A DNA stretch of 40,385 nt from Candidatus Buchananbacteria bacterium (lineage in GTDB: Bacteria > Patescibacteriota > Patescibacteriia > CAIXNZ01), in contig WJKP01000055.1 of NCBI GenBank assembly GCA_014729025.1, positions 1 through 40,385 on the forward strand, in the 5' to 3' direction. Positions 1-40,385 of this stretch are shown piece after piece. Below the pieces are notes generated by a model. The model was not told the DNA's origin and did no database searches. It saw nothing but the letters and a program-made list of their open reading frames with translations. A program made the translations under genes and the position numbers. Numbering within the stretch: the first letter of the stretch is position 1; each line of letters opens with the position of its first letter.

Positions 1-1851
1 AAAAAAGCCCATTTCTTTGGCTACTTCATCAGGTTCACCTTCACCAATTCCTTCTTCCAGGGTAAAACCAGAAGTGATCTTGAAGTTTTTCACTCCCAGC
101 TGTTCAGCCATATAATAACTAAGTTCGGGGATTTGAGTAGACAGAACAGCGCTGACGCCAGCCTGGTTTAACCAAGTTGCAAAAGGTTTAACCACTGACA
201 TTACACTACCCTCAGTTGTGGCTGAACCCAGCTCATCAACAATGGCCAAAACATTTTCTCTTTGCGGTGGCAGCAATTTTTTAATCTTGGTTACAACTTC
301 CATATCTTTACGCAATTTGGCTTTAAAGGTACTGTCATCAGATACTCGTTCCAAAAAGCTCAACAGAAAATATCTTTTGATTGACAACTTGGCTGACTCG
401 GCAAAAACAGGTAACCCACACTGCGCCATAAGGCAAAGGTCAAGAATCGCCAAAAGTATTGTTGTCTTGCCAGAACCGTTACGGCCGGTCAGGTTAAGCA
501 TCTTGCCGTTAACTGAAAACTGGCTGAACGGCTGAATTTCTCTTTTTTCTCCCAGCCTGACAGGCGCGAACCGGCTGATTTCCAGGAGATTACCTTGGTC
601 TGAAACTTCAGGCATTACCAGCGGTAAACTGTATTTCTGAGACATATCATTTATTCGCTTGATAACCTGATAATAACTGTAAAGTTCCTTGAACAAATCC
701 ATTACTTTTTGGCGCCAGTTATTAATCAAATCCAGATGAGTCCTGTATTTTTCAACCACTTCAGCAAAAAGCATGGTACGATAATGAGCTGATGTTTCTC
801 TTGCGTCAATGGTTTTTAACTCAAGATAATTTTGCATACCGGATTCCAACTGCCGATACCTGGCATTTTTACCATTTTTGTTAAGAGATGCAACCAAATG
901 AAGACTAATCCTATGTTCGATTGCCGTATTTTCCAGCCCCCTGAAGTCGGGCGGATCAACATCTCTTTTATTATGAGTTGTGAAACCTGAAGCGTTATAA
1001 CTATAATCCAGGACTCTGACCCGCAGACCTTTTTTGTCATAAACATAGTAAACTTCCAGGCAGAGGTAGTTAAAGTTATTGAAAAACTCTTGCCTTGCCT
1101 GACAAATCTGAGTGAAATGATTTAAAATATCCAGCATAATTGGGGCCGGGATTGATTCAATCCGAGACCCTTTATGTTGCTGGCGTTCCTTACGCTTGTT
1201 AACTTTTTGCGCATAGTAACGGCCCAGCCAGCCTGTCCATTTAGGAGCCTGATAAGACTGGTAAACTTTTTCAGGATCAGACAGGTACAAGTTAACGCCA
1301 CAACAAAGCTTTTCTTCCCAGCTAAATTCACGATTCCTATGTCCAGGTTTTGTTATATTGATATTGACAATACCTTCTATGACAATTGATCTGGTCAGAT
1401 CATCCATCATGGCCTCTGTTAATTCAACCTCTTCCTGGTAGTATTCATTTTTTTCCTGCTCAATAACTTCAACTGCCCGCTCAAGTCGATCAGGCAATTT
1501 ATCCCTTTGAGGTAAATTAGGCAGTAATTTTTGTTCTAACCAGCACCAGAATTCAGTATTTTTTGCAGACAGGTTTTGCTGGTATGATAGAAAAGAACTG
1601 TTATTGTTAGTCGGAATAGTGAAATTACCATGTCTTTCCCAATGAGCAAAAACCTGATCAAAAGATTCCAGATTTTCCAGCAAATACTTAAAGACTTCTT
1701 GCCGTGCTTTGATTTCCTCCAGATCAGAAATTGCCCAAACACCAACTGGCCAATCAAGTACTTTTTCCAAATCTTCTTCCCTAGCATCACCACCAGGCAC
1801 ATGAACATTTGGCAGCTTGTGAAATAATTCAAGTTTGTCTTTTCTTTTCAT
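1..1851 (-). CDS. Divergent MutS-family ATPase (3' end outside window)
   Basis: An uninterrupted reading frame of 617 codons runs from ATG at 1851 to the left edge without a stop, so the C-terminus is missing. Seen: a Walker A motif TGRNGSGKTT at residues 455-464, a Walker B/signature stretch VDELGSATTEG from residue 538, and STQIPEL at 571-577. These match in order and spacing the MutS domain V pattern (GPNxxGKS, DEIGRGT, ATHxxEL), but every motif deviates. The N-terminal ~450 residues are largely charged and helical and I recognise no MutS mismatch-binding domain I. Known for the family: DNA-binding ABC-type ATPases acting as dimers. A strong ribosome site (GGGAGGAG) lies 4 nt before the ATG. 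Base composition is visibly less AT-rich than most of the window. It could act in a process other than mismatch repair. Family call firm, function unknown. Confidence 0.85.
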   Translation of the reverse strand, partial: MKRKDKLELFHKLPNVHVPGGDAREEDLEKVLDWPVGVWAISDLEEIKARQEVFKYLLENLESFDQVFAHWERHGNFTIPTNNNSSFLSYQQNLSAKNTEFWCWLEQKLLPNLPQRDKLPDRLERAVEVIEQEKNEYYQEEVELTEAMMDDLTRSIVIEGIVNINITKPGHRNREFSWEEKLCCGVNLYLSDPEKVYQSYQAPKWTGWLGRYYAQKVNKRKERQQHKGSRIESIPAPIMLDILNHFTQICQARQEFFNNFNYLCLEVYYVYDKKGLRVRVLDYSYNASGFTTHNKRDVDPPDFRGLENTAIEHRISLHLVASLNKNGKNARYRQLESGMQNYLELKTIDARETSAHYRTMLFAEVVEKYRTHLDLINNWRQKVMDLFKELYSYYQVIKRINDMSQKYSLPLVMPEVSDQGNLLEISRFAPVRLGEKREIQPFSQFSVNGKMLNLTGRNGSGKTTILLAILDLCLMAQCGLPVFAESAKLSIKRYFLLSFLERVSDDSTFKAKLRKDMEVVTKIKKLLPPQRENVLAIVDELGSATTEGSVMSVVKPFATWLNQAGVSAVLSTQIPELSYYMAEQLGVKNFKITSGFTLEEGIGEGEPDEVAKEMGFF

Positions 1852-1866
1852 TTTTCTCCTCCCTAC

Positions 1867-1907
1867 GGTCGCCATAGCCCTTCAATAAATTCAGGACGAA
1901 GGCGACC
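1867..1907. repeat. Palindromic intergenic element before the mutS-like gene
   Basis: GGTCGCC at 1867-1873 is the exact inverse of GGCGACC at 1901-1907, with a 27-nt centre. It fills the gap between the 67-residue protein gene and the MutS-like gene, just upstream of the ribosome site. A related-looking GC-rich stretch lies at about 2503-2530 before the 79-residue gene. It may be a dispersed palindrome or an mRNA hairpin. Confidence 0.5.
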
Positions 1908-1918
1908 TTTTCAAATTT

Positions 1919-2122
1919 TCAATCTCTACCACAATGCCTAGAAATATCGCCAATCAAAAGCCCGACAGAAAAGGCTCCTACGATCAAAAATCCTTGATAA
2001 TCCTCAAAAGCCCAACACATGGCAAAACCTGTTAAAACAATAAGTAAACCAAGCATGGTCAAAGGAAAATTGTCACTAAAACAATCAAACAAATTTAAAG
2101 CCAGGCATAAATATTTTTTCAT
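1919..2122 (-). CDS. Small membrane protein, 67 aa, unknown function
   Basis: Two hydrophobic segments (about residues 17-36 and 42-58) separated by a short acidic loop (FEDYQ) suggest a two-pass membrane protein. The ATG is preceded by a purine-rich ribosome site (GGGAGAAAG) and overlaps the TGA of the upstream 43-residue gene as ATGA, so translational coupling is likely. The N-terminus (charged start, then LNLFDC, a proline, then ML and a hydrophobic run) resembles that of the 79-residue protein two genes upstream (FDLFG, GPLSIVML), which suggests old duplication. No family recognised. Confidence 0.7.
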   Translation of the reverse strand: MKKYLCLALNLFDCFSDNFPLTMLGLLIVLTGFAMCWAFEDYQGFLIVGAFSVGLLIGDISRHCGRD

Positions 2123-2250
2123 TTTTCTTTCTCCCTTCTCTTTTTTATACTTTCCTTAACAGAAAAATATAAAATTTTCAGGCAATAACCGATTGCAAAG
2201 CCTAGAAAGGCATAATTAATAAAACGAAGTAATATTTCTGAAATATCCAT
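2119..2250 (-). CDS. Tiny membrane protein, 43 aa
   Basis: The frame from ATG at 2250 to TGA at 2119 encodes a 43-residue peptide: an acidic N-terminus (MDISE), one hydrophobic segment (about residues 5-28) and a lysine/arginine-rich tail. There are two tandem ATGs (2253 and 2250). The ribosome site AAAGGAG lies 3 or 6 nt upstream of them, so 2250 is the better spaced start. ATG 2253 overlaps the TGA of the 79-residue gene, and the stop here overlaps the next ATG, so three genes are chained by 4-nt overlaps. That tight chaining is the main evidence that it is translated. Function unknown. Confidence 0.65.
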   Translation of the reverse strand: MDISEILLRFINYAFLGFAIGYCLKILYFSVKESIKKRREKEK

Positions 2251-2489
2251 CATCCTCTCCTTTCTTTGATTTCTCTAAACCTGATATAACACCTTAAAGC
2301 AATAGTAAAACAGGAAAAGGCGACCCATATCCAGATAAAAGGAAACGCGAATTTGTCATGCGTAAGTTCTATTGGTGGCTGAAAAATACCAATAAAGGTA
2401 TGAATAGCCAAACCCAGCATAACTATACTTAAAGGCCCGAATAATAGCAGCCCAAACAGATCAAAAGCCATAACCAGTTTTCTTTTCAT
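2250..2489 (-). CDS. Small membrane protein, 79 aa, unknown function
   Basis: Two hydrophobic segments (about residues 13-34 and 47-66) and a basic C-terminus (RFREIKERR) predict a two-pass membrane protein. The start is supported by GGGAG about 7 nt upstream and by a minus-strand promoter at 2561-2589. It is the first gene of a compact operon with the 43- and 67-residue genes and probably the MutS-like ATPase. No family recognised. The linkage of three small membrane proteins to a MutS-type ATPase is unusual. Confidence 0.7.
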   Translation of the reverse strand: MKRKLVMAFDLFGLLLFGPLSIVMLGLAIHTFIGIFQPPIELTHDKFAFPFIWIWVAFSCFTIALRCYIRFREIKERRG

Positions 2490-2560
2490 TTTTTTCTCCC
2501 TTCGCTCGCCGTAGCTTATGCAGCGGCGGACTTTCTTTCAAAGTACGTTTTAAATATTAA

Positions 2561-2589
2561 ATCATAACATCATTTTATATTTATGTCAA
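2561..2589 (-). promoter_or_regulatory. Sigma-70-type promoter, leftward
   Basis: Minus strand: TTGACA at 2589-2584, a 17-nt spacer, and TATGAT at 2566-2561, with TG one base upstream of the -10 (extended -10). It lies about 75 nt upstream of the 79-residue gene start and would drive the small-membrane-protein/MutS-like operon. Confidence 0.75.
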
Positions 2590-2616
2590 TAATCCCGACA
2601 AATGTTGGCGATTTTA

Positions 2617-2645
2617 TTGACATTTTAGTTTAAATATGATATAAT
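2617..2645 (+). promoter_or_regulatory. Sigma-70-type promoter, rightward (TrmB-like gene)
   Basis: Consensus TTGACA (2617-2622), a 17-nt spacer and TATAAT (2640-2645), with TG at 2637-2638 giving an extended -10. It is divergent from the leftward promoter, with the two -35 boxes 27 nt apart, so a regulator binding between them could affect both units. Confidence 0.85.
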
Positions 2646-2679
2646 GAGAATGTCGAATATAATAACAAAAAATAAACAG

Positions 2680-2766
2680 AAAAGTGGCTTTAATGTCATG
2701 GTGAGGCTCTCGAACCATACATTTACCCTTCAAGAACCTCGGGGGGACAATCAGCTGGCCACTTTT
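2680..2766 (+). repeat. Long palindromic leader element
   Basis: Perfect 9-bp outer stem AAAAGTGGC (2680-2688) / GCCACTTTT (2758-2766). It encloses a degenerate inverted element at 2694-2749, starting TGTCATGGTGAGG and ending ACCTCGGGGGGACA. The same kind of sequence recurs in the terminator hairpins at 3529-3551 and 3607-3629. It lies in the transcribed leader of the TrmB-like gene, 10 nt before the start codon. It could be a dispersed palindromic repeat or have been adopted as a leader RNA structure. I recognise no riboswitch class. Confidence 0.65.
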
Positions 2767-2776
2767 ACTCATACAT

Positions 2777-3514
2777 ATGACTCTAAACGAACAACTCCAA
2801 ACGTTAGGTCTAAATGAAAAAGAAGCCAAAGTTTACTTAGCTTCCCTGGAATTAGGCCTAACTACAATTCAAAAAATTGCTAAAAAAGCAGGTATCAAAC
2901 GTTCTACTGTTTATGAAATTATGGATGATTTGATTGCGCAAAATCTAATTACTGTTATACCCAAAGGTAAAAAACGCTATTTTTTGGCGGCTGAACCGGC
3001 TAAACTGGCAGAAGTTATTGCCCGCAAACAAGAGGTTTTGAACACAATGATGCCAGAACTTGAAGCTTTAAGCAAAGTTTCCCCTATTAAGCCCAAAATT
3101 CGTTTTTACGAAGGCGAAGAAGGTATTAAAACTGTTTATGCTGATACAGTCAAAGAAGGTGAGGATATTTTGGCTTTTGTGGCTGTTAGTGAAGGTTATA
3201 AATCACCGATTAGTGATTATTTAACTAAACAATATGTTAACCAGAGGTCAGAAAAGAAAATCATGGCTAAAGTGATTGCCCCTGATTCTCCTCTGGCTAA
3301 AGCTTATAAAAAACGAGATAACAGAGAATACAGAAAAACCAAATTAATTCCCGAAGACGAATATCCTTTTTCCATTGAGATCAATATTTACGGCAACAAA
3401 GTTGCCTTTATCTCATATAAACCGGAAGAATTAATGGCAGTGATTATTGAATCAAAAGAAATTGCCAAAACAATGGCCTTGATTCATAAATTTTTCTGGA
3501 AAAACACAAAATAA
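2777..3514 (+). CDS. TrmB-family transcriptional regulator
   Basis: 245 residues. The N-terminal winged helix-turn-helix (about residues 4-70) has the TrmB-type pattern: LGLNEKEAKVYLASLELG, then IAKKAGIKRSTVYEIMDDL, then a wing around PKGKKRYF. A helical linker follows (residues 72-100), then a C-terminal sensor-like domain beginning IRFYEGEEGIK. TrmB proteins are mainly archaeal or CPR regulators, often of sugar uptake or central metabolism. The ligand here is unknown. No ribosome site is visible before ATG 2777. The gene has its own consensus promoter, a structured leader and a terminator, so it is monocistronic. It may control itself and the divergent operon. Confidence 0.88.
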   Translation: MTLNEQLQTLGLNEKEAKVYLASLELGLTTIQKIAKKAGIKRSTVYEIMDDLIAQNLITVIPKGKKRYFLAAEPAKLAEVIARKQEVLNTMMPELEALSKVSPIKPKIRFYEGEEGIKTVYADTVKEGEDILAFVAVSEGYKSPISDYLTKQYVNQRSEKKIMAKVIAPDSPLAKAYKKRDNREYRKTKLIPEDEYPFSIEINIYGNKVAFISYKPEELMAVIIESKEIAKTMALIHKFFWKNTK

Positions 3515-3523
3515 GAAAACAAG

Positions 3524-3567
3524 AAAATGTCATGCTGAGGTATCTCGAAGTACGACATTTTTTTGTT
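3524..3567 (+). terminator. Rho-independent terminator of the TrmB-like gene
   Basis: Stem AAAATGTC (3524-3531) / GACATTTT (3554-3561), followed by a T-rich run. The loop carries a copy of the TGTCATGCTGAGG palindromic motif also found in the gene's leader. Confidence 0.7.
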
Positions 3568-3587
3568 TTTTTATTAAATGACGAATT

Positions 3588-3639
3588 AAAAACCTATTGT
3601 TTAATCCTTCGAGACGCCTCAGGATGACAATAGGTTTTT
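3588..3639 (-). terminator. Terminator hairpin for the leftward GIY-YIG unit
   Basis: Stem AAAAACCTATTG (3588-3599) / CAATAGGTTTTT (3628-3639). On the minus strand it ends in a T-run just after the GIY-YIG gene. The loop holds CTTCGAGACGCCTCAGGATGACA, the inverse of the motif in the facing terminator. Confidence 0.65.
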
Positions 3640-3664
3640 AATTTTATCTTTTTTTATAATTATT

Positions 3665-3955
3665 TTAATTTTTCCTCTTAGAGTACTTAACTAAATTTTT
3701 ATAATTTTGTTCAATCAAAGCTTCTTTTTTCTTTCTTGACCAACCCTTTATCTGTTTTTCTCTATCTATAGCATAATTAACATCATTAAAATCCTCACAA
3801 TAGACTAATTTAACTGGTCGTCTGCTATAGGTATAATGACTAGGATCTTTATCGTTGTTATGTTCCCACTCCCTACGTTCAATATTATTTGTAACACCAG
3901 TATAATAAGAATCATCACTACACTTAACTATATATGTCCAATAAGTCTTATACAT
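3665..3955 (-). CDS. GIY-YIG single-domain nuclease (UvrC/YhbQ-like)
   Basis: 96 residues, the usual length of stand-alone GIY-YIG proteins. Seen: TYIVKCSDDSYYTGVT (residues 7-22), which is the GIY...YIG pair; the conserved arginine region NIERREWEHN (24-33); and the later EDFNDVNYAIDREKQIKGWSR helix carrying the conserved basic and acidic residues. The family folds around one metal ion and cleaves DNA, and this subfamily is usually linked to repair. It lies 9 nt downstream of the EgtD-like gene and may be co-transcribed with it. Such genes are common and mobile, so the link with the neighbour need not be functional. Confidence 0.9.
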   Translation of the reverse strand: MYKTYWTYIVKCSDDSYYTGVTNNIERREWEHNNDKDPSHYTYSRRPVKLVYCEDFNDVNYAIDREKQIKGWSRKKKEALIEQNYKNLVKYSKRKN

Positions 3956-3964
3956 AATAAAATT

Positions 3965-5524
3965 TTATTTCTTCTGCAACACAACCACCTGCACTTGCTG
4001 ATCTTTATCTGCAAATGATTTTGTTATTTGCAAATCAGTGCTGTCAGCCAATTTATCTAGTTCATCTACTTCGTACTTTTGTGAAACAAAAATAGTCACC
4101 TCTTCACCTTTTTTATATTCAATTTCTGACTCACCTCTTTTGACTGTTAAATCTTCCTTAATATGAATGATTTGTTTTATTTGATTATTAGCTTCATCAG
4201 CTACCATTCCCAATTCAACTTTATCCTCAGGAAAACCCAGATTACGCACCGTTGTCATGACAAACTCCCTGCCCTGCTCATTATCATAATTAGCCAATGT
4301 TTCTTGTAAATCCTTTTTCAAAGTTATGCCAACCAATAATGTGTCATCTTTAGTCATAGAATTACTAAGATTTTTTAATAAACTTTTCTGAAACTTATAA
4401 TCACCATTGCCTAAAGTATTACCCAACAAAGTAAATGTTTTGGGTTCGTCAGGTAATTTATCCTCTAATGATTGATTAAAATCCATTATTTCACCCTGAA
4501 TATTGACCTGAGGATTATCAATCTCCGCGGCAGCGGCAAAAACAAAAGCCGGATTAATATCAATCGGCACATAATCAATTTGATCTTGGGATTCCAATTG
4601 TTTTTGTAATAAAGGCTTTACTTTGGCTGCATCACCGGCACCCAAATCATAAATTATTTTATCACCCACTTCTTCGGCTAATTCGTCAATATGGTCTTTA
4701 ATCAAATCCATTTCAGTATTAGCCAGTTTATATTCTTGACTACGCAAAATTTCTAAAAATTTATCAGCACCTTCACCCTGATAAAAAATTGATTCATCAA
4801 ATGCACGGTTTTCTAAACCTTCAATAATTTTTTCTTCAGTTAGCTGGTCAATTTCCTGAGAAATTTCAGTATCTATTTTAAATTCCAAATCTTTAACATT
4901 CTCATCTACGGCTGCTAGAGGATAACATTTTTCCCAAATATATTTTTTGATTTCTTTAAAAATTTCAGGTAAAGCTCGGCGTAAAGCTGCTTGACCCAAA
5001 GAATGAGCCCGAGGAAAATCCACATTCAGCCCACCATTTTTAATATTTTTTTCCAATTGAGCTGTCAATTCTTTGGCACTTTCACTAGTTTTCCAATGCC
5101 TTTCTTTATCAGTTAACCCTATATCTAAAGTAAAATATTTTAATTTACCTAAACTTTCTTCATATAAAATAGCTTCCCAATCATATTCTTGAGGTTTATC
5201 ACCAAAAATTGGTCCGCTCAAATCAATCCGGCCTTTAACGGTTTCTACACTTTTAGGGGTTGAGAATCCGGCTGCACTATATTCTTCCCAAACATCTGTT
5301 CGTTCTCTGGAGCCTTTAGTAATCGATTCTATTTCTATACCATGAATTTCAAAATCCTCAAAAGATTCCCAGCCTTTTTCTTTGATATAAGCCAAAGCTT
5401 TTTTGCGTTTACTGATTTCTGCAAAAGAAGCTCCTTCTTTTGTCAAAGCCCAATACGAAAATTTCTCTTTTTTTTGACTTAAAGGTTTTTCCGGCTGAGA
5501 CATTTGTGGTATTTTTTCCGTCAT
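3965..5524 (-). CDS. EgtD-like SAM methyltransferase with long N-terminal extension
   Basis: 519 residues. Residues ~245-519 follow the histidine N-alpha-methyltransferase (EgtD, Methyltransf_33) pattern: FYQGEGADKFLEIL then EYKLANTE (substrate lobe); IYDLGAGDAAK (291-301, SAM motif I); YVPIDIN (318-324); LLGNTLGNGD (367-376); LLVGITLKKD (396-405); and a C-terminal KGEEVTIFVSQKY strand. EgtD trimethylates histidine in ergothioneine synthesis. No EgtB-like partner is present here, so another substrate is plausible. The first ~240 residues are charged, include GRIDLSGPIFGD, and match nothing I know. Typical EgtD is about 320 residues, so this is an unusual two-part protein. No ribosome site is obvious. 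Confidence 0.75.
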   Translation of the reverse strand: MTEKIPQMSQPEKPLSQKKEKFSYWALTKEGASFAEISKRKKALAYIKEKGWESFEDFEIHGIEIESITKGSRERTDVWEEYSAAGFSTPKSVETVKGRIDLSGPIFGDKPQEYDWEAILYEESLGKLKYFTLDIGLTDKERHWKTSESAKELTAQLEKNIKNGGLNVDFPRAHSLGQAALRRALPEIFKEIKKYIWEKCYPLAAVDENVKDLEFKIDTEISQEIDQLTEEKIIEGLENRAFDESIFYQGEGADKFLEILRSQEYKLANTEMDLIKDHIDELAEEVGDKIIYDLGAGDAAKVKPLLQKQLESQDQIDYVPIDINPAFVFAAAAEIDNPQVNIQGEIMDFNQSLEDKLPDEPKTFTLLGNTLGNGDYKFQKSLLKNLSNSMTKDDTLLVGITLKKDLQETLANYDNEQGREFVMTTVRNLGFPEDKVELGMVADEANNQIKQIIHIKEDLTVKRGESEIEYKKGEEVTIFVSQKYEVDELDKLADSTDLQITKSFADKDQQVQVVVLQKK

Positions 5525-5860
5525 AATTTTAGATTAGCAAATTGGTAATTTAAACAACTGATTTATTAAAAATAATTATTAATGGTCAATTACCAATATA
5601 TTGAGTTTAATATAATTTATTTAAATTATCAACCAATTATTTAATTTTATAAACTAAAATTAGCCTAAAAATAAAGATTTATTTTAAAAACTATTGACAA
5701 ATATTTACTCTTATGCTAAGTTGATATAATCTTTAAATAGAAACAAAGGAGGTGTTCTTTGTAATCAATAAATATTTAATGGGTAAAGAAAACAAGTTAG
5801 CTTGCGTTTTAACGTAAGCTTGGGAAAAATCAACAAAAAAGGAAAGAAAGGAGAGAAAAC
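5525..5860. other. 336-bp intergenic region with leader of the lipoprotein gene
   Basis: The first ~150 bp are nearly all A/T with no feature I can name. Then come an extended -10 promoter (5722-5730) and a near-perfect anti-16S ribosome site AAAGGAGGTG (5745-5754). This is followed not by a gene but by TTG TAA (5759-5764), and later a 12-codon ATG frame (5779-5817). A hairpin AGCTTGCG (5799-5806) / CGTAAGCT (5813-5820) precedes the gene's real ribosome site (AAAGGAG near 5847). Confidence 0.6.
5722..5730 (+). promoter_or_regulatory. Extended -10 promoter of the lipoprotein gene
   Basis: TGATATAAT: extended TG (5722-5723) and TATAAT (5725-5730). A TTGACA at 5694-5699 is 25 nt upstream of the -10, too far for a standard -35, so the extended -10 probably dominates. 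The predicted transcript has a ~120-nt leader. Confidence 0.65.
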
Positions 5861-6994
5861 ATGAAAAGAGAAAGGCTTTCACTGATGGCAATGGTATTGG
5901 CTTTGGGCATGATCATGACCATGGCGATCGGCTGCGGCTCAGCCGAAGACGGCTACAACAACGTTCCCCAGAACCCGGTCATCGGCCCCGAAGAAATCGG
6001 CGAAGATCCGGCTCCCAACTCCAGCGACACCGAAAACGTAAGCGTGGCCATCGAGTTCACGGACGAGTACCTGGCTGCAACCCCCGAACTGGCCGAATGG
6101 ATGGCACTCAAAGAAGCCGAACAGGCCTGCGAAGAAAGCGGCGATATCTGCCCCCAGCTCGTAACCGGCGCCCCGCCTGTCCAGATCTTTGGAACTCTGG
6201 TTTCGCAGGACGCATGGCAAGACGATACTCGCTGGAACCCGTGGGATGAGACTCAGACCAACGTGAGAGACGTCTCCGCCTTTGTCAGCGGCAACGTGTT
6301 GACCATGTCGTTTACCGTCCCCGTGGGACGTTATTACCATCTGGGCTACATCGTCCAGGGCGTGATGATGTTCCATAACATCTCGGTCAACGGTGTGGCG
6401 ATTAACTCGTTCTGCACCCTGGGCGACCCGGTGAATTACTGGACTTGGGGGGTGGCCGCGTTCAAGGTCAACCGTCTCAGCGACGGATCGATAGTGGTAG
6501 AGGAGAGCGAATTCTGCACCGAAACCGGCTATACCGCGCTCTGGACATTGAGTGGCGTATCACAAGACAACCCGCTATACAGCGACAGTCCCTCGGTACT
6601 CCCCTACGATGACGGAGCTGACGGCGACGACGAAGGTCCGATCATGATGTCAAGCAATCTGATCTACAACACAGCACCGGTAGAAATCACAAACTTCAAC
6701 GCGGCCAGCGCCAGATATGAAGCGGATCTCTACCTGCTCGAAGGCATGGCCAGTCGGTTTGCCTGCTATCACCCGGGACGAGAAGTCACGGGCAGTACTG
6801 ACGTACCCTGCGCCGACCAGAAGCTGACCTTGACACCTCTGCCGTCCGGAACCGCTGGTGCCTCCCAGGAACTGAGGCATGCGGAAAATTTCCAGACCAC
6901 GTTGCCAGCGTACTACGAATTCACCATCAACGGCATCACCAGCGGTATACTCGACCAGGACGCCAACAATCGCGATACCGTCCTCGGTATCTAA
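5861..6994 (+). CDS. GC-rich putative lipoprotein, 377 aa, unknown function
   Basis: A lipoprotein signal peptide is visible: basic MKRER, hydrophobic core (about residues 6-22), then AIGC with Cys25 as the likely lipidated residue, followed by an acidic, flexible Asp/Glu/Pro/Asn stretch. The mature part is rich in Thr, Ser, Asp and aromatics and has several cysteines that could pair, consistent with a beta-rich exported domain. No family recognised. The gene is roughly 55-60% GC by eye, with mostly G/C third positions, whereas its neighbours are around one-third GC. That is a strong sign of recent acquisition or assembly chimerism. A ribosome site (AAAGGAGAG), promoter and terminator make it a self-contained unit. 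Confidence 0.8.
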   Translation: MKRERLSLMAMVLALGMIMTMAIGCGSAEDGYNNVPQNPVIGPEEIGEDPAPNSSDTENVSVAIEFTDEYLAATPELAEWMALKEAEQACEESGDICPQLVTGAPPVQIFGTLVSQDAWQDDTRWNPWDETQTNVRDVSAFVSGNVLTMSFTVPVGRYYHLGYIVQGVMMFHNISVNGVAINSFCTLGDPVNYWTWGVAAFKVNRLSDGSIVVEESEFCTETGYTALWTLSGVSQDNPLYSDSPSVLPYDDGADGDDEGPIMMSSNLIYNTAPVEITNFNAASARYEADLYLLEGMASRFACYHPGREVTGSTDVPCADQKLTLTPLPSGTAGASQELRHAENFQTTLPAYYEFTINGITSGILDQDANNRDTVLGI

Positions 6995-7012
6995 ACCGTT
7001 TTCTTTACCCAA

Positions 7013-7043
7013 AAGCCCTGTACCATCCGGTACAGGGCTTTTT
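7013..7043 (+). terminator. Rho-independent terminator of the lipoprotein gene
   Basis: Perfect 12-bp stem AAGCCCTGTACC (7013-7024) / GGTACAGGGCTT (7029-7040) with a 4-nt loop and a T-run, 19 nt after the stop codon. Confidence 0.93.
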
Positions 7044-7062
7044 ACATATTTAAAATTCAAAT

Positions 7063-8334
7063 TTATTCTTCATTAGCCATTAAAACTTCAAGAGCTTTAT
7101 CCATTTGCGGATCCAAATCCTGATTAAAATCTTCAACTGTTAACTCTACTTCCATATCCGGCTCGACTCCATCGCCTTCGATTGTATTTTCATTGGGTGT
7201 CAACCATTCAGCCACTGTTAATTTAATTGAAGAACCGTCTTTTAAGGGAAATAAAGTCTGCACAGAACCCTTACCAAAAGTAGTTTCACCAATCAAAGTT
7301 GCCAAATTATAATCTTTTAAAGCACCGGCTACAATTTCCGAACCAGAAGCACTGCCTTCATTAATTAAAACTACTGTAGAAAAATCCTTAAGTCTAGCCC
7401 GACCATTGACTTTATGAGGTTTTAATTTACCGTCTGCTGATTTTTCATAAACAACCACTTTATCTTCCACCCATTCAGCAGCTACATTAATTGCCGTATC
7501 CAAAAATCCACCCGGATTATTACGTAAATCCAAAATAATACCACGCGGATTTTTATTAATAATCTCCAAAACCGCCTGATTAAAATCATCGGTAGTGTCT
7601 TCATTAAAATAACGAATCTCTAAATGAACTATATTATTTTCTAATAATTCCCACTTAACACTTTGAATATCGATGTTTTGCCTGGTAATTTTAATTTCCT
7701 TAAAATCATCCAAACTATCACGACCGATTGTCAGGACCACGTCAGTACCCTTGGGTCCTCTGATTTGCTTAACAGCATAATCCAAACTAATCCCGGTCGT
7801 ATCCATGCCGTCAATTGCAAAAACTTTATCACCGCTTCGCAAACCGGCTTTTTTAGCTGGTGAATCAGGCAAAGGTGCAACAATAGTTAAACGATCATTT
7901 TTTATGGCTATTTCAGCGCCAATCCCTTCAAAAGTACCGGCTAATTCATCATTAAAATCTTTGGTTGTTTCCGGATCAAAAAACACTGAATGAGAATCAC
8001 CTAAAGCAGCCACACTGCCAGCCATTGAACCGTATAATAATTCTGTTTCATTGACTGGTTGATAAACATAATTATCTTCAATAATTTGCCAAACATCCCA
8101 GAAAAGGTCAAAATTAAGATCTTTAGATAAAAATTCCGGTTTTTCTGTTTTATTATAAATAGAACCATGATTATCATTTTTATAAACTATTTCCGGTTCA
8201 CTGGTCTGTCGACCGATCAATATCCCTAGAATAAAAACAATAAAAACTATCAACAAAATAGCGTATTGTTTTACAAATCTTTTAAAAACACTATCCGATT
8301 GATTTTTTGATTTAAATAATTTTGATTTAGGCAT
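7063..8334 (-). CDS. S41-family C-terminal processing peptidase
   Basis: 423 residues: one N-terminal membrane anchor (about residues 24-41), a helical region, a PDZ domain (~130-215, with LPDSPAKKAGLRSGDKVFAIDG) and an S41 protease core. The catalytic serine lies in NEGSASGSEI (Ser330) and the catalytic lysine in TTFGKGSVQ (Lys355), the 25-residue spacing known from Prc/CtpA. The RNNPGG substrate-site motif is present at 271-276. The enzyme would cleave exported proteins near their C-termini on the outer face of the membrane. It is transcribed divergently from murA. No ribosome site is clear. Family call very secure; whether to name it ctpA or ctpB cannot be told. Confidence 0.95.
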   Translation of the reverse strand: MPKSKLFKSKNQSDSVFKRFVKQYAILLIVFIVFILGILIGRQTSEPEIVYKNDNHGSIYNKTEKPEFLSKDLNFDLFWDVWQIIEDNYVYQPVNETELLYGSMAGSVAALGDSHSVFFDPETTKDFNDELAGTFEGIGAEIAIKNDRLTIVAPLPDSPAKKAGLRSGDKVFAIDGMDTTGISLDYAVKQIRGPKGTDVVLTIGRDSLDDFKEIKITRQNIDIQSVKWELLENNIVHLEIRYFNEDTTDDFNQAVLEIINKNPRGIILDLRNNPGGFLDTAINVAAEWVEDKVVVYEKSADGKLKPHKVNGRARLKDFSTVVLINEGSASGSEIVAGALKDYNLATLIGETTFGKGSVQTLFPLKDGSSIKLTVAEWLTPNENTIEGDGVEPDMEVELTVEDFNQDLDPQMDKALEVLMANEE

Positions 8335-8398
8335 AAAATAAGTTAAAAATTATATCTATATTTTAGCAAAATAAAATTAATCTGGCAAAATTTAAGAC

Positions 8399-8427
8399 TT
8401 GATTCTTTTTGTAAAATCTACTACAAT
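8399..8427 (+). promoter_or_regulatory. Promoter of murA
   Basis: TTGATT (8399-8404), a 17-nt spacer and TACAAT (8422-8427), 24 nt upstream of the murA start codon. No ribosome site is visible in the short leader. Confidence 0.7.
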
Positions 8428-8450
8428 AAAAGCATAAATTTTATAAAATT

Positions 8451-9707
8451 ATGGAAAAATATATTATTAATGGCAATAATCAACTGTCAGGTGAAATTAA
8501 AGTTGCCGGTGCGAAAAATTTAGCTTTAAAAATATTTCCGGCAACAATTTTATCAGATCAGCCTTGCCTCATAAAAAATGTGCCGGAAATCGAAGATACA
8601 CTCCGTCTTTGGGAAATTATGGAAGATTTAGGTGTTAAGATTGAAAAAAATCAAACCGGTCAATATACTGTTTCAACCAAAAATATTACTAAAACTGAAT
8701 TAAATAATGAATTGGTTAAAAAATTACGAGCCTCAATTATGTTGGCCGGACCAATGCTGGCTCGCTTTGGCCAGGTTACTTTAGCGCATCCGGGTGGCTG
8801 TATAATCGGCAAAAGACCGATTGATCTCTTTCTTGAAGGTTTTAAAAAACTAGGCGCAGAGATGATTGATAATGGCGAAACTTATACTTTAAAAGCTGAT
8901 AAATTAATCGGTAATAAAATTATCCTGCCCCAAATTAGTGTTACTGTTACTGAAAATTTAATGATGGCTGCAACTTTGGCGCAAGGTACCACTCAAATCA
9001 AAAATGCCGCTATGGAACCGGAAATAAAAGCTTTAGCTGATTATTTAAACCAACAAGGCGCCAAAATTACAGGTGCCGGCACCCCGGAAATAACCATTGA
9101 AGGCGTTGAAAAATTAAATGCCGGTGAATTTAAAATTATTCCTGATCGAATAGAAACAGGCACTTTTACTATTTTAGGCTTAATTACCAATAGTAATATC
9201 AAAATAACCGATTGTCAGCCTGAACATATTGAAAATCTCCTTTATTCATTAAAAAAAGCTAATGCTCAATTGGAAATCGGTTCTGATTATATTATTACTA
9301 AACCCTCAAAATTAATCGCGACCAATATTATAACTCATGAATATCCAGGTTTCCCTACTGATTTACAAGCACCTTTTACTGTTTTAATGACCCAAGCAAA
9401 AGGTTTAAGCCTGATTCATGAAACAATTTTTGACGGTCGGCTTTTTTATACTGACATACTCAACCAAATGGGGGCTAATATAATTATGTGCGATCCTCAT
9501 CGAATCGTTATCCAAGGTCCGACTCAATTATATGGCAGAAATGTTGTTAGTCCTGATCTACGTGCTGGTATAGCATTAGTATTAGCTGCCTTAGCTGCTC
9601 AAGGCACAACGGTAATAGAAAACATTTATCAAATTAATCGCGGCTATGAAAATATTACTGAAAGATTACAAAAACTTGGTGCCGATATTAAACAAATTAA
9701 CCAATAA
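8451..9707 (+). CDS. murA: UDP-N-acetylglucosamine 1-carboxyvinyltransferase
   Basis: 418 residues, the normal MurA length. Seen: GAKNLAL with Lys22; the PGGC loop with the PEP-binding cysteine Cys117 (Cys115 in E. coli) in LAHPGGCIIGKRPIDL; the duplicated inside-out alpha/beta repeats; PDRIETGTF; and the C-terminal SPDLRAGIALVLAAL motif. It transfers enolpyruvate from PEP to UDP-GlcNAc, the first committed step of peptidoglycan synthesis, in the cytoplasm. The retained cysteine predicts sensitivity to fosfomycin. It is followed after 2 nt by a PEGA-domain protein gene, probably co-transcribed. Confidence 0.97.
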   Translation: MEKYIINGNNQLSGEIKVAGAKNLALKIFPATILSDQPCLIKNVPEIEDTLRLWEIMEDLGVKIEKNQTGQYTVSTKNITKTELNNELVKKLRASIMLAGPMLARFGQVTLAHPGGCIIGKRPIDLFLEGFKKLGAEMIDNGETYTLKADKLIGNKIILPQISVTVTENLMMAATLAQGTTQIKNAAMEPEIKALADYLNQQGAKITGAGTPEITIEGVEKLNAGEFKIIPDRIETGTFTILGLITNSNIKITDCQPEHIENLLYSLKKANAQLEIGSDYIITKPSKLIATNIITHEYPGFPTDLQAPFTVLMTQAKGLSLIHETIFDGRLFYTDILNQMGANIIMCDPHRIVIQGPTQLYGRNVVSPDLRAGIALVLAALAAQGTTVIENIYQINRGYENITERLQKLGADIKQINQ

Positions 9708-9709
9708 TT

Positions 9710-11089
9710 ATGACTCTAATACAAAGAAGAATCATCATGATCATTTTTATTTTGGCTTTTTTTATTTTAGCTCCAATTTTAATTTTTTATGCTTCTGGTT
9801 ATCGTTTTGATCTTAAAAGAAAAAAAGTTTTAAGAACCGGAACCTTAATGGTAGAAGCCAAAGACATTAAAGATGCCCAGCTTTATATCAATGATCAGCG
9901 TTACGAAAAACCGTTTGATAAAAAAATATTTATTTACAACCTATTACCCGGCGAATATAATATTAAATTGACTAAAGAAGGCTATTATTCCTGGTCAAAA
10001 AAAATCACTATTAATAGCGGATTAACCACTTTTGCCAAAGATGTCATCCTATTTCAAGACAATATACCTTTGCAAATTATTGACGGACAAATTAGTAATT
10101 TTAAAATTTCACCTGATTGGCAAAAAATTATTTATGTTATCCAAAAACAACCTTTTTCCGAATTGTATGTTTATGATTTAAATAACAAAAATAATACTTT
10201 ACTTTATCGTATTTCACAAATCAATAAAATAAAATTAAGCTGGGCAGCCAGTAGTAAAAAAATATTATTTAATTTTAATGACAATTATTTGGTTTTTGAT
10301 GTTAATAATACAAATCAAGCCAAAGATTTAAATCAGCTTCTTGATTTTCAGCCCCAAAAAATAAACTGGGACATTTCAAGTGATAATTTACTTTATGCCA
10401 ATAAGCAAAAATCTATTTGGCAAATTGATTTGGTCAGTCAAACCAGTCAGCTTTTATTTGAAACGGAAAAAAATATAAATCCTGAATTTTTTATTGAAGC
10501 AAATGATATTTTTTATATTCAGCGAGAAGATAATCGTGATGTTTTGTTTAAATACAATTTAAATTTTAATACCAACAAAAAAATTAGCGCGCTAAATAGA
10601 TCGGATAATTATAAATTTATTGAAAGCAGTAATAATTTCATAGGTTTGCTGGATTTGGATTTGCAAAAATTATTTTTAATTCAAAAAGTCATAACTGATC
10701 GGGAAACCAATATTAGCCGTGAAGAGCCAATCCAGGAATTTGATGCCAAACATGCCGTATGGGATAATAATGAAAAACAACTTTTGATTTATAATGATTT
10801 TGAAATTACCACTTATAATACCGGGACAGGTGAAAAAACATTTATAAACCGTTACGGTCAAGAAATAAAAAAAATTGACTGGTATCCGAACTTGAATTAT
10901 ATAATAATTTTATTTGAAACTAAAATAGAAATAATTGACTTGATTTTAGGTAATGGTGTGAGAAATTCTACGCAATTAGTAGAATTTGATCAGCTTAATG
11001 ATTTTTATCTGGATGAAAAAGGAGAAAATATTTATTTTAACGGCCAAATCGGCAAACAGCAAGGAATTTATCGCCTGGAAATAAAATAA
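9710..11089 (+). CDS. Membrane-anchored PEGA-domain protein with propeller-like repeats
   Basis: 459 residues. An N-terminal membrane segment (about residues 9-29) is followed by YRFDLKRKK and a PEGA-type beta domain (~40-105), where LLPGEYNIKLTKEGYYSW carries the signature. The rest (110-459) shows repeated short beta strands with WxxxSKK / WDISSD / WDNNEKQ / DWYPNLN blade-like motifs, consistent with a WD40/TolB-like propeller outside the cell. PEGA domains are often found in surface-layer or wall-associated proteins. The start is 2 nt after the murA stop, which suggests co-transcription. Precise role unknown. Confidence 0.75.
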   Translation: MTLIQRRIIMIIFILAFFILAPILIFYASGYRFDLKRKKVLRTGTLMVEAKDIKDAQLYINDQRYEKPFDKKIFIYNLLPGEYNIKLTKEGYYSWSKKITINSGLTTFAKDVILFQDNIPLQIIDGQISNFKISPDWQKIIYVIQKQPFSELYVYDLNNKNNTLLYRISQINKIKLSWAASSKKILFNFNDNYLVFDVNNTNQAKDLNQLLDFQPQKINWDISSDNLLYANKQKSIWQIDLVSQTSQLLFETEKNINPEFFIEANDIFYIQREDNRDVLFKYNLNFNTNKKISALNRSDNYKFIESSNNFIGLLDLDLQKLFLIQKVITDRETNISREEPIQEFDAKHAVWDNNEKQLLIYNDFEITTYNTGTGEKTFINRYGQEIKKIDWYPNLNYIIILFETKIEIIDLILGNGVRNSTQLVEFDQLNDFYLDEKGENIYFNGQIGKQQGIYRLEIK

Positions 11090-11100
11090 TATAAATAATA

Positions 11101-11136
11101 AAAAAAAAATCGCTTCAATAAGCGATTTTTTTTATT
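11101..11136 (+). terminator. Bidirectional terminator between convergent genes
   Basis: Stem AATCGCTT (11108-11115) / AAGCGATT (11120-11127), with an A-run before and a T-run after, so it can work on both strands. It ends the murA-PEGA unit and the leftward RmlA-like/RmlD unit. Confidence 0.88.
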
Positions 11137-11162
11137 TAACTGGATTTTATATTTTAAATATT

Positions 11163-11876
11163 TTACTTTTGCGCCATTTTCAAATTAGCTTGTAATAAAG
11201 TCGAAAAAGTATCAAGATCAAACCAATCTTTTTTCAAAATATTATAGCCTAACTGATTTCTTTTCAAATAATAATTATTAACATCAGTAATTTCCAACTC
11301 CCCCCGAAAAGACGGCTGTAAATCATCGATAATTTGCCAGATTTGATTATCATACAGATATAAACCAGTAACTGCCAAATTTGATTTGGGTGAAACTGGT
11401 TTTTCTTCAAAATCAATTATTTTATTATCTTTAATAATCGCAATATCAAATTTTTCCGGCTGCTTGACTTCTTTGAGAAAAATCCTGGCCCCTTGATTTT
11501 GCTTTTCAAAATTTGAAATTATTTCAGTAATATCATCTTCTATAATATTATCGCCCAAGACAGCTACAATTTTTTCGCCTTTGGTCAATTTTTTACACGT
11601 TCGCAAAGCATCGGCAATACCGGCTGCTTGTTTTTGTACCACAAAATTAAAATTAACATTGGAAAATTTGCCATTGCCAGTTAAAAGTTTTTTAAATGAA
11701 TCTAGATTTTCTTTACCAGAAACAATAATAATATCTTTCAATCCAGCGTTAACTAAAGTATTTAACGGATAATAAATCATTGGCTTATTATAAACCAATA
11801 ATAAATGTTTATTAACCACTTTAGTTACCGGATAAAGCCTAGTACCGGCGCCACCGGCTAAAATTATACCTTTCAT
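11163..11876 (-). CDS. Sugar nucleotidyltransferase, RmlA-like (divergent paralogue)
   Basis: 237 residues. The N-terminal nucleotide-binding motif GGAGTRLYPVT, the PMIYYPLNTL segment and LGDNIIEDD match glucose-1-phosphate thymidylyltransferases. The usual SKQLLPVY is replaced by NKHLLLVY, and the chain is about 50 residues shorter than classical RmlA. The next gene upstream encodes a more canonical paralogue; the gap is 16 nt, so they are co-transcribed. The divergent copy may accept a different sugar phosphate, act as a partner subunit or be relaxed. Catalytic call from motifs only; substrate uncertain. Confidence 0.8.
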   Translation of the reverse strand: MKGIILAGGAGTRLYPVTKVVNKHLLLVYNKPMIYYPLNTLVNAGLKDIIIVSGKENLDSFKKLLTGNGKFSNVNFNFVVQKQAAGIADALRTCKKLTKGEKIVAVLGDNIIEDDITEIISNFEKQNQGARIFLKEVKQPEKFDIAIIKDNKIIDFEEKPVSPKSNLAVTGLYLYDNQIWQIIDDLQPSFRGELEITDVNNYYLKRNQLGYNILKKDWFDLDTFSTLLQANLKMAQK

Positions 11877-11892
11877 AATAATAAAACTATTT

Positions 11893-12618
11893 TTAGATAA
11901 TCAATTTATCCTGAAGTTTGTTTTTAGCTAAATTTTGCGCCTCCAAAAGACTGTCAAAAGTTCCGGCATCAATCCAATCGCCTTTAACCATAGCCATATC
12001 TAACTCGCCTTTTTGCAAATACCAGTTTTGAATATCAGTAATTTCCAATTCTCCTCTAGGACTTGGCTGTAAATTTTTAGCTATTTCAACAACCCGCTGA
12101 TCAAAAATATAAAGCCCGGTTAAAGCATGGCTGCTTACCCATTCCTGTGGCTTTTCTTTAATTTCAATTACTTTCATGTTTTTATCAAATTTTACCACAC
12201 CAAACCGTTCCGGATCATGAACTTCTTTGGCAAAAACTTTACCGCCTTTTTTAAAATTTTTAATTTCATCTGTAAAATCATCTTCAAAAATATTATCGCC
12301 CAAAATCATAGTAACGTCTTCTTCATCTATGAAATTTTCACCAATAATAAAAGCTTCAGCCAACCCCCCGGGTTTATCCTGAATTTCATAAGTAAATTTA
12401 ACACCAAAATCCTTACCGCTGCCCAATAAATTCAAATAATCACCAGCCCGTTCAGGTGAAACAATAATTAAAATTTCCTTAATACCGGCTTTTATTAAAG
12501 TATTTAAGGGATAATAAATCATGGGCCTGTTATAAACGGGCAGTAATTGTTTTGATGTAACTTTTGTACAAGGCCGCAATCTAGTTGCTGCCCCGCCTGA
12601 TAAAATAATACCTCTCAT
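11893..12618 (-). CDS. rmlA: Glucose-1-phosphate thymidylyltransferase, short form
   Basis: 241 residues with GGAATRLRPCTKVTSKQLLPVY, PMIYYPLNTL, YEIQDKPGGLAEAF, LGDNIFEDD and the late EITDIQNWYL. It would make dTDP-glucose from dTTP and glucose-1-phosphate, the first step towards dTDP-L-rhamnose. It lacks the C-terminal regulatory extension of the ~290-residue enzymes. It lies 63 nt downstream of rmlD, in the same leftward unit as a second RmlA-like gene. Other dTDP-rhamnose genes lie at 15354-16367 and 18834-19286. Confidence 0.85.
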   Translation of the reverse strand: MRGIILSGGAATRLRPCTKVTSKQLLPVYNRPMIYYPLNTLIKAGIKEILIIVSPERAGDYLNLLGSGKDFGVKFTYEIQDKPGGLAEAFIIGENFIDEEDVTMILGDNIFEDDFTDEIKNFKKGGKVFAKEVHDPERFGVVKFDKNMKVIEIKEKPQEWVSSHALTGLYIFDQRVVEIAKNLQPSPRGELEITDIQNWYLQKGELDMAMVKGDWIDAGTFDSLLEAQNLAKNKLQDKLII

Positions 12619-12681
12619 AAATTTAGCTTATAGCTTATAGCAAATAGCTAATAGTATCGACTATTAATCATATGCCATTAG

Positions 12682-13524
12682 CTATTTAACTTTTTCCAAA
12701 TATTCAGATAAGGCTTCCTGCCAATTCCTTAATTGCGGCAATTTAGTATTAATCAAAGCTGAATAAGCTGGACGCTGAGCCGGTCGAGAAAACTCGGCAG
12801 TAGTGCATGGCTGTAAATTAATTTTAATCTCAGCCAATTCAAAAATTTTTCGAGTAAAATCATACCAAGAAATTCCACCGGTTTGTGTCTCATTTATTAT
12901 ATGATAACTGCCAAAATCCAAATTATTATCTAAAATATATCTAATTTGTCTGGCCAAGTCAATTGTCAAAGTCGGTTTGCCAAACTGATCATTAACCACT
13001 TTTAAACTATCGTTTTCTTGAGCTAATTTTAACATGGTTTCTACAAAATTTTTACCATTTTTACCATATAACCAAGAAGTTCTAATTAAATAATATTTAT
13101 CAATTTTTTCCTGTAAAAGCAACTCACCTTTTAATTTTGACTGGCCATAAATATTTAAAGGTCCAATTTCTTGAGAATCTTCTTCATAACCATCTTTATT
13201 CTGACCATTAAAAATATAATCCGTAGAAATATGTATTAAAATCGCATCAAGCTTTTTAGTTATTTCAGCCAAATAACCGACGGCCGAACCATTAACCTGC
13301 ATGGCCAAATCCTGATTTGTTTCACAGCCGTCAACATCAGTATAAGCAGCGCAATTAATAACAATATCCGGTTTTAAATTTTTAATTTTAGAATTAATCT
13401 GATTTTGATCAGTAATATCAATTTCCGGCTGGTCCCATAAAATCAAATTGAAATCAGCTAAAAACTTGGCCATGTCTTGACCTAGCATCCCCCTGGAACC
13501 AATAATAAGGATTTTCTTATTCAT
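12682..13524 (-). CDS. rmlD: dTDP-4-dehydrorhamnose reductase
   Basis: 280 residues from ATG 13524. An upstream in-frame TTG at 13533 adds only three residues and is less likely. Seen: Rossmann motif GSRGMLGQDM (residues 9-18), NCAAYTDVDGCE, HISTDYIFNG, the catalytic pair YGQSK, and RTSWLYG. RmlD performs the last step of dTDP-L-rhamnose synthesis with NAD(P)H. The gene opens a leftward unit with two rmlA-like genes. No ribosome site is visible, as for most genes here. Confidence 0.93.
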   Translation of the reverse strand: MNKKILIIGSRGMLGQDMAKFLADFNLILWDQPEIDITDQNQINSKIKNLKPDIVINCAAYTDVDGCETNQDLAMQVNGSAVGYLAEITKKLDAILIHISTDYIFNGQNKDGYEEDSQEIGPLNIYGQSKLKGELLLQEKIDKYYLIRTSWLYGKNGKNFVETMLKLAQENDSLKVVNDQFGKPTLTIDLARQIRYILDNNLDFGSYHIINETQTGGISWYDFTRKIFELAEIKINLQPCTTAEFSRPAQRPAYSALINTKLPQLRNWQEALSEYLEKVK

Positions 13525-13605
13525 ATATAGCAATTTTAAACTATTTTAAATAATTTGACAAACTACAACACTTTAATTTTTTATAAAATTAAGCTATAAT
13601 TTTAA

Positions 13606-13663
13606 ATAGAAAAAGCCCTTCGTCTTTTCATTGTTGATAATACAATGTTTAACAAAGGGCTTT
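13606..13663 (-). terminator. Terminator overlapping the end of the 140-aa protein gene
   Basis: Stem AAAGCCCTT (13612-13620) / AAGGGCTTT (13655-13663) with an inner CATTGT/ACAATG stem. The minus strand continues into a T-run. The left arm, read on the minus strand, contains the gene's last codons and TAA. Confidence 0.75.
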
Positions 13664-14071
13664 GACGCTAAAAGGGTCTTCACCATCATCGTCATCCGTA
13701 GAAGGATGAGCAAGTCGTTCCTTAACATTAAGGACAATTTGCAGGTTGATGATTGGAGACCAATCATACAAAGGAAAGTTGCTTTGTGCTTCTAGCGCAT
13801 AAATCCGAGCAAAAAGGATAATCTCCTTTTGCCGAGATAGATTTGCCTCTTCTTCATAGAGTTTGGCCAAAATACCATTGATTATTGACAACCTGGCCGG
13901 ATCCTGTTCAAGCAGCCAATTAACTACGTCCGTAAAAGATTGCTGTTCCCTTCTAAGAGAAAAGTCAGCAACAATCTCTTCAAACTTCTGATGATTAAAA
14001 TCATCATTCAGTTGCTTGATCTTGTTTATAAAGTACTCTTCTTCAAAGTCGTCATAAAATATGCGCGCCAA
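13649..14071 (-). CDS. Unknown soluble protein, about 140 aa, TTG start
   Basis: A perfect AAAGGAGGTG ribosome site lies about 6 nt before TTG 14071. An in-frame GTG at 14080 overlaps that site and is too close, so I prefer the TTG. The product (starting MARIFYDDF) is mostly helical, acidic at both ends, with a terminal DDDDGED stretch; no signal peptide or membrane segment. No family recognised. It has its own consensus promoter and terminator, and a composition less AT-rich than its neighbours, like the MutS-like gene. Confidence 0.7.
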   Translation of the reverse strand: MARIFYDDFEEEYFINKIKQLNDDFNHQKFEEIVADFSLRREQQSFTDVVNWLLEQDPARLSIINGILAKLYEEEANLSRQKEIILFARIYALEAQSNFPLYDWSPIINLQIVLNVKERLAHPSTDDDDGEDPFSVKALC

Positions 14072-14104
14072 TTTTATCACCTCCTTTTTGTTTTCTTATA
14101 TTTA

Positions 14105-14134
14105 AGAATACCGCAAAAACAATCCTTTGTCAAT
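14105..14134 (-). promoter_or_regulatory. Leftward promoter of the 140-aa protein gene
   Basis: Minus strand TTGACA (14134-14129), an 18-nt spacer, TATTCT (14110-14105). It lies back to back with the rightward promoter at 14143-14171, with only 8 nt between the -35 boxes. Confidence 0.75.
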
Positions 14135-14142
14135 GAAAACTG

Positions 14143-14171
14143 TTGACAAATTTATAAAAAAATGATATAAT
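14143..14171 (+). promoter_or_regulatory. Rightward promoter of the 203-aa protein gene
   Basis: TTGACA (14143-14148), a 17-nt spacer and TATAAT (14166-14171), with TG at 14163-14164 (extended -10). Confidence 0.85.
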
Positions 14172-14225
14172 TATATTATAAATACAATAATTTTAATTAA
14201 ATTTTTATTCTTAATTTTAATAAAT

Positions 14226-14837
14226 ATGAACTTTGAATCTATGCCAAACAATCAACCGCAAAATCCCTCAGATGAGGGCATTGAATTACCACCAGAAGCC
14301 TTATCTGGCGAACCAGGTGATAAAGTACCTGGTCTGGAAACTGAAGAAGAAAAAGAAGGTGTAACCGGAGGAACAATGGAAGCTATGCAAAAATTCAGCG
14401 ACTGGGAAAAAGATATTGAAGAATTATCACCAGAAGATATGCCTGAATTTATCAGCAAATTAGGTCAAGAAATGAAAGATGATAAATTGCTAAAAACATA
14501 TCCGGAACTCAGATTTAATTATTTAAATGTCCGAGCCAAAGCTTTGCAAAAAGCCGGGCCACTTGCTTTGGATATATTAAGCAAACCAGGTGAAAAACCA
14601 ATTGATAGTGTTTTACAAGAAATGAAACAAGCCAGAGAAACTAAAAACACAAAGGTTAAAAAATATATCTATGAAAAAAATGAAAATGATTTAAGTGCTA
14701 TTATTAATGGTTATGAGGCACAATTAGCCAGTCCTGATATTTTACCGGCTCAAAAAGAAAAAACAGAAAGTGATTTAAAAGATGCCAAAGAATTAAAAGA
14801 TACTGTTGAACAATTTAAAAGTAACACTATACAATAA
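14226..14837 (+). CDS. Acidic soluble protein, 203 aa, unknown function
   Basis: Residues 1-50 are low-complexity, rich in Pro/Glu/Gly/Asn, and probably disordered. Residues ~52-203 are charged and helical with a probable coiled-coil end (QKEKTESDLKDAKELKDTVEQ begins near residue 178). No signal peptide, membrane segment or known motif. It stands alone between its own promoter and terminator. No ribosome site. It could be a cytoplasmic scaffold or regulator; no function can be assigned. Confidence 0.7.
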   Translation: MNFESMPNNQPQNPSDEGIELPPEALSGEPGDKVPGLETEEEKEGVTGGTMEAMQKFSDWEKDIEELSPEDMPEFISKLGQEMKDDKLLKTYPELRFNYLNVRAKALQKAGPLALDILSKPGEKPIDSVLQEMKQARETKNTKVKKYIYEKNENDLSAIINGYEAQLASPDILPAQKEKTESDLKDAKELKDTVEQFKSNTIQ

Positions 14838-14838
14838 A

Positions 14839-14876
14839 AAAGAAGAGATCCATCAATGGGTCTCTTCTTTTATTTC
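14839..14876 (+). terminator. Terminator of the 203-aa protein gene
   Basis: 13-bp stem 14839-14851 / 14858-14870 (one G-T pair), AAAGAAGAG... / ...CTCTTCTTT, then T-rich. It may also stop the convergent VanZ-like gene. Confidence 0.88.
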
Positions 14877-15361
14877 TGATTTTTATATTTTAATTTACGT
14901 ATTTTCTCATGATGATAATATAAATACAATAACCAAGTTGCAATTATAACACCAATAGAATCAATAAATACATCTTTATAATTCCCCACTCTGCCTTGCA
15001 CCAATGTTTGATGATATTCATCAGATATCGCATATAAAACAGCAAAAACAAAAGCCCAAAACAAATCCCAGTAAATATATCTTTTTTCAGTATATTTAAG
15101 GATCCTGAAAATCAAAAAAGTCAAAACGCCAAATTCAAAAATATGAGCAAATTTTCTAATAATCCAACCCCATTCATCAGTTGCTGATAAAAAAATCAGC
15201 GGTTGAGAAGATAAATAATAAATACCCCCTGCCCAAATAATCAATAATAACCATTTTTCAAATTTTTTAAATTTTTTATTAGCTAAAATTAATTGAGCTT
15301 TTTCATGCTTAATTATTCTTTTGACTTTTGGGACTATCTTGTCGTAAATTTTATTAAACAT
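14870..15361 (-). CDS. VanZ-like membrane protein
   Basis: 163 residues from ATG 15361; an upstream in-frame ATG at 15400 would lie deeper in rmlB. A basic N-terminal region is followed by about four membrane segments. VanZ-family hallmarks are RKFAHIFEFGVLTFLIFR, then YAISDEYHQTLVQGR and DVFIDSIGVIIA. The family is named from a teicoplanin-resistance accessory protein, but most members are of unknown envelope function. The gene overlaps the end of rmlB by 8 nt, so the two are translationally coupled, which hints at a role in envelope glycan biology. Confidence 0.85.
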   Translation of the reverse strand: MFNKIYDKIVPKVKRIIKHEKAQLILANKKFKKFEKWLLLIIWAGGIYYLSSQPLIFLSATDEWGWIIRKFAHIFEFGVLTFLIFRILKYTEKRYIYWDLFWAFVFAVLYAISDEYHQTLVQGRVGNYKDVFIDSIGVIIATWLLYLYYHHEKIRKLKYKNQK

Positions 15362-16367
15362 TGCCTTGATATTGTTTTTTATAATATTCCTGATAATCAC
15401 CTGATTTCACATTTTGCCACCATTGCCGGTTATTTTTATACCAATCAATTGTTTGGGCTAACCCTTGCTCTAAGCTGATTTGAGGTTGCCAACCCAACTC
15501 ATTTTTAGCTTTACTATAGTCCATGGCATAACGCAAATCATGTCCCGGACGATCTTCAATAAATTCAATCATCTCATCACCTTTATCCATTAATTTAAGG
15601 ATCTTTTTTGTTAATTCGATATTGGTTATTTCCCCATTACCACCCAAGCAATAAGTTTCGCCAATTTTACCTTTTTTAATAATAAAATCAACTCCACGAT
15701 TATGATCATCAACATAAATCCAGTCACGTATATTTTTACCGTCACCATACAACGGAACCCTTTTACCTTCAAGCAAATTAGTAATAAAAAGTGGAATCAT
15801 TTTTTCCGGAAAATGATAAGGTCCGTAATTATTGGAACAATTAGAAATGGTAACCGGCAAGCCATGGGTGTGATAATAAGCTCTCACCAAATGATCAGCG
15901 GCTGCCTTGGATGCTGAATATGGATTACGGGGATTATATGGCGATTTTTCTGTAAAAGCTTTGCCAGCCAAACTCAAGTCACCAAAGACTTCATCGGTAG
16001 AAATATGATGAAACCTGACACCTCCATTATTTTTAGCAGCATCCAATAAAGACAGAGCGCCTTCAACATTAGTTCGGACAAAATCCCTGGAAGACATCAA
16101 AGAACGATCAACGTGACTTTCAGCAGCAAAATGAACAATTAAATCAACCTTGTCACTGATCAATTCATTAACCAAATCAAAATCACAAATATCACCTTTA
16201 ATAAATTTATAATTCTGATTATTTTTAAGATCCTTTAAATTTTCCAGATTTCCGGCATAAGTCAGCTTATCCAAATTAACTATAAAATCATCCGGATAAT
16301 TTTTTAGCCAGTAATTTATAAAATTTGAGCCTATAAACCCGGCTCCGCCGGTAACTAATAGTTTCAT
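15354..16367 (-). CDS. rmlB: dTDP-glucose 4,6-dehydratase
   Basis: 337 residues, the usual length. Seen: GGAGFIGSNF at the NAD site, NLDKLTYAGNLENL, AAESHVDRS, STDEVFGD (residues 123-130, with the Thr-Asp-Glu catalytic set), Tyr150/Lys154 in YSASK, and SNNYGPYHFPEK. It converts dTDP-glucose to dTDP-4-keto-6-deoxyglucose in the rhamnose pathway. It is coupled by overlap to a VanZ-like gene rather than to the other rml genes, which sit in two separate units. Confidence 0.96.
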   Translation of the reverse strand: MKLLVTGGAGFIGSNFINYWLKNYPDDFIVNLDKLTYAGNLENLKDLKNNQNYKFIKGDICDFDLVNELISDKVDLIVHFAAESHVDRSLMSSRDFVRTNVEGALSLLDAAKNNGGVRFHHISTDEVFGDLSLAGKAFTEKSPYNPRNPYSASKAAADHLVRAYYHTHGLPVTISNCSNNYGPYHFPEKMIPLFITNLLEGKRVPLYGDGKNIRDWIYVDDHNRGVDFIIKKGKIGETYCLGGNGEITNIELTKKILKLMDKGDEMIEFIEDRPGHDLRYAMDYSKAKNELGWQPQISLEQGLAQTIDWYKNNRQWWQNVKSGDYQEYYKKQYQGNV

Positions 16368-16499
16368 ATTTTTTTATCTAAGCGCTTTGGGGGATTGGGC
16401 ATTGAATAAAATGCTCAAAGCTTATTGTTCATAGCCCAGAGCTCATTATTATGTTAAAATATAAGTATAACTTATCATAAAAATTTATTAAAATCAATT

Positions 16500-16976
16500 A
16501 TGAAAATTGCTATTCGCAAGGGATTTAGTTTTGGATTAACCTCAGCTGTGATTACCACTTTGGGAATTATAGTCGGGTTAAGCGCTTCCACACAATCAAA
16601 AGTAGCAGTAGTTGCCGGTATTTTATCAATCGCGATTGCTGATGCTTTTTCAGATGCTTTGGGCATTCATATTTCTGAAGAATCAGAATTAAATAAAGCC
16701 CCCAAAAACCAATGGCTAGCCGCTTTATCAGCTTTTTTAACAAAATTTATTTTTGCTTTAACTTTTATTTTACCGATTTTATTTTTAACCGATGAACAAG
16801 CCATTATTATCAGTCTAATCTGGGGACTGGGCCTTTTAACAATATTTTCATATTATTTGGCTAAAAAACAAAAAATCCAGCCCTGGAAAGCCATTGCTGA
16901 ACATGTTTTAATTGCCATTGCTGTAATTACCATAACTCAATTGGTCGGTCAATGGATTCGTCAATTTTTCATTTAA
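16500..16976 (+). CDS. VIT/CCC1-like membrane protein
   Basis: 158 residues with about four to five hydrophobic segments. The start GFSFGLTSAVITTLGIIVGL, followed by IADAFSDALGIHISEESE, resembles the first two helices of the VIT1/CCC1 family of Fe/Mn transporters (GLNDGLVST..., then AAGEYVSVSSQ). It is shorter than typical members (about 220 or more), lacking most of the cytosolic metal-binding region, so transport is uncertain. Its last 8 nt overlap the convergent gene at 16969. No ribosome site. Confidence 0.65.
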   Translation: MKIAIRKGFSFGLTSAVITTLGIIVGLSASTQSKVAVVAGILSIAIADAFSDALGIHISEESELNKAPKNQWLAALSAFLTKFIFALTFILPILFLTDEQAIIISLIWGLGLLTIFSYYLAKKQKIQPWKAIAEHVLIAIAVITITQLVGQWIRQFFI

Positions 16977-17424
16977 TTAAATTCAAATTATCATTAATTA
17001 TAATCGGCTGCATGCCCTTGATTTCTTCATAATAAGAAATTTTCCTTGGAATCGGGTTTAAAAGATAAATCGGCTTTTTCAACCAGCAAGCAATACCCAT
17101 TTCCATTAAAGTATTCCCGCCGATATAACCGGGAATATTATTTTTGTCATAATTTAAAACCAAGATACAATCAGCCTGATTAACTTTATCAAAATGCCAA
17201 ATAATAGCTTCGTTTTTTCTCTGCCAAACCCAATTATCATTATCACCTCTTTCAATCATGCTTTTACGAACTTGATAATATTCTTCAACTGAAATAAAAT
17301 CACCCACCTCATTTTTCACTTGATGCGGTGGAATTAAAACTTGATGGCCAATAGCTTCAAGTTTTTCTTTTACCGCAATAATCTGCGGCCAAAATTTAAT
17401 TGATGCGCAAATAGTGATAATCAT
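16969..17424 (-). CDS. Nucleoside 2-deoxyribosyltransferase-like protein
   Basis: 151 residues from ATG 17424; a TTG at 17439 would extend it into the preceding gene. The pattern IITICASIKFW near the N-terminus, then QADCILVLNYD, then GNTLMEMGIACWLKKPIYLL matches the flavodoxin-like fold of nucleoside 2-deoxyribosyltransferases and DUF4406-type relatives, in which the Glu of the last motif is catalytic. Substrate unknown. It begins 1 nt after the nitroreductase stop, in the same leftward unit. Confidence 0.65.
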   Translation of the reverse strand: MIITICASIKFWPQIIAVKEKLEAIGHQVLIPPHQVKNEVGDFISVEEYYQVRKSMIERGDNDNWVWQRKNEAIIWHFDKVNQADCILVLNYDKNNIPGYIGGNTLMEMGIACWLKKPIYLLNPIPRKISYYEEIKGMQPIIINDNLNLIK

Positions 17425-17425
17425 C

Positions 17426-17944
17426 TTATCGATATTCAATTAAATCATTATTGTCTCTTAAAATTTTATTTTCCAATTTTTCATTAGGATCAGGATAACC
17501 AATCAATAACATGCAGATTGGCATGTTATTTTCTGGTATAGAAAATAAATCTTGAATTTCTTTTGCCCGTAAAGAATCATCTGGGTTGTAAGCTGACAAA
17601 TAAACGCTACCTAAACCCAAAGCATGAATAGCCAAAGCCATGTTTTGAGCAGCAATAACACCATCTTCAACAAATCTAGATGGCGATTTGTCTTTATCCA
17701 CACAAATTAATAATATAAAATCACAGGACAAAACTATTGGTTTATTCTCTTCATAACCCGTTTCAGCAAATTTTCCTTTTAATTTTTTATCTCTAATAAT
17801 ATAAAACTGCCAAGGCTGACAATCATGAGAAGAAGGCGCACATTTGCCTGTCTCAATAATTTTGCCAATTAAATCATCAGGAACTTCTTTGGCTAAAAAT
17901 TTTCGCTTTGATCTCCTTGATTTTATGCATTCAAATGTTTCCAT
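17426..17944 (-). CDS. Nitroreductase-family FMN oxidoreductase
   Basis: 172 residues. Seen: the N-terminal SRRSKRKF motif, the FMN-binding CAPSSHDCQPWQFYII (about residues 35-50), GVIAAQNMALAIHALGLGSVYL (about 94-115), and LLIGYPDP near the end. These are standard for the family, which reduces nitro compounds, quinones or flavins with NAD(P)H as a dimer. The true substrate cannot be told. It lies 26 nt after the ArfB-like gene and 1 nt before the deoxyribosyltransferase-like gene, in a mixed housekeeping unit. Confidence 0.92.
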   Translation of the reverse strand: METFECIKSRRSKRKFLAKEVPDDLIGKIIETGKCAPSSHDCQPWQFYIIRDKKLKGKFAETGYEENKPIVLSCDFILLICVDKDKSPSRFVEDGVIAAQNMALAIHALGLGSVYLSAYNPDDSLRAKEIQDLFSIPENNMPICMLLIGYPDPNEKLENKILRDNNDLIEYR

Positions 17945-17970
17945 AGATTAATATATTGGTAATTAAGGCT

Positions 17971-18375
17971 TTAAATTTCTATTTTTTTTCTTAATCGCTT
18001 TTTTTCTGAAATCTTTTTCTTTTGCCGGATTCTTTTTTCTTTATCTATTTTACTGGGCTTAGTCGGGATGCGTTTTTTTTGCGGCTGCAAAGCCTGATTA
18101 ACCAAATTATTTAACTTTGTAATTGCTTCTTTCCGATTCTGAGCTTGAGAACGTTGAGCTTGAGCTGAGATAACCAATTCGCCTTTTTCATTAATCCGAT
18201 TATAAAGTTTATGCAAAATCTTATATTTTTGCTCGGACGTTAAAATTGGCGAATTATAAACATCCCATTTTAATGTTACTTTTGTGCTGGTTTTATTCAA
18301 ATATTGTCCGCCCTTTCCCCTACTGCGAGAAAAAGTTATTAATAACTCGTTTTCCGGCACCTTAAACTCAGGCAT
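17971..18375 (-). CDS. arfB: ArfB/ICT1-type peptidyl-tRNA hydrolase
   Basis: 134 residues from ATG 18375; longer starts would overlap the HIT gene. The class-I release-factor motif SRSRGKGGQYLNKT carries Gly-Gly-Gln at residues 22-24. The C-terminus is a lysine/arginine-rich tail (repeated KKR/RLRKK) as in ArfB/YaeJ, which inserts the tail into the mRNA channel of stalled ribosomes and hydrolyses the peptidyl-tRNA. The name follows this pattern of catalytic domain plus basic tail with no codon-recognition domain. It lies 19 nt after the HIT gene. Confidence 0.9.
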   Translation of the reverse strand: MPEFKVPENELLITFSRSRGKGGQYLNKTSTKVTLKWDVYNSPILTSEQKYKILHKLYNRINEKGELVISAQAQRSQAQNRKEAITKLNNLVNQALQPQKKRIPTKPSKIDKEKRIRQKKKISEKKRLRKKIEI

Positions 18376-18394
18376 AAATTTATTTAAAAATAGT

Positions 18395-18811
18395 TTAAGC
18401 CAATTGATTTTTAATTTTTTCTGCAACTTCTTCGGCTTCACCTTCTCCATATTGTTTGCCCGGCCATTGTGTCAAGCCGTCACCTGATTTTCTTGGAATA
18501 ATATGCCAATGCAAATGAGGAATAACCTGCCCGGCAATTCGACCATTATTTAATTTCAGATTAAAAGCATCATATTCGTCAAAAGCCAAAATAATACCAG
18601 CGGCAACTTTACGAGTAACCAAAATCATTTCTTGTAAAATTTCGTCGTCAGCTGCCAATAAATCATTGTAATGTTTTTTAGGTGTAATTAAAATATGTCC
18701 AGGATTAACAGGGTTGATATCCAAAAAAGCAATCACATTTTCCGATTCATAAACTTTATGCGCTGATTCTTCACCAGCCGCTATTTTACAAAATAAATCG
18801 TCATTAGGCAT
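18395..18811 (-). CDS. HIT-family nucleotide hydrolase/transferase
   Basis: 138 residues, typical of HINT-like proteins. The histidine triad HLHWH (His99, His101, His103) followed by IIPR is present, with GHILITPKKHYNDL and FNLKLNNGRIAGQVIPH. Such enzymes cleave adenosine phosphoramidates or related nucleotides. It is co-directional with the RmlC-like gene upstream (22-nt gap) and the arfB-like gene downstream. Exact substrate unknown. Confidence 0.95.
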   Translation of the reverse strand: MPNDDLFCKIAAGEESAHKVYESENVIAFLDINPVNPGHILITPKKHYNDLLAADDEILQEMILVTRKVAAGIILAFDEYDAFNLKLNNGRIAGQVIPHLHWHIIPRKSGDGLTQWPGKQYGEGEAEEVAEKIKNQLA

Positions 18812-18833
18812 AATTTTTTTATTTAATAATTAA

Positions 18834-19286
18834 TTAATCTATTTTAAACGGTGAATTTTGATCATGTTCCCATCTGATTTCATCAACTTCTGATTTTTTA
18901 AATTCACCGGCATAAAGTTTGTCGGGTAAATTAATAGAATAAGCCGGCTTTTCAGAAATACATTTATAACCATGAACAACACCTGGCGGCACCAAAACAG
19001 CAACTGGATTTTTTTCACCCACTTCAACAATCTGATTTTGACCATAAGTTTCAGAAGTTTCACGATTATCCCATAAATATAAAGCAAAATCACCAGGCCC
19101 GACAAACACAAAAAAATCAGTTTGTTCTTTATGCTCATGCGGACCACGACTAACACCGGGTTTGGTCACAGAAACATAGCTCATGACAGGCTGATAATCC
19201 ATTTCATCATTACGATAAACTTCTGTTAACCAGCCTCTTTCATCTTCAAACTTGTTTAGATTTTTAATAATAACATCTTTAATCAT
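18834..19286 (-). CDS. dTDP-4-dehydrorhamnose 3,5-epimerase-like cupin
   Basis: 150 residues (classical RmlC is about 180). Seen: the opening FEDERGWLTEVYR, the GVSRGPHEHKEQTD histidine loop, VPPGVVHGYKCIS and the C-terminal DEIRWEHD, all RmlC-like. The loop differs from the canonical VLRGLHYQ, so it could be a related sugar 3-epimerase or isomerase. As rmlA, rmlB and rmlD are in the window and no other RmlC is seen, it most likely fills that step. It starts 2 nt after the upstream membrane protein gene, so the operon links it with envelope proteins. Confidence 0.78.
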   Translation of the reverse strand: MIKDVIIKNLNKFEDERGWLTEVYRNDEMDYQPVMSYVSVTKPGVSRGPHEHKEQTDFFVFVGPGDFALYLWDNRETSETYGQNQIVEVGEKNPVAVLVPPGVVHGYKCISEKPAYSINLPDKLYAGEFKKSEVDEIRWEHDQNSPFKID

Positions 19287-19288
19287 AT

Positions 19289-19663
19289 TTAACGTCCTTT
19301 AAAAATTAAAATAATAAAAAAGAAACAAATTATAAAACCGGATAAGCCGATTAAAACACTTAAATAACCAAGCTGACTGGTTAAATAAATTAAAACAAAA
19401 CCAATTAAAATTGCCAAGAAAAATATTGTTAAATAATCATAAAATTTCAGTTTATTTTCTTTAAGTGGCAAAGGACTATATAAAGCAGTAATAATTCCTA
19501 ATAAAATTAAAACCAATAAATATAAATCCAAGTCAATATAATTAAGAATAATCTTAGGCTTAAGTAATTCTAAAAAAGAAAAAAATATAAATAAAATAAA
19601 AAGTGTTATAAACAAATCCCTGGTAATAATTAAAACTTTTTCTTTATTTAATTTCATTTTCAT
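19289..19663 (-). CDS. Small four-helix membrane protein, 124 aa
   Basis: A basic start (MKMKLNKEK) is followed by about four hydrophobic segments (residues ~12-32, 43-62, 76-95 and 98-120). No family recognised. Its first 20 nt overlap the end of the 462-residue exported protein gene, and its stop is 2 nt before the RmlC-like start, so all appear co-translated. It may be a partner of the neighbouring GT-C-like enzyme or exported protein. Confidence 0.75.
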   Translation of the reverse strand: MKMKLNKEKVLIITRDLFITLFILFIFFSFLELLKPKIILNYIDLDLYLLVLILLGIITALYSPLPLKENKLKFYDYLTIFFLAILIGFVLIYLTSQLGYLSVLIGLSGFIICFFFIILIFKGR

Positions 19664-21032
19664 AATATCTTAAATATTTTTTAAAATTCGTTATTAGGCT
19701 TTCCTGCCAAATCGGTTTTCTTGACAAAGTTATCTTTAAATTTTCAAGTAAAACTCCCTGAGCTGAAGAACTTAAACCCGGTATAGAAATTATAAATCGT
19801 AATTTACCATTATTAAAATCTTTATCATGCAAATCAAAACTGACATTATTAATTTTAAAATCATTTTTGTTTAAAGGCAAGTTATATTGAGTTATGACAT
19901 AATTTATATTTTCCTTATCCAAATCAGTTGTCTTATATAAAGTTTTAAATAAAGGATTGAAATATTGCTCTTGCGAAAAAGCAAAAAGCCCTTCACCGGT
20001 AATCTGTAAATTGCCTTTGGGAATTATAACTTCTTTTGGGCCAGGCTCCAAATCAAGATTATGCTGTTGCCAAATTTCTGCAATTTCAAGATTCTTTTCA
20101 TTAATTTTTATTGTTTGCAAACCAGCATTATTAGTAGCTAAAAAAGTTAAATTATTGCTTTCAGTTATTAACTGTGCTGGACTGAGCAAATCAAAACCAT
20201 TAATAAAACTTAAATATTGCTGTTTTGTCTTAATACTTTTTGTCTGGACAAAATTATTAGTGGATAAAGCTAGTTTATAATAATCAGTCGGTAAATTTTG
20301 CAAGCTGGCTATAATTTTATTGTTATCCGGTGGAAAAATAGCGATATTATTATCCAAATTATCATAAACATACAAATTAGTATTTTCAGAATTAATCTCA
20401 ATTTCCTCACTGGCCAAATCAAACTCAAAATATAAATCCTCATTTTGAATATAAGTAAAAATTTCATACCCGCCGTCTAAACCTTTATTTAATTCTAACA
20501 ATTTTTCACTTGGCTGATAATTATCCATTTTATAATCATAATCAAAATTATAATTATAAGCAGCAATCTCTTTGACCGGCGGCAAGTCACTCAAAAACTG
20601 TCCAATTGAATTAAATTTGCGATCTCTTTGAAATAAAAACAAATTATCTTTTTCCAATTTAGGCCAAGTCAATTGATTAATAATTTTATTATCCAAAGGT
20701 TGCAAATCCCAATTATACTCGCCTATTTGAGGCCCGACTTCAATTAAATTATTGGAAAAATTTTTATAAGTAAATTCTAAATTGATTTTAGCAAAATCAC
20801 GCGGTAAATATACATCAAAATAAACAGGTTCTTGCTCTATATACGCCGAATCAAAAATTTTGACTCTTTCTTGCGGCATTAATAAAGAAACAAAAGGAGT
20901 AAATTTTTTAAAATCCGTTTTAAATGATAGTTTACCACTTAAAGCAAAATCTTTAGCCAGTAAAAATAAGATTAAAACCACGGCTGCAATAATTATGCCT
21001 AACCTGATTAATTTTAAATTATTCTTGTTCAT
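19644..21032 (-). CDS. Single-anchor exported protein, 462 aa, unknown function
   Basis: One N-terminal membrane segment (about residues 8-26) is followed by a ~430-residue exterior part with alternating polar/hydrophobic beta-strand patterns and many Asn, Asp and Tyr residues. Phrases such as VYFDVYLPRDF and LRFIISIPGLSSS suggest beta-sandwich domains. There are no cysteines to speak of and no enzymatic motif that I recognise. It overlaps the GT-C-like gene upstream by 14 nt and the 124-residue membrane gene downstream by 20 nt. This three-gene chain suggests an envelope complex linked to glycan transfer. Confidence 0.78.
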   Translation of the reverse strand: MNKNNLKLIRLGIIIAAVVLILFLLAKDFALSGKLSFKTDFKKFTPFVSLLMPQERVKIFDSAYIEQEPVYFDVYLPRDFAKINLEFTYKNFSNNLIEVGPQIGEYNWDLQPLDNKIINQLTWPKLEKDNLFLFQRDRKFNSIGQFLSDLPPVKEIAAYNYNFDYDYKMDNYQPSEKLLELNKGLDGGYEIFTYIQNEDLYFEFDLASEEIEINSENTNLYVYDNLDNNIAIFPPDNNKIIASLQNLPTDYYKLALSTNNFVQTKSIKTKQQYLSFINGFDLLSPAQLITESNNLTFLATNNAGLQTIKINEKNLEIAEIWQQHNLDLEPGPKEVIIPKGNLQITGEGLFAFSQEQYFNPLFKTLYKTTDLDKENINYVITQYNLPLNKNDFKINNVSFDLHDKDFNNGKLRFIISIPGLSSSAQGVLLENLKITLSRKPIWQESLITNFKKYLRYYENEIK

Positions 21033-22683
21033 ATTCTGTAAATTTAATTTTATATAATGTTTCTGTTTGATTAATTTTAACCGGTTGCATTAATTCAAAA
21101 CCATAATAATCATATAAATTATAATTAAATTCATCAATATATTCCTGTCCTTCAAAAGCATAATAATACAAGGGCACATCAGCTTTTAATAAATCAGCCC
21201 AATATCCGGCTTCGTCAAAACTCCATTTGGCAATAACTTTTCTTTGCGGAAAAAATATTTTATCGCTTCTTTGGCTGATAATGACTGCTTCTGGCTCTGT
21301 CAATTCAACGATTTTTTGATTACTTTGATTATAATCTTTAATATGCTGTTTTATATTTAAAAGATTATCATTGCCGCTTAAATAAACAACATTAACCGTA
21401 AAAGCAATAAAACAAAAAGCTAAAAAAGTACTTAGAGCAATTTTAAATTTTTTACTTTTTCCGCCTCTGGCGGTAAATAAACCTATTAAATGCAAATAAA
21501 AAATAGCAATCAAGGGCAAACATAAAATATAAATCGGTAAAAAATAACGAACATAAGAAAGACCGATTTTATTTAATTGCAAAGTCATTTGATCCTCAAA
21601 AATCCAGCTGCCATAATAAATAGCCAGATAAACCGATAAACAAAAAGTGATTAGTAAATAAACACCCTTGGCTTGTTTATGAAAATTTTTAATTAAGACA
21701 AACAGACCGATTACTGACGGAATAAACAGCCACCAAAATAATTGAATAAAATACTGATTAATATTATGAATAATTGCGCCGGCTGAAAAACCAAACGGCA
21801 AAATTAAAAATTTTATAAAATTATATATTGCTGATTGGTTGGCAGTTTGAAATTCCGGTGGCAATTGAGAAACAAGGCCATTGCCTTGCTCCAATTGTAA
21901 ATAACCAAATGACAAATAATCACCATAAGTAATTTGATTATAATAAAAAATCGGTAAAAACACCAAACAATTAACGGCTATAAAAATTAAAATATAATAC
22001 CATTTTAATTTACACCGATAAACTATAGCTAAAAATAAAATTACACCCAAAACCCAAACAAACTCATTGGTTCTGATAATTAAAGCCAAGGCAATAAAAA
22101 AAGAACCCAAAATCAGCCATAAAGTATTTTTTTTCTGATTTTTATTTAAATTTAATAAACAATAAAAACCAATCAGTAAAAAACTAAAAAAACTAATATT
22201 AGGCAGCATGCTTAAACTGGCATAATACCACCAGGCCGGATTAATAAAAAATAAAAGCGCGCTTAAAAAAGCAATATTAGATTTGAAAATTTTTAATAAA
22301 ATTTTATAAAAAAATAAACCGGAAATAACTGCCAGTAATGGAGTTAAAAATAAAATTAATTTGGTACCGATTATTTTACCGATTAAACCATAAATCAAAA
22401 GCATGCCTAAAAAAGAACCCGGCACCAAATTATTCTGATAAACATTAAAACTGCGCGGTTTAATTAAATTCGAGCCAATCTCATTCAAAGGTTCATAAAA
22501 AGAAAAATTACTATTATCAATATAGTTAGTAATAAAAAAATAATTAGCGGTTTCATCAGGCCAAGTAAAACGAGTCAACTCATTATCAAATATTAAAAAA
22601 GAATAGACAAAAAAGAAAATCACGCCTAAAATAATTAAAACTCCAAATTGGAATTTTTTATCATTTTTAAGTTTATCTAACAT
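21019..22683 (-). CDS. Polytopic GT-C/GT39-like glycosyltransferase
   Basis: 554 residues with about ten to twelve hydrophobic segments. After the first helix comes NELTRFTWPDETANYFF, the acidic exterior loop typical of GT-C (ArnT/PMT-like) enzymes, whose Asp-Glu helps use lipid-linked sugars. The C-terminal ~130 residues form a soluble extracytoplasmic part. Such enzymes transfer sugars from polyprenyl-phosphate donors to lipids or proteins on the outer face. First gene of a chain overlapping the next by 14 nt. Family probable; donor and acceptor unknown. Confidence 0.75.
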   Translation of the reverse strand: MLDKLKNDKKFQFGVLIILGVIFFFVYSFLIFDNELTRFTWPDETANYFFITNYIDNSNFSFYEPLNEIGSNLIKPRSFNVYQNNLVPGSFLGMLLIYGLIGKIIGTKLILFLTPLLAVISGLFFYKILLKIFKSNIAFLSALLFFINPAWWYYASLSMLPNISFFSFLLIGFYCLLNLNKNQKKNTLWLILGSFFIALALIIRTNEFVWVLGVILFLAIVYRCKLKWYYILIFIAVNCLVFLPIFYYNQITYGDYLSFGYLQLEQGNGLVSQLPPEFQTANQSAIYNFIKFLILPFGFSAGAIIHNINQYFIQLFWWLFIPSVIGLFVLIKNFHKQAKGVYLLITFCLSVYLAIYYGSWIFEDQMTLQLNKIGLSYVRYFLPIYILCLPLIAIFYLHLIGLFTARGGKSKKFKIALSTFLAFCFIAFTVNVVYLSGNDNLLNIKQHIKDYNQSNQKIVELTEPEAVIISQRSDKIFFPQRKVIAKWSFDEAGYWADLLKADVPLYYYAFEGQEYIDEFNYNLYDYYGFELMQPVKINQTETLYKIKFTEYEQE

Positions 22684-22725
22684 AATATTATTTATTTTAG
22701 CAAAATAATTTGTTTTTTAAAATAC

Positions 22726-22754
22726 TTGACAAAAACCCCATAAAATGTTATTAT
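22726..22754 (+). promoter_or_regulatory. Promoter of the 88-aa protein gene
   Basis: TTGACA (22726-22731), a 17-nt spacer and TATTAT (22749-22754), with TG at 22746-22747. Only ~30 nt separate it from the start codon, leaving a short leader with a strong ribosome site. Confidence 0.8.
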
Positions 22755-22783
22755 TTAGCATCAATTCAAAAGGAGGAATTCAG

Positions 22784-23050
22784 ATGATCAAAGTAAGATT
22801 AACTTATGTATGTCAGACTGCTAATTTCATCGCAACAAAAGAGATCAAACTTCCTTTTATACAAGAGGGCATGCAAATTTCGCAAATTTTTAATAGCGTA
22901 GTTGCTGATAATAATGAAGGTGAAATTTTTACCATTGTCAAAATCCGCTATCTTTTGCAAGAAAATAGCTATATTGCTTTTATAAAAAAAGCTTCTTATA
23001 GCCCCTATGATCGCGCTTCCTTTACGGAAGCAGGCTGGCAAACAAAATAA
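22784..23050 (+). CDS. Small unknown protein, 88 aa
   Basis: The start at 22784 follows AAGGAGG at ideal spacing. An upstream in-frame ATG (22745) lies within the -10 box and cannot be used. The product begins MIKVRLTYVCQTANF and has mixed alpha/beta character: a beta-rich start, LPFIQEGMQISQIFN, and a C-terminal aromatic/basic part. No signal, membrane segment or known motif. Own promoter, strong ribosome site and terminator imply a well-expressed monocistronic gene. Confidence 0.7.
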   Translation: MIKVRLTYVCQTANFIATKEIKLPFIQEGMQISQIFNSVVADNNEGEIFTIVKIRYLLQENSYIAFIKKASYSPYDRASFTEAGWQTK

Positions 23051-23067
23051 TCAGCCAAAGTATAATT

Positions 23068-23099
23068 AAGGCTCGTCTTTTGCGGACGGGCTTTTTTTA
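23068..23099 (+). terminator. Terminator of the 88-aa protein gene
   Basis: Stem GCTCGTC (23071-23077) / GACGGGC (23085-23091), with one G-T pair and a run of seven T. Confidence 0.85.
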
Positions 23100-23125
23100 T
23101 TTAATAAATATGCTAAAATTAAAAT

Positions 23126-25177
23126 ATGTCTAAAATTTATCAAATTATAATAATTTTTGTTCTAATTTTAGCCATTTTATTAAATATAAACTGGCTGCAT
23201 TCAGCTGATTTGGGATTAATTAGCGGCTTGTTTTATATTTTAATTTTTAGTTTTTTATTAGGCAAAACCTTTTGGCCTGATTACCAATCGAGCAGCCAGC
23301 TGATTTTAGGCGGATTTAATTTAATGGCCAATTATTCATTAATCGGCGCTATTATTTATTATTTTTATAAACTTGATCAACTGACTATCAGCTTATTATT
23401 TATAATAATTTCATTAATTATTATTTATTTAAGTTATAAAACGCAGCCAATTAGCAATTTAAAAATTAAACTACCCCAAATAAAGCCTTATAATCTTATT
23501 TTAATTATTACTTATTTAATTTTAACTGCTGTTAATTTTTACTTGCTCTGGCAAGCCCAAACAGTCAATACTATTAATTCCCCCTGGCAAATCATTAATT
23601 CGGTGTTTTTTATTATTTATTTTTTAGCCAGCCTTAATTTAATTTTATTACTTTTATTTAACAAGAATTTCATTTCCAGTATTTTACTTGGCCTGCATTT
23701 TTTTCTAACAACCGGCATTGCTTTGCTTGTTTACAAATTAGGTTATGGGTTTGATCCTTTTATTCATCAGGCAACTGAACAAGCAATTTATCAAAACGGC
23801 TTTATTTTACCAAAACCTTTTTATTATTTGGGCCAGTATTCAATTATTATTTTTCTGGCTCATTTATTACAAACTTCAATTGACTGGCTTGACAAACTAT
23901 TGGTACCGATCAGCTTAAGTTTATTTTTGCCATATTTTATCCAATTCAGTCTTAATAAAAATTTTAACTGGCCCAAAAGCCGCTGCCGGCTCTTAGCTTT
24001 AAGTTTTTTATTTTTACCTTTTGGCTTATTTATTGCCACAAATCCGCAAGCCTTGGCTAATTTATTTACTATTATTATTTTATTTTTGTCATTTTTATAT
24101 TTAAAAAACAAACAAATTTCCTTTTACCTGCTTGGCTTTTTAACTTTAACAACAATTTTAATTCATCCCATATCCGGTATTCCGATTTTAATTTATTTAA
24201 TTATTATCTGGTTTTTAAATAATCAAAATAAGTTCAAAAAAATAATCTTGCCCATATTTGTTATTGCCGCTACCTTGGCCCTACCGGCGGCATTAATTTT
24301 AAATTCTTTTTTATCAATTTATAAAGTTAAAATAAATCTACAAATGATTAATTTTTTTAAACTGCCGGACATATTTGCCCAGCAATTTGATTTTTTCCTT
24401 GATATTGCCTATTTATACAAAAATTCAATTTATATTTTATTTATCATAATAGCGGCAATTACCTTGGTTTATTTAATTAAACAAAAAAAAGCCCGACTAT
24501 TTATGGCTTCAATATTAACTTTTATAATTTTAATAATTAATGCTTATTTGCTAAAATTAATAAAAGTTTCACATATTATTGATTATGAACAAGATTATTT
24601 TTCCGAACGAGTTTGGCAGTTAGCTTTTTATTTTTTACTGCCTATAGTTATTTATGGGTTATATTTATTTATTAAAATAAGTTTCAAGCACGCTTTGATT
24701 TATAAATTTTTTATAATTTTACTATTAGCAGCCGCTTTAATTGCCAGTCTGTACATCAGTTATCCCCGTTATGATGATTATGATAACAGTAATTTTGTTA
24801 ATCTTTCCCAATTAGATTTTGCTGCTGTTAATTATATTGAAGCCAACGCCAATGGCCAGGATTACATAGTATTGTCAAATCAAATGACTGCCGCTGCAGC
24901 TTTAAAAACTTTTGGCTTTAACCGTTATTACAATGGTTATTATTTTTACCCTATCCCAACTGGCGGGCAATTATACCAGTATTTTCTGCAAATGATTGAC
25001 AATACTAATCAAAAAATCATGCTGCAAGCAATGGATTTAACTGATGTTAAGCAGGCTTATTTTGTTTTACCCGGTTACTGGAGTCAATCTAAAATAATTG
25101 CTGAAAAAGCCGCCAAAGATGCTGAAATAGTTACCAAAATAAATGATCATATTTATATTTACAAATATTCAAAATAA
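23126..25177 (+). CDS. Large polytopic membrane protein, GT-C-like
   Basis: 683 residues with some fifteen hydrophobic segments and a soluble C-terminal domain of ~140 residues. The exterior loop KLGYGFDPFIHQATEQAIYQ (about residues 204-223) recalls the Asp/His loops of STT3/GT-C enzymes (DxxxH), followed by PFYYLGQYSIII. The C-terminal part (from YPRYDDYDNSNFVN) looks extracytoplasmic. A membrane glycosyltransferase or glycan polymerase is the best guess. No ribosome site; the start is 27 nt after the preceding terminator. Confidence 0.65.
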   Translation: MSKIYQIIIIFVLILAILLNINWLHSADLGLISGLFYILIFSFLLGKTFWPDYQSSSQLILGGFNLMANYSLIGAIIYYFYKLDQLTISLLFIIISLIIIYLSYKTQPISNLKIKLPQIKPYNLILIITYLILTAVNFYLLWQAQTVNTINSPWQIINSVFFIIYFLASLNLILLLLFNKNFISSILLGLHFFLTTGIALLVYKLGYGFDPFIHQATEQAIYQNGFILPKPFYYLGQYSIIIFLAHLLQTSIDWLDKLLVPISLSLFLPYFIQFSLNKNFNWPKSRCRLLALSFLFLPFGLFIATNPQALANLFTIIILFLSFLYLKNKQISFYLLGFLTLTTILIHPISGIPILIYLIIIWFLNNQNKFKKIILPIFVIAATLALPAALILNSFLSIYKVKINLQMINFFKLPDIFAQQFDFFLDIAYLYKNSIYILFIIIAAITLVYLIKQKKARLFMASILTFIILIINAYLLKLIKVSHIIDYEQDYFSERVWQLAFYFLLPIVIYGLYLFIKISFKHALIYKFFIILLLAAALIASLYISYPRYDDYDNSNFVNLSQLDFAAVNYIEANANGQDYIVLSNQMTAAAALKTFGFNRYYNGYYFYPIPTGGQLYQYFLQMIDNTNQKIMLQAMDLTDVKQAYFVLPGYWSQSKIIAEKAAKDAEIVTKINDHIYIYKYSK

Positions 25178-25192
25178 AAAGGAGGTGTAATT

Positions 25193-25564
25193 TTGAAATT
25201 AACCCCAAAAACTTTATGGGAAATTGTCAAGGAGGTTAACCAAAAATATTTTGACAATGAATTAAGCGTCAAGAAAATCAAATGGACCAAGGTCAGTACT
25301 TTATACTATTTATATCCTTGCCGTTATCGTTTATGGGCAGTCTGTGAACCTGACACTAAAACTATTTATCTGAATGAAAATATAAAAAAAATCAGCCACA
25401 AAATGCCCAGATATGTTTTAACCTATTTAATCTTTCATGAATGCATTCATTTGCTTTATTTAACTCATTGTCTTTCATTTGCAAAAATTGAAAAAAACTT
25501 TCCGCAATTTAAAAAAGCCAATCAATGGCTTTTAGATAATGACAAAAGACTCATAACCGGATAA
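25193..25564 (+). CDS. SprT-like putative zinc metallopeptidase, TTG start
   Basis: 123 residues. The start is TTG 25193, placed 5 nt after a perfect AAAGGAGGTG ribosome site; no ATG fits. An HExxH zinc motif is present as HECIH (residues 82-86), followed by LLYLTH. Before it come FDNELSVKKIKW and the helix YVLTYLIFHE, the SprT/WLM-type layout (NxxYFxxEL...W...HExxH). SprT-like proteins bind zinc and some degrade DNA-protein crosslinks. It lies 15 nt after the large membrane protein and shares its direction. Confidence 0.72.
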   Translation: MKLTPKTLWEIVKEVNQKYFDNELSVKKIKWTKVSTLYYLYPCRYRLWAVCEPDTKTIYLNENIKKISHKMPRYVLTYLIFHECIHLLYLTHCLSFAKIEKNFPQFKKANQWLLDNDKRLITG

Positions 25565-25593
25565 TCCAAATTTAGGCTTATCCGGTTTTTATT
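25555..25593 (+). terminator. Terminator after the SprT-like gene
   Basis: Perfect 10-bp stem AACCGGATAA (25555-25564, containing the stop codon) / TTATCCGGTT (25578-25587), then T-rich. Confidence 0.9.
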
Positions 25594-27010
25594 TTATTTG
25601 ACCGTTTTCAACATTAATTATATTTGAACAAGCATAATTATCTGACTGATCAATACTGCAAACTTGATAATAATAATTTCCAACACTGGTAATATTAACA
25701 CTGCTGTCAGCTAAATTGGGATTGCTGGTAGTAGCGAATTGATCAACCGGATAACTTGGATTTGTCTTGGCAATCGAACGCAACACAATATATTGTTTAA
25801 AATCGCTTTCAGTGTTTTTATTCCAAGTCAAACTAATTCCGCCAATAGAAATTGAAGCTGCCAAATTAGGCGCCGCCGGTGCTTCATTATCTATTATATC
25901 CTCTTGCTCTGCCTCTGCCTCGTCTTCTGGAATTAGCAAATTAACCACATTACCACAAACAACCTTATCACTGGTTTTTATCACACAAACCCGATAATAA
26001 TATTTTTCACCAGTCTCAATACTTTGATCCAAATAAGAATTAAGCCCCTGGCTTAAAGATGATTTTATTTCAGCATTATCAGGATATTTTAAATTATTAT
26101 TATTTTTTGATCTGATGATTTTATAATTCTTAAAATCATCGGCATGATAAATTGACCAAGATAAAGATACTCCGCTTTGCTTTAAATCAGCAGCCAATTC
26201 AAGACTCTGATCGGTTGTGCTAAAATCAGGTTCTTCATCTTCTTGTTCTATGTTTTTATTCTCAATCGGCTGGCCAATATTCTCATCCAAATCAAAATTC
26301 CATTGATACCAATCTTCTTTAATCAAATCATTCGGTTTAAATTCTTCAATTGTCAATTTATTATCAATTTCTTTATTAAAATCAATTAAAGCTTTTTGCT
26401 TATCTGCCAGACGCCTTGCTAAAATTAAACCTTGGTCATCATGTATTTCAACAATCGGCTGGCCAGTAAAATTTAAAGCGGCAATAAACGGCACCTCACT
26501 ATTGGTTATTAATTCAAATTTATTATTTAAATTTCGAACAATTAAATCCAAAGAGTTGATTTGAAAATTATTACTATCCTGTAAATTAAAATAACTGCGT
26601 CCTTGCGTCTGATTAATTATAACTTTATCAGTTAATAAACTTGCTAAAATTAATTCTGTATTTTGACCTAAACGAATAATTGAACCGTTTTCTAAATTTA
26701 AAACTGCTAAACCGTCCTGTCCGGTTTTTATTTTATCGCCTTGATGTAAAACCTTATCTTGAACAGCCAATTCATAAGCCTGGCCGTCTAGAGACATTAA
26801 AACATCGCCTTTTATAAAACCAAGACTAACCAATAATTTTTCTGTTAAGTCAGCTTTAACTGGTTGTTCAATCTGATCATCAGGCTGATTAATATCTATC
26901 TGACTAAAATAATTGGCATAAAACCAATAAATCAAAAAACCGAAAGCTATAATAATTATTAAAATTATTACCCATTTCCAAGGATTGGTTTTACGACGAT
27001 AATAATACAT
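25589..27010 (-). CDS. Membrane-anchored FecR-domain protein with two FN3-like domains
   Basis: 473 residues. A basic N-terminus and one membrane segment (about residues 13-30) anchor an exterior part. Residues ~65-160 fit a FecR domain (IKGDVLMSLDG, then LENGSIIRLGQNTELIL). Residues ~255-350 and ~372-470 are two related fibronectin-III-like repeats with WSIYHADDFKNYKIIRS and WNKNTESDFKQYIVLRS in matching positions, each with a YYYxVC motif. FecR domains sense or bind ligands outside the membrane; here, with no sigma factor nearby, a structural or glycan-binding role is as likely. Last gene of the long leftward run. Confidence 0.78.
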   Translation of the reverse strand: MYYYRRKTNPWKWVIILIIIIAFGFLIYWFYANYFSQIDINQPDDQIEQPVKADLTEKLLVSLGFIKGDVLMSLDGQAYELAVQDKVLHQGDKIKTGQDGLAVLNLENGSIIRLGQNTELILASLLTDKVIINQTQGRSYFNLQDSNNFQINSLDLIVRNLNNKFELITNSEVPFIAALNFTGQPIVEIHDDQGLILARRLADKQKALIDFNKEIDNKLTIEEFKPNDLIKEDWYQWNFDLDENIGQPIENKNIEQEDEEPDFSTTDQSLELAADLKQSGVSLSWSIYHADDFKNYKIIRSKNNNNLKYPDNAEIKSSLSQGLNSYLDQSIETGEKYYYRVCVIKTSDKVVCGNVVNLLIPEDEAEAEQEDIIDNEAPAAPNLAASISIGGISLTWNKNTESDFKQYIVLRSIAKTNPSYPVDQFATTSNPNLADSSVNITSVGNYYYQVCSIDQSDNYACSNIINVENGQIK

Positions 27011-27014
27011 AAAA

Positions 27015-28193
27015 CTAAAGACTTAATATTTTATATATATAATTTTTAATATCAAAATCATTTGCTTTTATTTTAGCATTTTCTGACATTTGTTCAAACT
27101 TATCCAAATTATAATAAGCTTGATTAAGTTTGTTAAGCAAACTAATTTTATTACCAGGCTCAAATAAATAACCGGTTACACCTTCTTGGACGACTTCCGG
27201 CACACCGCCAAGCGAAGCCGCAATAACCGGTGTCTCATATTTAAAACTGTCATAAACCACGCCCGGCGAATTTTCATAACAAAGTGAAGGCAATATAGTA
27301 TAATGGATATTTTTAAAAACCTGTTTGCCCAACTGGTTAGCCGGAATAAAACCTAAAAATTCGAGCCAATCCTGACTGCCATACTTTGCTTTCAGTATTT
27401 GTTCCAAACTACCCTTACCAACAATAATTAAACGGCTATTATCAAGCTGGTTAAATTCACTGAAAACATCCAATAAAAATAAAATGCCTTTATGTGTTTC
27501 CAGCTGGCCTAAAAATAAATAATTTACTTTTTTATCATTAAATTTTTTTTGCAATTTCTGATTATCCAAAACTAAAGGATTGGGCAAAATAACTTCTTTT
27601 GATTTTTTAAAAAAGCCGTATTGGCGATAAAAATCCATCAGCCATTTGGAAGGCGAGACAACCACTTCGGGGCTGGAAAATAACCAACGGGTAATCAAAT
27701 AATAAGGTGCTAAAAATAAAGATTGATTTTCCTGATTTCTAATCAATAACCCGGTCGGGTTAACCAGCTGAATATCATGCAGTGTATGAATATTTTTAAT
27801 TTTTAATTTTTTAACCGCCAATAATGTCAGATAGCCCAAACCTTTTAAATTATGCGTTAAAACAAGTTCTGGTTTTTCTTTTTTTAAAATCTTTTTGACC
27901 TGACGATACGAATGATAATTAAAAATATCAATAATATGCCAAATAATTCTTTGCCATAAAGGTTTTTGATTGATTTCAATAAAAGAAAAAATATTTTTCG
28001 GATAAAAACGATAAACTTTAATATTATCCATTTCTTGACAATAAAAATTTTTCTCATTCAGCTCACCTGAAATCGTAATTACAAAAACGTCATGGCCATT
28101 TTTTTTAAGTTCTTTAACTATAGTATTAAAAACCACTTCGGCTCCCCCGCGACGATAAGGTTTATATAAACTGTTGATTAGACAAATTTTCAT
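27015..28193 (-). CDS. GT4-family glycosyltransferase
   Basis: 392 residues, GT-B fold. Seen: the N-terminal YKPYRRGGAEVVFNTIVKEL glycine-rich loop; the mid-protein switch to the donor domain (VNYLFLGQLETHKGI); and the donor-site motif SPGVVYDSFKYETPVIAASLGGVPEVV, where the second acidic position of the usual E-x7-E is Asp/Ser-like. It would transfer a nucleotide-activated sugar to a growing cytoplasmic glycan. It follows the radical SAM gene by 11 nt within a surface-glycan run. Confidence 0.92.
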   Translation of the reverse strand: MKICLINSLYKPYRRGGAEVVFNTIVKELKKNGHDVFVITISGELNEKNFYCQEMDNIKVYRFYPKNIFSFIEINQKPLWQRIIWHIIDIFNYHSYRQVKKILKKEKPELVLTHNLKGLGYLTLLAVKKLKIKNIHTLHDIQLVNPTGLLIRNQENQSLFLAPYYLITRWLFSSPEVVVSPSKWLMDFYRQYGFFKKSKEVILPNPLVLDNQKLQKKFNDKKVNYLFLGQLETHKGILFLLDVFSEFNQLDNSRLIIVGKGSLEQILKAKYGSQDWLEFLGFIPANQLGKQVFKNIHYTILPSLCYENSPGVVYDSFKYETPVIAASLGGVPEVVQEGVTGYLFEPGNKISLLNKLNQAYYNLDKFEQMSENAKIKANDFDIKNYIYKILSL

Positions 28194-28204
28194 AAGATAA
28201 AAAT

Positions 28205-29185
28205 TTAGCCTTTATAATTTATTTCTAGAATATCACAGGCACCGCAAACTTTTTTTTGATTTATTCTAAACCGTTTCAAATCCACAGAATGCCATAGTTC
28301 ATTTATCTCTTTATTTAAAGTATCACCTATTTCGCATCTTGGCAAAGCACAGCAAGGCGTGGCTTGGCCTTTCACATTAATATATAAATCAGCCAAAGTT
28401 CTCAAACAAAACTTGCCGCGACGATGCAGCCAAGGATAAACTTTTTTATAAATTTGCCGGGCGAAACCGTTAAAAGCCAAGTAAGGCAAAAAATCGACCT
28501 GTACCCTTTTATTTTTAGTATAATTTTCCAATTGTTTTACAAATATTTTTTCTTCTTGGGAGCTGGGTCTAGCAAATTGCTGAAAACGTATATCCAATCT
28601 TGAAATTTTCACCCGGTCAACGCCGATTTTCTCAGCATAATCAATAATCTTTAAAATATTATCTTCACCTTTTTGCGGATAAGTTGTTTGAAAATAAATC
28701 TGTGTTTGTTTGCCTAATTGGTTTCTTAATTGAATTAGTTTTTTAATATTAGCCAATTGGCCGGCAAGCTTATGACCGATAGTTTTATCATTTGATTCCA
28801 GTTCATCAATAGAAAAAGTAACGGCTTCAATATTCTGCTCTAATAAAAAATTTATTTTATGTTCATCAAGCAAGCTGCCATTACTGGTAAAACGAATTTT
28901 AAAGCCCTTATCTTTAGCCAATAAAACCATATCCAAAAATTGAGGATGGCACAAAGGCTCACCCCAGCCAGTTAAAATCAAATCAGAACATTGACTGGCA
29001 TCTATTCTAGCAATTATTTTTTTAAATAAATCAAAATCCATATGCTGTAAATTAACTTTCAAATCAAAACGCTGGCACATTGGACATTTAAAATTACAGA
29101 TATTAGTTATACCGATTTGTATAGTTTGAGGATAAGCCGGAGGCAAATAAAATAAGCGTCTGATAAATTGGTTTAATATATTCAT
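28205..29185 (-). CDS. Radical SAM/SPASM-domain protein
   Basis: 326 residues. The radical SAM cluster motif CNFKCPMC (Cys30, Cys34, Cys37) is intact, with LTGWGEPLCHP as the GGE-like motif and FTSNGSLLDEHK. The C-terminus has TPCCALPRC and KKVCGACD cysteine groups, as in SPASM domains that hold auxiliary iron-sulfur clusters. Known members modify peptides, lipids or sugars. The ATG overlaps the TGA of the upstream GT4 gene as ATGA, and another GT4 gene follows, so a role in tailoring a glycan is reasonable but unproven. Confidence 0.9.
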   Translation of the reverse strand: MNILNQFIRRLFYLPPAYPQTIQIGITNICNFKCPMCQRFDLKVNLQHMDFDLFKKIIARIDASQCSDLILTGWGEPLCHPQFLDMVLLAKDKGFKIRFTSNGSLLDEHKINFLLEQNIEAVTFSIDELESNDKTIGHKLAGQLANIKKLIQLRNQLGKQTQIYFQTTYPQKGEDNILKIIDYAEKIGVDRVKISRLDIRFQQFARPSSQEEKIFVKQLENYTKNKRVQVDFLPYLAFNGFARQIYKKVYPWLHRRGKFCLRTLADLYINVKGQATPCCALPRCEIGDTLNKEINELWHSVDLKRFRINQKKVCGACDILEINYKG

Positions 29186-30339
29186 AATTGCTGGAAAATA
29201 TTTTTTAATTGAGCGGCTGATTTGGCCCAGTTGTATTTTTGGGCTTTTAACAAAGCCGCCTGCCCCATTTTTTGCTGTAACCCGTCATTATTAATTAATT
29301 TAGCTATTTGCTCGGCCAAATCAGCCGCATCTTTAATCTTACAAATTAAACCGGAGATCTCATTATCATAAACCTGTCTGACACCCGGTAAATCAGTGGT
29401 AATAACCGGCGTGCCGGCAGCCATTGCTTCAGTAGAAACCAAACCAAACGCTTCAGCCCGGTTAATTGACGGTAAGACATTAACCGATGATAAATTATAA
29501 ACCGCATTTAATTGCTGATCGTTTAATTTATTTAAAATAAAAACCAGTTTATCGATTTTCAAGTCAACTGTTTTATTTTTAAATTCATCAACTAAATCAC
29601 CCCGGCCAACCAAACATAATTTCAAATTATTATATTTTTCATTTAACCGAACAAAAGCATCCAGCAAATAATCAACGCCTTTAAAATAATGGGTTGACGA
29701 TAAATTACCAACATAACTAATCACTTTTTCATTCTCCTGATAATCGATTAATCTGGCTATTTCTTGCAAAGTTTCGTCATCAGCCGGTAATTTTTTAAAA
29801 ATTTCATAATTCAAACCAAAAGGCACTTCAGCAAATTTATTTTTATTTTTTTCTAAATACTTGGCAAGATTGGAATTTTGCGCATAATCAAAAGACGAAA
29901 CAATTATTTTATCAGCTAAACGCAATAAAATCGGCAGCCAAACTAAATTATAAAATTTAAAAATTAATTTACGTAAAAAATCCTGAGGCGGCATTGAATC
30001 CTGATGATAATAAACAACCAGTTTTTGGTCAGGATTAAAAAGTTTGCGCAAAATAATCGGTTCAGTCCCGCCAAAAAAAGGGTAATGAAAAAATAAAATA
30101 TCATAATTATTTAATTCTTTATATAAACCAGGCACAAAAGCGGCATTGCCGCTAGCCAATAACGGTTTAATAGCTTTTATTTTAAATTTGTCATCAGCAA
30201 ATTCCTGGTTATCATATTTAGGAAAAAAAGTTGTAAGTTCTAAACCTAAAGGCTGTAACGCCAAAGCAAAATTATAAGCCGTATTACCGATACCACCTTT
30301 ATATGGAGGAAAAGTTGAAACAATTTGAGCTATTTTCAT
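29182..30339 (-). CDS. GT4-family glycosyltransferase
   Basis: 385 residues, GT-B fold. Seen: the N-terminal PPYKGGIGNTAYNFALAL loop, VISYVGNLSSTHYFKGVDYLLDAF at the start of the donor domain, and the canonical E-x7-E region AEAFGLVSTEAMAAGTPVITT. The stop overlaps the radical SAM start by 4 nt. It would add one sugar of a cell-surface glycan; donor unknown. Confidence 0.94.
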   Translation of the reverse strand: MKIAQIVSTFPPYKGGIGNTAYNFALALQPLGLELTTFFPKYDNQEFADDKFKIKAIKPLLASGNAAFVPGLYKELNNYDILFFHYPFFGGTEPIILRKLFNPDQKLVVYYHQDSMPPQDFLRKLIFKFYNLVWLPILLRLADKIIVSSFDYAQNSNLAKYLEKNKNKFAEVPFGLNYEIFKKLPADDETLQEIARLIDYQENEKVISYVGNLSSTHYFKGVDYLLDAFVRLNEKYNNLKLCLVGRGDLVDEFKNKTVDLKIDKLVFILNKLNDQQLNAVYNLSSVNVLPSINRAEAFGLVSTEAMAAGTPVITTDLPGVRQVYDNEISGLICKIKDAADLAEQIAKLINNDGLQQKMGQAALLKAQKYNWAKSAAQLKNIFQQL

Positions 30340-30433
30340 ATGGTTACTAATTTATACCAAAGACCCGCCTTTTGGTACCAATCTAATACGAATATGCTAA
30401 TTTTGCCAATTAAGCTAGTATTTATTAGGTTCA

Positions 30434-31480
30434 TTACCAAATTATCAATTTTTTAATTATTTGCCAATATAAATTAAAAATAGGATTGGCTATTTTATCT
30501 AAAAGCCAATTATCAATCTCCTGATTGGTAATTTTACCAGTAAAATATTTAATAACCTGCTTATCTTTAACTTGGCGATACTTTTTTTTCTCTTGGCGAT
30601 GCTGAAAAATTTTCTGCCAGCTTTGAGGCTTTAAAAAATAAAGATATCCGCGTATTTTTTCTTGCCAAAACCCTGATTTTAAAGAAAATAAAAATAAACC
30701 CAATTCCATAACCAGACAAGCCGGTGTTATTAATAAAATACTCAACCATTTATAATTTTCCAAAATACAAATATAACGATTGCGTTCCATATAATAATAT
30801 TTTTTGACTGATCTTGAAAATTCGTATTTATGATAAACAACAGATTCCGGCACTACCATTATTTTATAACCGGCCATTCTCATCCGCCAGCCCAGATCCA
30901 AATCCTCATGGTACATGAAAAAATCAGGATCAAACAAGCCGATTTGTTTTAAAACTTCACTTTTCATCAATAAAGCAGCGCCAGAAGCATAAGCTATTTC
31001 AAAAGATTGTAAATCACCGCTCAACGGTTGATTTGCGCCCAAAGAATAACCAAACCCCAAATAATGGATCGCATTACCCAAAGAATTAACTTTATCAGTC
31101 TGCGGATGCAGCATTAAACGCGGCTGGACAGCTGCTATTTTTTCATCTGCTTCAGCGACTTTAATTATTTTTGATAAAAAATCAGGCTGGGAAATCGTAT
31201 CTTGATTAATCAATAAAATATAATCAAAGTCCCGCTGTAAAGCTTTGGCCATGGCCACATTATTACCTTGCGCAAAACCTAAATTCTGCTGATTAACTAT
31301 TATTTCAACTTGCGGAAAATTATTTTTAACAAATTCAACGGAATTATCACTGGAAGCATTATCAACCAAAATAATCTTATACAATTCCTGCGGATAATCC
31401 AAACTTAAAAGACTGCTCAAACAATCATGTAAATATTCCTGGCCATTATAATTAACTATAATAATTGCGACTTTAGGCAT
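30434..31480 (-). CDS. GT2-family glycosyltransferase, rhamnosyltransferase-like
   Basis: 348 residues. The GT-A core shows VAIIIVNYNGQEYLHDCL, ILVDNASSDNSVEFV, NLGFAQGNN, the metal-site LLINQDT and the acceptor-side EDLDLGWRMRMAGYK. This set (VNYNG, DNASSD, N-GFA-GNN, N-DT) is typical of WbbL-like rhamnosyltransferases, which fits the dTDP-rhamnose genes in the window. A membrane-associated helix lies near residues 243-263. Preceded by a REP-like palindrome. Sugar specificity is inferred. Confidence 0.9.
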   Translation of the reverse strand: MPKVAIIIVNYNGQEYLHDCLSSLLSLDYPQELYKIILVDNASSDNSVEFVKNNFPQVEIIVNQQNLGFAQGNNVAMAKALQRDFDYILLINQDTISQPDFLSKIIKVAEADEKIAAVQPRLMLHPQTDKVNSLGNAIHYLGFGYSLGANQPLSGDLQSFEIAYASGAALLMKSEVLKQIGLFDPDFFMYHEDLDLGWRMRMAGYKIMVVPESVVYHKYEFSRSVKKYYYMERNRYICILENYKWLSILLITPACLVMELGLFLFSLKSGFWQEKIRGYLYFLKPQSWQKIFQHRQEKKKYRQVKDKQVIKYFTGKITNQEIDNWLLDKIANPIFNLYWQIIKKLIIW

Positions 31481-31499
31481 AAGTTTTTTTAAGTTTTAA

Positions 31500-31526
31500 A
31501 AGAGCAGAGAGACCCCTGCCCTTTTA
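31500..31526. repeat. Short dispersed palindrome (AGAGCAG...CTGCCC type)
   Basis: The 52-72 nt gap between the UXS-like and GT2 genes holds AAGAGCAGAGAGACCCCTGCCC-like sequence: AGAGCAG (31501-31507) and CCTGCCC (31515-31521). The same arms recur around a longer palindrome at 37952-37976. Probably a dispersed repeat, or an attenuating hairpin. Confidence 0.4.
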
Positions 31527-31552
31527 TTGCCGAATATTTAAAAATATAATAA

Positions 31553-32584
31553 TTAATCTTTAACGTTTTTTACAGAAGCCCAATTAATCATAACTTTATT
31601 AGCTTTGGCATATTCAATGGTTATTTCCAAGCCTTTTTCCAAAGTAACTATGGGGAACCACTCGATTTTTTGTTTAGCTAAACTAATATCAGGCACGCCT
31701 AAGTTTGACATGAACAGCAATGGATCAGCATAAGTAATTTCTGATTTTGAGCCGGTCATTGCAATAATTTTTTTAGCTATATCAGCTATCTTATGCTTTT
31801 TGGGGTTGCCTATATTAAGCGGGCCGGCCTCGGTTGAAGCCATTATCTTCATAGTAGCATCAATCACATCATTAATATAACAAAGTGTTGTAGTTAACTC
31901 TTGATCGCCGTAAATAATTAAGGGTTTATCATCCAAAGCCGCCACAATAAAATCAGGTATCATATGACCGATAAATAAAGGCATGCGCGGGCCATAAGTG
32001 GTAAATACTCTGATAATCTTGGCGTCAATATTATAAAATTCACGATAAGTAAAAACCAAAGTTTCAGCAAAACTCTTGCCCTCATCATAACAAGCCCGCG
32101 GAGTCAAAGGACTTTTGGGAAAATATTCGTTTTCTTTAACCATGTCTTTATCTTCCGGTACATCACCATAAACCACTGCTGAAGAATAATGTAATAATTT
32201 GGCTTTATATTTAACAGCTAAATCCAAAGCTCTGATTGTGCCCAAACTGTTTGTCTGGGCAGTAATTATTGAATTTTGTTTGAAATTTTTAGGCGACGTC
32301 GGGCAAGCTAAATTATAAATTTCCTGAATACCTTGAAATTTAACTTGAAAACGCTCTAATTCAGAATAACGTTCCAGATCATAAAGATTATTAACATCTT
32401 CATTAATAAAAATAAAATTTTCATTTTGCAATAAATGATCAATATTGGCCCGATCGCCGGTAATAAAATTATCAACACAAATAACTTTATTATCAACAAC
32501 CAATTTATCACAAAGATGAGACCCGATAAAGCCTGCTCCCCCTAAAACTAAAACATTTTTTTTCTCAAAAACAGCTTGTGGCAT
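31553..32584 (-). CDS. NAD-dependent SDR epimerase/decarboxylase, UXS-like
   Basis: 343 residues. Seen: VLVLGGAGFIGSHLCDKL at the NAD site, YNLACPTSPKNF, SSAVVYGD, Tyr166/Lys170 in CYDEGKSFAE, and TYGPRM. NLACPxSP together with CYDEGK is characteristic of UDP-glucuronate decarboxylases (UDP-xylose synthase). The usual STSEVYG is here SSAVVYG, so substrate or reaction may differ. It would supply a nucleotide sugar to the neighbouring glycosyltransferases. No ribosome site. A 128-nt gap follows the GtrA gene upstream. Confidence 0.82.
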   Translation of the reverse strand: MPQAVFEKKNVLVLGGAGFIGSHLCDKLVVDNKVICVDNFITGDRANIDHLLQNENFIFINEDVNNLYDLERYSELERFQVKFQGIQEIYNLACPTSPKNFKQNSIITAQTNSLGTIRALDLAVKYKAKLLHYSSAVVYGDVPEDKDMVKENEYFPKSPLTPRACYDEGKSFAETLVFTYREFYNIDAKIIRVFTTYGPRMPLFIGHMIPDFIVAALDDKPLIIYGDQELTTTLCYINDVIDATMKIMASTEAGPLNIGNPKKHKIADIAKKIIAMTGSKSEITYADPLLFMSNLGVPDISLAKQKIEWFPIVTLEKGLEITIEYAKANKVMINWASVKNVKD

Positions 32585-32712
32585 ATTTATTTGAAATTAG
32601 TAATTAAGAATAATTATTTTAACTTATTTTAACTTATTAAATTGCCAATCAATAATCTCCTTATTCAGTATTTTAACAAAATCTTCTTGAAAAATAAAGG
32701 TTTTGGCTAAGT

Positions 32713-33132
32713 TTATTTTAAAATCGGTTTTTTGAATGTCCAATAACGATTGGCCAAAAAATTCCAAAAAAGTCCGACCATTATGGCAATTACTTTGGCT
32801 AAAAGATCATAAATTTGCAAATATTGTACTAAAGTAAATACAATTGAATTATTTAAAACAAAATAAACCGCATTAACACCGACAAATTTTAAATATTGGG
32901 TTTTTACATTCTTGGCTTTATCTCTAAAAGTCCAATGTTTATTAAAAATAAAACTGGCTGTCATGGCAATCCCTACTGATAATAAATTAGCGTATAAAAA
33001 ATAAACTCCCAGGACACGGCTAAATAATAAGTAAAAAATATAATCAAGCGCAGTATTACCCAGGCCGACCAGACAAAATTTTACAAACTGCCGACAAATT
33101 TCTTTTTTTAAAATTAGCTTGATTAACCACAT
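32713..33132 (-). CDS. GtrA-family membrane protein
   Basis: 139 residues with four membrane helices, as usual for the family. Seen: FVKFCLVGLGNTALDYIFYLL in helix 1, FIFNKHWTFRD after helix 2, YLKFVGVNAVYFVLNN in helix 3 and NFLANRYWTF at the end. GtrA-type proteins are thought to move polyprenyl-phosphate-linked sugars across the membrane for GT-C enzymes. Two such polytopic enzymes are present in the window. It starts 9 nt after the subtilase stop, so probably co-transcribed. Confidence 0.92.
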   Translation of the reverse strand: MWLIKLILKKEICRQFVKFCLVGLGNTALDYIFYLLFSRVLGVYFLYANLLSVGIAMTASFIFNKHWTFRDKAKNVKTQYLKFVGVNAVYFVLNNSIVFTLVQYLQIYDLLAKVIAIMVGLFWNFLANRYWTFKKPILK

Positions 33133-33141
33133 TTAAGCCAG

Positions 33142-34728
33142 TTAATTAGTAAATAAACCTTTATTTTGATCAATAGCAACAACCGTGTTTTTTTCTAAAA
33201 AAGGATCAAAGTCTTCCAATTCTTCAATTGGCTGACCGATTTGATAATTAACAAAAAAAGCCGCTGAAATATCAATAACCTGAGACTGCCAATTACTGCC
33301 ATATAACCCACTGGCCAGTTCTTCATTTTTAACCCAGCGCAAAACACTGCCTTGACTAACAGCATAAACCTTGGCATCTGACTGGATTTTAATTAAACGA
33401 GTACCGGGCCGAACAGTAACATTGCCGGACAAAGTTATTTGTGATAATTCATTAGCATTTATTTTTATAATCTTATTAAAATCATCATACCAGCTAAAAT
33501 AAGTGGCTGAGTCAGGAAAAACATAACGTTTACCGTTAATGGCCTGATAATAAATCGTTGATGAACCAGGCGTCTGGATTAAACGGGTCTCACCCGAATA
33601 TGACAATAAACTTTGCCAAACTTTAACCGGATTAACCAAGCCGTTACCCAATTTACCGATAAAACCAGGATTAACATCATCAATATTGTCAGTATTGTTT
33701 AAAATCAAATCAGTAATTTGTTGATTATTTAAGCTTGGTTCATAAGATTTTATCACCGCAGCCAATCCTGAAATAAGCGGTGCTGCCAACGAAGTGCCGG
33801 AAAAACCACTGCCATAATAATCTTGTAATTTAGGGACATCTGAATCATGAAACAACGTACCCCAAAAATTATCACCCGGGGCTATTATGTCCACACAGCT
33901 TGAACCGTAATTGGAATAACCGGCCAGTTTATTGTCTTTATCACTGGCACCGACACCAATTATAATATTTTTATTATCAAAACCTTGATGACAAACCGGG
34001 TACATTTTTTCAATATCCAAATCAACAACTTCACCCAAAAAATCCTCATTACCAGCTGCTACCACAATTACAAGACCGGCCTGATAAGCTTCATTTAAAG
34101 CAAATTCCAAGGCCTGATCATAAGAATCACCAACAAAACTTAAATTAATAATATCTGCCTGATTATCAATCGCATAATTAATCGCCTGAATAACATCTAA
34201 AGTATTACCGGAACCGTTTTGGCTCAAAACCCTTAACGGCATTATTTTAGTTTGCCAGCCCATACCGGTCCCGCCAATACCGTTATTGCCAACAGCAGCT
34301 GCGACTCCGGCAATAAAAGTACCATGCACAATCGCTTCTTCAATGCAAGTTTGGCGTTTGAAACAATTAGGATCATATTTGGGCCGAGGATCATTATTTT
34401 CTTCTATAAAATCCCAGCCATTAATATCGTCAATATACCCGTTTTGGTCATTATCAATGCCGTCACCTAAAATTTCATCATTATTAACCCAGACATTGTC
34501 ATGCAAATCAGGATGATCAGGGTCAATGCCTGAATCAATCATGGCAATTACCACATTTTTACTGCCGGTTTCCTCGGCCCAGACTTGAGGCATGTTTAAT
34601 TTATCCAAATACCATTGTTTATCATAACCGGGATCATTTGGCATTAATTCAGCTGCCATAACAAAATTACCTGTTAAAAACAGGCTTAAAATTAAAAAAA
34701 AGACGATTATTTTTTTGTTTAATTTCAT
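33142..34728 (-). CDS. Exported subtilisin-like (S8) protease with C-terminal surface module
   Basis: 528 residues: signal peptide (about residues 1-25), S8 catalytic domain (~40-375) and C-terminal module (~380-508). The triad is complete: Asp65 in IDSGIDPDHPDL, His135 in VHGTFIAG, Ser313 in GTSLAAP, plus oxyanion Asn227 in AAGNED. There is no obvious long propeptide. Asp/Asn-rich NDQNGYIDD could bind calcium. The C-terminal module (with NGKRYVFPD, SGNVTVRPGTRLIKI, VYAVSQGSVLRWV) is shared with the proteins at 35185-36825 and 38411-40189. It may anchor the protease to the cell surface. Strong family call; target unknown. Confidence 0.95.
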   Translation of the reverse strand: MKLNKKIIVFFLILSLFLTGNFVMAAELMPNDPGYDKQWYLDKLNMPQVWAEETGSKNVVIAMIDSGIDPDHPDLHDNVWVNNDEILGDGIDNDQNGYIDDINGWDFIEENNDPRPKYDPNCFKRQTCIEEAIVHGTFIAGVAAAVGNNGIGGTGMGWQTKIMPLRVLSQNGSGNTLDVIQAINYAIDNQADIINLSFVGDSYDQALEFALNEAYQAGLVIVVAAGNEDFLGEVVDLDIEKMYPVCHQGFDNKNIIIGVGASDKDNKLAGYSNYGSSCVDIIAPGDNFWGTLFHDSDVPKLQDYYGSGFSGTSLAAPLISGLAAVIKSYEPSLNNQQITDLILNNTDNIDDVNPGFIGKLGNGLVNPVKVWQSLLSYSGETRLIQTPGSSTIYYQAINGKRYVFPDSATYFSWYDDFNKIIKINANELSQITLSGNVTVRPGTRLIKIQSDAKVYAVSQGSVLRWVKNEELASGLYGSNWQSQVIDISAAFFVNYQIGQPIEELEDFDPFLEKNTVVAIDQNKGLFTN

Positions 34729-34779
34729 TTTTTTAAAAATTTAAAATATCAACCCTGAAAATGCCAAGATCAGCTAATG

Positions 34780-34859
34780 CCCTCGCTTGTCACGGGTAGC
34801 ATGGAGCCCCTGCGCCATGCCTTCGCTTGTCACGGGTAGCATGGAGCCCCTGCTCCATG
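34780..34859 (+). repeat. Two tandem 40-bp GTAG-headed REP units
   Basis: Two contiguous near-identical units with a 40-nt period. Each has GTAG (34796-34799; 34836-34839) directly followed by a hairpin with 7-nt arms and a 6-nt loop: CATGGAG...CGCCATG (34800-34819, one mismatch) and CATGGAG...CTCCATG (34840-34859, perfect). They face the opposite-strand unit at 34873-34896 and together form a BIME-like inverted array. Confidence 0.85.
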
Positions 34860-35185
34860 TCGGGCAATTGCGCCAAGAGCAGAGACTCTTGGCTACCCCT
34901 TTTTTTATAATAATCAATAATATTACGAGCTGAATAAGACTTTATATTTTGAACCACTCTTGAAATTGTCAAATCCGGATACTTTTCCAAATCAAAATAA
35001 ATTAAAAAATGCACATGATCAGGCATCAGACAATAACCGTAAATTTTCAATGCCCATTTTTCTCTATAAAAATCCAAATTGGCTAAAAATAATTGGCAAC
35101 ACTTTTCATCTTTAAAATAAGCCTTATTATTAAATGTCCGAAATGTCACAAAATGAATATCACCCGGCTGATTAAATCTTTGCAT
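34790..35185 (-). pseudogene. REP-associated tyrosine transposase (RAYT), C-terminal half lost
   Basis: 131 codons. Residues 1-96 are the N-terminal half of a Y1/RAYT transposase: FNQPGDIHFVTFRTFNNK, the HUH pair in MPDHVHFLIYF (His57, His59) and the likely nucleophile Tyr84 in IKSYSARN. After residue ~97 the frame runs through the REP hairpins at 34780-34896 and stops, without the WQxGFYD...YIHxNPV half of the family. That half is found in the remnant at 36829-37220. The ATG overlaps the stop of the upstream surface-protein gene by 1 nt. Probably inactive as a full enzyme, although HUH and Tyr are intact, so residual activity is conceivable. Confidence 0.8.
34873..34896 (-). repeat. GTAG-headed REP unit, inverted
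   Basis: Minus strand: GTAG (34896-34893) then stem CCAAGAG/CTCTTGG (34892-34886 and 34879-34873) with a 6-nt loop. Opposite orientation to the tandem pair at 34780-34859. Confidence 0.85.
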
Positions 35186-36825
35186 TATAATAACCCTTTA
35201 TCCTGATTAATGGTCTTGATTTGTTCAATTAATTGCCCGGGGTTATAATCCTCGGAATTTTTAATCTCACCTGCCAACTCATAATCAGTAAAAAAAACAT
35301 CAGGCACATCTTTGATTTTTTGCTGCCAATTATTACCGTAAACTGAATTAGCTATATTTTCCGAAGTAATCCATTTTAATTGCCCGTCTTGGTCAACAGC
35401 ATAAACTTTGGGCTCGGTTGTTATTTTAACCAAATAAACACCCGGTTTATAAGTAACATTACCACCGATCGGAATCAAAGCCAATTGCTGGTCAGTTATT
35501 TTTTTTACCTGGGAAAAATCATCATACCAGCTTAAATAAACGCCTTGGCTGGGAAAAACATAACGTTTACCGTCAGCGCCATAATAATAAACAGCCTGGG
35601 TACTGGCTTTAATTAAATCACCATAATCAATATCAGTATCTGCTAAACCAGGTTCAACTACTTTAATTACTGCTTGCCCCAAAATTGTCTGATCAATTGA
35701 AAATTTAATATTATGCAAACCAGGCTGCACCGAATAAACGTCAAATTCAATTTCACCGTTTTTATCTGATAAATTATTAGGTAAATTAACAAAAAGACCG
35801 GGATCAGCCGTATAATCAACAGACCAATTAGCAATCGGCTGATTGCCAGTATCACGTAATTTAATAATGCCCATTGCCGGATCCAACCCGCTATTAGTAA
35901 TGGTCGTATTATTCATGACAATATCGGAATTATCAGGTGAAAATTCTTGATTTACAACATTAACAGTAATCGGCGCGGTTTGACTAAAATTACCCCAATC
36001 ATCATAAGCCTGCAAACTAAGGGTGTATTCTCCGTCTTTTATATTTTGCCAATCATAAGTCCATTGATACGGCAAAACATTATAATTGGTAATAGCTAAA
36101 AGCTGGTCATTGATTTTTATGGCAAAAGCTTTCAAACCATGATTACCCTGATCACGAGCCAAACCTTTAATTAAAAAATGATCATTATTAATAAAATCAT
36201 TATCAGTTAAATTAATTATAACCAATTTAGGCCCTGTTTCATCATAAGCGACATTGGAAACAACCTGATTACTGTTATTTGTTAAATTTTTATCAGTTGG
36301 CCCGTTATTGCCTGAATCAAGAAAAATCCCAAAATCACCAACATCAAAACTGTTATTATTGTTTACATCAAGCAAAGCCGGTATTTGCATTTGAATAGTA
36401 CCGGTTTCTTCAATCAAACTATAAGTTTCAATAGACACATAAAAATGTAAACTATCGTCAATTGATTCGCTTAAATTATCAATATACCAGGATTTAAAAC
36501 CCGAAGAATAATCAAAATCACCAACAACTCTATCAATACCCATGCCCTGAAACCCTAAAGGCCCGTCATCAACCCATAACGTCATATATTTAATATGATT
36601 AAAATTACCGGCTGAACCACGGTTACGCAAAGAAATCGCCCGCACAACATCAGGTTCAAGGCTAATTAAAGTAAAATCCAAAACTAAATCATCAAAAGTC
36701 CCGGCTAAAAAAGTATCATAAGGCGCATGTAAATTAACAATAGCATTAGACTCAAAAGCCAAGGTATTATTGGGTAATAAAACCAAAACTAAACTTATAA
36801 CAATAAAATAAATTAATTTTTTCAT
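35185..36825 (-). CDS. Exported multi-domain surface protein with KRYVFP module
   Basis: 546 residues. Signal peptide (about residues 1-23); a beta-rich N-terminal domain; a calcium-loop-like stretch DVNNNNSFDVGDFG; an Ig-like domain (~205-305, with DWQNIKDGEYTLSLQAYDDWGN); a second Ig-like region (~310-395); and the shared module at ~402-527 (GDLIKASTQAVYYYG, GKRYVFPS, PIGGNVTYKPGVYLVKI, KVYAVDQDGQLKWI). The chain ends with the same INQDKGLL-like tail seen in the subtilase. A structural or adhesive cell-surface role is likely. It sits between the two halves of a broken RAYT and upstream of the subtilase. Confidence 0.82.
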   Translation of the reverse strand: MKKLIYFIVISLVLVLLPNNTLAFESNAIVNLHAPYDTFLAGTFDDLVLDFTLISLEPDVVRAISLRNRGSAGNFNHIKYMTLWVDDGPLGFQGMGIDRVVGDFDYSSGFKSWYIDNLSESIDDSLHFYVSIETYSLIEETGTIQMQIPALLDVNNNNSFDVGDFGIFLDSGNNGPTDKNLTNNSNQVVSNVAYDETGPKLVIINLTDNDFINNDHFLIKGLARDQGNHGLKAFAIKINDQLLAITNYNVLPYQWTYDWQNIKDGEYTLSLQAYDDWGNFSQTAPITVNVVNQEFSPDNSDIVMNNTTITNSGLDPAMGIIKLRDTGNQPIANWSVDYTADPGLFVNLPNNLSDKNGEIEFDVYSVQPGLHNIKFSIDQTILGQAVIKVVEPGLADTDIDYGDLIKASTQAVYYYGADGKRYVFPSQGVYLSWYDDFSQVKKITDQQLALIPIGGNVTYKPGVYLVKITTEPKVYAVDQDGQLKWITSENIANSVYGNNWQQKIKDVPDVFFTDYELAGEIKNSEDYNPGQLIEQIKTINQDKGLL

Positions 36826-36828
36826 AAT

Positions 36829-37220
36829 TTAATTAATATCAATTTTAAAAACACGATGATCAGCTAATTTCCGCCACAGGCAGACAGGCAGCCTCTGGCT
36901 GACATAATTGCGCCAAGAACAATATTTATACTGCGAAATATCAGTGGTTAAGCCGTGTTTAACGGGATTATCATGAATATATTTTAATTTTTCCTCAAAT
37001 TTTTTATCAGAATAAACATTAAAATCATAAAACCCAGCCTGCCAAATTTTCAGACAATCACGTGTTGACAGATAATTAAAGCCTTTCTCCCTACGGGTAA
37101 ACAAGGCTTTTATGCCTTGTCTAAAAAATTTTTCCTGCCGAAGCATAAAAGCTTCGGTTGCCATGTTTAGTTATCAGATATTTTGAAATCAATGAATATC
37201 ACCTGATTAAATTTAGGCAT
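36829..37220 (-). pseudogene. RAYT transposase remnant: start stub plus C-terminal half
   Basis: ATG 37220 begins MPKFNQ, followed by nucleotides matching the start of the RAYT at 35185 (TTTAATCAG...GTGATATTCATT) but lacking 4 nt, then a stop. After the REP hairpins (37097-37161) the frame continues to 36829 as the C-terminal half of a RAYT: FNYLSTRDCLKIWQAGFYDF, YSDKKFEEKLKYIHDNPVKHGL and YKYCSWRNY. The segment with HUH and catalytic Tyr is missing. A 111-codon frame from ATG 37164 could be translated but would lack catalytic residues. The gene lies 2 nt after the TPR-protein stop. Confidence 0.82.
37097..37161. repeat. Inverted pair of REP-type hairpins inside the RAYT remnant
   Basis: Plus strand: GTAA (37097-37100), then ACAAGGC/GCCTTGT (37101-37107 and 37114-37120), 6-nt loop. 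Minus strand: GCAA (37161-37158), then CCGAAGC/GCTTCGG (37157-37151 and 37144-37138), 6-nt loop. The geometry matches the GTAG-headed units; heads point outwards. Confidence 0.75.
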
Positions 37221-37222
37221 CT

Positions 37223-37846
37223 TTAATCTTTGGGAATCTGATTATATTGACTCAAATATTCATTTAAACGTTGCTGGTATTGATTTTTGTTTTCCTGATC
37301 AAATTCCAAGGAACGGTTAATTTGCTCAATAAAAGCTTGATTCGGTTCCAATAATTTATCCTGATACAAGGTTAATAATTCTTTATAAGCCAAAGTGTAC
37401 AAAGGAAAAACTTCCAAAATCTCATAATAATGTTTTTCAGCTTCTTTAAACTGACCTTGATCGGTTCTGACCCGCGCTAAACCCAAAATAATTTCCGGAT
37501 CATAAGGATCAACATTCAAATGCTGGGAAAAGGCAGTAATAGCCTGTTCATATGCGCCCAAATCACGATAAATATAACCCAAATTCAATAAAGAAGTCCG
37601 GTCAAACGGTTCTTCCTTTAAAGTATCAATAGCTTGCTCATATAACGCAAATTTATCATCTGGCAAATCCTCAGCAGTTAATTTCATATACTGCATACCT
37701 TCCACTGTTTCATAATCAGGCGCTGTTGGTTGGCTTGGCTGGTAATAAACAAAAATCAAAACACCTAAAATAAGAATAATAACTACTCCCCCAATTAAAT
37801 AAACCAAATTTTGCTGATTTTTCATATTTTCTGACAACTTTTTCAT
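37223..37846 (-). CDS. Membrane-anchored TPR protein
   Basis: 207 residues. One N-terminal membrane segment (about residues 15-33) is followed by a Pro-rich linker and helical repeats. TPR signatures are visible: LLNLGYIYRDLGAYEQAITAF (about residues 86-106), NVDPYDPEIILGLARVRTDQGQFKEAEKHY (written in parts: DPEIILGLARV then GQFKEAEKHYYEI) and a third degenerate repeat. TPRs mediate protein contacts; outside the membrane this could assemble surface or pilus-like complexes. Heads the leftward run that contains the surface-protein and glycan genes. Confidence 0.82.
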   Translation of the reverse strand: MKKLSENMKNQQNLVYLIGGVVIILILGVLIFVYYQPSQPTAPDYETVEGMQYMKLTAEDLPDDKFALYEQAIDTLKEEPFDRTSLLNLGYIYRDLGAYEQAITAFSQHLNVDPYDPEIILGLARVRTDQGQFKEAEKHYYEILEVFPLYTLAYKELLTLYQDKLLEPNQAFIEQINRSLEFDQENKNQYQQRLNEYLSQYNQIPKD

Positions 37847-37951
37847 AAAAATACAATAATTTAATAATTAAGGATTTCTTTATTAATTTTAACTTAAAAT
37901 CAGGATAAATTCAACCAGCTTTAAAATCCATAAATTAATCATTTTAAATCA

Positions 37952-37976
37952 AAGAGCAGGTTTTAAACCTGCCCCT
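37952..37976. repeat. Dispersed palindrome (GCAGG...CCTGC)
   Basis: AGAGCAGG then a near-palindrome GCAGGTTTTAAACCTGC (37956-37972) and CCCT. It shares its arms with the element at 31500-31526. It lies in a 220-bp gap (37847-38067) otherwise holding only a terminator and A/T-rich DNA. Confidence 0.5.
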
Positions 37977-38018
37977 ATAAATTTATGACTTCCAAATAAC
38001 AATAATAATCTATTCATA

Positions 38019-38047
38019 CAAAAAAAGAAGCCTAATTAGCTTCTTTA
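38019..38047 (-). terminator. Terminator of the 41-aa protein gene
   Basis: Stem AAAGAAGC (38024-38031) / GCTTCTTT (38039-38046), 7-nt loop; a run of T follows on the minus strand. Confidence 0.85.
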
Positions 38048-38067
38048 TATAAATGCCCTATAAAAAA

Positions 38068-38193
38068 TTAAATTACCGAAGTTTGCAATACATCAAATCT
38101 TTGATTTAAATCGGCCAAATCTTTTTTGCTGGCAACTTCTTCTCTGGTGGCAAATACTTTAACCAATTTTTCTATATCTTTATCTTCTAGCAT
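38068..38193 (-). CDS. 41-residue helical protein
   Basis: ATG 38193 to TAA 38068. The peptide begins MLEDKDIEKLVKVFATREEV, then a lysine/aspartate-rich helix (SKKDLADLNQRFDVLQ), a pattern suggesting a short amphipathic or coiled-coil helix. Similar FATKEDL-type short proteins occur, from memory, in Patescibacteria. A terminator follows 21 nt after the stop, which supports transcription. No ribosome site. Function unknown. It may be a truncated form of a longer coiled-coil protein. Confidence 0.6.
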   Translation of the reverse strand: MLEDKDIEKLVKVFATREEVASKKDLADLNQRFDVLQTSVI

Positions 38194-38265
38194 AAAAATA
38201 TTTATGACTTATATCAATATTATAACAATTTATTTAAAATTGTCAAAAAATTTTTATTGCTCATT

Positions 38266-38315
38266 TTATTCTTCGCATGATTGCAGATTGCTGCGAATGA
38301 ATTCGCAGCTACCCT
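38266..38315 (-). repeat. GTAG-headed REP unit with upstream extension
   Basis: Minus strand: GTAG (38312-38309), then perfect stem CTGCGAA/TTCGCAG (38308-38302 and 38297-38291), here with a 4-nt loop. On the plus strand it is preceded by CTTCGCATGATTGCAG, which recurs at the very end of the window, so the unit is repeated. Confidence 0.8.
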
Positions 38316-38332
38316 AGGACACATTTTCCCTA

Positions 38333-38364
38333 AAAACAAACCCAGCCCCTTAAAAGGGGCTGGG
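38333..38364 (-). terminator. Strong terminator of the large exported-protein gene
   Basis: Perfect 11-bp GC-rich stem CCCAGCCCCTT (38341-38351) / AAGGGGCTGGG (38354-38364) with a 2-nt centre; the minus strand continues T-rich. It lies 46 nt after the stop. Confidence 0.92.
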
Positions 38365-38410
38365 TTATGAGAATGGTGCAAAGTCAGAAAACCTTGCGTA
38401 CAAAATTCAT

Positions 38411-40189
38411 TTAGAATGATGTGCCAAGACCATTAACCGGTAAGTTTTCTAATAAATAACCGTTAGAAGCAAGACCTGAACCATCAAGCCATTCAAGACA
38501 ATTATTATTCTTGATCGTATCAACATCAGAATCATCACAACCACCAGCACCAGCAGTATCATTTGAGATTAAATCAACAGTAATTGCATCATCTAAAACA
38601 GATGATGCACCTGTTGTATTTAATACAACTCTATAAGATTTACTTGTCGTTGGATTAATATTCATTGGACTGGAACCGGCAAGGCCTGGGTTATCCAATT
38701 CAACTACGACTTCAATAATATCTGGGCCAGCACCAAGACAAGACGTAGCTGAAGGTGTAGCTGTAATAGTAGCATTAGCAGCTAAATCAGTTGATAAATC
38801 ACCAGTATCATACAGTTCAAGAGTTGATGGGATAGAACAAGCCCAATCAGTACCAGCAAAATCAGAAGCACTTAATTTAAAAGTTAAATGATTAATAGTT
38901 GAAACATTCCCATTACTATTAGATAAATCAAAAATCAAATAATAATCCAGGCTCGGCACAGCATCAATTCTCTGTGGTGAGGCGATATTAAGTGAAAAAT
39001 CTAAAATAGTTTTTCTGGCATATAATGGGTTGCCAGTACTATCAGAGTCACCGGCATTATTCGCAGTCGCAAAACTACCAGTAGCCAGGCATTGGGCTTT
39101 TGTTAAAGCGTTAATAGCTGGATTCAAATCAGCGTCTTGAGACTCTAATGTTAAAGTAAATGGATTATTACCAGCCAAAGCACCAGCGGCATCAGTCTGA
39201 ACATTAACCATAGCTGACATATAACTGTCCACGCCTGCAGGCACATACCAATTCATTAAAGTAAATGAAGCAATACCACCAACCACGGCACTTGATTTTG
39301 TTTCATAAGTGGTTTGGCCGGCATCAGTTGGGTAAGAAATTGAAATACTGGCAACATTAACAGCGCCGCTACCGCCAACTGAAATAGTCGCCTCTGTTAT
39401 TTTAAAAGCCTGATTAGTTGCTTGCCCCAAAACTCTTAAAGCTTTTTGGTCAGTCGCACCCATTTGCACTAATCTGGTCGCGTATTCAGAATCAGCAATA
39501 TCAGCTGACAAACCTATAAAACCAGGTTCTGGAGCGCCACCAAAGCTAACCGGTGGCTGCGCAATTGGTTGCGTTGTTGATTCTTCAGTTGAATCTATTG
39601 GTTCTGCTATTTCTTCTGTTTCTTGAGGCGCTTGAGGTTCCTGTTGTTCTTCTGTTTCTTGTGTTTCCGAAACTAAAGACTTATCCATATCAATTGTCTG
39701 AACCGAATCCATAGCTTCTTCTTTATCATAATCAGCACAATCAGTAATGGGCTGGCCAATCGTATAATTAATAAAAAAAGCATCAGAAATATCTGCTACT
39801 AAATCTTCCCAATCAGCACCATATAAACATTCAGCAATAGCTTCAGTGGTGACCCAACGCAAGGTACCATCTTGAGAAACAGCATAAACTTTTGGGTCAG
39901 TATTAATTTTCACCATCTTGGTTCCCGGCCTAAAAGTAACATTACCGCCAATCGGAATAGCAGCCAATTCTTCGTCAGTAATTTCTTTAACTTCAGAGAA
40001 GTTAGCATACCATGTTTCGTATGTTTTTAGATCTGGAAAAACATAACGTTTAGCATCAACGCCATAGTAATAAACTGCTGAAGATGACGCTTTTATAAGA
40101 TCACCTGGCGCTAAATCAGCGGCGTAAACAGCCGGTAAAAATACTAAGCAAAACATGCCAAGCAAAGTCAAAAAAAGAATTTTTTTCAT
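38411..40189 (-). CDS. Large exported surface protein with N-terminal KRYVFP module
   Basis: 592 residues from ATG 40189, chosen because GGGAGAAAA precedes it; an in-frame ATG at 40210 lies upstream of that site. Signal peptide (residues 1-23, cut near AVYAA). Shared module at ~29-154 (GDLIKASSSAVYYYG, AKRYVFPD, PIGGNVTFRPGTKMVKI, KVYAVSQDGTLRWV). Then a Glu/Gln/Pro/Thr linker (~170-215) and a ~375-residue Ser/Thr/Ala/Asn-rich beta domain with a few cysteines. No membrane anchor or sorting signal at the end (NGLGTSF). With its own promoter, leader hairpin and strong terminator it may be an abundant surface or S-layer-like protein. Confidence 0.83.
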   Translation of the reverse strand: MKKILFLTLLGMFCLVFLPAVYAADLAPGDLIKASSSAVYYYGVDAKRYVFPDLKTYETWYANFSEVKEITDEELAAIPIGGNVTFRPGTKMVKINTDPKVYAVSQDGTLRWVTTEAIAECLYGADWEDLVADISDAFFINYTIGQPITDCADYDKEEAMDSVQTIDMDKSLVSETQETEEQQEPQAPQETEEIAEPIDSTEESTTQPIAQPPVSFGGAPEPGFIGLSADIADSEYATRLVQMGATDQKALRVLGQATNQAFKITEATISVGGSGAVNVASISISYPTDAGQTTYETKSSAVVGGIASFTLMNWYVPAGVDSYMSAMVNVQTDAAGALAGNNPFTLTLESQDADLNPAINALTKAQCLATGSFATANNAGDSDSTGNPLYARKTILDFSLNIASPQRIDAVPSLDYYLIFDLSNSNGNVSTINHLTFKLSASDFAGTDWACSIPSTLELYDTGDLSTDLAANATITATPSATSCLGAGPDIIEVVVELDNPGLAGSSPMNINPTTSKSYRVVLNTTGASSVLDDAITVDLISNDTAGAGGCDDSDVDTIKNNNCLEWLDGSGLASNGYLLENLPVNGLGTSF

Positions 40190-40202
40190 AAATTTTCTCC
40201 CT

Positions 40203-40225
40203 GCTCTCAAAGAATTAATGAGAGC
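40203..40225 (-). promoter_or_regulatory. Leader hairpin before the large exported-protein gene
   Basis: Perfect 7-bp stem GCTCTCA (40203-40209) / TGAGAGC (40219-40225) with a 9-nt loop, immediately upstream of the ribosome site. It may stabilise the mRNA 5' end. Confidence 0.55.
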
Positions 40226-40255
40226 AATTAAAATTAATTTTCATATTTTAATTAC

Positions 40256-40264
40256 ATTATACCA
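40256..40264 (-). promoter_or_regulatory. Extended -10 promoter of the large exported-protein gene
   Basis: Minus strand TGGTATAAT (40264-40256): TG, one base, consensus TATAAT. No good -35 at normal spacing; about 67 nt upstream of the start codon. Confidence 0.65.
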
Positions 40265-40305
40265 TATTAACAATAATTTTTCATAAAAAAGCGCCAAAAT
40301 AAAAA

Positions 40306-40385
40306 AAATTCCCGAGCAGAGGCATTTTTACCTCCCCGCCTTGGGATCCGGGGTGGCAATGAATTTATTCTTCGCATGATTGCAG
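40306..40385. repeat. Repeat-rich window end, partial copy of the 38266 element
   Basis: Contains GAGG...CCTC (about 40319-40334) and CCCCG...CGGGG (about 40335-40354) inverted pairs. It then ends with TTATTCTTCGCATGATTGCAG, which matches the 5' part of the REP-bearing element at 38266-38286. The rest of that copy lies beyond the window. Confidence 0.6.

Follow-up and report, generated by a model that had tools for sequence, protein, structure and literature searches.

In-Frame REP Pairs inside RAYT Transposase Genes of Patescibacteria and Two Gene Remnants That May Derive from Such Genes

Genes for REP-associated tyrosine transposases (RAYTs, TnpA-REP) of a clade found in several phyla carry an inverted pair of REPs (a REPIN) in frame within their own coding sequence; the REPIN is nearly fixed in this clade, is phase-locked, has been kept paired despite divergence, and is present in a second loop of the protein in at least three lineages. 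Two damaged RAYT genes are located in the window, positions 1 to 40,385 of contig WJKP01000055.1 (assembly GCA_014729025.1) of Candidatus Buchananbacteria bacterium. Judging from their sequences, these genes would be the remains of a RAYT gene with its own in-frame REPIN as a cis target and source, in which nicking at the REP feet led to deletions; the probability of this reading is estimated at about 0.55.

RAYT Remnants in the Window

The features of the window are as follows.

34740..35185, reverse strand: RAYT remnant 1, N-half with HUH motif (PDHVH), helix alphaC, internal REPIN and short C-terminal tail
34834..34898, reverse strand: internal REPIN of remnant 1, 65 nt, GGGTAG...CTACCC, in-frame translation GSQESLLLAQLPDMEQGLHATR
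34872..34893, reverse strand: left REP hairpin of remnant 1, 8-bp stem, 6-nt loop, GTAG foot
34840..34859, reverse strand: right REP hairpin of remnant 1, 8-bp stem, 4-nt loop, CTAC foot
34777..34856, reverse strand: tandem 40-bp units of remnant 1, each a right REP with tail, 95% identical
35185..36825, reverse strand: intact gene of a secreted protein with Ig-like domains, between the two remnants; unrelated context, outside the element
36829..37220, reverse strand: RAYT remnant 2, start stub, internal REPIN and complete C-half with WQ and YIHDNP
37095..37162, reverse strand: internal REPIN of remnant 2, feet GGCAA and TTTACCC
37138..37157, reverse strand: left hairpin of remnant 2, 7+6+7
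37101..37120, reverse strand: right hairpin of remnant 2, 7+6+7
36870..36902, reverse strand: in-frame insertion in the tail of remnant 2, 33 nt, about SQRLPVCLWRK, absent from relatives in the alignment
38290..38309, reverse strand: solitary GTAG-footed hairpin, intergenic

The open reading frame of remnant 1 (34790-35185) matches the Pfam family Y1_Tnp (PF01797, E 5e-11) and is 64% identical to residues 1-118 of an intact paralogue, after which come the REPs and a homologous C-terminal tail, LADLGIFRVDIL. Its translation runs from MQRFNQPGD...PDHVHFL...IKSYSARNIIDYYKKRGSQESLLLAQLPDMEQGLHATR through the repeats to the C-terminal tail of the RAYT family, and strand beta4 and the catalytic YIHxNP segment are deleted. 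The layout of the REPIN is GGGTAG-CCAAGAG..CTCTTGG-(12 nt)-CATGGAGC..GCTCCATG-CTACCC. The 40-bp tandem duplication (34777-34816 and 34817-34856) supplies an extra copy of the right REP with one mismatch, and the second unit abuts the C-terminal tail of the gene. Remnant 2 lacks the HUH part; a start stub of 17 codons (MPKFNQ..) is followed by the inverted hairpin pair, KIWQAGFYDFN...YIHDNP... and the tail, and its C-half shares 59-70% identity with intact copies across about 70 aa. The 33-nt insertion in its tail looks like another palindromic repeat. A 16-nt stretch of remnant 1, GCTCTTGGCGCAATTG, was considered as a match to the CSWRN codons of remnant 2 and dropped, being out of frame.

The Pfam match, the alignment with the paralogue and the hairpin calls bear out the first-pass annotation in that both genes are RAYT remnants with inverted hairpins at the same internal point. 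Its choice of Tyr84 as the catalytic residue was mistaken: this tyrosine lies in helix alphaC, and the catalytic one of the RAYT family is the Y of YIHxNP (Table 1 of PMC6006769), in the C-half. Remnant 1 has the HUH motif without the catalytic tyrosine and remnant 2 the tyrosine without HUH, and because the two are separated in this way, neither remnant is likely to encode a working enzyme. The splitting of one gene by insertion of the 1.6-kb gene is ruled out, as both remnants have retained 5' and 3' ends of their own and the C-half comes first on the strand.

Paralogous secreted-protein genes sharing a (G)KRYVFPD..Y.SWYDDF domain (33142-34728, 35185-36825 and 38411-40210 in the window, and 2783-3208 in L004) adjoin RAYT genes or remnants; RAYTs may target this family or hitch-hike with it.

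Hairpins span 20-22 nt, with geometries of 9+4+9, 8+6+8 or 7+6+7 over both remnants; the 7-bp stem and 6-nt loop initially proposed for all units describe the hairpins of remnant 2. When folded as single-stranded DNA, each of the two REPINs is more stable than all of 200 shuffled sequences (z -4.3 and -4.1). Hairpin counts, which cover 772 kb of the genome, gave 18 hairpins with a GTAG/CTAC foot, those of the RAYT genes included, versus 2-4 in Markov-2 nulls, and 590 hairpins of this general size versus about 255 expected, many of the 590 probably being terminators.

Intact RAYTs and Census of Internal Hairpins

The source genome, the only one in its genus, contains one intact copy of the gene (G000:C2:34125-34730, 202 aa), which carries the same REPIN, in frame and in the same loop (alphaC:beta4), its linker reading TTG GGT AGC CAT GAG CAT CTG CTC TTG GCA ... 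ATG GAG CAG ATG CTC CAT TCT ACT CGT. Such RAYT genes are present in six of the nine genomes of the family, with in-frame hairpins in all of them, and a GTDB-wide scan revealed further members, likewise with in-frame hairpins, in other Patescibacteria, Dehalococcoidia and Stahlbacteria. Intact relatives combine HUH and the catalytic tyrosine (Y...NP), which are divided between the two remnants in the window. The proposal that the REP pair lay in frame in the transposase linker is thereby upheld, since the paralogue and the relatives carry the GTAG-footed inverted pair, and the refuting case named beforehand, hairpin-free linkers in intact relatives, did not hold. The idea that this was special to the present lineage is not upheld: the feature is nearly fixed in a clade of RAYTs that spans several phyla, and a comparable one was published for subclass 2.4 in 2018. 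The NCBIfam model NF047646 scores above its cut-off for six RAYTs with internal REPs and one outgroup RAYT. In the linker-free outgroup RAYTs of Schekmanbacteria (L103) and Nitrospira (L104), hairpins coincide with the start and stop codons or lie immediately beyond them.

A search bias toward linker-bearing members was checked with a linker-free model of the C-half, run over 381 genomes of the class and pooled with the earlier loci. Among the 32 distinct RAYTs with E below 1e-20, found mainly with this model, 31 carry, between HxH and W, a hairpin whose stem has 7 bp or more, which corresponds to 6.5 per kb, and no such hairpin was found in the N- or C-part of the same 32 genes. L238 is the sole close RAYT without an internal hairpin. 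More distant RAYT groups (E 1e-15 to 1e-8) mostly lack it (2 of 11 have one). A null model with the protein fixed and synonymous codons resampled was rejected in most genes (p 0.005-0.03, usually 0.005); the exceptions, L092, L160 and L164 (p 0.07-0.08), have one exact hairpin each, which in L160 is the first one only.

Several variants of the arrangement were observed. Two near-identical RAYT genes 3 kb apart (G007:C41:2251-2841 and 5204-5794; L034 and L038) each have an upstream REPIN besides the internal one, and represent a recent duplication of the whole unit of RAYT and REPINs. In the RAYTs L160, L162 and L239, the order within the internal pair is opposite to the usual one, the feet facing each other (hairpin-CTAC ... 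GTAG-hairpin), and the loops are 5 nt long. In L255 and L256, of a distant RAYT group, both linker and flanks contain hairpins of the GGCGAGG(A/T)T type, and one of the flanking hairpins has a stem of 24 bp.

Position of the REPs in the Protein Fold

AlphaFold2 modelling of L086 with 15 relatives predicted a confident RAYT fold (mean pLDDT 81.6), for which the top Foldseek match was the E. coli TnpA-REP (PDB code 4ER8, E 1.5e-8). The only long low-confidence stretch, residues 103-134 with pLDDT below 50, is the part encoded by the REPIN, situated between a helix (74-100) and a strand (145-149); this loop is predicted to be disordered, and by the published secondary structure names the insertion site is alphaC:beta4.

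A second loop, beta3:alphaC, holds the hairpins in L037, L040, L218 and L211. Trees built without the insertion columns placed L037 and L040 within the clade of the window family (support 96/94, and 99/99 in the second tree). A single origin of the second-loop insertions was rejected by the AU test (p 0.005), a value that is indicative, as the group was named after a first tree. The second-loop genes do not form one group, and therefore internal REPs have been gained or moved more than once.

Conservation of Internal REPs at the DNA Level

A gap-free alignment of the left REPs of 18 members showed changes on both sides of the stem in 7 of 8 pairs, with 99.3% of the cells paired. Double-sided changes numbered 39, versus 9.9 +/- 2.6 for shuffled data and 2-7 for slid controls; these counts are inflated by the kinship of the sequences, yet the stems differ strongly among lineages, as seen in the lineage-specific GCCAAGAGC, GGCGAAAGC, GGTCGGAGC, GACGAGGTC and GACGGGGC. 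The foot of the left REP was read as GGT AGN (GTAG in phase 1) in every scored case, a phase that masks the TAG stop of the foot; in L218, with its second-loop hairpin, the foot is in another phase, CGG GTA GGT. The right foot of L099, L101, L156 and L158 is read as CTA CCC rather than NCT ACC, so that the DNA motif is kept and the peptide altered. At the level of sequence comparison, covariation and frame-lock are evidence for maintenance of the internal REPs as DNA.

Dispersed REPs

A search with the REP-type pattern covered the whole source genome and found four sites, three of them in RAYT genes. The fourth is an intergenic REPIN of the same format (G000:C26, L054 3978-4041). REPs are rare in the source genome as a whole, a correction to the first-pass annotation. 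Next to the intergenic REPIN lies another one (L054 3911-3969, GGGTAGCCCCGAATTCATTCGGG..) with a hairpin that corresponds to the second-loop type seen in G008, even though the source genome yielded no RAYT of that type.

Sites in or next to RAYT genes make up 4 of 4 in G004, 7 of 7 in G007 and 1 of 1 in G005. The pattern occurs 54 times in G383, the genome of L092, and 15 times in G382, that of L090; a reversed-pattern control gave no sites, except one in G383. The REPIN format, two inverted REPs, has few dispersed copies in the window family and many in G383. The right REP of the L092 gene recurs unchanged among the dispersed copies of its genome, which shows that certain internal REPs are members of dispersed families. 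In the small genomes considered here, the RAYT gene is the main refuge of the REP, and as REPs are nearly confined to RAYT genes in the source genome and its family, no active spread from the internal copy is seen there.

Deletion Ends and Fusions at REPs

The deletion in remnant 1 starts where the second 40-bp REP unit stops, 15 nt past CTACCC, and ends in the tail; that in remnant 2 ends about 8 nt before the GGCAA foot. An in-frame RAYT of L087 (2062-2562) lacks the HUH segment and has a double-foot hairpin, GTAGAGACAGGG..CCCTGTCTCTAC, exactly at the deletion site. In L116 (183-497, Dehalococcoidia), the first 19-22 residues of a carB-like ORF are fused to a RAYT C-half at a double-foot REP, a join that could be a natural fusion or a MAG misassembly. 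In L172 (1495-2826; G042:C2:659003), a RAYT N-half breaks off where its own REP occurs a second time, and the reading frame runs on into a gene resembling NAD(P)H-hydrate dehydratase; this structure exists as two identical inverted copies 22 kb apart, the twin being at 681061.

The E. coli RAYT nicks near REP feet (cited in PMC3733652 and PMC8266576). Similar nicking would account for the deletion ends, and ordinary REP-REP recombination would do so as well. The earlier proposal that cleavage or recombination at REPs split the genes is thus suggested by deletion ends close to REP feet; for RAYT cleavage in particular, we infer it from two remnants, too few for proof.

Discussion

Internal in-frame REPs in RAYTs are a known kind of arrangement, as Quentin et al. 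(2018, PMC6006769) reported TnpA-REP genes of subclass 2.4, mainly from Cyanobacteria and Bacteroidetes, whose in-frame REPs generally fall between HuH and Y, the insertion domain being located at beta3:alphaC. The genes described here resemble them in this placement between HuH and Y and in having both canonical and double-foot REPs (the latter in L097, L116 and L237). Unlike subclass 2.4, most have the insertion at alphaC:beta4, the four second-loop genes being the exceptions; subclass 2.4 is characterised by NH[IFV]H, WQ, YIxNNP and no C-terminal extension, whereas most members of the present clade have WQ, DHxH and YIHxNP, an SS-type tail is present, and the hosts are Patescibacteria, Dehalococcoidia and Stahlbacteria. 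These differences in insertion site, motifs and tail make it doubtful that the clade belongs to subclass 2.4. The E. coli TnpA-REP (REPtron, 4ER8) shares the HUH-Tyr fold and the GTAG-footed hairpins in inverted pairs, but its REPs flank the gene, and its alphaC runs into beta4 with no REP-bearing loop. REPINs (Bertels and Rainey 2011, PMC3116915) are likewise inverted REP pairs, about 60-70 nt here, but the dispersed population is almost absent and the principal copy sits inside the RAYT gene. The intragenic REPs and Rickettsia palindromic elements of Di Nocera et al. (2013, PMC3733652) are also palindromic repeats read in frame; they reside in unrelated host genes, and not, as here, in the cognate transposase gene with near-fixation in a clade. 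A literature search found no work on RAYTs in Patescibacteria. New are the alphaC:beta4 loop, the taxonomic reach, the near-fixation in a clade, the evidence from covariation and frame-lock, the repeated gain of REPs in the second loop and the persistence where dispersed REPs are almost absent.

According to the preferred reading, the RAYT protein would recognise the internal hairpins when its own gene becomes single-stranded during replication or transcription, and might nick at their feet. Each copy of the gene would then carry, in cis, a target coupled to its own reader enzyme, so that enzyme and REP would stay matched, and the internal copy would be a standing source of REPINs; occasional nicking or repair at the feet would remove one side of the gene and leave remnants like these two. 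Inheritance of one old insertion accounts for part of the conservation.

Passive tolerance is a possible explanation, if a less probable one: REPINs would land anywhere and, within coding sequence, survive only if they fall into a disordered surface loop without breaking the frame. The RAYT gene would then be merely a near target, and the internal copy would have no self-target function. Such is the reading that Quentin et al. (PMC6006769) gave for subclass 2.4, REPs being tolerated in a surface loop, and it agrees with the intragenic REPs published for many unrelated genes, with the predicted disorder of the loop and with the use of two different loops. It fits less well with near-fixation in 31 of 32 RAYTs, with perfect pairing retained through much sequence change, with persistence in genomes that have hardly any REP outside RAYT genes, and with the second-loop REPs of RAYTs without the first insertion. 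A reading stronger than ours, and a doubtful one on the present comparisons, would make the internal REPIN an obligate, selected self-target, re-acquired in another loop if lost and acting as a master copy and a device coupling enzyme and target.

Regulation at the RNA level, by mRNA hairpins that slow translation or by binding of the RAYT to its own transcript so as to limit expression, seems improbable. The coding-strand REPINs are very stable (z -4 to -7 with DNA parameters) and published work discusses hairpins as a control of RAYT/IS200 expression. Against this, the known substrate of RAYTs is single-stranded DNA, and the conserved GTAG foot is a feature of DNA cleavage; with its inverse retained at the opposite end, each of the two DNA strands presents a proper REP. 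Selection on the linker peptide itself, with hairpins as a by-product of a repeated peptide, would suit the recurrence of GSQEPLLLA..MEQGLHATR-like peptides in close relatives, but is to all intents ruled out by the synonymous-codon null, the frame switch of the right REP and the stem covariation, the peptides being wholly different among lineages with the pairing kept and the region being predicted as disordered.

The clade bears on how RAYTs stay matched to their REPs and on the persistence of REP/REPIN systems in the absence of classical transposition. With enzyme and target encoded by the same bases, it offers dozens of natural enzyme-target pairs, each in one gene. It is a direct data set for the rules of recognition and a case in which the linkage of a transposase to its substrate can be tested.
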